A stretch of DNA of 64,000 nt from Sutcliffiella horikoshii DSM 8719 (lineage in GTDB: Bacteria; Bacillota; Bacilli; Bacillales; Bacillaceae_I). Of the stretch, positions 1-64,000 are shown one piece after another (the first letter of the stretch is position 1; each line of letters starts with the position of its first letter). The DNA lies in the NCBI GenBank assembly GCA_001648575.1, contig LQXN01000061.1, positions 62,001-126,000 of the forward strand, given 5' to 3'. Both the position numbers and the translations under genes were made by a program. A model generated the notes under the pieces. The model saw only the letters and a list, made by a program, of their open reading frames with translations. It ran no database searches and was not told where the DNA came from.

Positions 1-1
1 T

Positions 2-256
2 GTTTGTATCCTGGTGAAGGATAATGGGCCAGGTATTGAGAAAGATAGACTGGCGATATTGGGTGAACCTTTCTACTCAACGAAGGAAAAAGGAATCGGT
101 CTTGGTCTAATGACAAGCTACAAAATAATTGAAAATCATAAAGGACAAATCCGATTTTCTAGCGAGCTTGGAAATGGAACGGAAGTCTATATCTGTCTAT
201 CGAAAACCGGGGATACTCCTGTTGTTTGCAGCCCCCGCATTTACACAATTGAATGA
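2..256 (+). CDS. Sensor histidine kinase, C-terminal ATPase end (5' part outside window)
   Basis: This is the last 84 residues of a histidine kinase. The reading frame is open from base 2, so the start lies before the window. The visible part is the end of the HATPase_c domain: the N/G1 box DNGPGI, a GEPFYSTKEKG segment, the G2 box GIGLGL and a closing NGTEV strand. It resembles the sporulation-kinase (KinA/B/D/E) branch and is similar to the tail of the kinase at 14556. The sensor part cannot be seen, so the signal is unknown. The stop codon lies inside the terminator stem that follows. Confidence 0.85.
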   Translation, partial: VCILVKDNGPGIEKDRLAILGEPFYSTKEKGIGLGLMTSYKIIENHKGQIRFSSELGNGTEVYICLSKTGDTPVVCSPRIYTIE

Positions 257-270
257 GGGGGCTTTTGTTT
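231..270 (+). terminator. Rho-independent terminator overlapping the kinase stop codon
   Basis: GCCCCC (231-236) pairs with GGGGGC (257-262), followed by TTTTGTTT. The kinase stop codon is in the loop. Confidence 0.7.
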
Positions 271-284
271 AACCACGTAATTAC

Positions 285-1235
285 TTAGAACGCCATCTCT
301 TCCATCACTTCAAGCAGCAAATCAGGGCGGTTGGTCAGGATCCCGTCTGCCCCCCTCTCAAGGAGATAACGCATCGTCTCCTTGTCATCGATGGTCCAGT
401 ATTGCATCTGAACGCCACTGCGCTTTGCATCGTTGATAAGACGCTGGTTGGTCAGGTCAAAAATGCTTTCCTGTAGTGGTACCTGAAAGGCATCGACCTC
501 GGGCTTATAGAGGTTGCGGACGAATAGCTTGTGGAAAAGGACGAACCTGGTAATCTCCTGTCTGCCTCCTACAAGGGCGACTCTTCCTTCTGTGAAACTA
601 TTGAATGTATTCAAAATCTCCTGATCGAAGGAGGCGACCAACAAGCTATCCTCCCTATTATATTGAACAGCCAACTCCCAAAGCTTTCTTGCAATCTCTT
701 CAATCTTTTCGGGAGGGTTGGTATCTTTGATTTCTATTTCAATGCGTGTGTCTGGGAAAGCCCTGAACATTTCCTCCACTGTCGGAATGGTCACGCCTTT
801 GCCTCGAAAGCTCTTGTTGCCTTCCAAATCTATAAAATGATACCCTGCATCGAGCCGTTGTATTTCCTCTAAGGTCAGGTCTGCGACTAAGCCTGTACCG
901 TCGGTTGTGCGGTCGACTGTCGGATCATGAATGGCAATAAGCTGACCGTCTTTTGTAATATGTATATCCGTCTCCAAAACGTCCACTCCCATATTCACTG
1001 CCTGTTCAAAAGCTATCATGGTGTTCGATGGAGCAAGATGTTCACCGCCTTGATGAGCAATGACAAGGGGAAGTCCTCCATTTTCGAAGAAAGGTTTAAT
1101 CGTTTGTTTTGGTGCTGGTAAAAAGGTGAATATAAGTCCAAGTGTGCCGAGGGTCCCGGCAATTGTCCCGAGTACCAACCACCCTTTTCTTTTCTTGCGG
1201 GGTTTCTTTTGTGAAGGAATACTAATTTCAGCCAT
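285..1235 (-). CDS. Membrane-anchored glycerophosphodiester phosphodiesterase family protein
   Basis: A 316-residue GDPD-family protein. A basic N-terminus (KKPRKKRK) precedes one membrane segment (about residues 19-40), so the catalytic TIM barrel should lie outside the membrane. Visible motifs are AHQGG (60-64), APSNT (68-72), ETDIH (88-92) and HDP (103-105). Enzymes of this family cleave glycerophosphodiesters to glycerol-3-phosphate and an alcohol. The usual HR and PENT signatures read HQ and PSNT here, so the Arg and one acidic metal ligand are replaced while the paired histidines and ETD remain. This points to a divergent subfamily whose substrate is unknown. It converges with the kinase upstream. 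Confidence 0.85.
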   Translation of the reverse strand: MAEISIPSQKKPRKKRKGWLVLGTIAGTLGTLGLIFTFLPAPKQTIKPFFENGGLPLVIAHQGGEHLAPSNTMIAFEQAVNMGVDVLETDIHITKDGQLIAIHDPTVDRTTDGTGLVADLTLEEIQRLDAGYHFIDLEGNKSFRGKGVTIPTVEEMFRAFPDTRIEIEIKDTNPPEKIEEIARKLWELAVQYNREDSLLVASFDQEILNTFNSFTEGRVALVGGRQEITRFVLFHKLFVRNLYKPEVDAFQVPLQESIFDLTNQRLINDAKRSGVQMQYWTIDDKETMRYLLERGADGILTNRPDLLLEVMEEMAF

Positions 1236-1345
1236 GTGTGAAAATACCTCGCTCTCTTGTAAACTCCTATCTCTTAAATTATAGAATAATTGGAAAATAA
1301 AGAAAGAGGGTAGCCAAATATTTTTGGCTACCCTTAAATACTTAT

Positions 1346-2794
1346 TTATTTAACTTCCAACCCCAGGTCCCTTGCCACGTCATCCACCAGTTCTTTTCGG
1401 TCGTATTCATGATAAAGTCCCATTGCCAACCGTGTCGGACAGCCAAAGAAAAACCGTTCATATAAGTTCTGCCTGGACCCAAATGCGCTCATGCTGACAT
1501 CCCATGCAAGTCGGAACAGCTTGATGCGCGTGTGTGCATCTGTAGTGGCTGATTGCATGTATTGATCTATGTCAGGCCGTATCGGCGATTCCAAATCATT
1601 TTCTGTTGGAATGGACACCAGTCCGCTTGCTCCAAGAAGTTGAAGAATCTCTATGAATCTTGGGTATACCTTTGGAAATTGAGCGATAGCGACGGAAAGA
1701 GGGGTCACATCCGGAACCATCGTCCCGTGCTTATCCGGTTTGGCATTAATCTCAGATGCTAGAAGCAAAGCTTTGTGACTTTCGACCGCTATGATGATTT
1801 CGCTGATCTTTTCTTTTACATGCCCGTACTCACCGATGGCGATGGTGTTCACCAATAATTGTGCCACTCCCAGGATGAATTCCGCCTTCATCACCTGTCT
1901 GGAAACTACCTGATGGGTGACAAGGGGTTTGAAATTGCTTATGGAATAAAGGTTATTTGCCACTTCAATATTTTCTGAAACAAACACGCGATCCCATGGA
2001 ACCAGGACATTATCAAGCACGACAATGGCATCCATCTCTTCAAAACGAGACCCAAGTGGATGATTGAATTGCGAGGAATCATAAGCAAAGGATTCTCTGC
2101 AGATGAATTTCAATCCCTTTGTATTACTAGGGATGCTAAAAGCATAAGCGAATGGCTCATCAAACATTTTCAATCCAGAAGAGGAAATGATAATCTCATC
2201 TGTGATGCCGCCTTGTGTTGCCAACAGACGGGCACCTTTTATGACAAGACCTTCTGAGTTTTTATCCACTATCCTTGCCGCCACGATATTTTCATCATCT
2301 TCATAATGGTATGAAGAACGATTTACCTGTGGTGAGATGAAAGTATGGGTGAAGGAAAGATCATTTTCTCTGGCATATTCATAAAAATTTCTCAGGTTTT
2401 CAGGAAACTGTGGGCCTTGTTCCGTTAAAATGTCTGCTGAAGTGGCCAGTGCCATCAGGGTAGAATTTTTATAATCTGGAGAGCGGCCCATCATGCCGAA
2501 CGTAGATTTTGCCCAGAGTTGAATCATCTTTCTCCTTTTCTCCAAATCTTCCTTTGAAGTTGGGCGAAGAAAAGAGGTACCAACCAAATTCCCCGTAGTT
2601 TCAGAAGTGAATGTCATAATATCTTTATATTTATTTTCATGTTGCATATCATATAAGGCTGCTTGGCTTTTCATGACACCGGAAAATGCAGGGTGTTCAG
2701 AAATATTGCCTTTTACCTGCTGCCCGTTATACCACACATTTGATTGAAGCGAGTTGATTCGGTCCAGATACTGTTTGCCGTCTATTATTCCCAT
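1346..2794 (-). CDS. 4-hydroxyphenylacetate 3-monooxygenase family, oxygenase component (HpaB-like)
   Basis: A 482-residue protein of the HpaB/PvcC family, which uses reduced FAD from a separate reductase to hydroxylate phenols. Its length and long stretches such as TFISPQVNRS and VPWDRVFV fit the two-component oxygenase fold. A GTG at 2803 is in frame, but AAAGGGTG sits 6 bases before the ATG at 2794, so the ATG is chosen; that motif contains the GTG. No HpaC reductase is nearby, so FADH2 must come from elsewhere. The gene diverges from the D-threonine aldolase-like gene. The substrate cannot be read from sequence. Confidence 0.85.
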   Translation of the reverse strand: MGIIDGKQYLDRINSLQSNVWYNGQQVKGNISEHPAFSGVMKSQAALYDMQHENKYKDIMTFTSETTGNLVGTSFLRPTSKEDLEKRRKMIQLWAKSTFGMMGRSPDYKNSTLMALATSADILTEQGPQFPENLRNFYEYARENDLSFTHTFISPQVNRSSYHYEDDENIVAARIVDKNSEGLVIKGARLLATQGGITDEIIISSSGLKMFDEPFAYAFSIPSNTKGLKFICRESFAYDSSQFNHPLGSRFEEMDAIVVLDNVLVPWDRVFVSENIEVANNLYSISNFKPLVTHQVVSRQVMKAEFILGVAQLLVNTIAIGEYGHVKEKISEIIIAVESHKALLLASEINAKPDKHGTMVPDVTPLSVAIAQFPKVYPRFIEILQLLGASGLVSIPTENDLESPIRPDIDQYMQSATTDAHTRIKLFRLAWDVSMSAFGSRQNLYERFFFGCPTRLAMGLYHEYDRKELVDDVARDLGLEVK

Positions 2795-2875
2795 GTTGTT
2801 CACCCTTTGCCCAGATTACTTCTTTCAATGTATGCATGTGGGATTGTCTGATTTCCAAACCATCTCGATCAAATT

Positions 2876-2903
2876 TTGAACGGCACCTTGTGCGTGGTAT
2901 AGT
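2876..2903 (+). promoter_or_regulatory. SigmaA-type promoter for the D-threonine aldolase-like gene
   Basis: -35 TTGAAC (2876-2881), 16-bp spacer, -10 TATAGT (2898-2903), ending 29 bases before the start codon at 2933. Confidence 0.6.
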
Positions 2904-2932
2904 GGGGGAAAGATGGTCTGGGAGGAGAAAAA

Positions 2933-4042
2933 ATGAATCAGAAATGGAAGGATCTTGATACACCAGCATTATTACTCGATAAACCGGCTCTATTGGCTAA
3001 CATACAAACAATGAGTGAATTTGCAAAAGAAAACAGCTTGAACTTACGCCCCCATATCAAAACCCATAAATCAATAGAAATCGCCAATCTCCAGATGGAG
3101 CACGGCGCCATTGGACTCACCACAGCCAAGCTAGAAGAAGCGGAAGTTATGGCAGATGCAGGTATCACTGATATTTTAGTAGCCTATCCAGTTTCCAGTC
3201 AGGTGAAAATAGAGCGGGCGATCAGACTGCTCCAAAAAGGAACTGACCTGAAGCTTGCAGTGGATAGTTTGGAGCAAATCAAGCTATTGCAAAAAGCGCT
3301 GGAAAAAACGGGACATACCATTGAGGTCTGGATCAAAGTGAATTCCGGATTGAATCGTTGCGGCGTGGAACCGGGGGAAGACGCTGTGGAACTGGCTAAG
3401 GCGGTGTTATTTCTGTCACAGCTTCGAATTGGAGGGATCTTTACTCATGCAGGACATTCTTATGGGGCAAAAAATGCGGAGGAATTGAAACACATCGCGT
3501 TGGCAGAGGCCGAAGCGGTAGTAAGCAGCGCAGAGGCTTGCGAGAAAGCAGGCATTCCTATACCGGTGAGAAGCGTGGGTTCCACGCCTACCTACCGCCT
3601 AGCAGGTACGGTCGACGGAATTACAGAAGTCAGACCGGGGAATGCGGTATTTTTTGATAGCATCCAAGTAGGACTTGGGGTAGCAAAAAGGGAGCAATGT
3701 GCACTTTCGGTGCTTGTTTCTGTGGTTGGTGTTTATAAGGATAGAATCGTTCTTGATAGCGGTAGTAAAACGCTGTGTCTTGATAAAGGGGCACATGGCC
3801 TGGATTCAGTTAAAGGATATGGGTTTGTGGTGGATCATCCGGAGCTGACGATTGAAAGGCTGTCTGAAGAGCATGGTGTGGCGGTGTTTGAGAACAGCAG
3901 TGACTTGCGGTTGAATGACAAAGTGCGGATCATCCCCAATCATGCCTGTACTGTGGCAAATATGTTTGATGAATATACTCTAGTGGAAGGGGATCGTGTT
4001 TCTGGTCAGTGGAAAGTGGATGCGAGAGGGATGAGGAAATAG
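2933..4042 (+). CDS. D-threonine aldolase / D-serine dehydratase family PLP enzyme
   Basis: A 369-residue fold-type III (alanine-racemase-like) PLP enzyme. RPHIKTHK at residues 39-46 holds the expected PLP lysine (Lys43). The C-terminal NHACTVANMF supplies the His and Cys metal ligands of the D-threonine aldolase/DSD1 family. Known members cleave D-3-hydroxyamino acids to glycine and an aldehyde, or deaminate D-serine, with a divalent metal; which reaction applies here cannot be decided. GGAGGAG precedes the ATG. It has its own promoter and diverges from the HpaB-like gene. Confidence 0.85.
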   Translation: MNQKWKDLDTPALLLDKPALLANIQTMSEFAKENSLNLRPHIKTHKSIEIANLQMEHGAIGLTTAKLEEAEVMADAGITDILVAYPVSSQVKIERAIRLLQKGTDLKLAVDSLEQIKLLQKALEKTGHTIEVWIKVNSGLNRCGVEPGEDAVELAKAVLFLSQLRIGGIFTHAGHSYGAKNAEELKHIALAEAEAVVSSAEACEKAGIPIPVRSVGSTPTYRLAGTVDGITEVRPGNAVFFDSIQVGLGVAKREQCALSVLVSVVGVYKDRIVLDSGSKTLCLDKGAHGLDSVKGYGFVVDHPELTIERLSEEHGVAVFENSSDLRLNDKVRIIPNHACTVANMFDEYTLVEGDRVSGQWKVDARGMRK

Positions 4043-4127
4043 GTGAATTATATTATATGCTCTGGTGTGGAAAGACTGGGATTTTGCTTGTTTTTTGACG
4101 AAACTAGAGGATTATGAGAGTTTGAAA

Positions 4128-4190
4128 TGGTTCGGACCTTTGTAGAGTTGGTTTGGACAAGATTGCCGTTGGTTCCTGGTAGGCTTGGAC
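4128..4190 (+). repeat. Three degenerate 21-bp tandem units
   Basis: Units begin TGGTTCGGAC (4128), TGGTTTGGAC (4149) and TGGTTCCTGG (4170), spaced exactly 21 bp, just before the terminator between two convergent genes. A further GGACAA follows near the end of the third unit. The rest of 4043-4127 shows no gene. Confidence 0.55.
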
Positions 4191-4191
4191 A

Positions 4192-4228
4192 AAAAAGCTC
4201 TCCCTCCGGACAGAAAGGAGAGCTTTTT
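4192..4228. terminator. Bidirectional terminator between convergent genes
   Basis: AAAAAGCTCTCC (4192-4203) pairs perfectly with GGAGAGCTTTTT (4217-4228). The A and T tracts on both sides let it serve both the aldolase-like gene and the M20 dipeptidase gene. Confidence 0.85.
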
Positions 4229-4254
4229 ATCCTCGCTTCAAACCGTCACCGGCC

Positions 4255-5643
4255 TCATTCTACATCCATCACAGCTGCCAGCTCCTCCCAATACGCACAA
4301 AGCGTCAACAGCCCTTTGTCAAAATTCTTCAGTTTGAAATTTTCATTCGGCGCATGCACATTATCTGATGGCAAGCCGAAGCCCATCAATACAATCGGTG
4401 CCTGAAGAACTTCATCAAGTGTGGAAACGATTGGCAACGATCCGCCTCCGCGCGTAAAGATGGTCGGGACTTCCCACACCTTTTCATAGGCGCGGCTTGC
4501 CGCTTGGATGGCGGGGTGATTGAAAGGTGTCACAAACGGTGCACCTTTGTCAAAAAGGGAAACTGATATTTCCACTCCAACAGGTTTGTGCCTTGAAACA
4601 TGCTCCTGCAATAAGGCGAGAATTTCATCTGGATCCTGATCTGGCACAAGGCGGCAAGTGATTTTAGCATGCGCTTCAGAAGGAAGGACTGTTTTAATCC
4701 CGTCGCCCTGGAATCCTCCGTATACACCATTCACTTCCAATGTCGGCCGGACCCATGTGCGCTCGTAGAAACTGTATCCTTTTTCACCATAAAACTCCCC
4801 GACACCAACTTCTTCTTTTACTGCATGCTCATTGAATCCGATTGCTTCAAAAGCTGCTTTCTCTTCGTCTGTCAACGGAACCACTTTGTCGTAAAATCCA
4901 TCAACCGTCACCACGCCATCTCCGTCATGGAAGGAATTCAACAATTCCACCACCGCATGAATCGGGTTGGCAACTGCTCCTCCATAAAGCCCGGAGTGCA
5001 GGTCGCGCTTCGGTCCTTTCACATCCAACTGAAATCCGCACATGCCACGGAGGCCGTAACAGATGGTGGGCTTGTCCTCTTCAATCATGGCCGTATCTGA
5101 CACTACCACGACATCTGCAGCAAGCATTTCTTTATTTTCCTCCACAAAAGATGGTAGGTTCGGACTTCCGACTTCCTCTTCGCCTTCAATGCAGAACTTG
5201 AAGTTGAATGGCAATGTTCCGGTTGTGGCAAGAACTGCTTCCAACGCCTTCAAATGCATGAATGTTTGCCCTTTGTCATCGCTGGCACCTCGTGCATAAA
5301 TACGCTCGTCCCGGATTGCAGGCTCGAATGGCGGGGTATCCCATAAATGTAGGGGATCAACAGGCTGTACATCATAGTGCCCATAGATCAGTACGGTTGG
5401 CTTATCAGGCGCCTTCAGCCATTCACCATATACGATCGGGTGGCCACTTGTAGGGTGCAGCCCTACATTCTCCATACCGAGTCCCCTTAAGGAATTTGCC
5501 ATCCATTCTGCCGCACGCATGGTATCGGCATTATGCGCAGGAAGGGCGCTGATGCTTGGGATGGAGAGCAGATCCTGAAGTTCTTTCAAATGCTTTTCTC
5601 TATGCTCAGATAAATAGGAAGTGATAGTTGCTGCTATTGTCAT
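4255..5643 (-). CDS. M20-family dipeptidase
   Basis: A 462-residue zinc-dependent dipeptidase of the M20 family, carnosinase/CNDP2-like branch. GHYDVQP (88-94) carries metal ligand His89 and Asp91; ARGASDDKG (117-125) carries the bridging aspartate; EGEEEVGSP (153-161) carries the general-base glutamate and a further ligand. RGGGSLP near residue 407 belongs to the lid domain. There is no signal peptide, so it is cytoplasmic and probably finishes breakdown of imported peptides. It is followed on the same strand by the terminator at 4192 and lies downstream of the amidase gene. Confidence 0.9.
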   Translation of the reverse strand: MTIAATITSYLSEHREKHLKELQDLLSIPSISALPAHNADTMRAAEWMANSLRGLGMENVGLHPTSGHPIVYGEWLKAPDKPTVLIYGHYDVQPVDPLHLWDTPPFEPAIRDERIYARGASDDKGQTFMHLKALEAVLATTGTLPFNFKFCIEGEEEVGSPNLPSFVEENKEMLAADVVVVSDTAMIEEDKPTICYGLRGMCGFQLDVKGPKRDLHSGLYGGAVANPIHAVVELLNSFHDGDGVVTVDGFYDKVVPLTDEEKAAFEAIGFNEHAVKEEVGVGEFYGEKGYSFYERTWVRPTLEVNGVYGGFQGDGIKTVLPSEAHAKITCRLVPDQDPDEILALLQEHVSRHKPVGVEISVSLFDKGAPFVTPFNHPAIQAASRAYEKVWEVPTIFTRGGGSLPIVSTLDEVLQAPIVLMGFGLPSDNVHAPNENFKLKNFDKGLLTLCAYWEELAAVMDVE

Positions 5644-5712
5644 GGGTTTACCTCTTTCTTTTATAAAATTGTTTTCGTAGAAAATGCCGCCTTTGAATTG
5701 GCAGATAGAGTT

Positions 5713-7203
5713 CTACCTTTGAGAAGAGAGCTTTTGTAAAATAGGTGCTCTGCGATGCTTTGTCGCCTGTTCATAGCCATATGCAATCTTAATGAGCGTG
5801 CCTTCTTCAAAAGCTCTTGCAGTGAATGTCACACCAACCGGCTTTCCTTCCTTGGTGTAGCCGCCTGGAACGGTGATGGAAGGGTATCCCGCTTTAGCAG
5901 GTATTCCAGCACCGAAATTGTTCGGAGTCACTATTGCATCAAGTTGATGTTCTTCCATCACAGCATCCAGACCTGCTTCTCTTGAGCGGTAAATATCCTT
6001 TTCGCGGCTTAAAATATACTCTTCTTCTGTCAATGTACCACTGTATTTTTCGCTTTCCTCAAGGACTGTTTGCTTATACTGCAACATCTTGTCTGAATCT
6101 TTTTCATTATAGGCTATCAGATCCTTTAAGCTTTTGATTGGAACGGAAGAACTGGTATTGCGTAAGTATGCGTTCAGGCTTGGTTTGAATTCATAAAACA
6201 GTGTATGGTAATCCCATGAATCTTTAGCATATGGAATGTCAATGGAACCGAGCACTTCGGCACCTTGTTCCCGGAGGCTTGCGATAGCTTCTTCCATGAT
6301 GAGGCCCTCTTCATCTGAAAAATATGTAAAATATGGATCTCTGGCTACCCCTATCCGCATGCCGTTCAATCCTTCTTTTAATAGGAAGGAAGTATAATCG
6401 ACCCCAGGGTCTGGATTGGTTAGGGTGGCTGGATCCTTCTCATCCGGTGCAGTCAAGGCACTTAACAGGATAGCGGCATCTTTGACAGTCTTGGTCATTG
6501 GGCCGGCAGTATCCTGGCTGAAGGAAATCGGGATGATCCCCCTGCGGCTGATCAGGCCGACAGTCGGTTTGATACCGACAACAGAATTGGAGCTTGCCGG
6601 ACTCAAAATGGAACCGGAAGTCTCCGTCCCGATGGCAGCAGCTGCAAAGCCAGCCGCAACCGCAGAGCCGGAACCGCTGCTGGAACCACCGACATCAAAT
6701 TGACCTGACCCATATGGATTGAGTACTTGTCCGCCTCTTGAGCTGTATCCGTTCGGCATTTTTTCTGTCATGAAATTGGCCCATTCTGTCATGTTAGTCT
6801 TCCCGAGGATGACAGCGCCTGCAGCCCTTAGTTGACTTGCAACAGCGGAATCTTCAGCTGCTACATGATGTTCCAATGCAAGGGAGCCGGCACTAGTGTG
6901 CATGTTGTCACCGGTGTCGATATTGTCCTTCACTAGCACCGGTACACCATGGAGGGGACCGCGTGCACCGGATTTTTTCCTTTCAAGGTCAAGCGCTTCC
7001 GCAATAAAGACAGCATCAGGATTGATCTCGAGCACCGAGTTGAGCGTCGGTCCTTTTTTATCATATTGACTGATACGGTGAAGATACATGAGAACAAGTT
7101 TTTTGGAAGTCACGGCGCCATTTTCCATTGCGACCTGCAAATCCTCCATGGTTGCATTCGGCAGCCAATCTTCCACAAGCTTAGAGAGTTTCGGGTGGTT
7201 CAT
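5713..7203 (-). CDS. Amidase signature family hydrolase
   Basis: A 496-residue amidase-signature enzyme. The Ser-cisSer-Lys triad is visible as Lys92 in VLVKDNID, Ser174 in GGSSSGSGS (172-180) and the nucleophile Ser198 in GTETSGS. This family hydrolyses amides, including GatA of the Glu-tRNA amidotransferase, but no gatB or gatC is present and the long C-terminus is unlike GatA, so a free-standing amidase is more likely. GGAGG precedes the ATG. The dipeptidase gene follows on the same strand about 70 bases later, so the two may be co-transcribed. Confidence 0.88.
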
Positions 7204-7397
7204 CAGAATAACCTCCTTTATAATTTGGGATATAAAACGTTATATGCTTACAGACTATACCCTGCTGATTGGAGCGAGGGAGCTATGCGAAGCTAAATGC
7301 AATTTTTTCAACTTCCTACCAATAATAATAATTCAAACTATTTAAAAAACATAGTAATAAAGGTATGATAATAAGATAATATATAAATTTCAAGATA

Positions 7398-7415
7398 TTC
7401 GTTTCGCTAAACGAA
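7398..7415. promoter_or_regulatory. Perfect inverted repeat upstream of the ABC exporter operon
   Basis: TTCGTTT-cgct-AAACGAA is a perfect 7-bp inverted repeat about 80 bases before the exporter start, downstream of AT-rich TATAAT-like sequence. It could be an operator for a drug-responsive repressor; no regulator gene is adjacent. Confidence 0.35.
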
Positions 7416-7493
7416 GGATTATTTGCGGGCCAAATAGATTTCATCGTTTCAACGCAGAATAAACAGAGTGAATGATTTGGAGGATCAAGTATT

Positions 7494-9236
7494 ATGGGGA
7501 AAATATTTTCGTATTTAAAGCCGTATAAGCTGGCAGTGGCAATCGCGTTGCTCCTTATGCTTACGGAACTCGTCGTGGAGCTGATGCATCCATTGCTCAT
7601 GGCGAAAATCATTGATGAGGGGATACTGACAGGAGATCTCGATGCAGTCATGAAGTGGGGGGGCATCATGGTTTTATTCTCCTTTATTGCTTTTGCTGCA
7701 GGTATCATCAATTCTTTTTTTGCTGCCCATGTCAGTCAAAGTTTTGGTTTCGATATTAGAAGAGGACTGTTTGGGAAGATACAATCGTTTTCTTTTGCGA
7801 ACTTCAGTTTATTTCCGACATCGTCGCTGATTACACGCATGACAAATGATGTCACGCAAATTCAAAATACAGTATTCATGAGTTTACGGATCATGTTGCG
7901 TGCACCATTGCTTGTAATCGGTGGTGTAGTGATGGCGTTGATTGTCAACTGGCAATTGGCCCTGTTCCTGGTTATCGGTGTACCTGTCCTTTTCATCTTC
8001 CTTGTCTGGGTGATGAAAAAAGGTGGGGCGCTATTCAAATCGGTCCAGGAAAAACTCGATGGTGTGAATAATGTCATGAGGGAAAACCTTGGCGGGATTC
8101 GCTTAATTAAAGCGTTTCTTCGTAAAAAGCATGAAATGAAACGTTTTGATAATGCGAGTGAAGAGCTGAAGGATCAAACCGTCTCAGCCTTGCGCTTAAT
8201 GGAAATAACAATGCCGATTCTTCTGCTTATCATGAACGGCAGTATACTTGCTGTCCTTTGGTTCGGAAGCATTGGCGTCACAAACGGCGGAGCTCAGGTC
8301 GGGGAGGTTGTGGCGATCGTCAACTATGCAACAAGGATTACCGGCGCACTTTCCATCTTTTCTTTTATCATCATGGCATTTGCCCGTGCGAAAGCTTCCG
8401 CTCACCGATTAACGGATGTGTTGGAAGAAGAGATTGATTTAGTGGATAAAGCGGATGTGGATAAGGAAGCCACATTTGAAAATGGGGAGATAGAATTTGA
8501 TCAAGTGTCATTCCATTACCCGAATACGGATGTTCCAGTGTTGGAGGATATCTCGTTCCGGGCTGAGGCTGGCTCCACCGTTGCGATCATGGGTGCGACA
8601 GGTGCCGGGAAATCCTCATTGTTCCAGTTGATTCCAAGGTTATATGATATTGACAAAGGAAACATAAGGGTGGATGGGAAGGACCTAACCAATCTTTCCT
8701 TGAAGAGTTTGCGCAAAAAAATTGGATATGTTCCACAGGAATCTCTCCTTTTTTCCGGCTCGGTAAAAGATAATATCGCTTGGGGAAAAGAAGATGCTTC
8801 ATTGGAAGAAATCATACAGGTCGCCAAGGATGCACAAATCCATGAAACGATTGACCGTCTGCCTAACAAGTACGAAACTGTGCTTGGACAAAAAGGCGTC
8901 AACTTGTCTGGAGGTCAAAAACAAAGGCTTTCCATTGCACGCGCCCTTGTGAGAAAACCTAGAATCCTCATGCTTGATGACAGCACAAGTGCACTTGATT
9001 TGAAAACAGAGGCCAAACTGCTTACAGCTATAAAAAATTATCAATGCACCATGTTCATTGTGACTCAAAAAGTTAGTACGGCAATGGAAGCAGATAAAAT
9101 ATTGTTGATCGAAGACGGCAGGCTATTAGAAGAAGGAAGTCATGGGGAATTGCTTGCAACCTCTACGCTATATCAGAAAATTTACCAATCACAGTTTGGA
9201 GCGGAGGTGACAGAGCATGTCGAAGCGTATAAGTAG
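7494..9236 (+). CDS. yfiB: Heterodimeric ABC exporter, degenerate-site subunit (YfiB-like)
   Basis: A 580-residue fused membrane/ATPase half transporter: six membrane segments in the first 300 residues, then the nucleotide-binding domain. Walker A is GATGAGKSS (367-375) and the signature is a canonical LSGGQ (471-475). Walker B ends LDD, so Asp496 replaces the catalytic Glu, and the switch position is Gln525 (VTQK) instead of His. This is the pattern of the non-catalytic subunit in heterodimeric exporters such as BmrCD and TM287/288. It overlaps the next gene by 20 bases, so the products probably form one multidrug or lipid exporter. GGAGG precedes the ATG. Confidence 0.9.
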   Translation: MGKIFSYLKPYKLAVAIALLLMLTELVVELMHPLLMAKIIDEGILTGDLDAVMKWGGIMVLFSFIAFAAGIINSFFAAHVSQSFGFDIRRGLFGKIQSFSFANFSLFPTSSLITRMTNDVTQIQNTVFMSLRIMLRAPLLVIGGVVMALIVNWQLALFLVIGVPVLFIFLVWVMKKGGALFKSVQEKLDGVNNVMRENLGGIRLIKAFLRKKHEMKRFDNASEELKDQTVSALRLMEITMPILLLIMNGSILAVLWFGSIGVTNGGAQVGEVVAIVNYATRITGALSIFSFIIMAFARAKASAHRLTDVLEEEIDLVDKADVDKEATFENGEIEFDQVSFHYPNTDVPVLEDISFRAEAGSTVAIMGATGAGKSSLFQLIPRLYDIDKGNIRVDGKDLTNLSLKSLRKKIGYVPQESLLFSGSVKDNIAWGKEDASLEEIIQVAKDAQIHETIDRLPNKYETVLGQKGVNLSGGQKQRLSIARALVRKPRILMLDDSTSALDLKTEAKLLTAIKNYQCTMFIVTQKVSTAMEADKILLIEDGRLLEEGSHGELLATSTLYQKIYQSQFGAEVTEHVEAYK

Positions 9237-11025
9237 CAGCGCAGCCGTTGCGAACAAGGCCAATAAGAAACCAAAAGCCAAGGACTGGAAAGGTACCATT
9301 ACAAGGGTTTGGCGTTACCTTGGTGAAAACAAGGGTCTGTTGATACTTGTCTTGTTAATGGTGCTCGTCAGCTCTGCCCTTGGATTATTGGGGCCATTTA
9401 TTGTAGGGATGGCCATTGACAATTATGTGGTGGAACAGAATACAGCCGGCCTTTTGAATGTCTTGATTGGCCTTGTCTTCATTTATATCTTTTACTCCCT
9501 GTCCATGTGGCTTCAAAACTACTGGATGGTGGGGATCGCCCAGAATACCGTGCTGAAAATGCGCACACAGTTATTTGAGCATCTGCATAAACTCCCGATC
9601 CCTTATTTTGATAAAAGACAGCATGGGGAATTGATGAGCCGGGTGACTAATGATATGGAGAATGTCAGCTCCACCCTGAACAGCTCAGTCATACAAATAT
9701 TCTCCAGTATCCTGACACTTGTAGGTACTGTTTCGGTCATGTTATATCTAAGCCCATTACTTACTGCGATAACTTTGATTATCGTCCCTGTGATGTTCCT
9801 TGGGCTGAAGTGGATTACGAATCGTACAGGTCCGCTTTTCAAACAGACCCAGAAAAACCTTGGTGAACTAAATGGATACATTGAAGAAACCATATCCGGT
9901 CAGCGGATTGTCAAAACGTTTTCTCAAGAAGACAAAGTGATGGAAGAGTTTACGGAAAAAAGCCTGAAATTGAGAAAATCCGCTTACTGGGCCCAGACTT
10001 ATTCAGGGTTTATCCCCAAGTTGATGAATATGTTGAATAACTTGAGCTTTGCGATCATTGCAGGAGTCGGCGGTCTTTTGGCTTTAAATGCACAATCTGG
10101 TATCACCATTGGTGTCATCGTAATTTTTGCTGAGTATTCAAGGCAGTTCACACGTCCGCTCAACGACCTTGCCAATCAATTCAATACCTTGTTGTCTGCT
10201 GTTGCAGGTGCAGAGCGTGTGTTTGATGTGTTGGATGAAGAAGAGGAAGAAAGCGATGAAACGGAAGCAATCGAATTGGATTCTGTCAAAGGTGAAGTGG
10301 AATTCCGAGATGCGACGTTCTCTTATGAAGAAGATGACACGACCATCCGTAACATCAGTTTTCATGTAGATGCAGGGGAGACAGTTGCATTTGTTGGGCC
10401 GACTGGTGCAGGGAAAACTACTGTCATCAACCTGATATCCCGATTTTATGACCTGGACAGCGGCAGCATTCTTTTAGATGGCCATCCAATCAGCAGAATA
10501 AAACGTTCGAACTTGAGAAAGCACATGGCCTTTGTTTTGCAGGATTCCTTCCTATTTGAAGGGACCGTTCGGGAAAACATCCGATATGGACGTTTGAATG
10601 CAACGGATGAGGAAGTAGAGGAAGCGGCTAAACTGGCAAATGCCCATTCCTTTATCAGGAAATTGCCAGGCGGATATGATTTCACGTTAAAACAAGACGG
10701 AAGCGGAATCAGTCAAGGGCAAAAGCAATTGTTGTCGATTGCTAGGGCAGTCTTGGCAAATCCAACGATATTGGTACTGGATGAAGCAACAAGCAGTATT
10801 GATACGATAACTGAAATGAAAATTCAGGAGGCGCTTCAACGCTTAATGGATGGCCGAACAAGCTTTGTCATCGCACATCGTCTCAACACCATCCAAAGTG
10901 CCGACCAGATCCTAGTGCTGAAGGAAGGCGAAATCATTGAAAAAGGTTCCCATGACGACTTGCTGGAGCAACAAGGATATTATTACGAGTTGTTTACAAG
11001 TCAGTTGAAAAAAGAAGTAGGATAA
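9217..11025 (+). CDS. yfiC: Heterodimeric ABC exporter, catalytic subunit (YfiC-like)
   Basis: A 602-residue partner of the preceding gene: a basic N-terminal tail of about 35 residues, six membrane segments, then the ATPase domain. Walker A is GPTGAGKTT (394-402), Walker B ends LDE (Glu523) and the H-loop has His554, all canonical. The signature is GISQGQ (497-502) instead of LSGGQ. The good half-site here therefore pairs with the good LSGGQ of the partner, and the two degenerate halves pair with each other. GGAGGTG precedes the ATG inside the end of the upstream gene, so translation is coupled. Confidence 0.92.
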   Translation: MSKRISSSAAVANKANKKPKAKDWKGTITRVWRYLGENKGLLILVLLMVLVSSALGLLGPFIVGMAIDNYVVEQNTAGLLNVLIGLVFIYIFYSLSMWLQNYWMVGIAQNTVLKMRTQLFEHLHKLPIPYFDKRQHGELMSRVTNDMENVSSTLNSSVIQIFSSILTLVGTVSVMLYLSPLLTAITLIIVPVMFLGLKWITNRTGPLFKQTQKNLGELNGYIEETISGQRIVKTFSQEDKVMEEFTEKSLKLRKSAYWAQTYSGFIPKLMNMLNNLSFAIIAGVGGLLALNAQSGITIGVIVIFAEYSRQFTRPLNDLANQFNTLLSAVAGAERVFDVLDEEEEESDETEAIELDSVKGEVEFRDATFSYEEDDTTIRNISFHVDAGETVAFVGPTGAGKTTVINLISRFYDLDSGSILLDGHPISRIKRSNLRKHMAFVLQDSFLFEGTVRENIRYGRLNATDEEVEEAAKLANAHSFIRKLPGGYDFTLKQDGSGISQGQKQLLSIARAVLANPTILVLDEATSSIDTITEMKIQEALQRLMDGRTSFVIAHRLNTIQSADQILVLKEGEIIEKGSHDDLLEQQGYYYELFTSQLKKEVG

Positions 11026-11040
11026 TTAAGTACTGTATTT

Positions 11041-11088
11041 CTCCGGTATGTTCATGATGATTTTTCGTGAATGTCCCGGATTTTTTTA
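11041..11088 (+). terminator. Terminator after the exporter operon
   Basis: CTCCGG...CCCGGA hairpin with an imperfect inner stem (TTCATG/CGTGAA), followed by TTTTTTT. Confidence 0.6.
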
Positions 11089-11195
11089 TTGATGAAGAAA
11101 AGCACCCATGAAAAAAAGAACGGAATTTCCCCGGGAAATACGTCGTTATGTAAAGATTCCTGTCATATTTCCATACATTATGCAGGAGACATGTA

Positions 11196-11224
11196 TTGTC
11201 TATTTTTCGAATATGATTTATAAT
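11196..11224 (+). promoter_or_regulatory. SigmaA promoter of the symporter gene
   Basis: -35 TTGTCT (11196-11201), 17-bp spacer, perfect -10 TATAAT (11219-11224). An in-frame ATG at 11223 overlaps the -10 box and cannot be in the transcript, which supports the TTG start at 11280. Confidence 0.75.
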
Positions 11225-11279
11225 GCAGTACAGAATGAAAATTCTAAATATTACAAATAAGTTAAAGGGGGATTACAAT

Positions 11280-12755
11280 TTGGAAGCATTCTTCAATGAT
11301 CCGATTGGCGGCTTAGTAAATCTTCTATGGAGTACACCAATGATAGTTTTCTGTCTTGGGGTCGGATTGTTATTTACCATTTTGACAAAATTTGTACAAG
11401 TAAGATTGTTCGGAGACATGATCAAGCAAATATTCTCCGGTAAAGCTTCAAGTGCAGGGGTATCATCCTTTCAGGCCTTATCTATTTCATTATCGGGACG
11501 TGTAGGGACCGGTAATATCGCTGGTACAGCAACAGCCATTGCGATGGGTGGACCTGGGGCGGTATTCTGGATGTGGATGATTGCATTTATTGGAGCCTCA
11601 AGTGCGTTTGTTGAGTCCACGCTTGCTCAGGTATACAAATCGAAGCAAGAAGGAGAGTATCGCGGGGGGCCAGCCTATTATATCGAGAAAGGTATCGGCT
11701 GGAGATGGTATGGAATCATCTTTGCTTTTGCGGCTCTTTTAGCCATGAGTTTATTAATGCCTGGTCTGCAGGCTAATGCCATTGGCTCTGGTTTGAACAA
11801 TGCATTTGGGATTAACAAGCAAATAATTGCCATCTCACTGGTAATCATCATTGGACTGATCATCTTTGGTGGAGTAAAGCGTATCGCTTCTGTTGCGCAA
11901 TTTGTTGTACCATTCATGGCAGTGGCGTATGTGTTAGTATCTTTCTTTATTATTGCATTAAATATTACTGAACTACCTGCAGTATTCGGTTTGATTTTCC
12001 GCAGCGCCTTCGCAGTAGATTCTGCATTCGGAGGAATCATCGGTGCAGCCATCGCCTGGGGAGTAAAACGTGGAATTTTCTCAAACGAAGCAGGGCAAGG
12101 AACAGGACCACATGCAGCAGCAGCTGCTGAGGTATCGCATCCAGCCAAGCAAGGTTTGGTTCAGGCTTTCTCTGTTTATATCGATACAATTTTAGTATGT
12201 TCGGCAACTGCATTCATGATTCTATTCACAGGATCATACAATGTTGTCGATCCTGAAAATGAAGGGCAATTCCTTCGTAATAATCTTGGAGATGCGGTAG
12301 AAGCTGGACCAGCCTATACACAGGCAGCCGTTGAATCTGTCATTCCAGGATTCGGTGCCGGATTTGTCGGTGTCGCATTATTATTCTTTGCCTTCACTAC
12401 CATCATGGCATACTACTACATTGCTGAAACGAATGTAGCCTACTTGATGCGTGGACGGAGCAATAAGATCCCGATGTTCATTCTAAAGATCGTTCTTTTA
12501 ATGGCAACATACTTTGGAGTCGTCAGAACAACTCAGGTTGCATGGGACCTTGGGGATGTTGGACTTGGTATCATGGTCTGGCTCAACCTCATTGCGTTGC
12601 TCCTGTTGGCAAAACCTGCGCTTGCTGTATTGAAGGATTATGATGAGCAAAGGAAGCAGGGGCTCGATCCGACATTTAATCCTGAGAAGTTGGGAATTAA
12701 GAATGCTGAGTTCTGGACAAAGGAATACAAGAAAGACGATGACAGAGCTTCTTAA
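11280..12755 (+). CDS. Sodium:alanine/glycine/glutamine symporter (AGCS family, AlsT-like)
   Basis: A 491-residue secondary transporter with about ten membrane segments. The AGCS signatures are clear: GRVGTGNIAG in the first third and IFSNEAGQGTGPHAAAAA near the middle. It should import alanine, glycine or glutamine with Na+. The start is TTG at 11280, with AAAGGGGG 8 bases upstream; the promoter position excludes the longer ATG frame. A short hydrophilic C-terminus ends the protein. It stands alone, with its own promoter and terminator. Confidence 0.92.
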   Translation: MEAFFNDPIGGLVNLLWSTPMIVFCLGVGLLFTILTKFVQVRLFGDMIKQIFSGKASSAGVSSFQALSISLSGRVGTGNIAGTATAIAMGGPGAVFWMWMIAFIGASSAFVESTLAQVYKSKQEGEYRGGPAYYIEKGIGWRWYGIIFAFAALLAMSLLMPGLQANAIGSGLNNAFGINKQIIAISLVIIIGLIIFGGVKRIASVAQFVVPFMAVAYVLVSFFIIALNITELPAVFGLIFRSAFAVDSAFGGIIGAAIAWGVKRGIFSNEAGQGTGPHAAAAAEVSHPAKQGLVQAFSVYIDTILVCSATAFMILFTGSYNVVDPENEGQFLRNNLGDAVEAGPAYTQAAVESVIPGFGAGFVGVALLFFAFTTIMAYYYIAETNVAYLMRGRSNKIPMFILKIVLLMATYFGVVRTTQVAWDLGDVGLGIMVWLNLIALLLLAKPALAVLKDYDEQRKQGLDPTFNPEKLGIKNAEFWTKEYKKDDDRAS

Positions 12756-12776
12756 AAGTTAAGATGTTTAATAGAA

Positions 12777-12802
12777 AAGCCCTCACCAGTTGGTGGGGGC
12801 TT
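12777..12802 (+). terminator. Terminator hairpin of the symporter gene, T-tract displaced
   Basis: AAGCCCTCACC (12777-12787) pairs with GGTGGGGGCTT (12792-12802). Only CTT follows before a repeat element begins, so the original T-run seems replaced. Confidence 0.65.
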
Positions 12803-12960
12803 CAGTGTGTAGACAAAGTTATTTTATCTTTGAGATATGCAAAACCTGTGTTGATCGTAGTGGAAGGCGCGCAGACTTCTGCGGGAGGAAGCGCCTGGAA
12901 CGAAGATCAACAGCAGGATGCAAATTTAAAAATATTTAGGACTTTGTCAACAGTCTGAAG
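12803..12960. repeat. Intergenic repeat with GACAAAGT inverted ends
   Basis: The left end CAGTGTGTAGACAAAGT and the complement of the right end, CAGACTGTTGACAAAGT, form imperfect inverted ends that extend outward into GGGCTT of the neighbouring terminator stems. The interior holds a GC-rich GGAAGGCGC core flanked by TTGATC and GATCAA, the same type of core as in the elements at 12976, 15920 and 41511. No coding sequence is seen. Confidence 0.65.
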
Positions 12961-12975
12961 CCCACACCTTGTTGG

Positions 12976-13196
12976 GAGGCCACTGAAAAACCCAATAACT
13001 AATCTTATTTTGAATTACTAGCTGTTGATTGGAGCAATAGGCGAAGACTCCTGCGGGGGGATAGCGACATTCTTGAGACCCCGCAGGGCGTAGCCCGAGG
13101 AGGCTCAAGGTCGCCCCGCGGAAAGCGAAGCCGTTTGCGGAAATCAACAGCGGTATGAAACAGATAACTAAAATATTGTACTTTTTCAGTGGCCTT
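12976..13196. mobile_element. 221-bp miniature element inserted in a terminator loop
   Basis: The ends are GAGGCCACTGAAAAA (left) and the complement AAGGCCACTGAAAAA (right), 14 of 15 identical. It is flanked by a perfect 9-bp duplication CCTTGTTGG (12967-12975 and 13197-13205). Removing it and one duplication rebuilds a terminator: AGCCCACACC, loop, GGTGGGGGCT, T6. The interior is a GC-rich palindromic core bounded by GTTGATT and AATCAAC. No transposase is encoded, so it would need one supplied in trans. Confidence 0.85.
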
Positions 13197-13284
13197 CCTT
13201 GTTGGTGGGGGCTTTTTTGTGACGAAGGGCCGGACCTGAATCAGAAACACTTCGCACGAATGCGAGAACTTGTTTTTTTTCCTG

Positions 13285-14256
13285 TTATGACTGGCCCGTC
13301 AAAACTGGTGTCAGAGTATCAGGGCTGGGCTTTCCGATTAGATACCCCTGTCCGTAATGGATTCCGATATTGCGGCAAAATTCCAATTCTTCTGGTCTTT
13401 CAATTCCTTCTGCCAGTACTTTGATGTCGAGCTTGGCAGCGAGACTCATGACGCTTTTTAAGAAGAGCTGCTTTTCAAGAGTTAGATCACAATGTGATAT
13501 ATATTTGCGGTCTATTTTTACAAAGTCAGGCTGTAGTTTTTCCAGCACTTCCAAAGTGGCGTATCCTGCACCAACATCATCAAGAGCCACCTGCATCCCG
13601 GATTGTTTGTATGTTTTAAAAATGGATTCAAGATGATCAATGTCTAGGATTTTTTCGGACTCGACTACCTCAAAAACTAGCTGGCTTGGGGCAATATTGT
13701 TTTCCTGAACAATTTGGAAGGTGTGCTGCAAGCAAAACTCCGGATTGTAAATGGAGGACGGCAGAAAGTTGATGAATATCTTCACATCTTCAGAAAGGTA
13801 TTGTCTGCTTGCAGAAACGATGGAACTTTCACGGGCTTTTTGATCAAGGTAGTTATGCAGATTGGTATCTCTTGCAAACTCAAACAGCTTAAAAGGCGGG
13901 ACTGAATTACCTTGCCACTGTGGGCGTAACAGGCACTCATAAGCAAAAAGTTCATCTTTATTCTGCAAATCTATGATCGGCTGGAAGTGTGTGGTGAAGG
14001 ATTGGTTAGCGACCAGTTCTACCAGCTCGCTATTCTGGACCAACTTTAAAAAGTGTTCCGGCGCATACTTGCCACGCATGGAGGAGGTTTTGACCAAAAT
14101 CTCAGAATCATCACTCACTAATAAAAGTTGTTGGATTTCTTTTTCTAGCTCAGCGATGGAAGGATAAAAACGTTCCACTTGTTTATCCACAGTTTGAATT
14201 GTTAGCGTACCTGTCTGCTCTATGATGTCAGGTACCCCGCAATCTTTACAGTACAT
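13285..14256 (-). CDS. EAL-domain cyclic-di-GMP phosphodiesterase
   Basis: A 323-residue protein with a C-terminal EAL domain (about residues 80-315) after a short N-terminal region that begins with a CxxC pair (Cys3, Cys6). The catalytic set looks intact: YECLLRP in place of EALLR, NFLPSS, FEVVESE, the metal motif DDVGAGYA, KIDRKY, AEGIE and GQGYLIGKP. It should hydrolyse c-di-GMP to pGpG. There is no membrane segment, GGDEF or PAS domain, so the regulatory input is probably the N-terminal region. AGGGGGAG precedes the ATG. It diverges from the kinase gene at 14556. Confidence 0.9.
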   Translation of the reverse strand: MYCKDCGVPDIIEQTGTLTIQTVDKQVERFYPSIAELEKEIQQLLLVSDDSEILVKTSSMRGKYAPEHFLKLVQNSELVELVANQSFTTHFQPIIDLQNKDELFAYECLLRPQWQGNSVPPFKLFEFARDTNLHNYLDQKARESSIVSASRQYLSEDVKIFINFLPSSIYNPEFCLQHTFQIVQENNIAPSQLVFEVVESEKILDIDHLESIFKTYKQSGMQVALDDVGAGYATLEVLEKLQPDFVKIDRKYISHCDLTLEKQLFLKSVMSLAAKLDIKVLAEGIERPEELEFCRNIGIHYGQGYLIGKPSPDTLTPVLTGQS

Positions 14257-14276
14257 CTAACTCCCCCTTATTATAA

Positions 14277-14373
14277 GGCTGTTTTCGTATACTTTGTTGC
14301 TTATCGTATTTTCCAATCAACCCGTTATATTACTTACTATCGTGCTCTCTTCCCTGTTGTGCTATGAATACTG
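14277..14373 (+). repeat. Left-end fragment of the 184-bp GGCT element
   Basis: The first 97 bp match the copies at 26134 and 58423, starting GGCTGTTTTCGTATACTTTG, then homology stops. The right end is missing, so this is a decayed copy in the region upstream of the EAL gene. The remaining sequence to 14555 is AT-rich with TATAAT at 14455. Confidence 0.75.
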
Positions 14374-14555
14374 ATAGGATTATTTTACTATTAAAATAAA
14401 ATAAAGGGAAATTAATCACAAATTGTTGAAAAAAGGTGGAGGGAGAAAAAGTAGTATAATATATACATTTTTTCCGTCGAACAAACAAGGGTTTTCTCTA
14501 TAGGTGTCGAAACACTATTATACGTATACTTTGTAGTGGTTGGGAGCGGACTGGA

Positions 14556-15848
14556 ATGTTGACGGAAAAGTTACTATTACATGTTTTGATCATTTTGGCA
14601 CCAGTGCTAATTTACTATGTTGTTTCTGAAAACAGAAGGTTTGGGCAATCCCCTTATTTTATCGGAGTCCTGCAAGGGATCTCCGCGGGCCTTTGTTTGT
14701 TATTTGCATTTTATGATTATGGACTGTATTGGGATTTGCGATATATTCCTCTCGTGCTCGCCATCTTGTATGGGGGGCCAAAAGCCGGTCTCATTGTATT
14801 GGCAGCTATTCTTGGCACAAGAACATATCTTGGGGGAGATGCGTTGGCCTTTGGTTATATCAGCGGACTTGTTGCTGCATCTGTCCCATTTTTATTGTTA
14901 AGACGATTTAATCGTATTGAAACTAAAAAAAGGCGGATAAGATTGGCAGTATTGGTGGGACTTTGGCCAAATTTGGTTATGTTGGCCATTCTGATAGCTT
15001 ATTTGGTGACACAGCCCATCAATATAAATGATGGCACTAATCTTTTACTGTATATCCTGTCCTTTGGATTAATCCAAGTGGTAGGTGTCGGCTTTGCTTC
15101 TATGCTCCATGAAGCAGTATTGGAGCGGGAGCTGATGAAGCAGGAAATCCGTCGGGCGGAAAAGCTGAATACATTAGGGGAACTTGCCGCTTCCATTGCA
15201 CATGAGGTCAGGAACCCATTAACGGTGGTGAAGGGTTTTCTCCAGCTGATGCACAAAGAGGATAAAGGGAAGAACTTTCAATATACCGGACTTATCTTAA
15301 GTGAGCTAGCCCGTGCTGAATCCATTATCAACGATTACCTCAGCTTTGCTAAACCAGAGTTCAAGAAGATTGAAAAAGTGGACCTGGGGGAATTGTTGCA
15401 TGATGTTAAGATGCTGCTTAATCCACTTGCGATAAAGGACGGCATCCATCTGGAAAGTTACCTCGAGAAGAATGTATTCATGGAAACTGATAAAAATCAG
15501 TTCAAGCAGGCACTTGTCAATATACTGAAAAATGCTATCGAAGCGACACCTCAGGATGGAAGGGTCTATATCAAGTTGCTCTCCAATCAAAACACAGGCA
15601 TTCAAATTGTCATTAAAGATACTGGAAAGGGAATGACGAGGGAACAGGTTTCCCGTATAGGGACGTTGTTCTATACAACGAAGGATAAGGGGACAGGTCT
15701 TGGCACCACGGTATCGATGAGGATTATCGATACGATGAATGGAAAAGTGGAGTATTCCAGTGAGCTTGGGAAAGGGACGGAAGTGAAAATTTCCTTTCCA
15801 CCTGTCAGGCAGGAGCAGCGGGAAAGAGAGACTACGGTGGTTGGGTGA
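14556..15848 (+). CDS. Six-TM sensor histidine kinase (KinB-like)
   Basis: A 430-residue kinase. Six membrane segments fill residues 1-185 with almost no extracellular loop, the 5TMR/LYT-type sensor architecture. The HisKA domain has His216 in AHEVRNPLTVVKGFLQ, and the ATPase domain shows NILKNAIEA, DTGKGM and GTGLGT. Length and layout match B. subtilis KinB, which feeds the sporulation phosphorelay, so a phosphorelay role is plausible. No response regulator is adjacent, as is usual for phosphorelay kinases. The ATG follows a weak GGGAGCGGA. Confidence 0.85.
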   Translation: MLTEKLLLHVLIILAPVLIYYVVSENRRFGQSPYFIGVLQGISAGLCLLFAFYDYGLYWDLRYIPLVLAILYGGPKAGLIVLAAILGTRTYLGGDALAFGYISGLVAASVPFLLLRRFNRIETKKRRIRLAVLVGLWPNLVMLAILIAYLVTQPININDGTNLLLYILSFGLIQVVGVGFASMLHEAVLERELMKQEIRRAEKLNTLGELAASIAHEVRNPLTVVKGFLQLMHKEDKGKNFQYTGLILSELARAESIINDYLSFAKPEFKKIEKVDLGELLHDVKMLLNPLAIKDGIHLESYLEKNVFMETDKNQFKQALVNILKNAIEATPQDGRVYIKLLSNQNTGIQIVIKDTGKGMTREQVSRIGTLFYTTKDKGTGLGTTVSMRIIDTMNGKVEYSSELGKGTEVKISFPPVRQEQRERETTVVG

Positions 15849-15897
15849 AGATGCTAAGATCATTTGCCGCCATCCATCCGTAGAGCTCTAATAAAAA

Positions 15898-15919
15898 GAG
15901 AAAAGGTTCCCCTTTTCTC
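15898..15919 (+). terminator. Terminator stem after the KinB-like gene
   Basis: GAGAAAAGG (15898-15906) pairs with CCTTTTCTC (15911-15919). No T-tract follows; the repeat element starts directly after the stem. Confidence 0.6.
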
Positions 15920-16060
15920 GGTGTGTAGACAAAGTTCAAATGTGATGAAAATCCTTGGTGACCACAGTGGAAGGAGCGGACTCCTAAGGTGCTAGCGACA
16001 TTCTTGAGACCCCGAGGAAAGCGATGCTCCTGCAACGGAGATCAACTGTCCCACCAGAAA
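15920..16060. repeat. Intergenic repeat following a terminator stem
   Basis: It starts GGTGTGTAGACAAAGTT, the same end as the repeat at 12803, and contains the GGAAGGAGCGGACTCCT ... GACATTCTTGAGACCCC core seen in the elements at 12976 and 41511. The right end is less clear and runs into the 3' side of the yhfW-like gene. Confidence 0.6.
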
Positions 16061-16070
16061 CTTAACTAGT

Positions 16071-17597
16071 TTATAATTTCTCCAATGGTTTATCTGCGGG
16101 ACCTTCAAGGACATCGCCGTGTATGGAGAATCTTGATCCATGGCATGGGCAATCCCAGCTTCTGTCGCCATGATTCCATTCGACTTCGCAGCCAAGATGT
16201 GTGCATGTCGTATCCACACAGAACACTTCGCCTTTTTCATCTTTATAAGCTCCAGCGCGACGTCCGTTAATGGAGACCACTCCACCTTCGTCAAGTCCTA
16301 GGTCCTCAGGGCTTTTGGAAGGACGATCAAGCTTACCTTCAATTAAGTGTCCGGCCACATCCATATTAGTGCTGATGAATTTTTTCAGACTAGGATCCGC
16401 GACAAAACGGGATGGGGTGAAGAGGTCTTCATATTTATTATTTCTTCCCATTATTAAGTCCTGAATCAACAGTGCAGCTGCAGTGCCGTTCGTCATGCCC
16501 CACTTTCGGTAACCTGTGGCAATCAGGATATTAGGGTTGCCGGAAGTAATCCGCCCGATATAAGGGACCTTATCAAGTGTATAAAGATCCTGTGCAGACC
16601 AGCGATAAAGAATCTCCTTGATTCCAAACACTTCCTCCCCGAAATTTCTCAAGGCTTCATAATGCTTCAAGGTATCTTGTCCTTGTCCAGTTTTATGACC
16701 GTCCCCGCCAATCAAGGCTACCTTTTCACCATTGATCATTACATAACGTATAGATCTTGTAGGCTGTCCTGCACTGTAATACATTCCCTCTGGAATATCT
16801 TTTTCAGTTTTTGCTGCAAGTATATACGATCTTTCTGCAGACATTCTGGTAAAAAAGAATCCTTTACCATCATAAAAAGGAAAATGGGAGCCTGCCACAA
16901 TGTAGTCGCATTCAATTTTTGCCCCATTCTTGGTGACAACAGCCAAGCCGCGGGTTTCCTCCACATCTGTTGCGACAGTATGTTCATAAATTTCTCCCCC
17001 TTTTTCCACGATCTCGTCAACTAGCACCTGCAAGTATTGCAATGGGTGAAACTGTGCTTGGTTTTTCATCACTACAACCGATTTAGTCGTGATATCAAAA
17101 GGGACCTCATACTGTAAATCTCCATCGATCCCAAGCTTCTGGTAGGCTTCAAACTCTTTTACTACCTTTTGGTCATCTTGTTCTGATTGGGAATAAATAT
17201 ATGCATCTTGTTCACTGAAATCACACTCGATGCGCTTCCTGTCAACCATATCTTTAATAAAATGAAGAGCTTCTTGGTTTGCCTGGTAATAAAGTTTAGC
17301 TTTTTCCTGGCCAAGATGCTGAATGAACTCATCGTAAATGAGCCCATGCTGTGCTGTTATTTTTGCAGTTGTATGGCCGGTTGTGCCATTCAAGATTTGA
17401 TCGGCATCGATTAAGATGACCTTCAATCCTTCTTGTACAAGCTGATAGGCGGTCGTAATCCCAGTGATTCCGCCTCCCACTATACACACTTCTGTCTTTT
17501 TGTTGGTATTCAAGGTAGGAAAAGAGCTTAGTTTTGCGGACTCCCTCCAGTATGGTTCTGGAGACTTTGGTAGTTTATTAAAATGAGTTTCATTCAC
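16071..17597 (-). CDS. yhfW: FAD-dependent oxidoreductase with C-terminal Rieske [2Fe-2S] domain (YhfW)
   Basis: A 508-residue protein, as in B. subtilis YhfW. A DAO-type FAD domain begins with CIVGGGITGITTA (38-50), and the C-terminus holds a Rieske cluster: CTHLGC and CPCHGS supply the Cys-His pairs. The natural substrate of this family is not known to me. The start is GTG at 17597, preceded by AGGAGG with 7-base spacing; an upstream in-frame extension lacks a ribosome site and overlaps the divergent helicase gene. The last residues end at a repeat element. Confidence 0.9.
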   Translation of the reverse strand: MNETHFNKLPKSPEPYWRESAKLSSFPTLNTNKKTEVCIVGGGITGITTAYQLVQEGLKVILIDADQILNGTTGHTTAKITAQHGLIYDEFIQHLGQEKAKLYYQANQEALHFIKDMVDRKRIECDFSEQDAYIYSQSEQDDQKVVKEFEAYQKLGIDGDLQYEVPFDITTKSVVVMKNQAQFHPLQYLQVLVDEIVEKGGEIYEHTVATDVEETRGLAVVTKNGAKIECDYIVAGSHFPFYDGKGFFFTRMSAERSYILAAKTEKDIPEGMYYSAGQPTRSIRYVMINGEKVALIGGDGHKTGQGQDTLKHYEALRNFGEEVFGIKEILYRWSAQDLYTLDKVPYIGRITSGNPNILIATGYRKWGMTNGTAAALLIQDLIMGRNNKYEDLFTPSRFVADPSLKKFISTNMDVAGHLIEGKLDRPSKSPEDLGLDEGGVVSINGRRAGAYKDEKGEVFCVDTTCTHLGCEVEWNHGDRSWDCPCHGSRFSIHGDVLEGPADKPLEKL

Positions 17598-17691
17598 GGT
17601 ATTTCCTCCTCTTTGTAGATAGCTATACATAATTTTTCCAAATCGCGGAAATTCATGTATCTTTTTATCAGAATGGCCAAGGATATTTCTA

Positions 17692-17720
17692 TTGGAACCT
17701 CTTAGGAAAAAGGGTAGAAT
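17692..17720 (+). promoter_or_regulatory. Promoter of the DEAD-box helicase gene
   Basis: -35 TTGGAA (17692-17697), 17-bp spacer, -10 TAGAAT (17715-17720). An in-frame TTG coincides with the -35 box, so the coding start must be downstream. Confidence 0.6.
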
Positions 17721-17766
17721 GGAGAATAGCGTACAACCCCGCATGAGGGTCATAAAGGAGAAAATG

Positions 17767-19095
17767 ATGTCTACTACTTTTATTAATACATTACAGCCTT
17801 TCATACAGAAGCTTTGGGAAAATAGTGAGTTTAAAGCTGCCACCCCTGTTCAGGAGCAGGCAATCCCAGTCATCCTTGAAGGCAGGGATGTTCTTGTTGA
17901 ATCACCGACAGGAACTGGGAAAACATTGGCTTATCTACTTCCGATCATTGAGCAGATCGATCTTGAAAAACAGCATCCACAAGCATTGATTGTGGCACCT
18001 TCCAAGGAACTTGCCATGCAAATTTTAGATCAAATTCAGAAATGGACAGAAGGAAGCGAAATAACTGGCGCATCCTTCATCGGTGGGGCGAATGTAAAAC
18101 GCCAGATTGAAAAGCTGAAAAAGCGACCGCAGATCCTTGTGGGAACACCTGGCAGACTACAAGAGCTCATTCAAGCGAAAAAAATAAAAATGCATGAAGT
18201 CACGACCATAGTCATGGACGAGGCTGACCAGCTATTCGTCCCGGAACACAAAAAGACAATCGAGAACATCGTTAAGTCTTCGATGCAAGATAGACAGCTA
18301 TTATTGTTCTCGGCGACATTGAGGGATGAGACGGAAAAGCAGGCAATTGGTCTGTTGAAGGAGCCGGTTGTAATCAAGGTGACGAAGGAAGACCTGCCAC
18401 CGGTCCGTGTGGAGCATATATATACAGTGGTTGATCAGCGGGATAAAGCCAATGTTCTTGCAAACTTGCTTCGACTGAAGGGGATAAAAGCTCTTGCATT
18501 TGTTCGTGATATCGGAAATCTCAACGTTTTGACAGAAAAATTACACTATAAGCAGTTGAACGTGGGAATCCTGCATTCTGAATCCTCCAAGCAGGAACGC
18601 GAAAATTCGATGAAGAACTTCCGAAAAGACGAGTACCCCGTATTGCTTGCAACAGATGTGGCGGCACGTGGTCTTGACATCAAGGAGCTAAGCCATGTTA
18701 TACACTATGACCTGCCGGAAGAAGTGGAAAACTATGTGCATCGTTCTGGCAGAACCGGCCGCCAAGGAGCAGAAGGTACGGTCATCTCGATAGTCAGCGA
18801 GCGGGAAGAACGTAAACTGAAGCAGTTTGCAAGAGAGCTTGGTCTGACACTTGAAAAGCGTGTCGTGTTCGGCGGAAAACTTGTGAAAGAAGAGGACGTG
18901 AAAGGTGGAAAACCTGGGAAGCCAGCCGGTGGCCGTGGAAAACCTGAAGGGAAGACGTCTGGCCAAGGCCGTGGTCCGAAAGGTGATTTTGAAAAAAAAT
19001 CTGGAACCAAGCCTCCCCGTTCATCTAACGGAGCATTAAAATCTAGAGGTAAGTCCAAAAAGAAAGGCCCGGTTAGTGGAGGAAAGAAAAAATAA
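17767..19095 (+). CDS. yfmL: DEAD-box RNA helicase (YfmL-like) with basic tail
   Basis: A 442-residue ATP-dependent RNA helicase. Visible motifs: Q motif and TPVQEQAIP, Walker A SPTGTGKT, PSKELA, TPGRL, DEAD, SAT, ATDVAARGLD and HRSGRTGR. The core matches YfmL, a helicase implicated in 50S ribosome assembly, but there is an extra tail of about 65 residues rich in Gly, Lys, Arg and Pro, probably an RNA-binding extension. AAAGGAG is followed by two ATGs; the second (17767) has the better 6-base spacing. It diverges from yhfW. Confidence 0.9.
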   Translation: MSTTFINTLQPFIQKLWENSEFKAATPVQEQAIPVILEGRDVLVESPTGTGKTLAYLLPIIEQIDLEKQHPQALIVAPSKELAMQILDQIQKWTEGSEITGASFIGGANVKRQIEKLKKRPQILVGTPGRLQELIQAKKIKMHEVTTIVMDEADQLFVPEHKKTIENIVKSSMQDRQLLLFSATLRDETEKQAIGLLKEPVVIKVTKEDLPPVRVEHIYTVVDQRDKANVLANLLRLKGIKALAFVRDIGNLNVLTEKLHYKQLNVGILHSESSKQERENSMKNFRKDEYPVLLATDVAARGLDIKELSHVIHYDLPEEVENYVHRSGRTGRQGAEGTVISIVSEREERKLKQFARELGLTLEKRVVFGGKLVKEEDVKGGKPGKPAGGRGKPEGKTSGQGRGPKGDFEKKSGTKPPRSSNGALKSRGKSKKKGPVSGGKKK

Positions 19096-19108
19096 GTGAA
19101 GATAGATG

Positions 19109-19139
19109 ATGCCACTCCCTAGTTGGAGTGGTATTTTTA
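19109..19139 (+). terminator. Terminator after the helicase gene
   Basis: ATGCCACTCC (19109-19118) pairs with GGAGTGGTAT (19125-19134), then TTTTT. Confidence 0.85.
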
Positions 19140-19184
19140 TAAGCTTTGGGCTTTTTTAGCTCACTTCCGGAACGCATGTACGAT

Positions 19185-19600
19185 TTACTTTCTGTTGGAC
19201 AAGGAATACGTGCGGTAACTCCCTGAATACTTTCCGTAGCACCCATTTTATTTTCCATTGGACAAGGAATACGTGCGGTAACTCCCTGAATACTTTCCAT
19301 AGCACCATTTATTTTCCGTTGGACAAGGAATACGTGCGGTAGCACCATTTATTTTCCATTGGACAAGGAATACGTGCCGTAACTCCCTGAATACTTTCCA
19401 TAGCACCCATTTTATTTTCCATTGGACAAGGAATACGTGCCGCAACTCCCTGAATACTTTCCATAGCACGATTTATTTTCCATTGGACAAGGAATACGTG
19501 CCGTAACTCCCTGAATACTTTCCGTAGCACCCATTTTATTTTCCATTCGACAAAGAATACTTTCCGTAACTCATAAAATACTTTCCGTAGCTATCCATTC
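19185..19600. repeat. Higher-order tandem array, 61-63 bp units made of 20-21 bp steps
   Basis: Units starting TTTTCCATTGGACAAGGAAT begin at 19251, 19312, 19352, 19415, 19476 and 19539, with partial units at each end. Each unit is three related steps: GAATACGTGCCGTAACTCCC, GAATACTTTCCATAGCACC and TTTTCCATTGGACAAG. The unit at 19312 is 40 bp because one 21-bp step is missing. All three minus-strand frames are open in parts because of the repeat, but there is no ribosome site or conserved protein, so it is treated as non-coding. A CCCCTCAG microrepeat follows at 19617-19642. Confidence 0.85.
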
Positions 19601-19677
19601 AAAGTTCTCTCCGACCCAGCCCCTCAGCCCCTCAGCCCCTCGGAACCCTTCCCGAACGACCCGCACAGTCCCAAAAT

Positions 19678-19708
19678 AAAAAAGCAGCCGCCCACAGCGA
19701 CTGCCTTT
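19678..19708 (-). terminator. Terminator of the cytochrome P450 gene
   Basis: On the minus strand GCAGTCGC pairs with GCGGCTGC, followed by TTTTTTA. Confidence 0.75.
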
Positions 19709-19727
19709 CAAAATCATTTCAAACTCA

Positions 19728-20939
19728 CTACCGCACTTCCCCGCGAAACTTCATTGCCTCAAATCCGCGAAACACGATATTATTCCTGCGCACAGGTTCC
19801 TCTAATAATTCCGCATTATGGACACGCTTAAGCAGTGTTTCCAATGCCACCACAGCTTCAAGTCTTGCAAGTGGGGCGCCTAGGCAAAAATGCGGACCAG
19901 AAGCAAAGGAAAGGTGCTTCACATTCTCCCTTGATACATTAAATACGTCCGGATCCTTATTTACAGCTGGATCACGGTTAGCGGCACCCAAAGCGAGCAT
20001 TGCAACTTGGGCTTTTTTCAACTGGTTCCCGCCAAGCTCCATGTCCTCTCCAACCCACCTTGAAGTGAGCAGAACTGGTGGATCATACCGAAGAATTTCT
20101 TCGACTGCGTTTTCAATCAAGGATGGATCAGCTATAAGCTTCTCCATTTCCCCGCGATGCGTCAATAACAGATGGTAACCATTTGTAATGAGGTTGACGG
20201 TCGTTTCATGTCCGGCAATCAAAAGTAACAAACAAGTGGCAACCAACTCGTTCTCATTCAATTTATCACCGGCATCTGATACGGCAATCAGTCCGCTCAA
20301 TAAATCATCACCGGGCTTCACGCGCTTGGCCACAATCAGCTTGCGCATGTATTGGTCGGCTTCTTCAAGATATGGAGCCACCTCTTCAAGGTCTGCCTGG
20401 GTGGTATTAAAATCAATGAATTTTACAAACGAATCGGACCAGATGCGGAACCGTTCCCTGTCTTCTTTTGGCACCCCGATAAGCTCAGTGATGACCATAA
20501 CTGGCAAGGAGTAAGCAAAATCCCGGATTAGCTCATGTTCATTCACACCCTTTTTGGCATCCAATAGATAGTTCGACATTTCAATGATGGTTGGACGCAG
20601 ACGTTCGGTCATTTTTGGAGTGAATGCTTTATTCACAAGCCCCCGCAGTCTTGTGTGGTTCGGTGCATCACGGAAAAGCATCATATTCCGAGTCAACTGG
20701 ACAACAGGCATCAATGTCGCTGGGACAGGAGGCATTCCCTCCTCAGGGACGAGGTTTCTAATCTCTTTAATATACCTTTTATCCTTTAATACAGCTTCCA
20801 CTTCCTTATATCCTGTCACAAGCCATCCATCTGAGTTGAAGAAATTAATCCATTGAACTGGATGGATGTCGTGTGTCTGTTTGAAAAAGGAATATGGATT
20901 TTCGATAAAGGTTTTTGCAAAATCTGTTTTGACACTCAT
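19728..20939 (-). CDS. Cytochrome P450 (bacterial class I type)
   Basis: A 403-residue soluble P450. The I-helix carries AGHETT, the K-helix EEILRYDP, and the heme loop FASGPHFCLGAPLA with Cys352 as thiolate ligand. Size and motifs fit the CYP107/CYP109-like bacterial group. It would hydroxylate a small hydrophobic substrate with electrons from a ferredoxin or flavodoxin; neither partner is nearby, and the substrate is unknown. AGGGGGA precedes the ATG. It stands alone between the tandem array and the zinc-ribbon operon. Confidence 0.92.
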   Translation of the reverse strand: MSVKTDFAKTFIENPYSFFKQTHDIHPVQWINFFNSDGWLVTGYKEVEAVLKDKRYIKEIRNLVPEEGMPPVPATLMPVVQLTRNMMLFRDAPNHTRLRGLVNKAFTPKMTERLRPTIIEMSNYLLDAKKGVNEHELIRDFAYSLPVMVITELIGVPKEDRERFRIWSDSFVKFIDFNTTQADLEEVAPYLEEADQYMRKLIVAKRVKPGDDLLSGLIAVSDAGDKLNENELVATCLLLLIAGHETTVNLITNGYHLLLTHRGEMEKLIADPSLIENAVEEILRYDPPVLLTSRWVGEDMELGGNQLKKAQVAMLALGAANRDPAVNKDPDVFNVSRENVKHLSFASGPHFCLGAPLARLEAVVALETLLKRVHNAELLEEPVRRNNIVFRGFEAMKFRGEVR

Positions 20940-21233
20940 TAAAATATCCCCCTAAAAAACATCTTTTTTTTATAATTCGCTAAAAAAAGGGAGAATCCTT
21001 GAAAATTCTACAAAATAGGAAAAACTTTCTACCTAATGTCATGATATTTACCGACCTCTTTTGACACATTTCTAGCAATCTATTGTAAAATGGTGTAAGA
21101 ACAGATGCACGCTTTTTCATGAATGGAAGTTTATCTCTAAAGGCTGTTACGGTTATTGTTCGAATACCCAAACTTGCCGTCGTGCTCTAAATCGAAGAAT
21201 GAATTATGGATTTTGATGGAGGCCTAATATAGA

Positions 21234-22421
21234 ATGTTTTGTCATAAATGCGGAAGGAAAGTAACAACTGATGCAAATTTCTGCTCTAATTGTGGAGCGA
21301 ATTTGAAGGATGACGTACTAGGAACTGAAGAAGAATGGTTAGAAGGTAGAGGGAACTCGAGAAATATGAAAAAGCGGTCTACATATATGCCATTTCTACC
21401 TCCGATCATCAGCCTGGTGCTTGTAGCGGGTTCTGTAGGGTGGTTTTATAATCATGAGCATAAAGTAAATGCAGAAGTCCTTTCGATCAAAAAGGAAGCA
21501 GAGGAGCTTGCTTTGGTAGGGGAGTATGATAAGGCCAAGCTGGAACTTACAAATGCAATGGAAATGCGACCGGAGTATCATGTGTTAAGGAACAATCTTG
21601 AAGTAGTGAAAATCGCTGAAGAGGTTAACGATGAATTAGAAGATGTGAAAGAACAGATTAAAACAAAGAAATTCGAGGATGCTGAGAAAAACCTTGCCAG
21701 GCTCCGCGAAAAAATCACTAGATTGGATGGTCCATTGATTCAACCGCTGAAAGAGGATGTGTCTGAAAAAGATGTCATGATTAAGGTCGGCAAAATCAAC
21801 AGTGAGCTTGATCAGCTAAAGACGGTTGATGACCTGTCGAGAAAGCTTGCGGTCATTTCGTCTATCCCGTCAGAAGAAGGAAAAGCCGTGAAGGAACAGA
21901 TATTAAATCGCATAGTGCAGCTGACGGTAGAGGAAGCGGAAGAAAAGATGGAGCAAAAGCAATTTACAAATGCCATAACCCTTACGGATAGAGGCTTGCA
22001 ATATGCGGTGAATGACAAGCGTTTACTTTCACTGAAAGAGAAGATTGACGAGTCCAGGCAGGCATTTGAGCAGGCTGAGTTCGATAGAATTGAAAAGGCG
22101 ATGGAAGCAGCGGCTAAAGAAGACCTTAAAAATAAGAATGCAGCACTTAAGATAGAGCAATTTAAAGTGGAAGAGGATGAAGTGGGGGGAATGACCATCA
22201 CAGGCGAGGTGAAAAATGTCGTTTCCGCAAAAGTCTCTTCCATAATCGTCTATTACAATATCCTGAGCAAGGACAAAAATGTGCTTGATACAGGCTTCAC
22301 AACCGTCTATCCATTCAAGTTGGATCCAGGGAAGAAAGGGAAGTTTGAAGATTACTATTATGGTGTCTTCGAAGACGTAACCGTTGAGATTGAAAATATA
22401 ACATGGATGGTTGAAGATTAA
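21234..22421 (+). CDS. Zinc-ribbon single-pass membrane protein with coiled-coil region
   Basis: A 395-residue protein with a cytoplasmic N-terminal zinc ribbon (Cys3, Cys6, Cys17, Cys20), one membrane segment (about 52-72), a long charged helical region (about 80-310) that repeatedly spells short TPR-like or coiled-coil helices, and a C-terminal beta domain of the FxLYD type ending at the stop. I know no function for this architecture. The next gene, a surface protease, starts 35 bases later, so they form an operon. The 294-base upstream gap holds TTGACA at 21061 followed by TAAAAT with wide spacing, and no other gene. Confidence 0.8.
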   Translation: MFCHKCGRKVTTDANFCSNCGANLKDDVLGTEEEWLEGRGNSRNMKKRSTYMPFLPPIISLVLVAGSVGWFYNHEHKVNAEVLSIKKEAEELALVGEYDKAKLELTNAMEMRPEYHVLRNNLEVVKIAEEVNDELEDVKEQIKTKKFEDAEKNLARLREKITRLDGPLIQPLKEDVSEKDVMIKVGKINSELDQLKTVDDLSRKLAVISSIPSEEGKAVKEQILNRIVQLTVEEAEEKMEQKQFTNAITLTDRGLQYAVNDKRLLSLKEKIDESRQAFEQAEFDRIEKAMEAAAKEDLKNKNAALKIEQFKVEEDEVGGMTITGEVKNVVSAKVSSIIVYYNILSKDKNVLDTGFTTVYPFKLDPGKKGKFEDYYYGVFEDVTVEIENITWMVED

Positions 22422-22456
22422 GTAGTTTGTACTGAAATGGTAAAGAAGGTGTAGGA

Positions 22457-23587
22457 ATGAATATTAGATGGTTTTTAAGCATCATTATGACCATTATACT
22501 GATTAGCGGGGGGATCATTGGATATTTTCATATAAAAAATACCGTCCCTGCCCAACTGGCGGCGCCGTCCCAGCTTTATTTGGAGTCGGAAGTAAAAGAA
22601 AAAGAAAATGTCCCACAAGCGTTGAAGGAGATAATCTTTGAATCTCAAAAGTTGGTTGTGAAAATCGAATTGCCGGATGGATCTTTTGGCTCCGGCTTTT
22701 TATATAACGATAAGGGTGATATTGTAACAAATGCCCATGTGGTGGCAAATGCAAAAGAAGTGAAAGTAACATCTGCCGATTCAAAGGAATTGTCAGGCGA
22801 AGTGATTGGCATCAGCATCGACACGGATGTAGCGGTCATCCGTGTTCCGGAATTAGAGGGCACCAAGCCATTCAAAATTGCTGAAACGAGAAAAGCAGAG
22901 CTTGGAGATGATGTCATTGCGCTTGGAAGTCCACTGGGTCTGCAAAATACGGTGACAACAGGAATAATAAGCGGCACCGGGCGTGAGTTTGAAATCGATT
23001 CGTTCAAATACGAGGATGTCTTCCAAATATCCGCACCGATAGCACCAGGCAATAGTGGGGGCCCTCTTATCGATACAAAGACAGGTGAAGTAGTCGGGAT
23101 CAATTCTGCTACAATGGATCAGGGTGTCATCGGGTTCAGCATTCCTCTTGCGAATGTGATGACGTTGATCAGGAGCTGGTCGGAGTCACCAATGGAGTCC
23201 TTGCCTAGAATTGGTGCGAATACACCAGGAAACAGTGCAGGAGAGACATCTACCAATGTTGATATAGCGGAATATCTTGTAAACTATTTTTATGAGAGCA
23301 TCAATTACCGTGACTATGTAACGGCCTATTCTTTGCTTGGCAGCAGCGGGCAGTCCAAAACTTCCTATGAAGATTTCCGCTCTGGTTATCTCGACTTCCT
23401 CACCATCGAAGTGGACGATCTGTTAACTAAGCAAAATGGCAGCAACGTGGAGGTTATCACAGTCATTACAGCTCAGGAACGTTCTGAAAAAGGGGTATCC
23501 TATAAAAAGTTCAAGGTAACTTTTGAGTTGGGACTTGAAAATGATCAGATGAAGATTCTCTCGGAAAAGCGGGAGAGTATGGAATAA
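22457..23587 (+). CDS. Membrane-anchored trypsin-like serine protease without PDZ domain
   Basis: A 376-residue S1C-type protease. An N-terminal signal anchor (about 5-25) is followed by a chymotrypsin fold with the triad His94 (TNAHVV), Asp124 (DTDVAV) and Ser200 (GNSGGPL). Instead of the usual PDZ domain, residues about 245-376 form a small alpha/beta domain that looks NTF2-like. It should act on the outer face of the membrane. It is the second gene of an operon with the zinc-ribbon membrane protein, so the latter may be its partner or control. The unit ends in a strong terminator. Confidence 0.85.
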   Translation: MNIRWFLSIIMTIILISGGIIGYFHIKNTVPAQLAAPSQLYLESEVKEKENVPQALKEIIFESQKLVVKIELPDGSFGSGFLYNDKGDIVTNAHVVANAKEVKVTSADSKELSGEVIGISIDTDVAVIRVPELEGTKPFKIAETRKAELGDDVIALGSPLGLQNTVTTGIISGTGREFEIDSFKYEDVFQISAPIAPGNSGGPLIDTKTGEVVGINSATMDQGVIGFSIPLANVMTLIRSWSESPMESLPRIGANTPGNSAGETSTNVDIAEYLVNYFYESINYRDYVTAYSLLGSSGQSKTSYEDFRSGYLDFLTIEVDDLLTKQNGSNVEVITVITAQERSEKGVSYKKFKVTFELGLENDQMKILSEKRESME

Positions 23588-23598
23588 TTAGAACAGTC

Positions 23599-23640
23599 GG
23601 AAGGGTCCTGGCATTAAGTGTGTCGGGACCCTTCTTTCTT
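23599..23640 (+). terminator. Terminator of the zinc-ribbon/protease operon
   Basis: GGAAGGGTCC (23599-23608) pairs with GGGACCCTTC (23625-23634), then TTTCTTT. Confidence 0.85.
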
Positions 23641-23650
23641 TATAAAGTAG

Positions 23651-23842
23651 TTAGGAATCATCGGTATCTTTATTGCTGAAAAAATAGGTGATTAATGCAG
23701 TTATTATTAGAATGGGAATAGCATAAGCCTGTCCTACGAAAAGTTTCCAGGCTAAAACATCATGTCCTTCAGAGGCAGGAAGATATACAACAATAATACA
23801 AACAAGCAAATACGCTATGAATGGGATCAACCATCTTTTCAC
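23651..23842 (-). CDS. Small two-TM membrane protein
   Basis: A 63-residue protein with two membrane segments (about 5-22 and 33-54) and a short acidic tail (NKDTDDS). The start is GTG with GAGGGG upstream. I do not recognise the family. It converges on the protease operon and lies downstream of the NlpC/P60 gene on the same strand. Confidence 0.6.
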   Translation of the reverse strand: MKRWLIPFIAYLLVCIIVVYLPASEGHDVLAWKLFVGQAYAIPILIITALITYFFSNKDTDDS

Positions 23843-23998
23843 GAATTTTCCCCTCGCAATCTGATATGTGGTAGATTTTCAATAAAAGAATGACAAAGCT
23901 ATTTTAACATATAAACATATATGCACCTTGTTGACAAACCGTGATTATCTATATATTTCCATGTACTATAATCATATTTGCCATTATTTCATTCGGCT

Positions 23999-24414
23999 TT
24001 AATCAATCACACGTCTTGCCCCGATGACTTTAGTGGACCAATAGGGGTGAAGGGGGGCAATTGTCACTTTTTTTTCTGCTCTTGATGTGTGTAAGATGGA
24101 GTTATTACCTATGAAAATAGCAACATGACCGATTCTTTGAATGCCAATAAATTTTGAACGCTTTTTGGAAGTGAAGAACAGAAGGTCTCCTTGCTTGACC
24201 CTGGAGAGTGAGACTGCTTTTCCGACTTGATATTGCTTGCGGGAGGTTCTTGGTAGGAAAATGCCGTGTGTTGCATATACATATTGAACAAACGAACTAC
24301 AATCGAACATGTCTGTTCTGCCGGGTGCCGCCCCAAATATATAGGGGGTACCAATAAATTTTTTGCCGGTTTTAATGATTTGCTTTGTTTTTTTATAGTC
24401 ACCTGAAAGGACAC
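23999..24414 (-). CDS. NlpC/P60 (C40) cell-wall peptidase, apparent frameshift at an A7 run
   Basis: The conserved domain shows the catalytic Cys in FDCSSFVQY and His in GHVAIFIG, followed by a polar third residue in LHTSR. The domain begins upstream of the first ATG (24310): IIKTGKKFIGTPYIFGA is in frame but has no ATG, GTG or TTG before a stop. A GTG at 24414 opens the neighbouring frame (MSFQVTIKK), and the two frames join at a run of seven A (24388-24394 on the complement). One extra A would give a 138-residue protein. This is either a sequencing or assembly error, a mutation, or slippage at the run. The family cleaves peptidoglycan stem peptides. No signal peptide is seen. Confidence 0.6.
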
Positions 24415-24504
24415 CTCTTTCTATTTCCTGCTATATTAGTAGATGTAAAATGATAGAAAAATGCTTGGACAATTTTAGTGGATTTAAAAATGGGGGGAAA
24501 GAAA

Positions 24505-25269
24505 ATGAGTACAAAAGATAAATTCCTGGATTATTTGGGAGTGGAAGAGAAAGCTCCGAATTTAACTTACTTGAATGAATTGATTGCTGCTCATCAGAAA
24601 AAGGTGAGATGGGAAACTTGGACAAAATTTCTGGATTTTGAAGAAAGGGAGGAAAAGGATCTTTACCTGCCGAGTATCGAGGAGTACGTGGATAGAATCA
24701 CTCAAACGGGAACTGGCGGTACTTGCTGGACTTTGGCCATTGGCTTTCATTATTTATTGAAAGAGCTTGGTTTTAAGGTGGATTATTTGTATATGACACC
24801 TGGCCACCTTTGCTTGCAGGTGGAACTCGATCAGCTCTATTATGTGGATGTGGGCTATTGTGCCCCGTTTTTCCAAGCTTTTCCGCTTCACACCTCTTTT
24901 GTCGTAAGTACAGAAATGGAAACTTTCAGTTATCAGGTAAACGGAGATGAAGCATTGGTAGAGCGTACTCCTGGTCCGACAAAATCCTTGGGCTTGAAGC
25001 CTGTTTCATTTGAAGATGTAAAGGGTGCTTTGCTTGACTCCCATAATTGGGAGGAGGGGTTCTCTTTTCATAGCTTAAGGATGTTTGGCTATATAGATGG
25101 TGTTCCGTACCAGCTGCGGGAAAATGCCATCCGGAAATTTAAGGATCAAACCTATGTGGAAGAACCACTTACCGATGAACAGATGCGCTCTTGGATTGAA
25201 GAGAAGTTTGGGGCGGATTACGGTGTATATAAGCGGGCGAAAGAGATTTTTCGGAAAAGGAAGGGTTAG
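24505..25269 (+). CDS. Arylamine N-acetyltransferase
   Basis: A 254-residue acetyl-CoA-dependent N-acetyltransferase (NAT family). The cysteine-protease-like triad is visible: Cys74 in TGGTCWT, His101 in PGHLCLQV and Asp115 in YVDVGY. It transfers acetyl groups to aromatic amines and hydrazines in the cytoplasm. A GTG at 24478 is in frame, but GGGGGAAAG sits just before the ATG at 24505, which is the better start. The gene ends in a strong bidirectional terminator and stands alone. Confidence 0.9.
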   Translation: MSTKDKFLDYLGVEEKAPNLTYLNELIAAHQKKVRWETWTKFLDFEEREEKDLYLPSIEEYVDRITQTGTGGTCWTLAIGFHYLLKELGFKVDYLYMTPGHLCLQVELDQLYYVDVGYCAPFFQAFPLHTSFVVSTEMETFSYQVNGDEALVERTPGPTKSLGLKPVSFEDVKGALLDSHNWEEGFSFHSLRMFGYIDGVPYQLRENAIRKFKDQTYVEEPLTDEQMRSWIEEKFGADYGVYKRAKEIFRKRKG

Positions 25270-25322
25270 GGGCGCAATAGATCTAATCTATCTGATGGGG
25301 AATCTTCTTATAAATCCAAAAT

Positions 25323-25373
25323 AAAGACCCCTTGGTTGTAACGATCCTCAACAACCAAGAGGTCTTTTCTTTT
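25323..25373. terminator. Strong bidirectional terminator
   Basis: AAAGACCCCTTGGTTGT (25323-25339) pairs with ACAACCAAGAGGTCTTT (25350-25366) with one bulge, flanked by A and T tracts. It serves both the acetyltransferase and the TspO-like gene. Confidence 0.9.
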
Positions 25374-25378
25374 ATCCA

Positions 25379-26107
25379 CTAACCTGTCTTCTTTATCTTT
25401 CCTCCAAGCAACGTTACCAGAAAAATCACAGCCGCCAAGGCATAAGCAACGTATGCGACAGTGCTATGATCCTCCATATTTTTCACTCCAATTCCAATGA
25501 ATGCCCAAACAAATACGAGCGGGTAGATCCAGTCATTCTCCGCAAACCTGAACCACAGAGCTAGCAGAGTGGCCACAAACAGCATAATGACGGTCCATGT
25601 CACATCTGAAAGGCCGAAGCCATCCCAACCTTTTTCCACTAACACATAACTGATATTAGCGATGGTTGCGACGCTTACCCAGCCGAGGTAAATGGAAAAG
25701 GTGGCAAAATCCAGCTTTCCGGGGTTGGATTCTCGCATTTTCAAATAAAGTGCAATGAGTGTAAGCAAAAAGCTGATTATGACTACGACGCTTGTCACCC
25801 AAAAACCATAATGCCAAAGCACGATCCAAGAACTATTCAAAAGACAGCTTAGAACAAAAAGTCCGCTTGTATTGACATAGAGAGGTGAATCTCTACGTGA
25901 TTTTGGGAATTGGCGGATGATCCAGATTCCAAGCAGTATATAAATCAGGCTCCAAATCGAAAAGACATAGCCTGCCGGTTGGAAAAGCACGGTGATTCGG
26001 TTCGCGATGTCTCCTGTCGTGAGCCCGTTCAGCGGCAAAGCGTTGGCAAGATAGTTCATGGTTAAAACCAATATAAATGCAGCGATATTAAGCAAAAGTC
26101 TCCACAA
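25379..26107 (-). CDS. TspO/MBR-related tryptophan-rich membrane protein
   Basis: A 242-residue integral membrane protein with about seven segments and many Trp residues (for example FSIWSLIYILLGIW, SSWIVLWHYGFW, FAENDWIYPLVFVWA). It is longer than classical five-segment TspO and fits the extended YtaB-like branch. The function of that branch is not established. The ATG is close to a GGAGC site. It stands alone, with a miniature element immediately upstream. Confidence 0.75.
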   Translation of the reverse strand: MWRLLLNIAAFILVLTMNYLANALPLNGLTTGDIANRITVLFQPAGYVFSIWSLIYILLGIWIIRQFPKSRRDSPLYVNTSGLFVLSCLLNSSWIVLWHYGFWVTSVVVIISFLLTLIALYLKMRESNPGKLDFATFSIYLGWVSVATIANISYVLVEKGWDGFGLSDVTWTVIMLFVATLLALWFRFAENDWIYPLVFVWAFIGIGVKNMEDHSTVAYVAYALAAVIFLVTLLGGKIKKTG

Positions 26108-26133
26108 ATGAATCAGCTCCTCTCTTTATTCTA

Positions 26134-26317
26134 GGCTGTTTTCGTATACTTTGTTGCTTTTCGTATTTTCTATTCAGCCCGTTATATTACTTACTATCGT
26201 GCTCTTTTCCCTCTTATGCTATGAATACTGCTTGCAAGTTCAAGACTATGTAAGCAATGAAAAGTCCAATTGCCGACTTTTCATCCATAAATAGCAACAA
26301 TCTTTGAGAAAAGGGCC
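26134..26317 (+). mobile_element. 184-bp GGCT miniature element, intact copy
   Basis: The ends are GGCTGTTTTCGTATACTTTG and the complement of AGCAACAATCTTTGAGAAAA followed by GGGCC. It is flanked by a perfect 8-bp duplication TTATTCTA (26126-26133 and 26318-26325). Length and sequence match the copies at 28852 and 58423. No open frame encodes a transposase. GGCT-type ends with 8-bp duplications resemble the ISL3 family. It occupies much of the 376-base gap between the TspO-like and flippase genes. Confidence 0.88.
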
Positions 26318-26483
26318 TTATTCTATTACTATTCCTTTTTGAAGCCGGACATAACCATCTTAATGTGCAATAAATAGAGAATAAGTAGATTGTCACACGA
26401 GAAACCAGCCATATTTTCACAACTTGTCTCATAAAATAGGAAATGGATTCTGAAGTGAGTCAGGGAGAGGAGATATACTTGCA

Positions 26484-27812
26484 ATGAATAAATTTTTTAA
26501 AGGCGCATTCCTCCTTGCGATTGCTGCCTTTTTGGGAGAAAGCATAGAATTTATCGTAAATATGGTACTTGCAAATAATCTTGGAGAAGAAGGCATGGGT
26601 TTGTATATGTCTGTTCTCCCCGTCATCTTTCTTGTAGTGGTCATCTCCAGTTTGGAACTGCCAATCTCCATTTCTAAATTTGTTGCCGCCAAGGAGGAGA
26701 AATATCATCAGAGCATGCTACACCATGCGATGAAGCTGACCATTGTATTTACTTTCATGGTACTTATCGTTGCAATGATGATCCTGCCGTTTATTCCCGT
26801 GTTTCAGCATTATCATCCACTAGTAAAATGGCTGATTCTCATCATGATTCCTGTCATCTCCTTTTCCTCGATCGCAAGAGGCTATTTCATGGGACTGCAA
26901 CATATGGGGAAAATCGCAATCTCCAATTTTTTGAGAAAAGTGGTACAGTTGTGCTTGCTTGTCCTGGTGTATCATTTCTTTCATTTTTCCTTGGAGGTTT
27001 CCATTCTAATAGCACTTTGCACATTAGTGGCGACAGAACTGATTGTCTGTCTCTATTTGCTTTATATGTACAGGCTCCAATATATCGAATTGAAGACAAA
27101 GGCTGCCGCCCGCATGGATGGAAGAACGGTAAGGAAAAGTCTCTTGGAGGTGTCGATTCCTACTACAGGCATGCGTTTATTTCATGCGGTGACAAATGCC
27201 ATTCAACCTTTTCTTATAAAAATAGCGCTTGTGAAGGCAGGTTTGAGCCATTCGATAGCCCTTGAGGAATTTGGCCTCCTTGCGGGAGTTGCGCTTACTA
27301 TCGGATTTTTCCCAGGCTTTATCGCACACTCGTTGATGATTGTGTTGATCCCGACGGTTTCCGAAGCGCATGCAAATCATGATTATGCTAAAATGCAGAA
27401 GCTGCTGAAACAAGTGATGATCATAACCTTCTTTTATGGCATTCCAATTGTCATGGTGTTTTACCATTTTGCGATTCCGCTGACAAACGTCTTTTTTGAA
27501 AATTCCCATGCCGCTTCCTATGTACAGCTTTTGTGGCCGTTCTTTCTTTTTCATCTCTTTGTATCCCCGTTGCAGGCCTATCTTATAGGTTTAGGCATGA
27601 TAAAGGATGCCTTTTTACACTCTATCTGGTCCACTTGTATTTCGTTTTTGTTGATGTTCATTCTTGGTTCCTTGCCGAACTTGCAGATGAATGGGGTCAT
27701 ACTTGGGATGAATACAGGGATGGTGCTGCTGACCTTGATGCATTACCTGACTGTATGCAATAAGATCAAGCTAACCCTCTGGCTGAAAAGTGCCGATACA
27801 AGGGCTGCTTGA
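26484..27812 (+). CDS. MOP-superfamily lipid/polysaccharide flippase (SpoVB/YkvU-like)
   Basis: A 442-residue polytopic protein with 12-14 membrane segments. It belongs to the SpoVB/MurJ-related polysaccharide transporter family; LGEEGMGLYMSVLPV and SISKFVAAKEE near the N-terminus are typical of SpoVB paralogs such as YkvU. Members move lipid-linked sugars across the membrane, often for spore cortex or cell wall. GAGGAG lies about 11 bases before the ATG, a long spacing. It stands alone. Confidence 0.85.
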   Translation: MNKFFKGAFLLAIAAFLGESIEFIVNMVLANNLGEEGMGLYMSVLPVIFLVVVISSLELPISISKFVAAKEEKYHQSMLHHAMKLTIVFTFMVLIVAMMILPFIPVFQHYHPLVKWLILIMIPVISFSSIARGYFMGLQHMGKIAISNFLRKVVQLCLLVLVYHFFHFSLEVSILIALCTLVATELIVCLYLLYMYRLQYIELKTKAAARMDGRTVRKSLLEVSIPTTGMRLFHAVTNAIQPFLIKIALVKAGLSHSIALEEFGLLAGVALTIGFFPGFIAHSLMIVLIPTVSEAHANHDYAKMQKLLKQVMIITFFYGIPIVMVFYHFAIPLTNVFFENSHAASYVQLLWPFFLFHLFVSPLQAYLIGLGMIKDAFLHSIWSTCISFLLMFILGSLPNLQMNGVILGMNTGMVLLTLMHYLTVCNKIKLTLWLKSADTRAA

Positions 27813-27865
27813 CTTGTGGGAGATAAAATAATCCGCTTTCAATTGTGCAACTTCTTTTTTATGTG

Positions 27866-27894
27866 TTTACATGCTGGTCCTAGGTCTTTATAAT
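27866..27894 (+). promoter_or_regulatory. SigmaA promoter of the YitT-family gene
   Basis: -35 TTTACA (27866-27871), 17-bp spacer, perfect -10 TATAAT (27889-27894). Confidence 0.75.
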
Positions 27895-27934
27895 CCCAAC
27901 TAGACTGTAAAAATCCAGAGGGAGGCTGACCTTT

Positions 27935-28789
27935 ATGAACAAACAATTAAAAACACTATTATTCTTGCACATTGGTCCTCTTTTTGTTGCGATACATGTT
28001 CATTTTTTCCTTTCACCAAATAGCTTGGCAACAGGGGGAGTCAGCGGACTTTCCATCATATTGAACGATGTTTTCCCGATGCTGTCCATCGGTTTGTTAA
28101 TGTTGATAGTAAACTTGGTTTTATTTGTTGTGGGCTTTCTACTGCTTGGTTTCGGATTTGGAGCAAAAACGATTTATGCCAGTGTCATGCTTTCTGTGAT
28201 GGTATGGCTGTTGGAGGCGCTCTTTCCGATTAGCGGGCCACTAAGTGAGGACATCTTGATTCAGTTGATTATCGGGCAATGTATTGCTGCAGTGGGAATC
28301 GCACTTGTATTCAATCAACGTGCTTCCACGGGGGGAACAGATATTATTGCATTGATTTTAAATAAATATTTTTCTGTGGATATGGGCCGTGGGGTATTGA
28401 TGGCGGATATTTTCATCGCCTTATCATCTATTCTTGTTTTCGGTCCTGAAGTAGGGATGTATGCGGTATTCGGTGTTATCTTAAACGGCTTGGTTATTGA
28501 TTACGTCCTTCAGCAGGTAAACGAAATGCGCGAAGTCGTCATTATCAGCAGTGAAAGTGACAAAATCCGCACCTATATCGTCGGGCAATTGGGCCGTGGG
28601 GCAACGATCCACTATGCAAGAGGTGCATTTACCTCAGATGAAAAAGAAGTCATTACGACGATTTTGAATAAAAAAGATTTCTCTAAATTAAAGAAATACA
28701 TCGGTGCAACGGACCAACAAGCGTTCATCACCGTGCACAACATGAAAGAAATCCTGGGACAAAATTTCAAACAATTGGTGACGAAGTGA
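27935..28789 (+). CDS. YitT-family membrane protein with C-terminal DUF2179 domain
   Basis: A 284-residue protein: about five membrane segments (DUF161, with the typical LATGGVSGLSII and STGGTDIIALIL repeats) and a cytoplasmic alpha/beta DUF2179 domain from about residue 195 (VVIISSESDKI, RGATIHYARGAF). The family is widespread in Bacillus but its transport role is unproven. GGAGG precedes the ATG, and a clean promoter lies upstream. A terminator-like hairpin and a miniature element follow. Confidence 0.88.
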   Translation: MNKQLKTLLFLHIGPLFVAIHVHFFLSPNSLATGGVSGLSIILNDVFPMLSIGLLMLIVNLVLFVVGFLLLGFGFGAKTIYASVMLSVMVWLLEALFPISGPLSEDILIQLIIGQCIAAVGIALVFNQRASTGGTDIIALILNKYFSVDMGRGVLMADIFIALSSILVFGPEVGMYAVFGVILNGLVIDYVLQQVNEMREVVIISSESDKIRTYIVGQLGRGATIHYARGAFTSDEKEVITTILNKKDFSKLKKYIGATDQQAFITVHNMKEILGQNFKQLVTK

Positions 28790-28795
28790 GTGATA

Positions 28796-28850
28796 GGGAC
28801 AGGTCCCTCGACCCCAAAGTGGTGGAGCGGCCTGTCCTTATTTATTTTTT
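28796..28850 (+). terminator. Large-loop terminator after the YitT-family gene
   Basis: GGGACAGG pairs with CCTGTCC across a GC-rich loop, followed by TTATTTATTTTTT. The T-rich tail forms the target duplication of the next element. Confidence 0.55.
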
Positions 28851-28851
28851 A

Positions 28852-29035
28852 GGCTCTTTTCTTAAAGATTGTTGCTATTTATGGATGAAAAGTCGGCATT
28901 TGGACTTTTCATTGTATACATAGTCTTGAATTTGCAAGCAGTATTCTTAGACAACAGTGAAAAGAGCACGACAGTAAGGAGTATATCGGGTTGATTGGAA
29001 AATACGAAGAAGCAACAAAGTATACGAAAACAGCT
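28852..29035 (-). mobile_element. 184-bp GGCT miniature element, inverted copy
   Basis: The same 184-bp sequence as at 26134, in the opposite orientation, starting GGCTCTTTTCTTAAAGATTG on the plus strand. The flanks ATTTTTTA (28844-28851) and ATTTTTAA (29036-29043) are a 7-of-8 duplication. It lies between the YitT terminator and the nitric-oxide synthase gene. Confidence 0.85.
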
Positions 29036-29116
29036 ATTTTTAAGAACCATAAAGTTTCTTTTCTTAAGAGAATATGTTTAAAATGGGGAGAGTGATACTT
29101 ATTTGAGGTGGACATA

Positions 29117-30208
29117 TTGCTAGAAACGAAGGAAGTTCTATTAACAAAAGCAGAGGAATTTATTTTCCAGTGTTTTCATGAACTAGGGAAGCCGGAGGAC
29201 GAATTGTCAGTCAGGCTGCAAACGATTAAGGATGAAATAGATCTTTACGGTTTTTATGAACATACATATGAAGAATTGGCACACGGGGCCAAGATGGCGT
29301 GGCGTAACAGCAATCGATGCATCGGCAGGCTTTTTTGGAATTCGCTTCACGTGTTAGACAGGAGACACTTGGGGACGGAGCAGGACATAGCTGATGCGCT
29401 CCTGCATCACATCGAGTTTGCTACCAACCATGGGAAAATCAGGCCTGCCATCACGATTTTCCGCCAGCAAAAAGAGGCAGGAAAGCAGATGCGTATCTGG
29501 AACCATCAGCTTCTTCGCTATGCAGGCTATGAAACCGAGTACGGTGTGATAGGGGATCCTGCTTCTATCGATTTTACAAAGAAATGTGAGGAACTAGGCT
29601 GGGAGGGTGCCCGCACCCATTTTGATATTCTGCCATTGATTGTGCAAATAGATGGTAAGGAGCCTGAGATTTTTCCTATTCCAAAAGATTTGGTGCTGGA
29701 AGTTCCGATTGAACACCCCGACTACCCTGCTTTCAGCGACCTGGGGTTAAAGTGGTATGGCACTCCATTGATATCCGATATGCGATTGGAGATAGGTGGC
29801 ATTCATTACACGGCTGCACCTTTCAACGGTTGGTATATGGAAACGGAGATCGGTGCAAGGAATTTTGCTGATACGGACAGGTACAATATGCTCCCAAAAG
29901 TCGCATCCTTGATGGGATTAAATACAAACACCAATGCGACAATGTGGAAGGATAAGGCACTGATTGAACTTAATCTAGCGGTGGTCCATTCCTTCAAGGA
30001 GAAGGGAGTCAGCATTGTGGATCACCACACGGCAGCCATGCAGTTCAAGCTCTTTGAGGAGCGGGAAGCGGAAAGCTGCCGTCATGTAACAGGAGAGTGG
30101 GCGTGGCTGATTCCCCCGGTGTCCCCGGCCGCCACTCACATTTTTCATAAATCCTATGAAAATAAGATAGTGTTGCCGAACTATTTTTATCAAGATAAAT
30201 TGTATTGA
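29117..30208 (+). CDS. nos: Nitric-oxide synthase, oxygenase domain only (bacterial NOS)
   Basis: A 363-residue enzyme, the same length as B. subtilis NOS. Cys68 in [11 protein letters not shown] is the heme thiolate; [14 protein letters not shown] contains the Glu that binds L-arginine; the C-terminal tryptophans for pterin contact (WAWLIPP) are present. It makes NO and citrulline from arginine using general cellular reductases, since no reductase domain is fused or adjacent. The start is TTG at 29117, with AGGTGG 5 bases upstream; a GTG at 29108 lies inside that ribosome site. In Bacillus NO protects against oxidative stress. Confidence 0.95.
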
Positions 30209-30214
30209 ATGTGG

Positions 30215-30250
30215 AGCCTTTCCCTTTGTTGCAGGGGAGGGGCTTTTTTG
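30215..30250 (+). terminator. Terminator after nos
   Basis: AGCCTTTCCCT pairs imperfectly with AGGGGAGGGGCT, followed by TTTTTTG. Confidence 0.65.
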
Positions 30251-30293
30251 GGTTTTGAGTAGGGCGGGATGTGGGACCGTCGGATTTACCCCA

Positions 30294-30324
30294 CAAAAAA
30301 ACGGGCCCCATCCGGAGCCCGTTA
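30294..30324 (-). terminator. Terminator of mreBH
   Basis: On the minus strand AACGGGCTCC pairs with GGGGCCCGTT, then TTTTTT. It lies 25 bases past the mreBH stop. Confidence 0.85.
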
Positions 30325-30348
30325 CCCTCAAACTTATTAAACTACCAA

Positions 30349-31356
30349 TCAAGTAGCAGCCTTCTGCAACTTATGGATAACTGTTAATGATTTACCTGTA
30401 CCGATTGCTACAGACTCTAACGGGTTTGGAGCAAGATATACAGGAACGACGATTTCGTTGCTTAGCCATTCTTGCATGCCGTTCATGAGCGCTCCTCCGC
30501 CAGTGATGATGACTCCTCGGTCCACGATGTCCCCACTTAATTCTGGTGGGCAATCTTCAAGAGTAGCGCGGATTGCTTCCAGGATATGAAGAAGAGATTC
30601 TTTGATCGCTTTTTGGATTTCAGTAGAGTGCAGTTCAATGGTTTTCGGCAGTCCTGTTACAAGGTCACGCCCACGGATTTCCATTGTAAGGTCTTCGTGG
30701 TCAACAAGTGCATAGCCGATTGTCATTTTGATTTGTTCAGCAGTACGCTCACCAATCAACAGGTTGTAGTTTTTTCGTACGTAATGAACGATATCATCAT
30801 CAAATTGATCTCCACCTACACGGATGGAGTTGCAGGAAACTACACCACCGTAAGAAATGATGGCAACTTCGGTTGTACCGCCACCGATATCCACTACCAC
30901 GTTAGCCACAGGCTCATCTACAGGGAGGTCTGCCCCGATTGCAGCTGCAACAGGCTCTTCTATCAAGTGAACATGCTTTGCGCCACAGTTTTTTACAGCG
31001 TCTTGAATTGCGCGACGCTCAACAGATGTGGAACCAGATGGTGTACAAACCACTACACTTGGTTTACGGATGGAGAAGCCCATCGCTTTGCTCGCTTTTT
31101 TCATGATTTGTTTTAACATGCTTGTCGTGATGTCGAAATCTGCGATAACGCCATCCTTTAATGGTCGAACGGCCACGATTCTTCCCGGTGTCTTCCCGAT
31201 CATGTTTTTTGCTTCTGTTCCCACCGCAAGCACGGCCTTTGTTTCTAAGTCAATCGCTACAACGGACGGTTCATTGAACACAATCCCTTTACTTTTACTA
31301 TAAACCAGCGTATTTGCTGTACCTAAGTCGATCCCAATTTCAGTTGTTGAAAACAT
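30349..31356 (-). CDS. mreBH: Rod-shape actin homologue MreBH
   Basis: A 335-residue MreB-family protein, the length of B. subtilis MreBH, which it resembles closely across the whole sequence ([13 protein letters not shown] start, [40 protein letters not shown]). It forms membrane-bound filaments that guide lateral-wall hydrolase activity (LytE in B. subtilis). The ATG at 31356 follows GGGTGGA with 7-base spacing. It stands alone, as mreBH does, away from the mreBCD operon. On the minus strand ACCCCC at 31430-31435 resembles the -35 of SigI promoters, known to drive mreBH, but a matching -10 is not evident. Confidence 0.93.
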
Positions 31357-31570
31357 AGTTAATCCACCCAATCGTTTAGTTAGTTAGTTTAGGTCTCCTA
31401 TATACCTTCTGAGAAGAATGTCGTTTTGTGGGGGTAAAAATACAAGAATAATATGGTAATATAGAAGCGAAGGAAAAGGGGAGCCTTCTTACCTAATCAG
31501 ATACTTAAGATTGATGGATTTTATTGGATGTTTATGTTATATTCTAGAAAAAAACGGGGAATCACAGCCT

Positions 31571-32137
31571 ATGAATAAATCGAAAAATGATAATGAATTA
31601 GATGAGTCACAAGAAAAGAGTTTTTGGGACTTCTCCCCGGTTACCTTTTTCTTATGCATGCTTACATTAATCGTGGGGGTCATCACCGTACTTAGTTTCT
31701 ATGATGGGTTCCAAGTGAAAAAACAGGAACGTATAGCGGCATATGTCAATGAAATGAATGAGCTGCTGAGAAAAAGTGAACAATATTCTGGTTTGATGAA
31801 AGATAAATTAGATAATGGAAGTTCTCCTTCTTTTTCAGTAGAAGATGAGAAAGAGTTCCGTGAACTGATGCAGGCCGCCCCTCAAATCGAGGCGCCATCA
31901 GGGTGGCAAGGGCATAAAGAAGCAGCAACTGAGCTGATATCGGAGAGGTATATGTTCTTTTATCATTATTTTCATGGTACCGCCATCGAGGGAAAAGGAA
32001 TCGAAGACGTTTATTCAAGACTTGATGCATTAGAGAGCAAAGAGAAGGAGATTCTCCTTTCATCTTTTGACGCTTCGGAAATCCCTTATCAGGAAACGGA
32101 AGAGGGAAAGATTACTTTTTCCATTAAATCATACTAA
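31571..32137 (+). CDS. Single-pass membrane protein of unknown function
   Basis: A 188-residue protein: a charged N-terminus of about 25 residues, one membrane segment (about 27-50, TFFLCMLTLIVGVITVLSF), then an extracellular helical domain rich in Glu and Lys. I do not recognise the family. The ATG at 31571 follows GGGGA at a long distance; an upstream in-frame ATG at 31511 is possible but has no ribosome site. It diverges from mreBH and ends in a terminator shared with the sortase gene. Confidence 0.65.
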   Translation: MNKSKNDNELDESQEKSFWDFSPVTFFLCMLTLIVGVITVLSFYDGFQVKKQERIAAYVNEMNELLRKSEQYSGLMKDKLDNGSSPSFSVEDEKEFRELMQAAPQIEAPSGWQGHKEAATELISERYMFFYHYFHGTAIEGKGIEDVYSRLDALESKEKEILLSSFDASEIPYQETEEGKITFSIKSY

Positions 32138-32180
32138 AAAAACCTGGATTTCTCATTTTCGAGAGATTCAGGTTTCTTTT
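32136..32180. terminator. Bidirectional terminator overlapping the sortase stop region
   Basis: AAACCTGGATTTCTC pairs with GAGAGATTCAGGTTT around ATTTTC, with A and T tracts on the two sides. The right arm is inside the 3' end of the sortase gene. Confidence 0.75.
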
Positions 32181-32845
32181 AATTCCGAGTAAATCACAAG
32201 GCGTTCTTCATGATTGTTTGTTTTACGGTCATAAAGCCCTGTGCAAGTGATTAAATTCAATTGTTTGTTATTGGCAGGGCCGAAGATGCTTCTTATAGGT
32301 GCTGCGTCATATGGATAGGATTCCTTTTTCTTCACCACAAAGATTAAGGTTTCCTTACCATCATCCACCAAAATTTCATCCCCAACTTCTAAATCTTTCA
32401 AATCAAAAAAAACAGCAGGGCCAGTAAAATCGTCTACATGTGCAGCCAAGACAGCGTTCCCGTATCCTCCTGGCTTGGTGCCAGGTTCAAACCACGCTAC
32501 TGTTTCTCCATCTTCCGGAACCGCCATTGCGCCAGTGCCTTCATCAATGGCAAAGGGTTCTATTACTGCATCGACGGAAATTGCAGGTATGGTTAACCGG
32601 GTGGGGGTTATAGCTGTATTAGTTTTTCTTTCTGACTTTGGATTATCGGCTCTATCTTCCTCGGGGGCATTTCCTTGAGCCTCATTTTCCTCTGTATAGG
32701 AAGCGATTTCTTCCGCTGGAGCATTTGTAGACTCCGGCGGAAGGTTGTTTGTAGCTTCTTCTTGAACAAAAGGTGTACAAGCTGTAAAAAATAGTAACAG
32801 TGATCCTAAAAGAATTAGAAGTTTACTATTGTTTTTGTGCTGCAA
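32168..32845 (-). CDS. Class F-type sortase with lipoprotein-like signal
   Basis: A 225-residue sortase. A hydrophobic segment ends LLFFTAC at Cys23, a possible lipobox, then an acidic, Pro-rich linker to residue 78 and the sortase barrel. The catalytic residues are His136 (LAAHVDD), Cys201 (LITCTG) and Arg215 (EERLVIYS). The start is TTG at 32845 with GGAG 9 bases upstream; an in-frame TTG at 32860 also exists. It overlaps the end of the preceding gene by 20 bases, so translation is coupled and that protein is the likely substrate. It should attach it to cell wall or another amine acceptor. Confidence 0.88.
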   Translation of the reverse strand: MQHKNNSKLLILLGSLLLFFTACTPFVQEEATNNLPPESTNAPAEEIASYTEENEAQGNAPEEDRADNPKSERKTNTAITPTRLTIPAISVDAVIEPFAIDEGTGAMAVPEDGETVAWFEPGTKPGGYGNAVLAAHVDDFTGPAVFFDLKDLEVGDEILVDDGKETLIFVVKKKESYPYDAAPIRSIFGPANNKQLNLITCTGLYDRKTNNHEERLVIYSELKET

Positions 32846-33629
32846 AGCGGCGCACTCCAACTATCGCTGCTCCAACCACCATAAGTCCAGCAATCAAAGC
32901 CCAAGAGTTGATGCCATTGGATTGTGATGCGCCGCCCATCCCTGTATGGGGCATCTCGCTTGGCATCATTGTATTATCTTCTAAAAGTAAAACTTCAATG
33001 CTGTCTACTGTATTAATAGCGTAAACGGAGTATACTTTATTTTCCTCAAGCATTGTTCCGGATAAATCTAATACTTGGTCTCCAGCGTCAGCTGTACGGA
33101 CTTCCAAGTCGTAAGTTCCTGCATCAAGTGTCATGTAATCAGTTACTGCTTTAAATTCTGCACCGGAGAATACATCATCACCATCGATCAAGCCAACATT
33201 CACTGCCGGAGCGTCAGGCGAGAAGTGACCCACACGAATTTTTGATTGTCCTTCTGCAACCATGTTGTCATCCGTTGTAACAGAAAGTTCAAGGTTCTCT
33301 AGCGTGTTGATTGCTGCCACTGTATAAGACATACCAGCCTCCACCGTCAGATCAGCAGCGATGACAGGGTCGGCTTGGCCCATTGTTCCAGCTGCATAAA
33401 TTTCAACCTCGTGCGTTCCTGCAGGCAGATTCATATAATCAGTAGCCGCTTTGAATTCCGCATTTTCCACAGTTGCTTCACCATTTACATAAACATCAAC
33501 TGCCGGGGCATCTGGGGAAGCATGAATAATACGGACCATAGCATGATCATCCGCATTTGCAATGTTTCCCAACACGGAAAATGCCAAAATACTAGCGATA
33601 CCTGCAAGCAATAAACGTAACTTTTTCAA
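32826..33629 (-). CDS. Secreted two-repeat DUF4397 protein with MPHTG sorting signal
   Basis: A 267-residue cell-surface protein. The signal peptide (1-27, ending ANA) is followed by two copies of a DUF4397 beta domain (about 30-125 and 128-218); both contain PDAPAV and AEFKA-TDYM strings. The C-terminus is a sorting signal: MPHTG (226-230), a linker, a membrane segment (242-259) and a basic VRRF tail. MPHTG differs from LPxTG. Its own sortase gene follows and overlaps, so the two form a dedicated pair. The binding target of the DUF4397 domains is unknown. Confidence 0.9.
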   Translation of the reverse strand: MKKLRLLLAGIASILAFSVLGNIANADDHAMVRIIHASPDAPAVDVYVNGEATVENAEFKAATDYMNLPAGTHEVEIYAAGTMGQADPVIAADLTVEAGMSYTVAAINTLENLELSVTTDDNMVAEGQSKIRVGHFSPDAPAVNVGLIDGDDVFSGAEFKAVTDYMTLDAGTYDLEVRTADAGDQVLDLSGTMLEENKVYSVYAINTVDSIEVLLLEDNTMMPSEMPHTGMGGASQSNGINSWALIAGLMVVGAAIVGVRRFAAQKQ

Positions 33630-33658
33630 TCAAATCTCTCCCTTTTGTATAATTTATG

Positions 33659-33682
33659 TACAGGTGATGTTCATCTCCTGTA
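33659..33682. promoter_or_regulatory. 24-bp near-perfect palindrome before the sortase-substrate operon
   Basis: TACAGGTGATG (33659-33669) and CATCTCCTGTA (33672-33682) form a palindrome with one mismatch and a 2-base centre, 30 bases upstream of the DUF4397 gene start, flanked by TTATAC-like -10 sequences on the minus strand. It fits an operator for a dimeric repressor better than a terminator. Confidence 0.5.
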
Positions 33683-33818
33683 TAACAAATATATACCACG
33701 ATATCTTGAATTAAAACTAATAATGTGTTCATGAATGTGTTTTTGAAAATGAAAGTTTTGTTTTATAAGAGGATACTGCGGGTATTACAACTCTATAAAC
33801 CTGAGGAGGCGATTATTT

Positions 33819-33932
33819 ATGGGAAAACTATTCCGAAGAGTGTTCATTGCCGTGTTACCTATCTTAGTAAAAGAGGGTTTTAAATACTATAAGGAAAGAA
33901 AAAACACATCCTCAAGTACAAAAAGTGCATAG
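33819..33932 (+). CDS. 37-residue basic microprotein
   Basis: GAGGAGG lies 9 bases before the ATG. The product begins MGKLFRRVFIAVLPILVKEG and ends in a Lys/Ser-rich tail; it is a short amphipathic helix with a basic end, likely membrane-associated. Function unknown. It is followed by the 105-residue gene 32 bases later, so the two are probably co-transcribed. Confidence 0.6.
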   Translation: MGKLFRRVFIAVLPILVKEGFKYYKERKNTSSSTKSA

Positions 33933-33964
33933 AGGAATGTGAACTTTGACGGGAGGGAATCCTC

Positions 33965-34282
33965 ATGGAACGACATACGTACTATGTCACAATGGAAACT
34001 GGTCAAATACACAGGGAGCCATTCGATGATCAGGTAAAATATTATGAAGTGTTTGCTACAGAACCTGAGATACACGAGATTGAGAGACTTTTCGAAGATC
34101 TTCATATTACGGAATACAGCCCTGATGCGTACACAAGTCCCCTTAATGAAAAGAAAACACAAACGCATAGGGATAAGCAGCAGTTGATCTTGGACAAAAT
34201 CTTTGTATTGATCAATGAATATGGGACGGAAGAAACAAAAGAAGAAATTCGTACGATGAATGGACTTAACCAGCGTGTATAA
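33965..34282 (+). CDS. Conserved-looking hypothetical protein, 105 residues
   Basis: A soluble acidic protein of 105 residues starting MERHTYYVTMETGQIHREP, with a predicted beta hairpin followed by helices (EPEIHEIERLFEDL; LILDKIFVLINEYG). GGGAGG precedes the ATG. The terminator stem overlaps its last codons. I do not recognise the family with certainty. Confidence 0.7.
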   Translation: MERHTYYVTMETGQIHREPFDDQVKYYEVFATEPEIHEIERLFEDLHITEYSPDAYTSPLNEKKTQTHRDKQQLILDKIFVLINEYGTEETKEEIRTMNGLNQRV

Positions 34283-34299
34283 GGAGCGCTGGTTTTTTT
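34268..34299 (+). terminator. Terminator overlapping the 105-residue gene's stop
   Basis: AACCAGCG (34268-34275) pairs with CGCTGGTT (34287-34294), then TTTTT. Confidence 0.85.
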
Positions 34300-34405
34300 A
34301 TGGGGGTATCTTCATAGATTGGTAGCTTCAGACCATGAATATGTACAATATGGAATAATAATTCTGGAGAAAAGACCTATTTTCACCTGGGGCTTTGTGT
34401 TTCCG

Positions 34406-34434
34406 TTGAAAGTCTCGTTCGTCCGCGTTAGACT
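34406..34434 (+). promoter_or_regulatory. Promoter of the Nudix gene
   Basis: -35 TTGAAA (34406-34411), 17-bp spacer, -10 TAGACT (34429-34434), 31 bases before the start codon. Confidence 0.6.
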
Positions 34435-34464
34435 AGGTAAAAAAGTAGTGTTAGGAGTCTTCCT

Positions 34465-34914
34465 ATGATAAATAAACAAAAACCAATCAGCATGTATCCT
34501 GCCGTGGCAGTGATTATTTTTGATGAACAAAAACGAATTCTTTTACAAAGAAGAGCGGACGTGGGCTTATGGACAATCCCTGCCGGCCATGTGGAGCCTG
34601 GTGAAACAGTAGAGGAAGCGGCTGTGCGAGAGGTTTACCAGGATACGGGCCTGAATGTCGATCCGCATCGCCTGATTGGAGTCTATTCCGATCCAGAATC
34701 GCAAACCTTTGAATATCCTGATGGACGATTAGTCCAATTTGTCACCTCCTATTTTGAAGCGGAGATTACAGGGGGGACTACTTCCAAGAAGGATCCAGCC
34801 CTGATCGAACTAAAGTTCTTCGCACCAAACAAGCTGCCGCACGACCTGCTGCCGATGCACCCAAGATGGCTCGTAGACGCATTCTCTGATCGCCGTGAAG
34901 CATTCGTACGATAA
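34465..34914 (+). CDS. Nudix hydrolase with altered Nudix box
   Basis: A 149-residue Nudix-fold protein. The box runs from Gly41 to Gly62: GHVEPGE, then REVYQDTG. The canonical REUxEExGU has two glutamates after the variable position; here they are Gln59 and Asp60, while Glu47 and Glu56 remain. Activity may be retained through Asp60 or lost. Nudix enzymes hydrolyse nucleoside diphosphate derivatives; the substrate is unknown. GGAG precedes the ATG and a good promoter lies upstream. A strong terminator follows. Confidence 0.88.
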   Translation: MINKQKPISMYPAVAVIIFDEQKRILLQRRADVGLWTIPAGHVEPGETVEEAAVREVYQDTGLNVDPHRLIGVYSDPESQTFEYPDGRLVQFVTSYFEAEITGGTTSKKDPALIELKFFAPNKLPHDLLPMHPRWLVDAFSDRREAFVR

Positions 34915-34988
34915 GAAAGAAGACAACGGGAATTGTTGATTTGCTGACACGTCATTTTTGCTTAACTATTAAGTATTCGACGTTAACT

Positions 34989-35031
34989 AAAAAAATCCTT
35001 GAGGGGTCTGACCCCCTCAAGGATTTTTTTT
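34989..35031. terminator. Long bidirectional terminator
   Basis: AAAAATCCTTGAGGGG pairs with CCCCTCAAGGATTTTT around TCTGAC, with further Ts. It serves the Nudix gene and the purine permease gene. Confidence 0.92.
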
Positions 35032-35093
35032 CAACAGCTTTCAATATCCCTTACAAATATATATAAATCAATCTCAAATCATTCTTAAATCCA

Positions 35094-36389
35094 TCAATGT
35101 ACATTTGTCAAAAACGTCAGGAAGAATAGTGCCGCGATCACGTAGAGTGGGGCGGATACTTCTTTTGCTTTGCCTAGTAGTAGCTTCATGAGCGGGTAGG
35201 CTATGAATCCGAATGCAATTCCGTCTGCAATAGAGTAAGAGAATGGGATCATTACAATTACTAGAAAGGCAGGGAATCCTTCTGATAAGTCTTGGAAGTC
35301 GATTTGTTTCACTGATTGAAGCATCAGTACACCAATGATAATTAAAATTGGCGCAATCGCACTGCCTGGAATTATTTTAATGAAGGGAATCGCAAACATG
35401 GAAAGCAAAAATAGGCTTCCTGTCGTTATTGCTGTCACACCGGTTCTTCCGCCAGCGGCAATACCTGCTGCCGTTTCCACTGTTGAAACGGTAGGACTGG
35501 TACCGAAAAGTCCACTTGTTAAAATGGAAATTCCGTTTGCCTGGAAGGAACGCTTGAACTTTTCAGGGCGGTTGATCATTCCCAAGTGTCCGTTAATAAG
35601 CCCGATGTTCTCAAACAAGAGAACCATCGTTAAAGAGAAGACAGCCACTAAAAACGTGAACTCTCCAATCTTTGCAAATGAAACGGCACCAAATAAGGAA
35701 AGATAGCTATCCAATGGTAAAGCACTTCCACCAACATCAGAGAAGTTTACCACTCCCAAAGCACCTGCGATAACTGTACCAGCAACGATACTAATCAAGA
35801 AGTTTGCTGGGACATTTCGCATAAATAACGTTACAGCTAAAATCACCGTCAGAATCGTGGCAATCACATAAGGACTAGAAACATCTCCAAGTGATAATAG
35901 AGAGTTTTCACCCTTTACGATAAGTCCACCTTTTTCCAACCCGATCAAGGTCAAGAATAATCCTAACCCCACCGTAATCGCATGCTTTAAAGAGCTTGGA
36001 ATCGCCTCGAGCAGCACTTGTGCAAGTTTTGTAAACGAAATGATCGTCACAATCACACCAGAAACCACTACGACGCCCAATGCTTCTTGCCAGGTTAATC
36101 CCATCGAGTGAACCAACGTATAGGTGAACATCGCGTTGATTCCCATACCGGGAACAAGGATGATCGGCGCATTCGCCCAAAATCCCATCAACCAGCAACC
36201 CACTACACAAGTAAGGATGGTGGCGATAATTCCGGCTTCAATCGGAATACCTGCTTCTGCAAGAATCGTTGCATTAACAGCAATAATGTACACAATGGTA
36301 AAGAAAGAGATCATTCCGGCCATCATCTCACGCTTTAAAGTCGTCTCATGACCAGCCAGATCAAATGAATTCTTTATCCATTGAAGCAT
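35094..36389 (-). CDS. pbuO: Guanine/hypoxanthine permease (AzgA family, PbuO-like)
   Basis: A 431-residue purine permease with about 13 membrane segments. The AzgA/NCS2 signatures are present: VPGMGINAMFTYTLV, TVGLGLFLTLIGL and TSPTVSTVETAAGIAAGGRTG. Length and the lack of PbuG-type inserts favour PbuO over PbuG. It imports hypoxanthine or guanine with a cation. No purine riboswitch aptamer is visible in the short leader, which also fits PbuO instead of PbuG. It stands alone, divergent from the DUF1992 gene. Confidence 0.85.
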   Translation of the reverse strand: MLQWIKNSFDLAGHETTLKREMMAGMISFFTIVYIIAVNATILAEAGIPIEAGIIATILTCVVGCWLMGFWANAPIILVPGMGINAMFTYTLVHSMGLTWQEALGVVVVSGVIVTIISFTKLAQVLLEAIPSSLKHAITVGLGLFLTLIGLEKGGLIVKGENSLLSLGDVSSPYVIATILTVILAVTLFMRNVPANFLISIVAGTVIAGALGVVNFSDVGGSALPLDSYLSLFGAVSFAKIGEFTFLVAVFSLTMVLLFENIGLINGHLGMINRPEKFKRSFQANGISILTSGLFGTSPTVSTVETAAGIAAGGRTGVTAITTGSLFLLSMFAIPFIKIIPGSAIAPILIIIGVLMLQSVKQIDFQDLSEGFPAFLVIVMIPFSYSIADGIAFGFIAYPLMKLLLGKAKEVSAPLYVIAALFFLTFLTNVH

Positions 36390-36582
36390 AATAAAACACC
36401 TTATTCAGTTTCCCTCTCCCACCCGGCCGCACAGGACCCACAAACAAGTATTATAACGCGCAAATCTTCATCCGACAATAAAAAAATCCAGAGTTTTTTG
36501 TTAGAATGTTCAGAAAAAGTACACACTCTTAATATAGGAATGGGGTAAACTGGTAGTAACGAACAGAAAAAGGGTGAGCGCA

Positions 36583-36951
36583 ATGGACTTTTTTCGACTG
36601 ACGGATGAAAAAATCAGAAAAGCCTATGAAGATGGGGAATTTGAGAACCTGCCCGGTTATGGCAAACGTTTGGAGCTTGAAGACTTATCCAACGTCCCCC
36701 CAGAGATGAGAATGGCCTACAAAATGATGAAGAATGCGGGAATGATGGAGGAGCAGCAAGTAAGGACAGAGATTGAATACTTGGAGGATCTTATCAAAGG
36801 AGCGCATAGCGACGTGGAAGAAGCCAGGCTGAATCAAAGGCTGTCAGAAAAACAACTTAGATTACAGCAGATTATCCAAAAGAAGAAAAAAGAGGCTAAT
36901 TCAGCTGTTTTTAAAAATTATCAGGACCAAATCATGAAAAGGTTTGACTGA
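36583..36951 (+). CDS. DUF1992 (DnaJ-homologue-like) protein
   Basis: A 122-residue cytoplasmic protein of the DUF1992 family: FENLPGYGKRLELED near the N-terminus is the family hallmark, followed by PPEMRMAYKMMKNAG and a coiled-coil C-terminus. The function is unknown. AAAGGGTG precedes the ATG at 36583; the GTG at 36574 belongs to that ribosome site. Confidence 0.85.
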   Translation: MDFFRLTDEKIRKAYEDGEFENLPGYGKRLELEDLSNVPPEMRMAYKMMKNAGMMEEQQVRTEIEYLEDLIKGAHSDVEEARLNQRLSEKQLRLQQIIQKKKKEANSAVFKNYQDQIMKRFD

Positions 36952-36963
36952 AATATAGAAGCT

Positions 36964-37008
36964 AGAGCCGACTGACCAGCATTATTAAGTGTCCTCGGTT
37001 CTTTTTTA
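36964..37008 (+). terminator. Terminator after the DUF1992 gene
   Basis: AGAGCCGA (36964-36971) pairs with TCGGTTCT (36995-37002) across a large loop, then TTTTT. Confidence 0.65.
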
Positions 37009-37124
37009 ATTTTTTCACAAAGTATTGCATGTGAAAAATCACAACAGTAACGCTTGGTATATCGCTTGAAAGTTACAAAAAAAGCCTATATTTTACATAA
37101 AAGTTACACGTACGTTACACTTTC

Positions 37125-37145
37125 AATTCTCATCAAATTCTCATC
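37125..37145. promoter_or_regulatory. Phased direct repeat AATTCTCATC upstream of the two-component operon
   Basis: AATTCTCATC occurs at 37125-37134 and again at 37136-37145, an exact direct repeat with an 11-bp step, 100 bases before the response regulator start. This is the geometry of OmpR/PhoB-family operators. The same TTCTCAT pair with the same step lies before the htrA-like gene (39360). TAGTAT and TATTAA -10-like sequences follow. Confidence 0.65.
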
Positions 37146-37244
37146 CCATCCCCACCATTTATTAGGTAGTATTAAAGAGAGTCTTAAAATCAGGCGATAC
37201 GTCTAAAATATAACCAAGAAGCCACTTATTGTGGAGGTGCCATC

Positions 37245-37922
37245 ATGTGCAAAGTCCTAATAATAGAAGATGAAAAAAACCTAGCACGATTTATTGAGCT
37301 GGAATTACAATACGAAGGTTTCACCGTCTCCACTTCCTATGACGGGAGAGAGGGACTTGAGCTTGCATTAGCAAAAGAGTGGGATATCATCCTGCTTGAT
37401 TTGATGCTTCCTGGCCTGAGCGGGATGGAAGTGTGCCGGAGAATAAGAACTGCCAAAGAAACTCCCATCATCATGCTGACTGCAAGGGACAGTGTGATGG
37501 ATAAAGTATCCGGCCTTGATAGTGGTGCAGATGATTACATGTCCAAGCCATTTGCGATTGAAGAGCTTTTGGCAAGGATTCGTGCACTTTTGCGTCGTAT
37601 GGAAGGTAAAAAGAATGAAAAAAACAATATCCTGTCCTTCCGTGAGCTGGAAGTTGATCTTGACGCAAGAACGGTTATTAGAGCCGGGGAACAGATTGAG
37701 CTGACCAAAAGGGAATTTGACCTCCTGGTAATTTTTATGACAAATATTAACAGAGTGCTGACAAGGGAGCTTCTTTTAGATAAGGTGTGGGAGCTGGGGT
37801 CCTACGCTGAAACCAACGTTGTGGACGTATATGTTCGCTATCTACGGAACAAAATCGATAAGCCTGATGAAGAAAGCTACATACAAACAGTGCGCGGGAC
37901 GGGTTATGTGATGAGAAAATGA
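37245..37922 (+). CDS. OmpR/PhoB-family response regulator (ArlR/YkoG-like)
   Basis: A 225-residue regulator. The receiver domain has the acidic pocket (Glu8, Asp9), phosphoacceptor Asp52, Thr79 and Lys101. The C-terminal winged helix shows ELTKREFDLL and NVVDVYVRYLRNKID, very close to ArlR/YkoG. GGAGGTG precedes the ATG. The kinase gene overlaps by 4 bases (ATGA), so they are an operon. Candidate operators lie upstream of this gene and of the htrA-like gene, which suggests autoregulation and control of HtrA. Confidence 0.93.
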   Translation: MCKVLIIEDEKNLARFIELELQYEGFTVSTSYDGREGLELALAKEWDIILLDLMLPGLSGMEVCRRIRTAKETPIIMLTARDSVMDKVSGLDSGADDYMSKPFAIEELLARIRALLRRMEGKKNEKNNILSFRELEVDLDARTVIRAGEQIELTKREFDLLVIFMTNINRVLTRELLLDKVWELGSYAETNVVDVYVRYLRNKIDKPDEESYIQTVRGTGYVMRK

Positions 37923-39340
37923 ATCGATTTCAACGATATATGAAGCAACTCCCGATCAGATGGAAAATAACCATTTGGTCCTCATTGGTTTTATTCGTCC
38001 TTTTCATTGCGTACAATTCTGTTCAATATTATGTGATGAGAACATGGATGATTGAACAGGAAGAACGAAATATACAGGAAAAGATGAAAGAGATACAGGC
38101 CTATTTCTCCGAGCAGCCTTTTTTTGTGGGTCGTTCGGAAATCATCAACAGCAGCGGATTTATAGAAAAAGTAAATGAAACGAATGAACTGATCCGGATA
38201 ATAGATAAAGACGGTGCCCTCCTTGTGGCAGTTGCCACTAACCTGCCGAGGGAAATGCTCATCACCCCTGTTGAGAGCGAAAATCTCGAACATGTAAAAG
38301 TAAATGGAAAACATTATTTAATTCACCGGGAACCAGTGATAACAAATGGATTTATTGGGTACATAGAAATTATACGCGATTTGAAAAACTATGAACGGCT
38401 GCGCGGGTTGATATTCCTTGTGACCTGGTCGGCAGGTGCAGGCGCCATCCTCTTAAGCGGTGTCGGCGGAATGCTCATTGCCAAACAGCTGCTTGCTCCG
38501 ATCCAAGCGCTAACCGATACGATGAAACGCATCAAAATGCGTGGCTTCAAAGAACGCGTTCCCCAAGATAAAAATCAAAAGGATGAAATTGCAGATTTAT
38601 CGAATGTGTTTAATGAGATGATGGATGACGTGGAAATGTCTTTTCAAAAGCAGAAGCAATTTGTGGAGGATGCCTCCCATGAACTGAGGACGCCAATCTC
38701 CATATTGGAAGGGCACTTGAAGCTGTTGAACCGTTGGGGGAAAAATGACCCCGAGGTACTTGAGGAGTCATTGAAAGCGTCCCAACAAGAAGTGGAGAGG
38801 CTGAAAATGCTCGTGTATGAGCTTTTGGAGCTGACCCGCTTGGAATCCGACCGACTTGAAGTGGTGGAAGACCTGACAGAGCCAGTAAGTGTTGTGGAAG
38901 ATGTAATAAAAAAATTCACATTGCTCCACCCTGACTTTACTTTTTCATTTATTAATCAACTGCAAGAGCCGGCTAAAGTTGCCATAGCGGAAAGGCATCT
39001 CGAGCAGGTACTCATCATATTGATTGATAACGCAGTGAAATATTCCAGCCAATCCAGTACGGTGGAGGTCATTACAGATAAAAATGACAATCAGTTCACG
39101 GTCTCCATTAAAGACTACGGCATTGGAGTCCCTCAAGAAGATCTGCAGAAAATATTCGACCGTTTCTATAGAGTGGATAAAGCTCGCAGCAGGGAAAAAG
39201 GCGGCCAGGGACTTGGACTTTCCATCGCTAAAAGAATGGTGGATAACTATAACGGTTCCATTGTTGCTGATAGTGTCGAGGGAGAATGGACCATGATTAC
39301 TGTCACTCTGAATGGTGTTTTTGAAGTAAATGAAACATAA
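37919..39340 (+). CDS. Two-component sensor kinase (ArlS/YkoH-like)
   Basis: A 473-residue membrane kinase: TM1 at about 19-40, an extracellular domain of about 120 residues, TM2 at about 163-187, a HAMP segment, HisKA with His in DASHELRTPISIL, and HATPase_c with NAVKYS, DYGIGV and GGQGLGLSIA. The extracellular loop should sense an envelope signal. The start overlaps the regulator stop as ATGA. The adjacent HtrA protease suggests a role in envelope or secretion stress, although the regulator is more like ArlR than CssR. Confidence 0.93.
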   Translation: MNRFQRYMKQLPIRWKITIWSSLVLFVLFIAYNSVQYYVMRTWMIEQEERNIQEKMKEIQAYFSEQPFFVGRSEIINSSGFIEKVNETNELIRIIDKDGALLVAVATNLPREMLITPVESENLEHVKVNGKHYLIHREPVITNGFIGYIEIIRDLKNYERLRGLIFLVTWSAGAGAILLSGVGGMLIAKQLLAPIQALTDTMKRIKMRGFKERVPQDKNQKDEIADLSNVFNEMMDDVEMSFQKQKQFVEDASHELRTPISILEGHLKLLNRWGKNDPEVLEESLKASQQEVERLKMLVYELLELTRLESDRLEVVEDLTEPVSVVEDVIKKFTLLHPDFTFSFINQLQEPAKVAIAERHLEQVLIILIDNAVKYSSQSSTVEVITDKNDNQFTVSIKDYGIGVPQEDLQKIFDRFYRVDKARSREKGGQGLGLSIAKRMVDNYNGSIVADSVEGEWTMITVTLNGVFEVNET

Positions 39341-39359
39341 CTTAGAAATACATCTGTAT

Positions 39360-39377
39360 TTCTCATCGTTTTCTCAT
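39360..39377. promoter_or_regulatory. Phased TTCTCAT direct repeat upstream of the htrA-like gene
   Basis: TTCTCAT at 39360-39366 and 39371-39377, an 11-bp step, matching the repeat at 37127/37138 in both sequence and spacing. It starts 20 bases after the kinase stop codon. The miniature element at 39432 separates it from the htrA start. Confidence 0.65.
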
Positions 39378-39431
39378 TTTTCTTTAACATTACTTTCATC
39401 GTACTAGGGTTTAATAGAAATAGATAAAAAA

Positions 39432-39581
39432 GGCTGTTTTTGTAAACTTTGTTGCTTGCTCTTTTCCCTGTGTTGCTAAGAATCCTGCTTACAATCTCAA
39501 GACTATGGATGCAATGAAAAGTCAAAAGTCCGAATGCCGACTTTTCACCAGTGAATAGCAACATTCTTTGAAAAAAGAGCC
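39432..39581 (+). mobile_element. GGCT miniature element, 150-bp deleted copy
   Basis: It has both ends of the 184-bp family (GGCTGTTTTTGTAAACTTTG left; AGCAACATTCTTTGAAAAAA then GAGCC right) with about 34 bp lost inside. The flanking duplication is TAAAAAA (39425-39431 and 39582-39588). It lies in the leader of the htrA-like gene, 32 bases before the start codon. Confidence 0.85.
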
Positions 39582-39613
39582 TAAAAAACATTCTCATGAT
39601 GAGGTGAAGGAGT

Positions 39614-40852
39614 ATGGGTTATTATGACGATCATGTCACACAAAAAAGGGCCCGTAAGGAAAAAACATTTGGAAAGCTGGTATTCGCTTCCATTACAGGA
39701 GGTATAATCGGGGCGCTCGGAGTGGTTGCAATGCTGCCGGTCCTTCTAGATTGGGGCGTTTACATGGATAAAAATGGTGAGGTGGTTTCAGAGCCTCCGA
39801 CGAGTGTAGAAACGAACTCTGTAGTGCAGACTGATCAAGTGGAATATGAAAAAATACAAACGAATATAACAAGTGCAGTAGATAACGTTTCCGAAGCTGT
39901 GGTTGGGGTAGTTAATATACAAAGAGGCGGAAATTCCCTTTTTGATCCACGTGGTGCACAAGGGGATCAGGAGGCAGGAACAGGTTCTGGAGTGGTTTAC
40001 AAAAAAGAGAACGGTAAAGCATTCATTGTGACCAATGCTCATGTCATTGATGGAGCCGCTAAGGTGGAAGTAAGCCTTGTTGATGGTACCAGGGTGGAAG
40101 CAGAAGTGGTTGGAAGTGATGCCTTAACAGACCTGGCTGTATTAACAGTGGATGATGCGAACATTAATCAGGTTGCAACTTTTGGTGATTCTGATTCCAT
40201 CACTTTGGGTGAACCGGTTATCGCAATAGGAAATCCCCTTGGCCTGGAATTCTTCGGTTCTGTCACACAGGGGATCATCAGCGGAAAAGAACGGATCATA
40301 CCCGTTGACATAGATCAAAATGGCCAACCGGACTGGGAAGCAGATGTCATTCAGACTGATGCTGCGATAAATCCAGGTAATAGTGGAGGTGCACTAGTCA
40401 ATCTTCGCGGGGAAGTTATCGGCATCAACTCGATGAAAATCGCCCAATCCAGAGTGGAGGGAATCGGCTTTGCAATTCCGATTTCATCTGTAAAGCCAAT
40501 CATCGAGGATCTTGAACAGCACAAGGAAGTACAAAGACCATTTATGGGTGTAGGACTTGCATCATTATCCGATGTCCCACTCGAAGCTCAGAGGTCTACA
40601 TTGAAACTGCCGGAAGAAGTGAAAAACGGTATTGTCGTAACAGGGGTAGAGTCCACGTCCCCAGCCGATAAGGCAGGTTTGAAAGAATATGATGTGATTG
40701 TAAAATTAGATGACCAGGAAATTAAGGATGCATTGGGACTTAGAAAATTCCTCTACAGCCAAAAGAATATCGGTGATAAGATGAAGGTTTCCTACTATCG
40801 TGATGGAAAACTAGAAGAGACCGAAATGACACTTGTTAAACAAATGTTCTGA
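39614..40852 (+). CDS. HtrA/DegP-like serine protease with PDZ domain
   Basis: A 412-residue HtrA-family protease: an N-terminal membrane anchor (about 22-46), a trypsin-like domain with the triad His143 (TNAHVI), Asp173 (LTDLAV) and Ser257 (GNSGGA), and one PDZ domain from about 310 (FMGVGLASL; SPADKAGLKEYDVIVKLD). It degrades or refolds misfolded exported proteins on the outer membrane face. It resembles B. subtilis HtrA, HtrB and HtrC; which orthologue cannot be fixed. GAGGTGAAGGAG precedes the ATG. Probably controlled by the upstream two-component system. Confidence 0.93.
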   Translation: MGYYDDHVTQKRARKEKTFGKLVFASITGGIIGALGVVAMLPVLLDWGVYMDKNGEVVSEPPTSVETNSVVQTDQVEYEKIQTNITSAVDNVSEAVVGVVNIQRGGNSLFDPRGAQGDQEAGTGSGVVYKKENGKAFIVTNAHVIDGAAKVEVSLVDGTRVEAEVVGSDALTDLAVLTVDDANINQVATFGDSDSITLGEPVIAIGNPLGLEFFGSVTQGIISGKERIIPVDIDQNGQPDWEADVIQTDAAINPGNSGGALVNLRGEVIGINSMKIAQSRVEGIGFAIPISSVKPIIEDLEQHKEVQRPFMGVGLASLSDVPLEAQRSTLKLPEEVKNGIVVTGVESTSPADKAGLKEYDVIVKLDDQEIKDALGLRKFLYSQKNIGDKMKVSYYRDGKLEETEMTLVKQMF

Positions 40853-40911
40853 TGAAATAAAAAATGTATGTGATCTATGCTAAAAATCTAACGAATAGAG
40901 GCGATTGAAAC

Positions 40912-41046
40912 ATGCAAAAAACAACGGAGAAAACGAAGAAGGGGCTAGATGTCAGGAAGATTGTTGATAAATATAAAGCCAAAGGAATCAAAGTAGAAGT
41001 AGTAAAGCCTAGATTGGACTTGATAAAAGGGCTAAGCCCTCAATAA
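40912..41046 (+). CDS. 44-residue basic microprotein downstream of htrA
   Basis: ATG at 40912, preceded by a weak GAGG. The product (MQKTTEKTKKGLDVRKIV start) is Lys-rich with a predicted helix-strand pattern, KYKAKGIKVEVVKPRLDL. It starts 59 bases after the htrA stop with no terminator between, so it is likely in the same transcript. Function unknown. Confidence 0.55.
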   Translation: MQKTTEKTKKGLDVRKIVDKYKAKGIKVEVVKPRLDLIKGLSPQ

Positions 41047-41071
41047 TGGTATTCACTCCCCCCTTAATAAT

Positions 41072-41112
41072 AAAAAAACGACCTGAAACCAATGTTGGCC
41101 AGGTCGTTTTCT
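41072..41112. terminator. Bidirectional terminator
   Basis: AAAACGACCTG pairs with CAGGTCGTTTT, with long A and T flanks. It closes the htrA unit and the 54-residue minus-strand gene. Confidence 0.85.
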
Positions 41113-41167
41113 ATGCACAAAAATTATAAAACCGGACACTTGTCCGGTTCAGTAGAGAGAATATATG

Positions 41168-41332
41168 CTATTTAGCAATTAAATCATGTACCATGTATTT
41201 TTGATAGATATGAATGATTTCTTCGTCATCCATTCCTAAAATTTCTTCACGCAGGTGGCCTTTGTTTGTTAAAGTTTGTTCTACACTTTCCCGTTCCATA
41301 TCCGTTAAAAAGTATCTCTTTGAAACTATCAT
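41168..41332 (-). CDS. BH0509-like small protein, 54 residues
   Basis: ATG at 41332 with GAGGTG 7 bases upstream. The product begins MIVSKRYFLTDMERESVEQT and carries GMDDEEIIHIYQKYM near the C-terminus, similar in layout to the 49-residue protein at 48656 (FMTDEDIEHLYNNVY). Both fit the short BH0509 family of Bacillus, of unknown function. Confidence 0.65.
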   Translation of the reverse strand: MIVSKRYFLTDMERESVEQTLTNKGHLREEILGMDDEEIIHIYQKYMVHDLIAK

Positions 41333-41510
41333 CCTCTAGCACCTCGTTCTTAAAAGTATTTAATTATACTATTCCCAGATTAGTAGAATAATATACCTCA
41401 AAATGAAAAGAAATGAGGAAAAAATTTCAGCTGCACCCCCAGTGGGTTTTCGATCTATGCAAGCACGTTCAGGGGAAGTACCGGATTCATGCACTCTGAC
41501 CCCCAATCGA

Positions 41511-41789
41511 TAGGCCACTGAAAAAGTACATTATTCTAAAATGATCTGGCTAATACCGCTGTTGATTTCCACAAAAGGCTGCGCTTTCCGCAGGGCGAAC
41601 TTGAGCCTCCCCAGGCTGCGACCTGCGGGGTCTCAAGATTGTCGCTATCCCCCCGCAGGACAAGGAAGGCTGCGACAGCGATACATCGTACGCAGAAAAT
41701 GCTCGCATTTTCAAGGAGTCTTCGCCTTTTGCTCCAATCAACAGCTAGAAATCATTAGGACGATAAGTTATTGGTTTTTTCAGTGGCAT
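41511..41789. mobile_element. 279-bp miniature element inserted in a hairpin loop
   Basis: Ends TAGGCCACTGAAAAA (left) and the complement ATGCCACTGAAAAA (right), the same family as 12976. Flanked by a perfect 9-bp duplication CCCAATCGA (41502-41510 and 41790-41798). Excision rebuilds a hairpin CCCCCA-atcgac-TGGGGG. The core is inverted relative to 12976 and carries about 58 bp of extra sequence. Together with its flanks it fills most of the 484-base gap; the left flank (41430-41470) has another CTGCACCCCCAGT that can pair with ACTGGGGGCTGCAG on the right. Confidence 0.85.
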
Positions 41790-41816
41790 CCCAATCGACT
41801 GGGGGCTGCAGGAAAT

Positions 41817-42680
41817 TCATTTATCAATATACTCAAATAAGAATGATTGGCCATTGCGATAAAATCTTGGATCATAGATGCCCAGCCTTTGGTCGTCATC
41901 GACTATGACTACAAAGGGAGACCACTCATAGAGTGTTTTTGCTTCCGGTACTTCTGAGAAGAGTTCATTTAGGTCTGTCTCATCAGCGGACTCCAATGTG
42001 TATTGGAGTTTTGGTGTAGTAAACAATGCATCATCGATTATTTCGACCGTTTGCTCATTTTTCCCGATTACAGAGAAGTGCCATGGAAGGAAGCTGGCTG
42101 ATAAGGCAACTTGATCATATTTATCTTCATATTGCTTGTACAGCATGTATCCTTGGCTTGTTTGAATGGCAACATGTGCAACGATTAAAATCCATACAAG
42201 TCTATACAGCATGTGTCTCTCTTTATTCCATAGCTTTCTTGCAAAGAAGGCTATGAAAATGATGGTCCATATGACAAAGTCAACAATGGGGATGGTTCCA
42301 AAGGTAACCCTTATAGAAGAAAATGGTTCCAGATACCCGGTTCCCCATGCATTGAAAAGATCCGCAGTATTGTGGATGAATACGGCGATTAGCGGAACAA
42401 AAAAGAAGCGCCAATCCCTTCTTTTTAAAAACCAGATACTGACTAGAAAAAAGAGCAGTGCCCATATTGGTACCATAAAGAGCGAATGAGTGATGCCTCT
42501 GTGCCACATTTGATACATTCCTTCTGTATCCCAGAGGCTTGATATTACGTCGCTGTCAGGTATTTGGCTTGCTCCTACTGCGGTGACAAACATGGCTATT
42601 TTTGTTTTTTTATCATCCTGGCGTTTATCCACGGCACCATATATGGTCATGCCAAAAAGTGTATGGGTAATTGTATCCAT
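41817..42680 (-). CDS. YfhP/YdjM-like membrane-bound metal-dependent hydrolase (DUF457)
   Basis: A 287-residue protein with about four membrane segments and the family's His/Asp motifs: THTLFG at the N-terminus, IPDSD, WHRGITHS and HNTADLFNAWGTG. A soluble C-terminal domain of about 90 residues follows. B. subtilis YfhP is the nearest named relative I recall. The substrate is unknown. The stop lies 28 bases from the end of a miniature element. Confidence 0.8.
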   Translation of the reverse strand: MDTITHTLFGMTIYGAVDKRQDDKKTKIAMFVTAVGASQIPDSDVISSLWDTEGMYQMWHRGITHSLFMVPIWALLFFLVSIWFLKRRDWRFFFVPLIAVFIHNTADLFNAWGTGYLEPFSSIRVTFGTIPIVDFVIWTIIFIAFFARKLWNKERHMLYRLVWILIVAHVAIQTSQGYMLYKQYEDKYDQVALSASFLPWHFSVIGKNEQTVEIIDDALFTTPKLQYTLESADETDLNELFSEVPEAKTLYEWSPFVVIVDDDQRLGIYDPRFYRNGQSFLFEYIDK

Positions 42681-42742
42681 GGGCTTCTCCCCTTTTATGT
42701 ACGTTTTATCCTAAAATCATTTTACCTTAAAAGTCGGAAATA

Positions 42743-42773
42743 AAAAAAGAAACAACCTGCTTGAGGCTGCTTC
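42743..42773 (-). terminator. Terminator after the 54-residue membrane protein gene
   Basis: On the minus strand GAAGCAGCCT pairs with AGGTTGTTTC (two G-U pairs), then TTTTTTT. Confidence 0.65.
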
Positions 42774-42834
42774 AAATCAATTAAGTTTTATTTATTTTTG
42801 CATTTTTAGGCATGCTGAGTGCATTAATGCACTT

Positions 42835-42999
42835 TCAATGTATGGCTTTTGTTTCTTCTTCTGTCGGTTCTGGAGGCAGAGGATCGATTTCAATGGCATC
42901 TTTTTTGTTCAAACCAAGAGAGACGTTGTATAGAAAGACTCCCATCAATAAAAATAATAATAAGACAAACCCAATAGTCGCAGCATATAGAAATAACAT
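42835..42999 (-). CDS. Small single-TM protein, 54 residues
   Basis: ATG at 42999 with GGGGGATAG upstream. One membrane segment (residues 1-25) and an acidic, Pro-rich cytoplasmic tail (PLPPEPTEEETK). Not recognised. An upstream in-frame start would add seven residues but lacks a ribosome site. Confidence 0.6.
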   Translation of the reverse strand: MLFLYAATIGFVLLLFLLMGVFLYNVSLGLNKKDAIEIDPLPPEPTEEETKAIH

Positions 43000-43100
43000 G
43001 TCTATCCCCCCTCTGTACACTTATATGCACAAGCTAGTGAGGCTATTACTTCTAAGAGAAGGGGGAATAGAGGTATAATGGGGAGAAAAGTCAGGGGAGA

Positions 43101-43136
43101 ATTAAAAAACACCTACCGGAGTAAGTGTTTTTTGGA
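43101..43136. terminator. Terminator of yfkK
   Basis: AAAAAACACCTAC pairs with GTAAGTGTTTTTT around CGGA; the T-run is usable in both directions. Confidence 0.75.
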
Positions 43137-43137
43137 G

Positions 43138-43362
43138 TTATTGTTTTCTTAAATTTCCAAGTTCTTCGGCAATTGCCTGCATTTCGTTGGGGCTGAAGGA
43201 TGGCTTTCTCATGACAAGCTCGTAAATATCCTTAAGTTCTTCGTACATTTCTTCATCAAAATGTGATGGCTTGATGGCACCGAGATTTAACACCTTTAGC
43301 TTACCTTTGATTGCTTCGATCATATATTCTACATTTTCAGTGGATTTTTCTGTTAAGTTCAT
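43138..43362 (-). CDS. yfkK: DUF1128 family protein YfkK
   Basis: A 74-residue helical protein of the DUF1128 family, with the core [17 protein letters not shown] and [15 protein letters not shown]. The ATG at 43362 follows AAAGGACGG. Function unknown. It diverges from yfkJ; the yfk neighbourhood matches B. subtilis gene content. Confidence 0.88.
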
Positions 43363-43454
43363 TTGAACCGTCCTTTCGTACAAAAGCTTTTCCTTATTTT
43401 ATCATGAATTGGTGAAAAACAGTATCTTCTTCTGGGAACTGGGGTATTAAAACT

Positions 43455-43486
43455 AGTGAGTAGCAACAATCTTTGAGTAAAGAGCC
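43455..43486. repeat. Solo right end of the GGCT element
   Basis: AGTAGCAACAATCTTTGAGT and then AAAGAGCC match the right terminus of the 184-bp element; no left end is present. It lies between yfkK and yfkJ. Confidence 0.65.
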
Positions 43487-43527
43487 TTATTATAAGAGTA
43501 AGATGGAAAAGGAAGGGAGATGGATAT

Positions 43528-43998
43528 ATGATACGCGTGTTATTTGTATGCTTAGGCAACATATGCAGATCTCCCATGGCGGAAGCTGTGTTTCGGCATG
43601 AGGTGGAGAGGCAGGGGCTGGCTGATAAAATAGAGGTTGATTCTGCCGGAACAGGTGATTGGCATATCGGGAATGCTCCTCATGAAGGAACAAGAAACTT
43701 GTTGGATGAAAAGAAAATCAGCTATGATGGGATGAAGGCTCGGCAGGTGATTGGAGAAGACTTGAGCGAGTTCGATTATATTATTGCAATGGACGCCGAT
43801 AATCTTGGTAACCTGAGAAGAATGGCAGGATATGAAAAAACGGGTTCCATTGGACGGCTGCTGGATTTTGTTCCGGACAGCAAAGTTGCTGATGTGCCTG
43901 ATCCTTATTTTACAGGGAATTTCGACGAAGTATATGATATGGTTCAAGTGGGATGTAAAAACTTATTGGATACAATTATTAAAGAAAAATTAACATGA
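43528..43998 (+). CDS. yfkJ: Low-molecular-weight protein-tyrosine phosphatase YfkJ
   Basis: A 156-residue phosphatase, the same length as B. subtilis YfkJ. The P-loop CLGNICRS (Cys8, Arg14) and the acid DPYF near residue 128 are intact. It removes phosphate from tyrosine, and in related enzymes from arginine, in the cytoplasm. GGGAGATGG precedes the ATG. It is first in a yfkJ-yfkI-yfkH unit with 16- and 57-base gaps. Confidence 0.93.
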   Translation: MIRVLFVCLGNICRSPMAEAVFRHEVERQGLADKIEVDSAGTGDWHIGNAPHEGTRNLLDEKKISYDGMKARQVIGEDLSEFDYIIAMDADNLGNLRRMAGYEKTGSIGRLLDFVPDSKVADVPDPYFTGNFDEVYDMVQVGCKNLLDTIIKEKLT

Positions 43999-44014
43999 TA
44001 GGAGAGAGGTCAAT

Positions 44015-44368
44015 ATGGGGAACAGAAATAAATTAGTGGATGGTATGCTGATAGGGGCACTTATTGGTGGAGCGATATCTTTGTTAGATAAAAATACTCG
44101 TACAACTGTCATACATAATGGCAAGTGTGTTGGTGGAAAATTAAAGTATGTAGTACAGAATCCTCAGGAAGTTGCAGATGCAGTGCGTATGCGAATTGAT
44201 ACGGTGAAAACGACGATGGATGATGTGTCCAGAGATATTGATTATTTGAGACTGAAAGTGAATCAATTAAAGGAAACCACTCCTCAAGTGTTGGAAATCG
44301 TGAACGAGACGAAGGAAGTAATCTCAAAACATTTGGATTCAGCTGAGCATAAAAACAAAAACCTGTAG
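44015..44368 (+). CDS. yfkI: YtxH-like protein YfkI
   Basis: A 117-residue protein with a short glycine-rich hydrophobic segment at the N-terminus (MLIGALIGGAISLL) followed by a long amphipathic helix region. This is the YtxH/gas-vesicle-like small protein pattern. Position between yfkJ and yfkH supports the name. GGAGAGAGG precedes the ATG. Function unknown. Confidence 0.75.
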   Translation: MGNRNKLVDGMLIGALIGGAISLLDKNTRTTVIHNGKCVGGKLKYVVQNPQEVADAVRMRIDTVKTTMDDVSRDIDYLRLKVNQLKETTPQVLEIVNETKEVISKHLDSAEHKNKNL

Positions 44369-44425
44369 TAAGCCGGACGTGCTCACAATAGAATAGAGAA
44401 AAAGATAAGTGCTGGAGGAAAGTCG

Positions 44426-45250
44426 ATGGGAATACTACGTTTTGGAAAGCAACTGTTTCAGCGCCTGGACAGGAATGAAGCATTAGGAATGTCAGCAGAG
44501 TTAGCGTACTTTTTCTTATTGTCGCTTTTTCCATTTCTTATTTTTTTACTTACCTTGATTGCCTACGTCCCCGTTACACAGGATGATGTCCTTGGGGTTA
44601 TCAGACAATATGCACCTGGTGATACGATGAAGCTGATTGAGACCAATGTTGTTCGCATATTGAATGAACAACGAGGTGACTTACTTTCCTTCGGGATCAT
44701 AGCGACGATCTGGTTTGCCTCTAACGGCATAAATGCAATTGTCCGGGCTTTTAACAGGGCCTTTGATGTGAATGAAAACAGGCACTTTTTCATTGTGAGG
44801 GGTACTGCTATCCTTCTGACGTTGGCGATGGTGTTCGTTATTATTGTTGCTTTATTATTGCCTGTGTTCGGGCGTGAAATCGGGCTGTTTATATTTTCTT
44901 CTTACGGTTTATCAGATGAATTCCTCACCATTTGGAATACGATCAGGTGGGGAGTAAGCTTTGTGATCTTGTTTTTTGTATTCAGCTGTCTTTACTTGGC
45001 TGCACCCAATATCCATCTGCGAATTCGTGATGTGCTGCCAGGTGCTATGTTTGCAACTGTCGGCTGGATGTCTGCATCTTTATTATTTTCCTACTATGTG
45101 AGTAATTTTGGGAATTATACTGCGATGTACGGCAGCCTTGGAGGTATCATTGTGTTGCTGGTCTGGTTTTATATCTCAGGTCTTATGATTATCATCGGAG
45201 GAGAGATTAATGCCATTCTGTTGCAATGGAAAAAAAGCTTTGTTTCATAA
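44426..45250 (+). CDS. yfkH: YihY/BrkB-family membrane protein YfkH
   Basis: A 274-residue protein with six membrane segments, as in the YihY (formerly RbnA) family: NEALGMSAELAYFFLLSLFPFLIF at the N-terminus is diagnostic, and YGSLGGIIVLLVWFYISGL near the end is the other hallmark. The family's function is unsettled; the old RNase BN assignment does not hold. GGAGG precedes the ATG. Third gene of the yfkJIH unit. Confidence 0.92.
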   Translation: MGILRFGKQLFQRLDRNEALGMSAELAYFFLLSLFPFLIFLLTLIAYVPVTQDDVLGVIRQYAPGDTMKLIETNVVRILNEQRGDLLSFGIIATIWFASNGINAIVRAFNRAFDVNENRHFFIVRGTAILLTLAMVFVIIVALLLPVFGREIGLFIFSSYGLSDEFLTIWNTIRWGVSFVILFFVFSCLYLAAPNIHLRIRDVLPGAMFATVGWMSASLLFSYYVSNFGNYTAMYGSLGGIIVLLVWFYISGLMIIIGGEINAILLQWKKSFVS

Positions 45251-45329
45251 AATTTTCCCAGATAACTTTTTGTTTATCGAGGGAAAGCTATGTTTGAAAG
45301 ATACTCTAACATTTCGGGAGGGAACTTTC

Positions 45330-45434
45330 ATGGCAAAGCATACGAAAAAAGATGGCGGTACGAAGCAGAACTCCAAGCACAAACCGAAGAATAAAACTTC
45401 TGGAAGTGCGAACGGACAAAACGGATACCACTAA
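45330..45434 (+). CDS. 34-residue Lys/Asn-rich microprotein
   Basis: GGGAGG lies 8 bases before the ATG at 45330. The product (MAKHTKKDGGTKQNSK start, NGQNGYH end) is highly basic and disordered, like minor small acid-soluble spore proteins in composition but not matching one I can name. It is followed directly by a strong terminator, and lies after yfkH on the same strand. Confidence 0.6.
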   Translation: MAKHTKKDGGTKQNSKHKPKNKTSGSANGQNGYH

Positions 45435-45436
45435 AA

Positions 45437-45478
45437 GTACAAAAAAGCAGCGAGGCTAAAAGCCCGCTGCTTTTTTTC
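45437..45478. terminator. Strong bidirectional terminator
   Basis: AAAAAAGCAGCGAGGC pairs with GCCCGCTGCTTTTTTT around TAAAA, with one mismatch. It closes the yfkJIH side and pfeT. Confidence 0.9.
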
Positions 45479-45485
45479 TTCATAC

Positions 45486-47387
45486 CTACCTCAATAACCT
45501 TAGTCCATTCAAAATGACTAATATCGTGCTTCCTTCGTGACCGATGACCCCAAATGGCAGGTCGATGATTTGAAGAAAGTTGGAGCTGATTAACAGCATG
45601 ATCACGACAATGGAGAAAATGACATTCTGCTTGATGATCCGGTTCATCCGCTTGGAGAGCTTGATTGCTTCTGCGATTTTCTCTAAATCATTTTTCATCA
45701 GTACGACATCGGCAGTTTCCAAGGCTACATCTGTGCCTTCGCCCATCGCGATTCCGACATTCGCTGTAGCCAAAGCGGGAGCGTCGTTGATTCCGTCACC
45801 GACCATCCCGACAATCTGGTACTCGTCTTTTAAGTTTTTGACCGTTTCTACCTTTGTCTCAGGCAGGCATTCTGCTACATATTTTTGAATCGCCGCTTCT
45901 TTGGCGATGGCCTGGGCTGTTCGTTCGCTATCACCAGTGATCATAATTGCTTGGACCTGAAGTGCCTGCAATTGCTGGATAGCCTTAACCGTTTCTTTTC
46001 GAATGACATCCTTTAATGCAAGAATCCCTACAATTCCTTGCTCATCTTTCACAAATACTACTGTTTTACCGGAATTGGTCAAGGTATCCGCAACTCCATC
46101 GTGGAATGATTGTGCAATATCCACACCTACAAAATCAGCCTTTCCGACATAGTATTCCTTTTCATTAAGCCTTCCTTTTACACCCCAGCCAGCTTTGTCA
46201 TCAAGTTGATCAGGTCGTTTTAATGCTTTTTGACTGTTTTTCTTTGAGTATGCAGTTATGGCCTGTGCCAAAGGGTGATTGGAATAGCTTTCAATCGAAC
46301 CGACGATGTATAAAAATTCTTCATGGGTCATTCCTTCCCGGACGACAACATCTGTTACTTCAGGCTTTCCTTTAGTTAGCGTACCTGTTTTATCAAAGGC
46401 GATCGCCTGAAGATGGCTAAGGTTCTCAAGATGGACGCCGCCTTTGAACAATATCCCTTTCCGTGCACCATTGGAGATGGCCGAGAGCGTAGCAGGCATA
46501 ATGGATGCTACAAGTGCGCATGGCGAGGCAACCACCAAAAGAATCATGGCACGATAAAATGTTTCATTCCAGCTCCAACCCAACAGGAAGTGGGGGAGGA
46601 CCATCATGACCGCAACGACACCTAGAACTATTTTTACATAAGGACCTTCAAAGCGCTCAAGGAACTGTTGGGATGGCGATTTCTCACTTTGTGCATTTTG
46701 AACAAGGTTGATGATTTTTTGGAATAAAGTTTCAGAGGAAAGTTTTGTGACCTCCACGGTAATTGATCCGTTGATATTCATCGTCCCTGCATATACTTCG
46801 TCGTCTGCTTTTTTCTCCAAGGGTATGGATTCGCCTGTGATGGCGGCTTCATCTATGGCAGATTCCCCACGGACAATCTTCCCGTCTGTAGGTATGCGCT
46901 CACCTGGTTTTACGAGCACGCGGTCGCCGATAACAAGCTTGGAAATGTGGACGCGTTCCTCTGCATCATCGGTTATACGCAATGCTTCCTCCGGCTGTAT
47001 ATCCATGAGGGCGGATATTTCCTTTTGACTCCGGTTCATGGTATAGGTTTCAAGGGCTCCACTTAGTGCAAAGATAAAGATGAGTATGGCACCTTCCATC
47101 CAATACCCTATGATTGCCGCACCGATGGCGGCAATGATCATCAGCATTTCTACATTTAACTCTTTCTCTTCGATGGTGTCTTGGATGCCTTCTTTGGCTT
47201 TATAGTACCCACCTATCAGGAATGCAAGGATGAAAATTGGGATGGCTGCTGTATTGATATCCATCCTGAGTAATAACCAACCTGTAAGAATAAGAATTCC
47301 TGAGATGATAGCAAAAATAAGTTCGATATGGGTGGTGACTTTGTTCATCAGTGTGTCTTTTTTTATGTCTGTCGTCAGATCTTTCAT
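45486..47387 (-). CDS. pfeT: P1B4-type metal-transporting ATPase (PfeT/ZosA-like)
   Basis: A 633-residue P-type ATPase without an N-terminal HMA domain. Motifs: TGES actuator, ASPCALVASIMPA metal motif (SPC), DKTGTLTKG phosphorylation site, SNHPLAQA, GDGINDAPAL, and HEGSTILVILNGLRLL in the last membrane segment. SPC plus HEGxT marks the P1B4 group, and length and sequence match B. subtilis PfeT, an Fe2+ efflux pump induced by peroxide. AGGAGG lies 9 bases before the ATG at 47387. A promoter and a PerR/Fur-like box lie upstream. Confidence 0.88.
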   Translation of the reverse strand: MKDLTTDIKKDTLMNKVTTHIELIFAIISGILILTGWLLLRMDINTAAIPIFILAFLIGGYYKAKEGIQDTIEEKELNVEMLMIIAAIGAAIIGYWMEGAILIFIFALSGALETYTMNRSQKEISALMDIQPEEALRITDDAEERVHISKLVIGDRVLVKPGERIPTDGKIVRGESAIDEAAITGESIPLEKKADDEVYAGTMNINGSITVEVTKLSSETLFQKIINLVQNAQSEKSPSQQFLERFEGPYVKIVLGVVAVMMVLPHFLLGWSWNETFYRAMILLVVASPCALVASIMPATLSAISNGARKGILFKGGVHLENLSHLQAIAFDKTGTLTKGKPEVTDVVVREGMTHEEFLYIVGSIESYSNHPLAQAITAYSKKNSQKALKRPDQLDDKAGWGVKGRLNEKEYYVGKADFVGVDIAQSFHDGVADTLTNSGKTVVFVKDEQGIVGILALKDVIRKETVKAIQQLQALQVQAIMITGDSERTAQAIAKEAAIQKYVAECLPETKVETVKNLKDEYQIVGMVGDGINDAPALATANVGIAMGEGTDVALETADVVLMKNDLEKIAEAIKLSKRMNRIIKQNVIFSIVVIMLLISSNFLQIIDLPFGVIGHEGSTILVILNGLRLLR

Positions 47388-47485
47388 TATATCCAACCTC
47401 CTAATTGAGAAAAATAATCAACATCATTGCCTTTATTAAAAGACGAAAGCTGCCATCAATGCGATAGCAGCAATACATTAAAAGG

Positions 47486-47513
47486 ATTTTACCTTGTTGA
47501 GATTTGTTATCAA
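47486..47513 (-). promoter_or_regulatory. Promoter of pfeT
   Basis: On the minus strand -35 TTGATA (47513-47508), 16-bp spacer, -10 TAAAAT (47491-47486). Confidence 0.6.
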
Positions 47514-47517
47514 TAAA

Positions 47518-47532
47518 TTATATTAATTATTA
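47518..47532. promoter_or_regulatory. PerR/Fur-type 7-1-7 box
   Basis: TTATATT-A-ATTATTA matches the PerR consensus TTATAAT-N-ATTATAA at 12 of 14 positions. It ends 5 bases upstream of the pfeT -35, where PerR or Fur could act; B. subtilis pfeT is under both. Confidence 0.5.
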
Positions 47533-47655
47533 TCTAATTTTTATTATAGTTTATATTGATGGGAATTTCCACTATTATTTCTGCTTTAAGACTATACAGT
47601 ATGTAGGCGGTGGAAATTCTGTGTATAATGTAGCTTGGAGAGAAGGTGAGTGGCC

Positions 47656-48609
47656 TTGACGGCTGAAAAATTTTTCACTAGTAAGCTGGGCATCATTGCA
47701 GCGGCAATGTTTGCGACCTTCTTATGGGGGAGCGCATTTCCAGCTATAAAGCTTAGTTATACTGCTTTGGATATTGGAGCAAGCGACTATGACAAACAAC
47801 TTCTGTTTGCGGGTTATCGATTCCTGCTTGCAGGATTAATGATCTTTATATTTTTTACCCTATTCAAGCAATCGCTAAAACTAAGGAGGGCAACCATTGT
47901 TCCTCTTGTGCAACTAGGATTTATGCAAACTTTTTTACAGTACCTGTTATTCTATTTCGGGTTAAGTTATTCTACAGGAATGCAGGGAGCGGTCATTGCG
48001 GGAACAGCATCGTTTTTTCAGATTTTATTTGCTCATTTTTTATATGCGGACGACTCATTGTCCTTACGTAAATGGCTTGGAATCGCACTGGGTTTTGGAG
48101 GCGTCCTGATGGTGAACCTGCCAAAAGCTGGAGCGGATTTTCAATTTGGTATTGGGGAGCTATTGCTGTTGCTTGCCATGATGGCTTCTGCTTACGGGAA
48201 TATCATGGCGCGGGAACGGGCGGCGACCATGGATGTATCCTATTTGACAGCTTATCAGATGCTATTTGGTTCAATAGGATTGATTGTGGTCGGAGGGGTG
48301 AGCGCTGGATTCTTTCCGTTTACCTTTAATCTGTACACAGTCGGGCTTATTGCTTATCTAGCGTTTTTGTCAGCTGCAGGCTTTATTTTATGGAACAATG
48401 TGATGAAGTACAATAAGGTAGGTAAAGTTTCCATGTACCTTTTCTTGGTTCCGGTATTCGGGGTAATGCTTTCTGCTGTATTCCTCGATGAAGTGATGCA
48501 TTACACGATTCTGCTTGGACTGACATTGGTAGTGTTAGGGATCATCATTGTTAACAGACAGAAGCCATCAAATAAAGATAACAACAAAAAACTGCAACCC
48601 TCCGCTTAA
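47656..48609 (+). CDS. EamA/DMT-family transporter
   Basis: A 317-residue transporter with ten membrane segments in two EamA repeats; FLWGSAFPAIKLSY at the start and the NVMKYNKVGKVSMYLFLVPVF repeat in the second half are typical. It probably exports a metabolite or drug; the substrate is unknown. The TTG at 47656 has AAGGTGA 6 bases upstream; a GTG at 47650 is the alternative. It diverges from pfeT, and the control region between them is shared. The terminator overlaps the stop. Confidence 0.85.
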   Translation: MTAEKFFTSKLGIIAAAMFATFLWGSAFPAIKLSYTALDIGASDYDKQLLFAGYRFLLAGLMIFIFFTLFKQSLKLRRATIVPLVQLGFMQTFLQYLLFYFGLSYSTGMQGAVIAGTASFFQILFAHFLYADDSLSLRKWLGIALGFGGVLMVNLPKAGADFQFGIGELLLLLAMMASAYGNIMARERAATMDVSYLTAYQMLFGSIGLIVVGGVSAGFFPFTFNLYTVGLIAYLAFLSAAGFILWNNVMKYNKVGKVSMYLFLVPVFGVMLSAVFLDEVMHYTILLGLTLVVLGIIIVNRQKPSNKDNNKKLQPSA

Positions 48610-48632
48610 TTGACGGGGATTGCAGTTTTTTG
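48586..48632 (+). terminator. Terminator overlapping the EamA gene's end
   Basis: AAAAACTGCAACCC pairs with GGGGATTGCAGTTTTT, with the stop codon in the loop. Confidence 0.85.
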
Positions 48633-48655
48633 CTTACTATGGCGTCAAACAAACC

Positions 48656-48805
48656 TTAAAGGCTTTGATGAATCATCATCTGTTCATACACATTATTGTA
48701 TAAGTGCTCAATGTCCTCATCCGTCATAAAAGCCAAAGATTCACGGTCCGCCTTCTTCATCACTTCAATAAAATTGATCATGTTCTTACGTTCCTGTCTG
48801 CTCAT
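48656..48805 (-). CDS. BH0509-family small protein, 49 residues
   Basis: AAGGAGGAG precedes the ATG at 48805. The product begins MSRQERKNMINFIEVMKK and has FMTDEDIEHLYNNVYEQ, the pattern of the BH0509 family. A second copy is at 41168. Function unknown. Confidence 0.8.
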   Translation of the reverse strand: MSRQERKNMINFIEVMKKADRESLAFMTDEDIEHLYNNVYEQMMIHQSL

Positions 48806-48906
48806 CTTTCATTCTCCTCCTTCTTTGTATTAGTACAGTGTTTATTTATTTGATATTATTATATAACAGAATATTGAGAAATGGAACAACTTTTTGAAAA
48901 TTTTTT

Positions 48907-48932
48907 AAAGAAGGGGTCAGACCCCTTTGTGT
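48907..48932. terminator. Hairpin AAGGGGTC-AG-ACCCCTT in a long gap
   Basis: A perfect stem with a very short loop, preceded by an A/T-rich tract (TTTTTTAAAG on the left). The core GGGTCAGACCC resembles the centre of the terminator at 34989. The rest of the 314-base gap (48806-49119) is AT-rich, with TATAAT near 49040 before the next small gene, and no coding region. Confidence 0.45.
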
Positions 48933-49119
48933 CGCGGTAATAAGTTGAAGTAGTAAAGTTCATAATCTTGTTATTTGTTTTAAAGGTTAATTTTATTTAT
49001 AGTACTTTTGTCACGATTTTTATCCCGCTTTTTTTGATTGTTTGTTATAATTGTATATATTTGGTTTTGTTTGTTGGGTTATGTAGAATAATGGAAGATA
49101 TATGAAAAGAGGGGAAAGA

Positions 49120-49260
49120 GTGTTTTTCAAGAAAACATGCTATTTTTGTAAAAAGAAGATCAGGACGTATTTTCAATACAAGGAGAAGAACAAAAAGATA
49201 TATTGCTGTTCCCTCTGCAAGTCCTATGCTGACAGACGGGCTTTTGTTCCTTATAATTGA
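49120..49260 (+). CDS. 46-residue Cys-rich (zinc ribbon-like) microprotein
   Basis: The GTG start at 49120 has GAGGGGAAAG upstream. The product contains CYFC and later CCSLC (about residues 7-10 and 29-33), two knuckles that could bind zinc, and many Lys. An in-frame ATG at 49102 is an alternative. It ends directly before a strong terminator. Function unknown. Confidence 0.65.
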   Translation: MFFKKTCYFCKKKIRTYFQYKEKNKKIYCCSLCKSYADRRAFVPYN

Positions 49261-49269
49261 TAAATGTCA

Positions 49270-49318
49270 AAAAAAGGTTCGTCACCAGCACAGTAGCGCT
49301 AGGTGACGAACCTTCTTT
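49270..49318. terminator. Strong bidirectional terminator
   Basis: AAAAAGGTTCGTCACC pairs with GGTGACGAACCTT, with T-rich flank on the plus side and A-run on the other. Confidence 0.88.
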
Positions 49319-49324
49319 CATTTT

Positions 49325-50488
49325 CTACCCCTTCACCGGCACCATTCCGCGTTCTCCGAATGAATAAGTCAGCATGAAGATGACAAAAAGGAGGAAGCTG
49401 ATGATATGGAAGAAGCTGATATCGGAAAAGAACTGGATGAAAAGTCCGCCAAAGAAGGGGCCTCCTAAACTGCCGACACTAAAAGCAATTCCGCACATCA
49501 GGTTGCCGGTAGGGAGCAGGTTCTTTGGCATCAGGTCTGTCATATAACTGATACCAAGTGAGAACGTGGATCCGACAAGCATTCCGGCGATAAAGATACA
49601 GACTGCCAAGGCTACGAAAGTCCCTTCCAAGAAGCTTGCTGTCACAAAACTTAAGCAGCCGAGTGACAGAATGACGAGCAGAATATTTCTTCTTCCAAAC
49701 TTATCACTCAAAATTCCGAGCGGAAGCTGAAACACAATTCCTCCAATGGCGAAGGAAGCAAGTAAAATGGACACGCTCCCTACTTCGATTCCATTACGCA
49801 ATGCATAGATGGGGAAGCTTCCATTCAGGGATGCTTCCAAGAACCCATATCCAAGTGGTGGAAGAAACGCAATCCATCCATATTTCCAGGCCTTTCTGAA
49901 ACGCTTGATGGTTTCAAAAAAGGAGTTCACGCCTATTTCCTGTTCGGGGTGTTCATTTTTCAAAAAGAAAAGAAATACCCAACCCACCAGGCATAACAAT
50001 GATGAAACGATGAATGGCAGCGCTTGGTTGATCTCAACAAGCGGCGTCATCAACGGACCGGTGGCAAAGCCGATTCCAAAAAATACTCCGTAAAGGGAGA
50101 TGTTCCGGCCGCGTACATTTTCAGCGGAAAAGGATGTTATCCAAGTTTGGGTGGCGAAATGCAGGGCGTGATCACCGATCCCTATAAGCAACCGCAAAAT
50201 AAACCAGAACCAGAAGCTTTGCCATAAGGGAAATAGCGCCAATGAGAAGACAACTAAAAATCCGCCGACTAATATGACAGGACGGTAGCCGTATTTCCTC
50301 AACGGTTGTTCCATGAACGGGGATGCAAGTAAAATCCCGATATATAAGGCGGTAGCGTTCAGGCCATTGAGTGTGGAGGACACGCCACTATTTTCAAATA
50401 TGACAGCAATTAAAGGCAATAGCATTCCTTGGCTAAAGCCGGAAACTGCGACAATGGATACGAGAATCCAAAAACGAAAACGATTCAT
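49325..50488 (-). CDS. Major facilitator superfamily transporter
   Basis: A 387-residue MFS protein with 12 membrane segments. The LSDKFGRRNILL motif between segments 8 and 9 and the PLGYGFLEAS region fit a drug:H+ antiporter-like exporter (YfkF/YwoG-type). The ATG at 50488 has AGAGG about 9 bases upstream; a TTG at 50497 is less likely. The substrate is unknown. Confidence 0.88.
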   Translation of the reverse strand: MNRFRFWILVSIVAVSGFSQGMLLPLIAVIFENSGVSSTLNGLNATALYIGILLASPFMEQPLRKYGYRPVILVGGFLVVFSLALFPLWQSFWFWFILRLLIGIGDHALHFATQTWITSFSAENVRGRNISLYGVFFGIGFATGPLMTPLVEINQALPFIVSSLLCLVGWVFLFFLKNEHPEQEIGVNSFFETIKRFRKAWKYGWIAFLPPLGYGFLEASLNGSFPIYALRNGIEVGSVSILLASFAIGGIVFQLPLGILSDKFGRRNILLVILSLGCLSFVTASFLEGTFVALAVCIFIAGMLVGSTFSLGISYMTDLMPKNLLPTGNLMCGIAFSVGSLGGPFFGGLFIQFFSDISFFHIISFLLFVIFMLTYSFGERGMVPVKG

Positions 50489-50639
50489 AAGATGCAACCT
50501 CTGAAATTTAGTATTTTGACCATCCCTAATTTTACATAAAATAAGGCCAATTTGGAATGGTTAAAACAAAGCAGCCAAAAAACTGGCAGATTTAATTCGA
50601 GATTTGTTATTCTGATTACAAGAAGGAGATGACATTCAC

Positions 50640-51023
50640 ATGGAATTTAAAATGAAGGAAGTAGGATTCACAACGAACCTGGAGTACGGGGAGCTTCATG
50701 TTGCAGGAGACGAGCAATACGGTTTTCGTCCTTATCAGCTGATGGTCTCTTCCATCGCAGTCTGCAGTGGCGGCGTGTTAAAGAGCATCCTGAAGAAAAA
50801 ACGTTTGGAAATTGAAGATATTGCTATAAAGGCAGATGTCACCCGGAATGAAAAAGAAGCAAACCGGATTGAGAAAATACATATCCATTACACTATTAAA
50901 GGAAAGGACCTGGTGGAAAGCAAGATTGAATCAGCCATAGAGCTTGCAAGCAAAAATTGTCCAATGGTCCAGTCTGTAAAGGGAAGCATAGAAATAAAAG
51001 AAACATTTGAACTGAATAATTAA
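50640..51023 (+). CDS. OsmC/Ohr-family protein
   Basis: A 127-residue OsmC-fold protein (YhfA-like branch). The two redox cysteines are present: Cys42 in SIAVCSGG and Cys107 in SKNCPMVQS. Such proteins reduce organic hydroperoxides or act on related thiol chemistry. AAGGAG precedes the ATG. A single gene with its own terminator. Confidence 0.9.
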   Translation: MEFKMKEVGFTTNLEYGELHVAGDEQYGFRPYQLMVSSIAVCSGGVLKSILKKKRLEIEDIAIKADVTRNEKEANRIEKIHIHYTIKGKDLVESKIESAIELASKNCPMVQSVKGSIEIKETFELNN

Positions 51024-51027
51024 TTTG

Positions 51028-51062
51028 AAAAAATGCCATCCCAAATGAGGGATGGCGTTTAA
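51028..51062 (+). terminator. Terminator after the OsmC-family gene
   Basis: AAATGCCATCCC pairs with GGGATGGCGTTT around AAATGA. Confidence 0.8.
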
Positions 51063-51135
51063 TGTTTAAGAGACCTTTTGTATGAACTTGAATATAGTAA
51101 GGGAGGGGATTATTCCTCATACAGGAGGAGATTTC

Positions 51136-51882
51136 ATGATCATATTAAAATCCGAAAGAGAGATACAAATGATGGCGGAGGCCGGTAAACTTTTGGCTGC
51201 CTGCCACAGGCGATTGGCGAAGCGGATCAGGCCGGGAGTCACGACAATGGAAATAAATGATTACGTAGATGCTTTTTTGAAAAAGAACGGTGCCAAGTCG
51301 GAGCAATACGGCTACAATGGCTATCAATATGCAACATGTGCTTCTATCAATGATGAGATCTGTCATGGCTTTCCCCGCAAGTCTCCATTAAAAAAAGGGG
51401 ATATTGTCACAATCGATGTGGTAGTCAACTTAAATGGGGCTTTAGCTGATTCTGCATGGACTTATGCAGTCGGGGAAGTGAGTGGGGGAGCAAGAAAGCT
51501 AATGGAGACAAGTAAAAAAGCTCTATATATAGGAATTGAGAAGGCTGTTGCAGGTAATCGGCTTGGAGATATCGGCCATGCCATCCAGACTTTTGTGGAG
51601 GGGGAGGGCTATTCCATAGTCCGGGACTTCACTGGGCATGGAATTGGCAGGAACATTCATGAAGATCCGCAGGTATTTCACTTCGGCCAACCGGGAAGGG
51701 GTATCCGGCTTAGGGAAGGGATGGTCATTACAATTGAACCGATGGTGAACGAAGGGACATGGCACAGTAAAATGGATGACGATAGGTGGACTGCAAGAAC
51801 AGTAGACGGGAAGCTTTCTGCACAATATGAGCATACGATCGCCATTACCAAAGATGGTCCGATCATTTTGACTGAGCAGTAG
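51136..51882 (+). CDS. map: Methionine aminopeptidase, type I
   Basis: A 248-residue MetAP. All five metal ligands are in place: Asp94, Asp105, His168, Glu201 and Glu232, with substrate-binding His77 (CHGFP). It removes the initiator methionine. ACAGGAGGAG precedes the ATG at 51136; an upstream in-frame extension has no such site. Since the essential map usually sits in the ribosomal-protein cluster, this isolated gene is probably a second copy. The terminator overlaps the stop. Confidence 0.92.
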   Translation: MIILKSEREIQMMAEAGKLLAACHRRLAKRIRPGVTTMEINDYVDAFLKKNGAKSEQYGYNGYQYATCASINDEICHGFPRKSPLKKGDIVTIDVVVNLNGALADSAWTYAVGEVSGGARKLMETSKKALYIGIEKAVAGNRLGDIGHAIQTFVEGEGYSIVRDFTGHGIGRNIHEDPQVFHFGQPGRGIRLREGMVITIEPMVNEGTWHSKMDDDRWTARTVDGKLSAQYEHTIAITKDGPIILTEQ

Positions 51883-51914
51883 ATAAGTGCATGGCACATA
51901 TCTGCTTTTTTTTT
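51881..51914 (+). terminator. Terminator overlapping the map stop codon
   Basis: AGATAAGTGC pairs with GCACATATCT (one mismatch) around ATG, then GCTTTTTTTT. Confidence 0.8.
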
Positions 51915-51954
51915 CGTATATTAGGGTGCATTTTAAAAAAAGGAGGAATGCTCA

Positions 51955-52401
51955 GTGGGGTTTGATTACTCTTTGGATTTTGAAAAGATTGATTTTCGGG
52001 AGAAACCAGAGCTTTATCGGGTGGGGAGAGGAGAGCAAGGTGTGCTCTTGGTTGAGCCTTACAAAGGGGAGATCCTCCCGCATTGGCGATTCAAAACACC
52101 GGATATAGCGCGGGAATCCTCGGAAAAAATATATGAAATGTATCTTGAATACAAGAAGCAGGATGATTTTGTGGGAATGGACATGGCCAGGAAATTCCTT
52201 CAGATGGGCTATACACGGGGCCGCCGCTATACGAACTATAAAGGCGGCCGGAAGTATGATGAAGATGGGAATATTAACGAACGTCAGATTGATGAGGAAA
52301 AAGCGGAGTCAGCTGCAATTTTTGAAACACTGTGGAAGAAGGTTAGAAAGGATGAGGATTATTTGGAGAAAAAGAAGGAGCATCAGAAAAAGTATGGTTA
52401 G
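51955..52401 (+). CDS. DUF4385 family protein
   Basis: A 148-residue soluble protein. FDYSLDFEKIDFREKPELYRVG and FLQMGYTRGRRYTNYKGGRKY are typical of DUF4385, whose function is unknown. The start is GTG at 51955 with AGGAGG 8-9 bases upstream. The C-terminus is strongly charged (Lys/Glu). Confidence 0.85.
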   Translation: MGFDYSLDFEKIDFREKPELYRVGRGEQGVLLVEPYKGEILPHWRFKTPDIARESSEKIYEMYLEYKKQDDFVGMDMARKFLQMGYTRGRRYTNYKGGRKYDEDGNINERQIDEEKAESAAIFETLWKKVRKDEDYLEKKKEHQKKYG

Positions 52402-52521
52402 CAGATTAACAGGGGATTTTTTATAAAGGATTCTTAAAAGATATGCAGAATGAGTTAGGTAGGCAATTGTTAAAAGCACAAAAATTAATAAGTCAAACAG
52501 AAACAACAAGGGGAGCAACAT

Positions 52522-53496
52522 ATGATCATAGGCATTGATGGTGGAGGAACAAAGACGACAGGGGTCGTAGTGGACAAGCAAGGATTGGTTATCAAAATGG
52601 CAACAGTCGGACCGACCAATCCAAATAGTTCTAATAGGGAAAGCATTTGGTCTGAACTGACCGACCTCTTTTCCCAACTGCTACAAGGGAAGGAACTTTC
52701 GGATGAGGATTTGGTCTTTGCAGGAATTTCCGGAGCAGAAAGTGGCGGCAAAAAGGAATGGTTTAAAGACCTGCTGGTTGGTTTGCTGGGAGATAAGCCG
52801 TTAATTACCGTTGATAACGACGCGATTACAGCTCTGTATTCCGAAACGAAGGGAGAGCCCGGAATCGTGTGTATCAGTGGAACAGGGTCCATCGCCTTCG
52901 GGGTGAATGAAAAGCTTGAGCGTGGAAGAGTCGGTGGTTGGGGTTATCTGATCAATGATGGGTACAGTGGGTTTACAATTGGAAAGGATCTGTTGGAGTA
53001 TGTGTTTGAGAAATACGATACAGGTAGTCACAAACCGTTCCCGCTGAAGGAGGAAGTATTGGAGCACTTTCAGGTGAAGGAAATGTCTGAGCTTGTGCCA
53101 CTCGTGTATGAATTAGGGAAAACAAGGGACAGGATTGCATCGTTGGCAAGAGTTGCTGTCGAGAGGTCTAATCAAGGAGATGAACTATGTACTTCATTCA
53201 TTGAGGGTGCGGCAAGGGCGATGCTGAAAGACATCCATGTGTTGTATGAAAAATTGATTAAGCATACTACAGCTCATGATAGTGTTCCAATCATTTTGAC
53301 TGGTGGGATCGGACAGCATGCAGAAGCGATGATGGTTTATTTACATAGCGAGGCTCGTAGTGCAGGTTTGCCATTTTTGTTTAAGAGGGCAGCACTTCCT
53401 CCCATTGTGGGTACGGTGTATGCAGCTTTGCGGGAGACTGGTGGAAAGCCTTCTGATGCTTTTATTACTAGATTTGAGGGTTATTTTTCAGTGTAA
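52522..53496 (+). CDS. BadF/BadG-type sugar kinase (N-acetylglucosamine kinase-like)
   Basis: A 324-residue ASKHA-fold kinase. Phosphate 1 loop GIDGGGTKTTGVV, the VDNDA and SGTGSIAFG loops, GGWGYLINDGYSG and LTGGIG near the C-terminus fit the GlcNAc/MurNAc kinase branch of the BadF family. It should phosphorylate an amino sugar, perhaps in cell-wall recycling; the exact substrate is not certain. GGGGAG precedes the ATG. Confidence 0.88.
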   Translation: MIIGIDGGGTKTTGVVVDKQGLVIKMATVGPTNPNSSNRESIWSELTDLFSQLLQGKELSDEDLVFAGISGAESGGKKEWFKDLLVGLLGDKPLITVDNDAITALYSETKGEPGIVCISGTGSIAFGVNEKLERGRVGGWGYLINDGYSGFTIGKDLLEYVFEKYDTGSHKPFPLKEEVLEHFQVKEMSELVPLVYELGKTRDRIASLARVAVERSNQGDELCTSFIEGAARAMLKDIHVLYEKLIKHTTAHDSVPIILTGGIGQHAEAMMVYLHSEARSAGLPFLFKRAALPPIVGTVYAALRETGGKPSDAFITRFEGYFSV

Positions 53497-53506
53497 ATGG
53501 CAGAGA

Positions 53507-53545
53507 AAAGACAGCGATGGTAAGTAACCGTCGCTGTCTTTTTGA
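53507..53545 (+). terminator. Terminator after the BadF kinase gene
   Basis: AAAAGACAGCGA pairs with TCGCTGTCTTTTT. Confidence 0.9.
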
Positions 53546-53619
53546 TTGAGAAATCTAAGTGGGAGAGTCTAGTTTGGTTGATTTTGTCTAAGTGTGTCGA
53601 ATGGCATTTATCTGGCCCG

Positions 53620-53712
53620 ACTTGGCTTATAAATCGAAAACTTCGCTTATAAATTCAAAACTTGGACTATAAATCGAAAACTTCGCTTATAAAATCAACT
53701 TTCGCTTATTTA
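53620..53712. repeat. 20-bp tandem array of CTTATAAATC-type units
   Basis: ACTTGGCTTATAAATCGAAA (53620), ACTTCGCTTATAAATTCAAA (53640), ACTTGGACTATAAATCGAAA (53660) and ACTTCGCTTATAAAATCAA (53680), then a partial unit, step 20 bp. It lies between the converging BadF and glcF genes. Confidence 0.85.
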
Positions 53713-53726
53713 CATATCTCGTCTGT

Positions 53727-55049
53727 CTACTCCTCCAACCCTTCCAACAAAAAGTCGGCAATATGAACGACGCGGATCGCCCCCGTCAATCCTTCACGTT
53801 CTATCCCGAGCTTCATTTGGAGCAAACACCCAGGGTTTGCGGTCACTATGGTCGTTGCCTCGCTTTCCGCGACCTTCTCCATTTTATGGTCCAATATCTG
53901 CATCGACATTTCGGATTCAACGATGTTGTAAATGCCTGCTGAGCCACAACAGCGGTCACCGTCTTTCATCTCGTGGAATTCTGCACCATCAACTGATTGC
54001 AATAAAATCCTCGGCTGGAGGAAGGTGCCCTGTACATTGCGAAGATGGCAGGAGTCTTGATAGGTCACCCTTTGCGGTCGCACACGCAGGTCTTTTTTAT
54101 GAAATTCCAATTCTACCAAAATAGCTGACATATCCTTGATTTTCTTTTTAAAAGAAACGGCTCTCTCAAACCATTGCGGATCGTCTTTCAATAGGTGGTC
54201 GTAGTCGACAAGGAATGCTCCGCACCCACCAGCATTGGTGATGATGTAATCCACTTCCAAGTTTTCAAATGCAGCAATATTCCGTTTGGCAAGTTCCTTG
54301 GCGCTGTCCTTTTCTCCGCTATGTCCATGAAGGGCGCCACAACAATTTTGGGCCTTTGGGATGACAATCTCGCAGCCGGCATGCTGTAGCAGCCTTGTTG
54401 TGGCATTATTGGTCTCAAGGAACATAGTATCCATCAGACAGCCAGAAAAGAAGGCAACTCTTTTTTTCTGAGCAGCAAGCGCTGGCAGATGTGTGGGGCG
54501 ATTTTTCATTTCCTTCATCGTAGGGACCTTTGGCAGCACACGCTCCATGCTTGCCATGCTTTCAGGTAACAATCTGAGCAATCCGGTGTGATGAAGGGCA
54601 CTTTGAATTCCAGAGCGCTGATAGATTCCAAGAAAATTGGTCAACATTCTCATACGATTTTGATGGGGGAAGAGTCCGTTAAACGCAGTCTTCCTCATCA
54701 CCCTTACTGGAAGGGTGTGCTTTTTATTTTGATTGATGATATCCCTGGCTTCCTCGAGCAGGTGACCATACTTTACGCCAGACGGACAAACAGGCTCGCA
54801 AGCTCTGCAACCGAGGCACAAATCAAGGGAGCGTTCCACATCTTCATCAGGTTCGATCACCCCGTCCACCACAGCCTTCATCAAAGCGATACGCCCGCGG
54901 GGGGAGTGGGACTCTTTAAAGCCTGACTCCACATATGTCGGGCAGGAAGGAAGGCAAAAGCCGCATCGCATACAATTCAGTAGTTCATCTTCATCCATCC
55001 GGCTTTTAAATTCTTCTTGAATGATGTGCTTTTCTTTTACTGAAGTCAT
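53727..55049 (-). CDS. glcF: Glycolate oxidase iron-sulfur subunit GlcF
   Basis: A 440-residue protein with two [4Fe-4S] ferredoxin motifs at the N-terminus (CMRCGFCLPSCP and CLGCRACEPVCP) and two CCG-type domains (NCCGALHGHSG; RCCGSAGIYN). It passes electrons from GlcD to the membrane quinone pool. Its start overlaps the glcD stop by 4 bases. No glcE is present, as in the two-subunit ysfCD system of B. subtilis. Confidence 0.93.
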   Translation of the reverse strand: MTSVKEKHIIQEEFKSRMDEDELLNCMRCGFCLPSCPTYVESGFKESHSPRGRIALMKAVVDGVIEPDEDVERSLDLCLGCRACEPVCPSGVKYGHLLEEARDIINQNKKHTLPVRVMRKTAFNGLFPHQNRMRMLTNFLGIYQRSGIQSALHHTGLLRLLPESMASMERVLPKVPTMKEMKNRPTHLPALAAQKKRVAFFSGCLMDTMFLETNNATTRLLQHAGCEIVIPKAQNCCGALHGHSGEKDSAKELAKRNIAAFENLEVDYIITNAGGCGAFLVDYDHLLKDDPQWFERAVSFKKKIKDMSAILVELEFHKKDLRVRPQRVTYQDSCHLRNVQGTFLQPRILLQSVDGAEFHEMKDGDRCCGSAGIYNIVESEMSMQILDHKMEKVAESEATTIVTANPGCLLQMKLGIEREGLTGAIRVVHIADFLLEGLEE

Positions 55050-56458
55050 CTGGAAACCACCACCCGTTTTCTGGATTCCTTCGCAAACACTTTACCAGGG
55101 TTCATGATGTTGTTCGGGTCAAAAGCGAGTTTGATGGCTTTCATGGCAGCAATTCCTTCTGCGCCTACCTTCCACTCCAGATAAGGTGCCTTCATGATTC
55201 CTACTCCGTGCTCACCGGTGATTGTTCCGCCAAGTTCGATTGCCTTGGCAAAAATATCTTCAAAAGCCGCTTCGACCCGTTCCATTTCATCGTGGTCCCG
55301 TGCATCTGTAGCTACAGTAGGATGAAGGTTGCCGTCCCCAGCATGTCCGAACGTGCAGATTTTCACCTGATGCTTTCTGGCAATATCATTGATGGCTTTT
55401 ACCATCGTGGCTATCTCTGAGCGCGGGACAGTGGCATCTTCGAGAATGGTCGTCGGCTTGAGCCTTGCCAGGGCGGAGAGGGCTGAGCGGCGAGCAGTAC
55501 GGAGGGCTTCCGCTTCAATCTCGGTTTGCGCAATCTGGACGGAAATCGCCTTCTCCTTCATGCAAATCTCCTCTATTTTTTTCATATCCCTTGTTACCAC
55601 TTCGAGCGGGCCATCCTGCTCAATCAGAAGTACCGCCTGTACGTCTGTAGGCAATCCGATCTTAGCGAAATCCTCCACCACCTGGAGGGTAGGTTGATCC
55701 AAGAATTCTAGTGTAGCCGGAATGATTTTATTGGCAATGATGGCCGAAACCGATTTGGCAGCAGCCTCGATATCTTGGTATAAGGCAAGCATCGTTTGCT
55801 TTGTTTCCGGCATGGGAATAAGCTTCAAAGTCGCTTCTGTAATGATACATAGAGTCCCTTCTGATCCTACGAAAAGTCTGGTCAAGTCATAACCTGCTAC
55901 ATCCTTTGCAAGCTTGCCCCCGGTCCGAATGACATCTCCGTTCGGCATAACCGCTTCAAGCGCCAATACATAATCGCGCGTCACCCCGTACTTCAAGCCG
56001 CGCAGTCCGCCTGAATTTTCGTTGATGTTGCCGCCGATGGTAGAAATTTTCATGGAGCTTGGATCCGGCGGATAAAATAACCCTTTCTCCTCTACAGCTT
56101 GAATCATATCAAGAGTGACTATGCCTGGCTGAACAGTTACCGTCAAGTTCTCTTCATCCAACTCCAGCAGCTTGTTCATATGGGTGAACAGGAGAACGAT
56201 ACCGCCTTCTGTAGGGCAGGTTCCCGCACAAAGGTTGGTGCCAGAACCCCTGGGGACAAGCGGAATGCGATGCTCATTACACAGTTTCACAATTTGTGAG
56301 ACTTCTTCTGTATTGCGTGGAACGATGACGGCATCTGGCATAGCTTGATAGTTTGGAGTGGCATCATAGGAATAAACAAGCTTTTCTGCCTGGCTGTCCC
56401 GATAATTTTCGGGACCTACAATATGGATAAAATGTTTTTTCAAATGTTCACTTATCAT
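55046..56458 (-). CDS. glcD: Glycolate oxidase FAD subunit GlcD
   Basis: A 470-residue FAD-linked oxidase, the B. subtilis YsfC length. FAD-binding motif PLVPRGSGTNLCAGTCP (74-90), the GGLRGLKYGVTRDYVL segment and the C-terminal HAGDGNLHPT and GTITGEHGVG signatures are present. It oxidises glycolate (or D-lactate) to the 2-oxoacid. The order regulator-glcD-glcF on one strand suggests induction by the substrate through the CdaR-type regulator. Confidence 0.93.
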   Translation of the reverse strand: MISEHLKKHFIHIVGPENYRDSQAEKLVYSYDATPNYQAMPDAVIVPRNTEEVSQIVKLCNEHRIPLVPRGSGTNLCAGTCPTEGGIVLLFTHMNKLLELDEENLTVTVQPGIVTLDMIQAVEEKGLFYPPDPSSMKISTIGGNINENSGGLRGLKYGVTRDYVLALEAVMPNGDVIRTGGKLAKDVAGYDLTRLFVGSEGTLCIITEATLKLIPMPETKQTMLALYQDIEAAAKSVSAIIANKIIPATLEFLDQPTLQVVEDFAKIGLPTDVQAVLLIEQDGPLEVVTRDMKKIEEICMKEKAISVQIAQTEIEAEALRTARRSALSALARLKPTTILEDATVPRSEIATMVKAINDIARKHQVKICTFGHAGDGNLHPTVATDARDHDEMERVEAAFEDIFAKAIELGGTITGEHGVGIMKAPYLEWKVGAEGIAAMKAIKLAFDPNNIMNPGKVFAKESRKRVVVSR

Positions 56459-56552
56459 AATAAAAACCTCCCAGACTATAAAACATCCTTTCTATATTTT
56501 ATAAAAAGAGGATAAGAAACACTATGTATGTTTATCTAATGGACGAGTGGAA

Positions 56553-57674
56553 TTATTGAATGATTATTGTAGAATCCTCTAAAAGGACGCATGCTAAATA
56601 AAGTGTGGTCAAATCACGTGGCTTTTTGAGTTCAAGCCCGGTCAGATTCTCCACCTTGCGCAAGCGATAATGCAATGTATTGATATGAATGTGCATTGCT
56701 TGGGCAGTTTCTTTCAAGGATAGGTGATGGGTAAAATACATTTGGATAGTATCAAGTAATTCCTTTTCTGCAAGAATGGGGGTCAGAAGCCGCTGAGCGA
56801 ACTCTTTTTTTACCTTAACAGGGATTGCTTGCAGGATCATTTCAAGGCGAAGATCCTCCTCAAATATAAGAGTTCCATCCATAGTACAGGCATTCAGTGC
56901 TCTTTCTGCTTCGGTGTACGAGTCTTTTAAAGAAGAAAAACTGCCTGAATTTCCAATACCCATAAATACCTTCGTCCCGATGTAACCTTGTAGCTGATTC
57001 TGTATATTCTTAAGGAAAGTAAATAGGGCTTCCCTTGTTAATGATTCATTGCTTGTGAGCAGTAAAATCATTCTGTTCTGTCCCCATTGAACAAGAATAT
57101 CTTCGTCCTTCAGCTCCAAATTCAATTCGGAAAAATGCCATGTTTTAGTTTTCATTAACACTTCAACTGTCTGAAACTCTATTAAAATAACTTGCCGGTT
57201 CACATCCATGTTTATTCCAAGAAGTTCAGCACGCTTTTTGATGGAAGTGGATGGGCCATCCTTCAATAACCAATCAAACACAAATGTCTCGAGGGATCTT
57301 GCTTCCCATTCAAATTGATCCTGATAATGATTTTCCTGAATCAGTAGCTCTGTCATTTTCTTGATCAGTTCCCCGTATGGCAGCACGCTTTCAGGTGTTC
57401 CTGTAATGCCGATTACCCCGACAACCTTATGTTGATGGAAAAGGGGGAGGTTGATACCGGCTTTTACCCCGGTAAGGATTGTTTCATCCTGCTTGGAAAT
57501 GATGCGCATTTGTTTTTCAGAGGCTGCAAGAAAAGCCCCTTCATGGAAGTTGCCCAATCTATCGGGATCTGTACTCGCAATGATGGTACCGGATGTATCT
57601 ATCATAATTAAATCTTCTTCTATAAAATTTTTAACTTCTCGGATGATTTTTTTTGCAAGGGATGTTCGTAGCAA
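56553..57674 (-). CDS. CdaR/PucR-family transcriptional regulator of glycolate genes
   Basis: A 373-residue regulator. The N-terminal diacid-recognition domain (residues about 4-135, with DTSGTIIASTDPDRLGNFHE) binds a small acid. The C-terminus has the PucR-type helix-turn-helix SLKETAQAMHIHINTLHYRLRK. It precedes glcD by 94 bases on the same strand and corresponds to YsfB, so it most likely activates glcDF in response to glycolate. Confidence 0.9.
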   Translation of the reverse strand: MLRTSLAKKIIREVKNFIEEDLIMIDTSGTIIASTDPDRLGNFHEGAFLAASEKQMRIISKQDETILTGVKAGINLPLFHQHKVVGVIGITGTPESVLPYGELIKKMTELLIQENHYQDQFEWEARSLETFVFDWLLKDGPSTSIKKRAELLGINMDVNRQVILIEFQTVEVLMKTKTWHFSELNLELKDEDILVQWGQNRMILLLTSNESLTREALFTFLKNIQNQLQGYIGTKVFMGIGNSGSFSSLKDSYTEAERALNACTMDGTLIFEEDLRLEMILQAIPVKVKKEFAQRLLTPILAEKELLDTIQMYFTHHLSLKETAQAMHIHINTLHYRLRKVENLTGLELKKPRDLTTLYLACVLLEDSTIIIQ

Positions 57675-57788
57675 AGTGAGACCTCCTATTTAAAAGAACG
57701 CCGGACTAGTGAAAAGCCAAGGGGAAATAATATAAATTTATAGGTTTTTCTTTATACATTATCATATGTGGGGTTCAAAAGGGGGCAT

Positions 57789-57836
57789 GAAAAAAAAGGA
57801 AGAGTGTAACCCAGGTTCCTTTACACCCTTCCTTAA
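57789..57836 (-). terminator. Terminator of the pyridoxamine-oxidase-like gene
   Basis: On the minus strand AAGGAAGGGTGTAA pairs with TTACACTCTTCCTT, then TTTTTT. Confidence 0.88.
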
Positions 57837-57837
57837 A

Positions 57838-58257
57838 TTATCCTTCTAAAACTTCCGCCTCACTGCCAGCCTTTTCATAATACCTAATGACCGACGGGGT
57901 CAATTTTAGAAGTAAGTATTCTGGATCTTCCGGGCTATTTATCCACTCTGACAGTTTCTCATCCCAGAATTTCTGTTTCAGATCTGCACTTTCTTCAAAA
58001 CTGGCTTCTGCTTCAATTTCCGCATACGGATCATTCCAGCCGGATCCTTGCATCCCTAAAAGGATATGTACATGTGGGTTCGACTTGATATCCTCGATCT
58101 TATGAGTGTGCTCGTTTGTTGCGCAGTACAATACCAATCCTTTATTGAAAAATAACATGAAACGTGAATATGGGCGGTTTTCTCTAATCGTTGCCAGCGT
58201 GCCGACTTCATGGTTGCTGAACATTGAAGTGATTTTGGTTTTTAAGTCCGTAGTCAT
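57838..58257 (-). CDS. Pyridoxamine 5'-phosphate oxidase-like general stress protein (YdaG-like)
   Basis: A 139-residue flavin-binding split-barrel protein of the general-stress-26 group: GTLATIRENRPYSRFMLFF at the N-terminus is typical. The ATG at 58257 follows a weak site (AAAGGTG about 11 bases upstream); the ATG at 58278 has none and abuts a miniature element. The family binds FMN or F420-like cofactors; the role is unknown. The upstream promoter region has been invaded by two elements. Confidence 0.82.
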   Translation of the reverse strand: MTTDLKTKITSMFSNHEVGTLATIRENRPYSRFMLFFNKGLVLYCATNEHTHKIEDIKSNPHVHILLGMQGSGWNDPYAEIEAEASFEESADLKQKFWDEKLSEWINSPEDPEYLLLKLTPSVIRYYEKAGSEAEVLEG

Positions 58258-58281
58258 CGTTTTCTCTACACCTTTCATTTA

Positions 58282-58421
58282 GGCTTTTTTCGTAAACTTT
58301 ATTGCTGCTTCTGTTCTTTTTCTCTTTCTTACAAAGCATAATCATCGTGATTCTCAGGGTGTGAAGCTGAAAAAGTTCAAACTTCTACTTTTTACAAATG
58401 AAAAGCGCTATTCTTTGATAA
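58282..58421 (+). mobile_element. Decayed copy of the GGCT element
   Basis: It starts GGCTTTTTTCGTAAACTTTA and ends near TTCTTTGATAAAG, resembling the family at both ends with a diverged middle. It abuts the intact copy at 58423, which inserted into its right end. Confidence 0.6.
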
Positions 58422-58422
58422 A

Positions 58423-58606
58423 GGCTGTTTTCGTATACTTTGTTGCTTTTCGTATTTTCCAATCAGCCCGCTATATTACTTACTATCGTGCTCTTTTCCC
58501 TGTTCTGCTATGAGTACTTATTGCAGATTCAAGACAATGTAAGCAATGAAAAGTCCAATTGCAGACTTTTCATCCATAAATAGCAACAATCTTTGAGAAA
58601 AGAGCC
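58423..58606 (+). mobile_element. 184-bp GGCT miniature element, intact copy
   Basis: The same length and near-identical sequence as 26134. Perfect 8-bp duplication TTGATAAA (58415-58422 and 58607-58614). It is nested in the end of an older copy. Confidence 0.88.
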
Positions 58607-58752
58607 TTGATAAAAGAGCTATCACTTAAAAAGTTCTCTTCGTTAATGTGGCATGTTTGGCGAAATTTTAAACAAGAATGTCGGAGGGTTATTACGATAA
58701 AAAGCCAAGGTCGGGGATATCATAATGGTAAAAGTGAAAGGAGGGTGCATGT

Positions 58753-59817
58753 GTGTATAAATTTTTCCTGATCATGATCGCTGTCGGTTTACCTTTATCT
58801 ATCCTCGGGTCCCTGCTGCATTGGCCGGTTGTAATGATGTTCATCATATATAGTTTGACGATCGTTGCGCTCGCAAGCTATATGGGGCGGGCCACGGAAA
58901 GTATCGCGGTACATACGGGTCCGAGGGTTGGTGGTTTGATCAATGCCACCTTTGGAAACGCCGTCGAGTTGATCATTGCATTCTTTGCACTTAAAGCCGG
59001 GCTTATAACAGTGGTGTTGGCTTCCCTTACCGGATCCGTTCTTGGAAATCTGTTACTTGTTATGGGGCTTTCGTTTTTTGTTGGTGGTCTAAAGTTCAAA
59101 CGGCAAAAGTTTAATGTGTTTGATGCCAGGCATAACTCGGGACTCCTTGTTTTTGCGGTCCTGGTTGCCTTTGTCATTCCAGAAGTTTTTGCGCAGGAGA
59201 TGAATGATACAAAAACGTTTGCACTAAGTGTCGGGATATCTATAATCCTTATTCTTTTATACTTGGCAGCTTTATTCTTCAAGCTCGTGACCCATCGCGG
59301 GGTTTACCAGTCTATCGAAGCAGGTGGAGGGCATTCAGGGGAGGAGCATGAAACAGCGGAGTGGGGGAAGAGAAAAGCAATCTTGATCCTTTTGTTAGCA
59401 ACACTTGCAGTGGCATATGTATCGGAAAGTCTCGTTCATACATTTGAAGAAGTAGGGGAAGCATTCGGTTGGTCCGAATTGTTCATTGGGGTCATCGTAG
59501 TTGCGATTGTTGGAAATGCTGCAGAACATGCATCCGCTATCATAATGGCATACAAAAATAAGATGGACATTGCAGTCGAGATTGCAGTGGGATCAACCTT
59601 GCAAATTGCGATGTTTGTGGCCCCGATTCTTGTTCTTATATCGATCTTTTTTGAAAAGCAAATGGCACTTGTGTTTACTGTGCCAGAACTGATTGCCATG
59701 GTGACAGCTGTACTTTTGGCGATCGCCATCTCTAATGACGGCGAAACGAACTGGTTTGAGGGTGCGACAATACTTGCAGCATATTTGATCATGGGGATTG
59801 GTTTTTTTCTCTTATAG
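58753..59817 (+). CDS. chaA: Ca2+/H+ antiporter ChaA (YfkE)
   Basis: A 354-residue CAX-family exchanger with about 11 membrane segments. The two alpha repeats are present: INATFGNAVELIIAFFAL and VGNAAEHASAIIMAYKNKMD with an acidic loop of HSGEEHETAEW between the halves. Length and sequence match B. subtilis YfkE. It exports Ca2+ in exchange for protons. The start is GTG at 58753 after GGAGGGTG. No clear terminator follows; a tandem array begins 15 bases after the stop. Confidence 0.93.
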   Translation: MYKFFLIMIAVGLPLSILGSLLHWPVVMMFIIYSLTIVALASYMGRATESIAVHTGPRVGGLINATFGNAVELIIAFFALKAGLITVVLASLTGSVLGNLLLVMGLSFFVGGLKFKRQKFNVFDARHNSGLLVFAVLVAFVIPEVFAQEMNDTKTFALSVGISIILILLYLAALFFKLVTHRGVYQSIEAGGGHSGEEHETAEWGKRKAILILLLATLAVAYVSESLVHTFEEVGEAFGWSELFIGVIVVAIVGNAAEHASAIIMAYKNKMDIAVEIAVGSTLQIAMFVAPILVLISIFFEKQMALVFTVPELIAMVTAVLLAIAISNDGETNWFEGATILAAYLIMGIGFFLL

Positions 59818-59831
59818 AGGAAAAGAGGGCT

Positions 59832-59952
59832 GTTTGGCACGAACTTCGGGGGTTTTGGAACGAACTCGGACTGTTTTGGCACGAACTTGCTCATTTTGGC
59901 ACGAACTCACCCCATTTCGGCACGAACTAGGATGATTTCGGCACCAACTTCA
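59832..59952. repeat. Six-unit 21-bp array of TTTTGGCACGAACT
   Basis: The motif TT(T/C)GGCACGAACT recurs at about 59832, 59853, 59874, 59894, 59915 and 59936: steps 21, 21, 20, 21, 21. It directly follows the chaA stop and precedes a minus-strand terminator. Confidence 0.88.
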
Positions 59953-59955
59953 TAA

Positions 59956-59998
59956 ATTACAAAAAAAGACCCTGTGCGGTAGGCTGCACAGAGTCCCG
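59956..59998 (-). terminator. Orphan minus-strand terminator
   Basis: On the minus strand GACTCTGTGC pairs with GCACAGGGTC, followed by TTTTTTT. No open frame precedes it on that strand: 60000-60240 holds AAAGCTTT inverted repeats and an AAGGAGG with no matching start codon. Confidence 0.7.
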
Positions 59999-60285
59999 AT
60001 AATGTAGGGCAAACCGATTATTTTTAAGTACCAAGAGGTTAAAGCTTTGAATTAAGGAATAAAAAGCTTTATATGTGCACTGTGTAGGTAGAATCACCCC
60101 TTCACTCTAAGGTGTCTTACGCTTTTTCCCTCCTTCGTTATTAGGTATTTAAAGTATATAAATGTAATGTTATAAATATTCTGATTTTTTTAATCTTTTT
60201 TTCTTTTTCATATTTTGATGATTCACGCTTACAATGATAAAGTAGGGACAAGTGACTGACAGTAAATTGTAGAGGAGTTATCAGA

Positions 60286-60894
60286 TTGGTTATCAGGGCT
60301 TTATTTTATTTAATTGGACTTTTTGTCTTATCCTTCGGGATCAGTATGACAATAAAATCAGATTTAGGGGCTGGTGCGTGGGATGCGCTTAACGTAGGAC
60401 TTTCCACTACATTCGGGCTGACGGTAGGTAGCTGGGTGTTTATTGTGGGAATCATCTTGATTGCCATCAATGCTTGGCTGCATAAAAGTAAACCGGATTA
60501 TCTGGCGGTCATCACGATTTTCCTTGTTGGGGCTTTTATTGACTTCTGGTTGATACAGGTGTTCGGGGCATGGATTCCAGTGGGAATGGCTTTCCGTTTT
60601 GTTGTGCTTATTGGTGGAATGGTCATTATGGCAGTGGGGATCTCCGCTTATCTTCAAGCGAAGTTTCCTGTCATTCCAATTGACAACCTGATGCTTGGGA
60701 TCCAGAATCGTTTCAAAGTCAAAATGATGACGGCAAAAACCATCGGGGAAGTGTTTGCCCTCATTTTTGCCCTTATTTTCAAAGGTCCAATCGGAATTGG
60801 TACACTTATCATTACATTTGGAATCGGGCCATTAATTCAGATATTCTATCCGCGGTTAGAAAATCTTTATAGGAAATTGCGACACGAGAGCTAA
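60286..60894 (+). CDS. YczE/YitT-related membrane protein
   Basis: A 202-residue protein with five to six membrane segments. LGAGAWDALNVGLSTTFGLTVGSW and KFPVIPIDNLMLGIQ are typical of the YczE family. B. subtilis YczE affects surfactin-type synthesis indirectly, but the general function is unknown. The start is TTG at 60286 with AGAGGAG 7 bases upstream. The terminator overlaps the stop, and the 3' end nearly meets the convergent gene at 60897. Confidence 0.85.
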   Translation: MVIRALFYLIGLFVLSFGISMTIKSDLGAGAWDALNVGLSTTFGLTVGSWVFIVGIILIAINAWLHKSKPDYLAVITIFLVGAFIDFWLIQVFGAWIPVGMAFRFVVLIGGMVIMAVGISAYLQAKFPVIPIDNLMLGIQNRFKVKMMTAKTIGEVFALIFALIFKGPIGIGTLIITFGIGPLIQIFYPRLENLYRKLRHES

Positions 60895-60917
60895 TTTCAG
60901 CTTTCGTGTTTTTTCTT
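60881..60917. terminator. Shared terminator made by the 3' ends of two convergent genes
   Basis: ACACGAGAGCT pairs with AGCTTTCGTGT (one mismatch) around AATTTC, then TTTTTTC. The stem is formed by the last codons of the genes ending at 60894 (plus) and 60897 (minus). Confidence 0.75.
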
Positions 60918-61085
60918 TTTGGAGGAAGCGTTATCCCAAAGCCACCAAATAGCTGCATACAGTATAGAAATAATGAACATATCCAAAAAAGTCTTATTCT
61001 TAAAGAATGGGTACACCAGCAAATTGGCCAAAAAAAAGATGATAAGATGAGTGACATATACATTTCCGAAAATAGGTCTTACCAC
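60897..61085 (-). CDS. Small membrane protein, 62 residues
   Basis: Two membrane segments (about 9-27 and 33-50) and a basic end (SSKKKKHES). The start is GTG at 61085, overlapping the stop of the upstream CxxC gene by 7 bases, so translation is coupled. Function unknown; it probably works with the CxxC protein. Confidence 0.7.
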   Translation of the reverse strand: MVRPIFGNVYVTHLIIFFLANLLVYPFFKNKTFLDMFIISILYAAIWWLWDNASSKKKKHES

Positions 61086-61387
61086 AACGGTTCATCCTCG
61101 TTGCTCAAATTAAACAAGTATGGCATGCCTATTACCACCCCTAAAATACATATAACATACGAGGTGACTAAATAGATATGGTCCACACCAAAGGTAAGGA
61201 TCGGCACATTAATAAGCGGAAAAAACATAGGCATTAAACATAATTTTTGGCGGGCGCTCTTCGTAATATATTGCTTCTCTTTACAATATGGGCACGTAAT
61301 GGCCTGTTTAAATGTGAACGACTTCTTCCAGGTCATCTTCCAGCTCCATTGATTATGACAATTTGCACAGCTTGGTGTTTTCATCAT
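61079..61387 (-). CDS. CxxC-about20-CxxC membrane protein
   Basis: A 102-residue protein: CANC (7-10) and CPYC about 21 residues later form a zinc-ribbon-like pair, then two membrane segments (about 50-90). The pattern fits the TIGR04104-type family of Bacillus small proteins. AGGAGG lies 6 bases before the ATG. It forms a two-gene unit with the coupled membrane protein. Confidence 0.8.
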   Translation of the reverse strand: MMKTPSCANCHNQWSWKMTWKKSFTFKQAITCPYCKEKQYITKSARQKLCLMPMFFPLINVPILTFGVDHIYLVTSYVICILGVVIGMPYLFNLSNEDEPLW

Positions 61388-61520
61388 ATCCAGCCTCCTT
61401 CTTACCTTATATACGAATTCTTCTGGAAAAAAGTTTCACCTATCATGGATAATCTTAAATCGCTTCGAAAAAGATAACAGTACATAGATTTCAAGACGAT
61501 TGAAAGGAGTAATACACATC

Positions 61521-62330
61521 ATGCGCATACTTCAACTTATTATGGCAACCTTTCTGGCATTCGGTTTTATGATGAATAACGTACAAGCTGAAGAAACGAA
61601 AGTGAAAGCTGATAGTAAAAAACTGGAGGTTCCCAATTCTGTCCTGGACATCTCAAAAGACAATACCTATCCAAACCCGTCCCAGGATGTACCTTATCTG
61701 CAACCAAGCGAGCTTTCTCAAGAACTGATTGATTCTTCCAATGTGAAAATTGAAAACCCGAAGCTCATAAAAATATTGAATGAGTCTAATATTTCCCCTT
61801 CACCAGTAGCAATCGGCTACCGGGCCACGATCTATCTTGGACAATGGCCGCTTTCTTATGAGTCAACAGAGACAAGTGTGAACTGGGAATATCAAAAAAT
61901 CAATACGAATTACACAGATAACCGTGGTGGGAAAGTACCGCAACAGCTGCACTATCGTCAGGAAGCACAAAAAAGTGTCAAAGGCGGATTGACTTCAAAA
62001 GTGGAGGCAGCTGAAGATGTAAAAGAAATGATGATGTTAAAAGCAATGGACAAAACGAAACTGCCTTTATCTTTCCAGACCATTGTCGGTGCGGGGACGA
62101 AAAAGGATCAGGTATATAATATCCCTGTAAAGAAACTTGGGTACCTGTACGCGTATAGTCCGGCTGTAAGTGAAAAAGGGAAGATTACTTACGGGGAAGT
62201 GTACTTGGTTTTAAAAGGGAAGGAAATGAAGATTGTCGTGAAGAATGTGACGTCTCAAGGGATCGGGGCATGGATTCCTGTTCAGGACCATGTCAGCTTT
62301 ATTTTTGCAGCTTCCGATCGTCCTAGATAA
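61521..62330 (+). CDS. yfkD: Secreted/envelope protein YfkD
   Basis: A 269-residue protein with an N-terminal signal peptide (about 1-23, FLAFGFMMNNVQA). The body is beta-rich, with SPSPVAIGYRATIYLGQWPLSY and LGYLYAYSPAVSEKGKITYGE as family segments. It matches the YfkD family, whose function is unknown. The ATG at 61521 follows AAAGGAG at a long spacing. Near chaA and yfkAB, as in B. subtilis. Confidence 0.88.
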   Translation: MRILQLIMATFLAFGFMMNNVQAEETKVKADSKKLEVPNSVLDISKDNTYPNPSQDVPYLQPSELSQELIDSSNVKIENPKLIKILNESNISPSPVAIGYRATIYLGQWPLSYESTETSVNWEYQKINTNYTDNRGGKVPQQLHYRQEAQKSVKGGLTSKVEAAEDVKEMMMLKAMDKTKLPLSFQTIVGAGTKKDQVYNIPVKKLGYLYAYSPAVSEKGKITYGEVYLVLKGKEMKIVVKNVTSQGIGAWIPVQDHVSFIFAASDRPR

Positions 62331-62333
62331 TAA

Positions 62334-62378
62334 AAATGGTGCACCAGTCCTATTTTGGGAACTGGTGCTTTTTCGTTA
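62334..62378 (+). terminator. Terminator after yfkD
   Basis: GCACCAGTCC pairs with GGAACTGGTGC around TATTTTG, then TTTTT. Confidence 0.85.
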
Positions 62379-62380
62379 TA

Positions 62381-62509
62381 ATGGCAATGTGGAAAAAACG
62401 AGATTATTTTCCCAGTTTCATACTCATTACTAAACGGGTACTGATGTATTACGAAGACTTGCCTGATGTCCATCCACTTGTCGAAGAAAAAACCAACCAT
62501 CGACCGTAA
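62381..62509 (+). CDS. Possible 42-residue reading frame
   Basis: ATG at 62381 opens MAMWKKRDYFPSFIL, ending in YYEDLPDVHPLVEE. The composition looks protein-like, but there is no ribosome site because the yfkD terminator T-run is directly upstream. It may be a remnant of a longer gene or not expressed. Confidence 0.3.
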   Translation: MAMWKKRDYFPSFILITKRVLMYYEDLPDVHPLVEEKTNHRP

Positions 62510-62566
62510 CTTTTCCAGGCTTCAAGCGTCTTAAATAGTGAGAATGAAAAGGAGGTCATCAACAAC

Positions 62567-62890
62567 ATGATGCACCTATTGTTATTGGTTCTGGGTTTGT
62601 CGGTTTTGATAGGTATTGTTCGGACAATGGTTTCGGTTGAAATGAGGCAAAAGCCATCGAATATAGAAAATGAGGAAAAACACCATGCCATCCTTCTTAT
62701 CTGGGGAATGGGAATTATTTTTCTGATGTTGTTCATTCCTTATCAAGCATGGAAGCTAGCTGGCAGCTCCCTTGGCTGGGATGGTGCCCTTATCGTGGGC
62801 TCAAGCCTTATGGCAATCATGCTGTTTTGTTTAAGTGCCTATTCCATCTTCAAAGGAAGAAGCCTCCGATCAAAGATACCTTCTATATAA
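62567..62890 (+). CDS. Small membrane protein, 107 residues
   Basis: Three membrane segments (about 2-20, 43-62, 72-95) with a short charged loop after the first (MRQKPSNIENEEKHH). AAAGGAGGT lies 10 bases before the ATG. Not recognised. It converges on yfkAB. Confidence 0.7.
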   Translation: MMHLLLLVLGLSVLIGIVRTMVSVEMRQKPSNIENEEKHHAILLIWGMGIIFLMLFIPYQAWKLAGSSLGWDGALIVGSSLMAIMLFCLSAYSIFKGRSLRSKIPSI

Positions 62891-62917
62891 TTTGTGAAAA
62901 AGAGCCTAATATATAAA

Positions 62918-62953
62918 CAAACGCCTGGGAATCCAATTGTCCCAGGCGTTTCC
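62918..62953. terminator. Bidirectional terminator of yfkAB
   Basis: AAACGCCTGGGA pairs perfectly with TCCCAGGCGTTT. Confidence 0.88.
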
Positions 62954-64000
62954 TTATTTCGTCATCTTTGCTTCACGCACCGTAAAATCCAACTTTGGAT
63001 AGTACGCACTCTTCACCAATATATTTGGACCAAGGCAGGCAACCGACGGACAATGGCAGTCCAACTCTTTTGCAATGGATGTCTCTTTCCATTTCTCGTA
63101 TGCAGAAGGCAAGTCTGTGGTCTGGATATTTCCAAGAGGAGGGGTATCTCCAAAATCTGTGACAATGATGTCCCCGTTGAAAATATTCACATTTAAACGG
63201 GAGCGGCCATCAGGATCATTACGGACCGTTACATTCTTTGCCTTATACACTCGTTCAAGTAATGCTCTGTCTTCAGGGTTATCACTGCAAGGGTAGAACG
63301 GCAACGTGCCAAACAGCATCCACGTGCTTTCATCCCGCATATCCAGCAACCGGTGTATCGCATCACGCATCTCCTCAAGTGTCAAAACCTCCATGCCACT
63401 GGCAAAATCGCTAGGGTACATAGGATGCACCTCATGCCTTTGACAGTTCATCTCCTCAACTATCTGTTTATGGATATGCTCAATATGAGGCAGTGTCCGT
63501 TTGTTCAGCATCGTCTCTGCTGATACAATAACGCCGGCAGCAGTCAAGGCCTTCGAATTTTCAATCATCCGCTCAAAGTATCTCGCACGCTGCTCATACG
63601 TAGGTTTGCGGTCCATCATTGCAAAACCGCCCTCAACAAAGTCATCCATCGTGCCCCAGTTATGAGAAATATGCAGTACATCGAGGTAAGGAATGATTTT
63701 CTCGTATCTTGCCAATTCTAAGGTTAAGTTCGAATTGATTTGTGTACGCACTCCGCGTTCGTGCGCATATTTTAACAAAGGCACGACATATTCGTTCACC
63801 GACTTCATGCTCATCATCGGTTCGCCACCAGTTATGCTGATGGAACGAAGGCGTGGGATTTCATCGAGGCGTTGAACTAGCAACTCTATCGGTAATGCTT
63901 TAGGATCCTTTGGTTGTAACGTATATCCAACAGCACAGTGTTCACAACGCATGTTACATAGAGTCGTCGTTGTAAACTCTACGTTTGTAAGCTCCATCTG
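62954..64000 (-). CDS. yfkAB: Radical SAM protein YfkAB (5' end outside window)
   Basis: At least 349 codons are open to the window edge; the first internal Met is one codon inside it, and the family has about 25 more residues, so the true start is probably outside. Radical SAM cluster motif CNMRCEHC (CxxxCxxC), TGGEPMMS for SAM binding, and a C-terminal CHCPSVAC (CxCx4C) that gives the family its name. YfkAB function is unknown; it is thought to handle a second iron-sulfur cluster. It converges on the small membrane protein gene. Confidence 0.93.
   Translation of the reverse strand, partial: QMELTNVEFTTTTLCNMRCEHCAVGYTLQPKDPKALPIELLVQRLDEIPRLRSISITGGEPMMSMKSVNEYVVPLLKYAHERGVRTQINSNLTLELARYEKIIPYLDVLHISHNWGTMDDFVEGGFAMMDRKPTYEQRARYFERMIENSKALTAAGVIVSAETMLNKRTLPHIEHIHKQIVEEMNCQRHEVHPMYPSDFASGMEVLTLEEMRDAIHRLLDMRDESTWMLFGTLPFYPCSDNPEDRALLERVYKAKNVTVRNDPDGRSRLNVNIFNGDIIVTDFGDTPPLGNIQTTDLPSAYEKWKETSIAKELDCHCPSVACLGPNILVKSAYYPKLDFTVREAKMTK

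Follow-up and report, generated by a model that had tools for sequence, protein, structure and literature searches.

A class F-like sortase and its adjacent DUF4397 protein in Sutcliffiella horikoshii point to an extended sorting signal, MPxTGxGG, that seems to work without a membrane tail in some bacteria

The window analysed here, a 64,000 nt stretch of the Sutcliffiella horikoshii DSM 8719 genome, contains two overlapping genes on the reverse strand, the first encoding a putatively secreted protein and the second a sortase (Table 1). The first ORF (267 aa) is matched over two stretches by the DUF4397 profile PF14344, at 177.3 bits in a Pfam profile scan, and its product has the C-terminus EMPHTGMGGASQSNGINSWALIAGLMVVGAAIVGVRRFAAQKQ. 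The final 42 residues run from MPHTG-MGGASQSNGIN through a membrane segment to RRFAAQKQ, and the three elements by which a cell wall sorting signal is recognised (pentapeptide, hydrophobic segment and basic tail) are all present. Neither Gram_pos_anchor (PF00746) nor TIGR01167 is listed for this protein at E ≤ 0.1. Its AlphaFold model comprises two beta-sandwich domains with a mean pLDDT of 71, falling below 50 in the signal region. A fold search with this model returned the extracellular domains of PepT1 and PepT2 as top matches (TM approximately 0.54), with AlgF domains further down, and no function follows from these matches.

The longest ORF for the sortase begins at TTG 32860 and ends at 32168; the start taken in Table 1, TTG 32845, has a GGAG 9 nt upstream, as judged by eye. 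The overlap with the substrate gene is 20 nt from TTG 32845 and 35 nt from TTG 32860. The product displays each of the hallmarks of the sortase superfamily, scoring 77.9 bits with PF04203 (curated cut-off 26.6), adopting a beta-barrel fold in its model and carrying the His-Cys-Arg residues. Amongst the NCBIfam class models, class F (NF033748) scores highest at 120.6 bits, followed by class E at 55.6 and the others at ≤ 30.4; as 120.6 bits lies below NCBI's curated cut-off of 166 for NF033748, the enzyme is filed here as class F-like, and not as a class F member. The same class F model is matched by 59 of 59 relatives at E ≤ 0.001, and the triad occurs in all 59 aligned sortases, with H136, C201 and R215 of the window enzyme intact. 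The core of its AlphaFold model consists of eight strands with pLDDT values mostly of 95–98, and compares with solved sortases of classes A, C and E at Z scores of about 14–17, and with 5uus (titled as an SrtF sortase) at 15.6, a comparison that did not set class F apart from A, C and E. One relative, L179, was left out of the structure alignment of sortases. A sequence search of solved structures returned nine chains at E of about 3 × 10−4 and four at about 1 × 10−6, which are Thermobifida sortase E by their titles. Many class F-like sortases of the set examined (L003/L038 and L051–L071) are longer, at approximately 300–330 aa, and possess a C-terminal extension of approximately 100 aa that appears fibronectin III-like by eye.

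A lipobox-like cysteine had been pointed out in the sortase by an earlier note made from this DNA, and this is borne out, as Cys23 closes the hydrophobic N-terminus (LLLFFTAC) and a similar cysteine recurs in many relatives. The strict pattern [LVI][ASTVI][GAS]C is not matched by the window enzyme, which has phenylalanine at −3 in FTAC; the ortholog L023 has ILTAC at this point, and all 12 window-type orthologs (L021–L032) have a cysteine closing their hydrophobic N-terminus. When 126 sortase ORFs were tallied with a crude pattern, 39 carried a strict and 24 a relaxed lipobox, with the remainder having a cysteine elsewhere (33), no cysteine (24) or no hydrophobic N-terminus (6); a few of the strict calls (L141, L149) appear wrong by eye. 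Many of these relatives are therefore without a lipobox, and a lipid anchor, as predicted from the N-termini, is likely to be frequent amongst these sortases but not general.

Table 1. Features of the sortase–substrate locus, in window coordinates
Feature	Position	Strand	Basis or remark
Terminator-like inverted repeat at sortase stop	32140..32175	. (listed for + strand)	Terminator scan
Class F-like sortase, 225 aa from TTG 32845	32168..32845	-	Profile matches, AlphaFold core, fold
Catalytic Arg215 codon	32201-32203	-	Triad conserved in alignment
Catalytic Cys201 codon	32243..32245	-	Triad conserved in alignment
Catalytic His136 codon	32438-32440	-	Triad conserved in alignment
Lipobox-like FTAC, putative lipidated Cys23	32777..32788	-	Sequence; relatives similar
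Substrate: putatively secreted protein, two DUF4397 domains and C-terminal sorting signal	32826..33629	-	TTG start
Membrane segment (approximately residues 242–259) and basic tail RRFAAQKQ	32829..32906	-	Sequence; model helix 242–266
Extended sorting motif MPHTGMGG	32931..32954	-	Sequence and conservation; T/G cleavage presumed
Imperfect palindrome; RNA hairpin of the 5′ leader favoured over an operator	33659..33682	-	Symmetry, leader alignment
Promoter-like conserved block GTTTTA-14 nt-GGTATA	33692..33720	-	Leader alignment; just upstream of hairpin

With regard to conservation, related loci are found in Sutcliffiella horikoshii, several Bacillus sp. and Metabacillus iocasae, a set from which very near genomes were possibly omitted. 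The proposal that this is a sortase–substrate pair with a non-LPxTG signal holds up, as does the conservation of the motif beside the sortase in relatives on which that proposal depended: a DUF4397 gene with MPxTGMGG directly precedes the sortase in all nine related loci of the first relatives search, and the pair, the gene overlap and MPxTGMGG are kept in 12/12 window-type orthologs of the genus (own genome included). Across 18 genomes of the family, the sortase profile matches 17 at E ≤ 0.001 (12 of them < 1 × 10−80), including a weak match in G004 (6.5 × 10−4) and, in G016, a fragment with no sortase ORF. DNA encoding MPxTGxGG is present in 14 of the 18 and absent from four, with none for the reversed control. 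The sole family genome without a profile match, G011, harbours an MPNTGMGG substrate gene that appears disrupted by eye in three-frame translation (L156, about 2900–4300), followed on its 3′ side by an apparent leftover of the sortase C-terminal extension, likewise seen by eye; a natural loss of the pair is possible in this genome. In the genus, sortases of a third type (L103, L155, L034) follow a protein of 452–457 aa ending in MPxAGMGG and a tail, so that position 4 of the motif can be alanine. The second type of substrate (L003, L056, L155, L178, L034) has no Pfam match over the cut-off.

A survey of 398 Bacilli genomes for co-occurrence and motif covariation, as the earlier note had proposed, reveals that the pattern tracks the sortase. 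The DNA pattern searched encodes MPxTG[MLVIF]GG, with its reversal as control, and a sortase match was considered strong at E < 1 × 10−20. Whilst the sortase profile matches 129 genomes, 95 of them strongly, the pattern is found in 78, as opposed to five for the control, and a strong sortase accompanies it in 75 of the 78, compared with 20 of the 320 others (Fisher P = 5 × 10−58, uncorrected for kinship). In the three genomes with the pattern only, the motif is either internal to an ORF or outside any ORF, and never forms a C-terminal signal. Of the 20 strong-sortase genomes without the pattern, 15 carry variant signals that are invisible to it (MPKTGAGG, LPKTGYGG, MPTTGLGT, APETGQGG, MPKTGLVQ and others); amongst the 17 of these 20 that were inspected (G135, G279 and G328 being left out), no sortase neighbour was recognised in G186 and G197. 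Every one of 17 inspected motif matches located away from any detected sortase ends an ORF as a signal, and a single sortase may therefore have several substrates; two of these unlinked signals (L168, L169) are at contig ends, where a sortase neighbour could have been cut off, and another (L161) is without a basic tail. As a separate observation, the genes for sortases and substrates are clustered in G347 (L108, L117), a genome with seven sortase matches.

The make-up of the signal was assessed by searching for xPx[TSA][GASN] beside the 122 non-identical sortase ORFs of 126 loci, with positions 7 and 8 left free. Identical sortase ORFs were counted once, L173–L175 were dropped from the signal counts as they are not signals, and L079–L096 did not enter the counts. 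In these loci, which comprise best matches plus a hand-picked spread and in which near-copies within some genera inflate the counts, the neighbour carries the motif and a membrane tail for 93 sortase ORFs and the motif without a tail for 23, with none found for six. The 93 tailed signals divide into 79 MPxTG, 10 MPxAG, two APxTG, one LPxTG and one DPxTS, such that MPx[TA]G accounts for 89. Beyond the pentapeptide, glycine occupies position 7 in 91/93 and position 8 in 84/93. A class A enzyme, too, may accept methionine at position 1. The GxGG extension, which the earlier note did not mention, proves more telling than this methionine.

The tail-less neighbours are secreted and mostly small proteins, rich in lysine and histidine, with a stop codon 6–9 residues past the motif, e.g. 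HIKGMPKTGMGGASN. Removal of one double count (G209, as L111 and L196) and addition of L123 and L191, which the thresholds had missed, turns the 23 into 24 tail-less signals from 24 genomes under four family codes (f37, 14; f27, six; f19, three; f12, one). The residues P, T, G, G, G and S are identical in 24/24 of these ends, where each is encoded by 2–4 different codons, and this synonymous variation argues for protein-level selection on the peptide; the pattern collecting the 24 ends itself required the fixed residues, positions 7 and 8 having been free in the search beside the 122 ORFs. Among the remaining 4,390 ORFs of these loci a single one, L191, has such an end, and it is itself a sortase neighbour. 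On a tree with 59 sortases, 54 of them labelled, two changes account for the tail-less state: one for a clade of 14 (SH-aLRT 93), the other for L149, which sits on a long branch and is a divergent sortase whose placement may be wrong. The neighbour of L149 is telling, as it is a tail-less DUF4397 protein whose alignment with the window substrate extends as far as GGAS, where the protein stops. From the tail-less stop to the first sortase start codon, the distance is −23 to 119 nt in 22 of the 24 loci; the exceptions are L109 and L191, whose longest sortase ORF starts further upstream (−134 and −188, respectively). A membrane tail hidden by a frameshift after the motif was also considered, and is unsupported by the hydrophobic windows near the stop: in 16/24 loci every such window within 300 nt of the stop is in the sortase's own frame, and in the other eight some are in another frame, the first of them 29–76 nt past the stop.

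At the level of sequence, then, the DUF4397/sortase pair, its motif and catalytic residues, the co-occurrence of signal and enzyme, and the tail-less relatives of the signal are all in evidence. From these, class F sortases probably recognise a longer signal, in which GxGG can stand in for the membrane tail, and MPxTGxGG seems to be an overlooked anchoring signal that is common to many related bacteria and works without a membrane tail in some. A broader proposition is about as likely as not: that there is a second kind of signal for class F sortases, [M/G][P/V]x[T/A]GxGG, which is informative on both sides of the cut, and for which a bare C-terminal peptide suffices. Under this extended reading, the bare signal is predicted to work without a membrane tail since the enzyme would be bound by the GxGG(AS) that follows the cut, and we infer that it is the GxGG which allows some substrates to dispense with a membrane-retention tail.

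It is also conceivable, if doubtful, that the tail-less proteins are not substrates, and that their C-terminus instead serves the sortase as a docking or regulatory peptide, or that the proteins themselves are a lysine-rich acceptor. Their mostly short, Lys/His-rich nature would accord with such roles, as would the missing retention tail, which classical signals need; against them, the proteins occupy the place of the tailed substrates before the sortase gene, and the tail-less L149 protein matches the window substrate up to GGAS. Were the tail-less proteins substrates, as is preferred here, then freely secreted, often Lys/His-rich small proteins would be attached by an often lipid-anchored sortase, which would break with the rule that a membrane-retention tail is required of sortase substrates. 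Short soluble substrates of this kind would, in addition, suit protein ligation tools.

Upstream of the pair, the leader contains the 24 bp palindrome that the earlier note had called an operator. The palindrome exists, with 10 of 12 pairs, but the designation as an operator fares less well. The window holds six such 24 bp palindromes, and ten single-base block shuffles gave 1–5, which places the symmetry alone near chance. In 11 distinct leaders the outer TACA/TGTA is invariant throughout, whereas the centre has diverged; five of ten stem pairs are unchanged, both partners have changed in three, and pairing holds for 91 % of cells. The stem was defined from the same 11 sequences that were scored, which favours it, and in a control with 500 shuffles, four of the five measures were reached by 17 to 27 of them and the fifth by 123. 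A stem kept partly by G–U pairs around a centre that is not conserved fits an mRNA hairpin, and the evidence leans towards a hairpin in the RNA explaining the palindrome at least as well as an operator does. A true operator for a repressor is accordingly rather unlikely: its near-perfect symmetry stands at the expected place and its outer TACA/TGTA is the same in every distinct leader, yet that symmetry is near chance, the stem persists through G–U pairs and both-sided changes (with the modest control above), and the site is unique in its own genome within three mismatches of the W-degenerate pattern, although a single-site operator is possible. Nor do the ORFs of the window include a regulator gene adjacent to the pair, which also counts against the description of the unit as regulated; a two-component pair, named by eye, is 3.6 kb away at 37245–39340. 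A sigma-70 scan gave no site at the conserved block just upstream of the hairpin, which we take to resemble a sigma-B-type promoter.

The genome from which the window derives has four sortases. A second class F-like sortase is encoded on contig C63, with a substrate ending in EMPNTGMGG and a membrane tail, and a further sortase on C60 (L002), presumably class D-like, follows a protein ending in MPDTA and a membrane tail. The latter pair resembles that of the window in its adjacent, membrane-tailed substrate, but differs in its MPDTA signal and in having no GxGG; in the related genome G004, a sortase adjoining an MPNTA protein (L037) scores just 22.6 bits with the window sortase family profile. 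Two other DUF4397 proteins of the same genome (L006, L007) carry no sorting motif, indicating that it is the signal, and not DUF4397, that goes with the sortase. Given the second class F-like sortase with its MPNTGMGG substrate and the unlinked signal carriers elsewhere, the term self-contained, as used in the earlier note, is too strong. It is improbable, however, that one of the other three sortases, be it the class F-like enzyme of C63 or either of the remaining two, anchors the DUF4397 protein whilst the adjacent gene is redundant or acts elsewhere; the C63 enzyme, having an MPNTGMGG substrate of its own, could share substrates with that of the window, but the gene overlap is kept in every window-type ortholog, and sortase and DUF4397 are paired in each of the nine related loci.

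We thus consider it highly probable that the two overlapping genes constitute a sortase–substrate unit, in which MPxTGxGG is read, cut between T and G, and the protein transferred to the envelope. In such a scheme, the DUF4397 protein would be secreted and held at the membrane by its tail (the tail-less proteins perhaps by their basic body), with the class F-like sortase held on the outer face of the membrane, probably as a lipoprotein. Recognition would occur via the extended MPxTGxGG, of which the GxGG starts at the presumed cut site and is nearly as conserved as the pentapeptide. The sortase would then cut MPHTG-MGG between T and G, and the cut substrate would be transferred to an acceptor in the cell envelope, most likely peptidoglycan. 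Lipidation, the cleavage site, the acceptor and a translational coupling of the window pair are those elements of the scheme that we infer. A mainly hydrolytic enzyme that trims or releases the surface protein, and removes a short C-terminal peptide from tail-less substrates, has a similarly small chance of being correct as anchoring by another sortase, for although so few residues remain after T-G in the tail-less proteins and no acceptor gene is common to the displayed neighbourhoods (by eye), the transpeptidase triad is complete, and the trimming of a few residues would hardly account for such strict conservation.

In comparison with described systems, the window signal is like the canonical LPxTG signal in its motif, membrane segment, basic tail and presumed T/G cut, and is unlike it in the GxGG at the cut site and in the existence of 24 relatives without a membrane tail. 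Class F, the best class for the window sortase, is also that of Cutibacterium acnes SrtF (NF033748), which is described as reading LPXTG (PMC13257024), in contrast with the MPxTGxGG predicted for the window family. The GVDTG sorting domain (NF058571, cut-off 29) has GVx before TG where the window signal has MPx, and scores 17.8 bits with the window substrate and 22.0 with that of L021, both below the cut-off. Amongst seven scanned neighbours it covers one, from Streptomyces (L203, 36.5 bits), with L182 at 27.1 falling below. What class F sortases do physiologically is not yet known, according to a 2026 mBio paper (PMC13251363), in which two proteins encoded beside SrtF1 and SrtF4 are noted as possible substrates and left out for want of a known pentapeptide. 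A sortase together with MPXTG, MPKTG or DUF4397 was not found in the PMC literature, a resource that does not cover most subscription journals. A defined signal would make the substrates of class F sortases predictable, perhaps across phyla.

Beyond the Bacilli, 33 plasmid records have a tblastn match, of which 20 are annotated as class F sortase and two as sortase, with no gene listed for the remaining 11. For comparison, 18 class F loci were fetched from Actinobacteria and Thermomicrobium; one, L183, has no substrate-like neighbour by inspection. The C-termini at the other 17, assessed by eye, comprise eight with [TA]GxGG, five more with [TA]GxG and four with neither, counts in which some agreement could be chance, as these tails are glycine-rich, and in which some loci are near-copies. 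Judged from these C-termini, many neighbours of Actinobacterial class F sortases appear to share a [TA]GxG(G) core, and examples include GVGAGLGG (Streptomyces), HPETGAGG (Rhodococcus) and HVGTGGGS (Thermomicrobium). The last of these belongs to a plasmid of Thermomicrobium roseum (L205), on which, in another phylum, a DUF4397 protein again adjoins a class F sortase.
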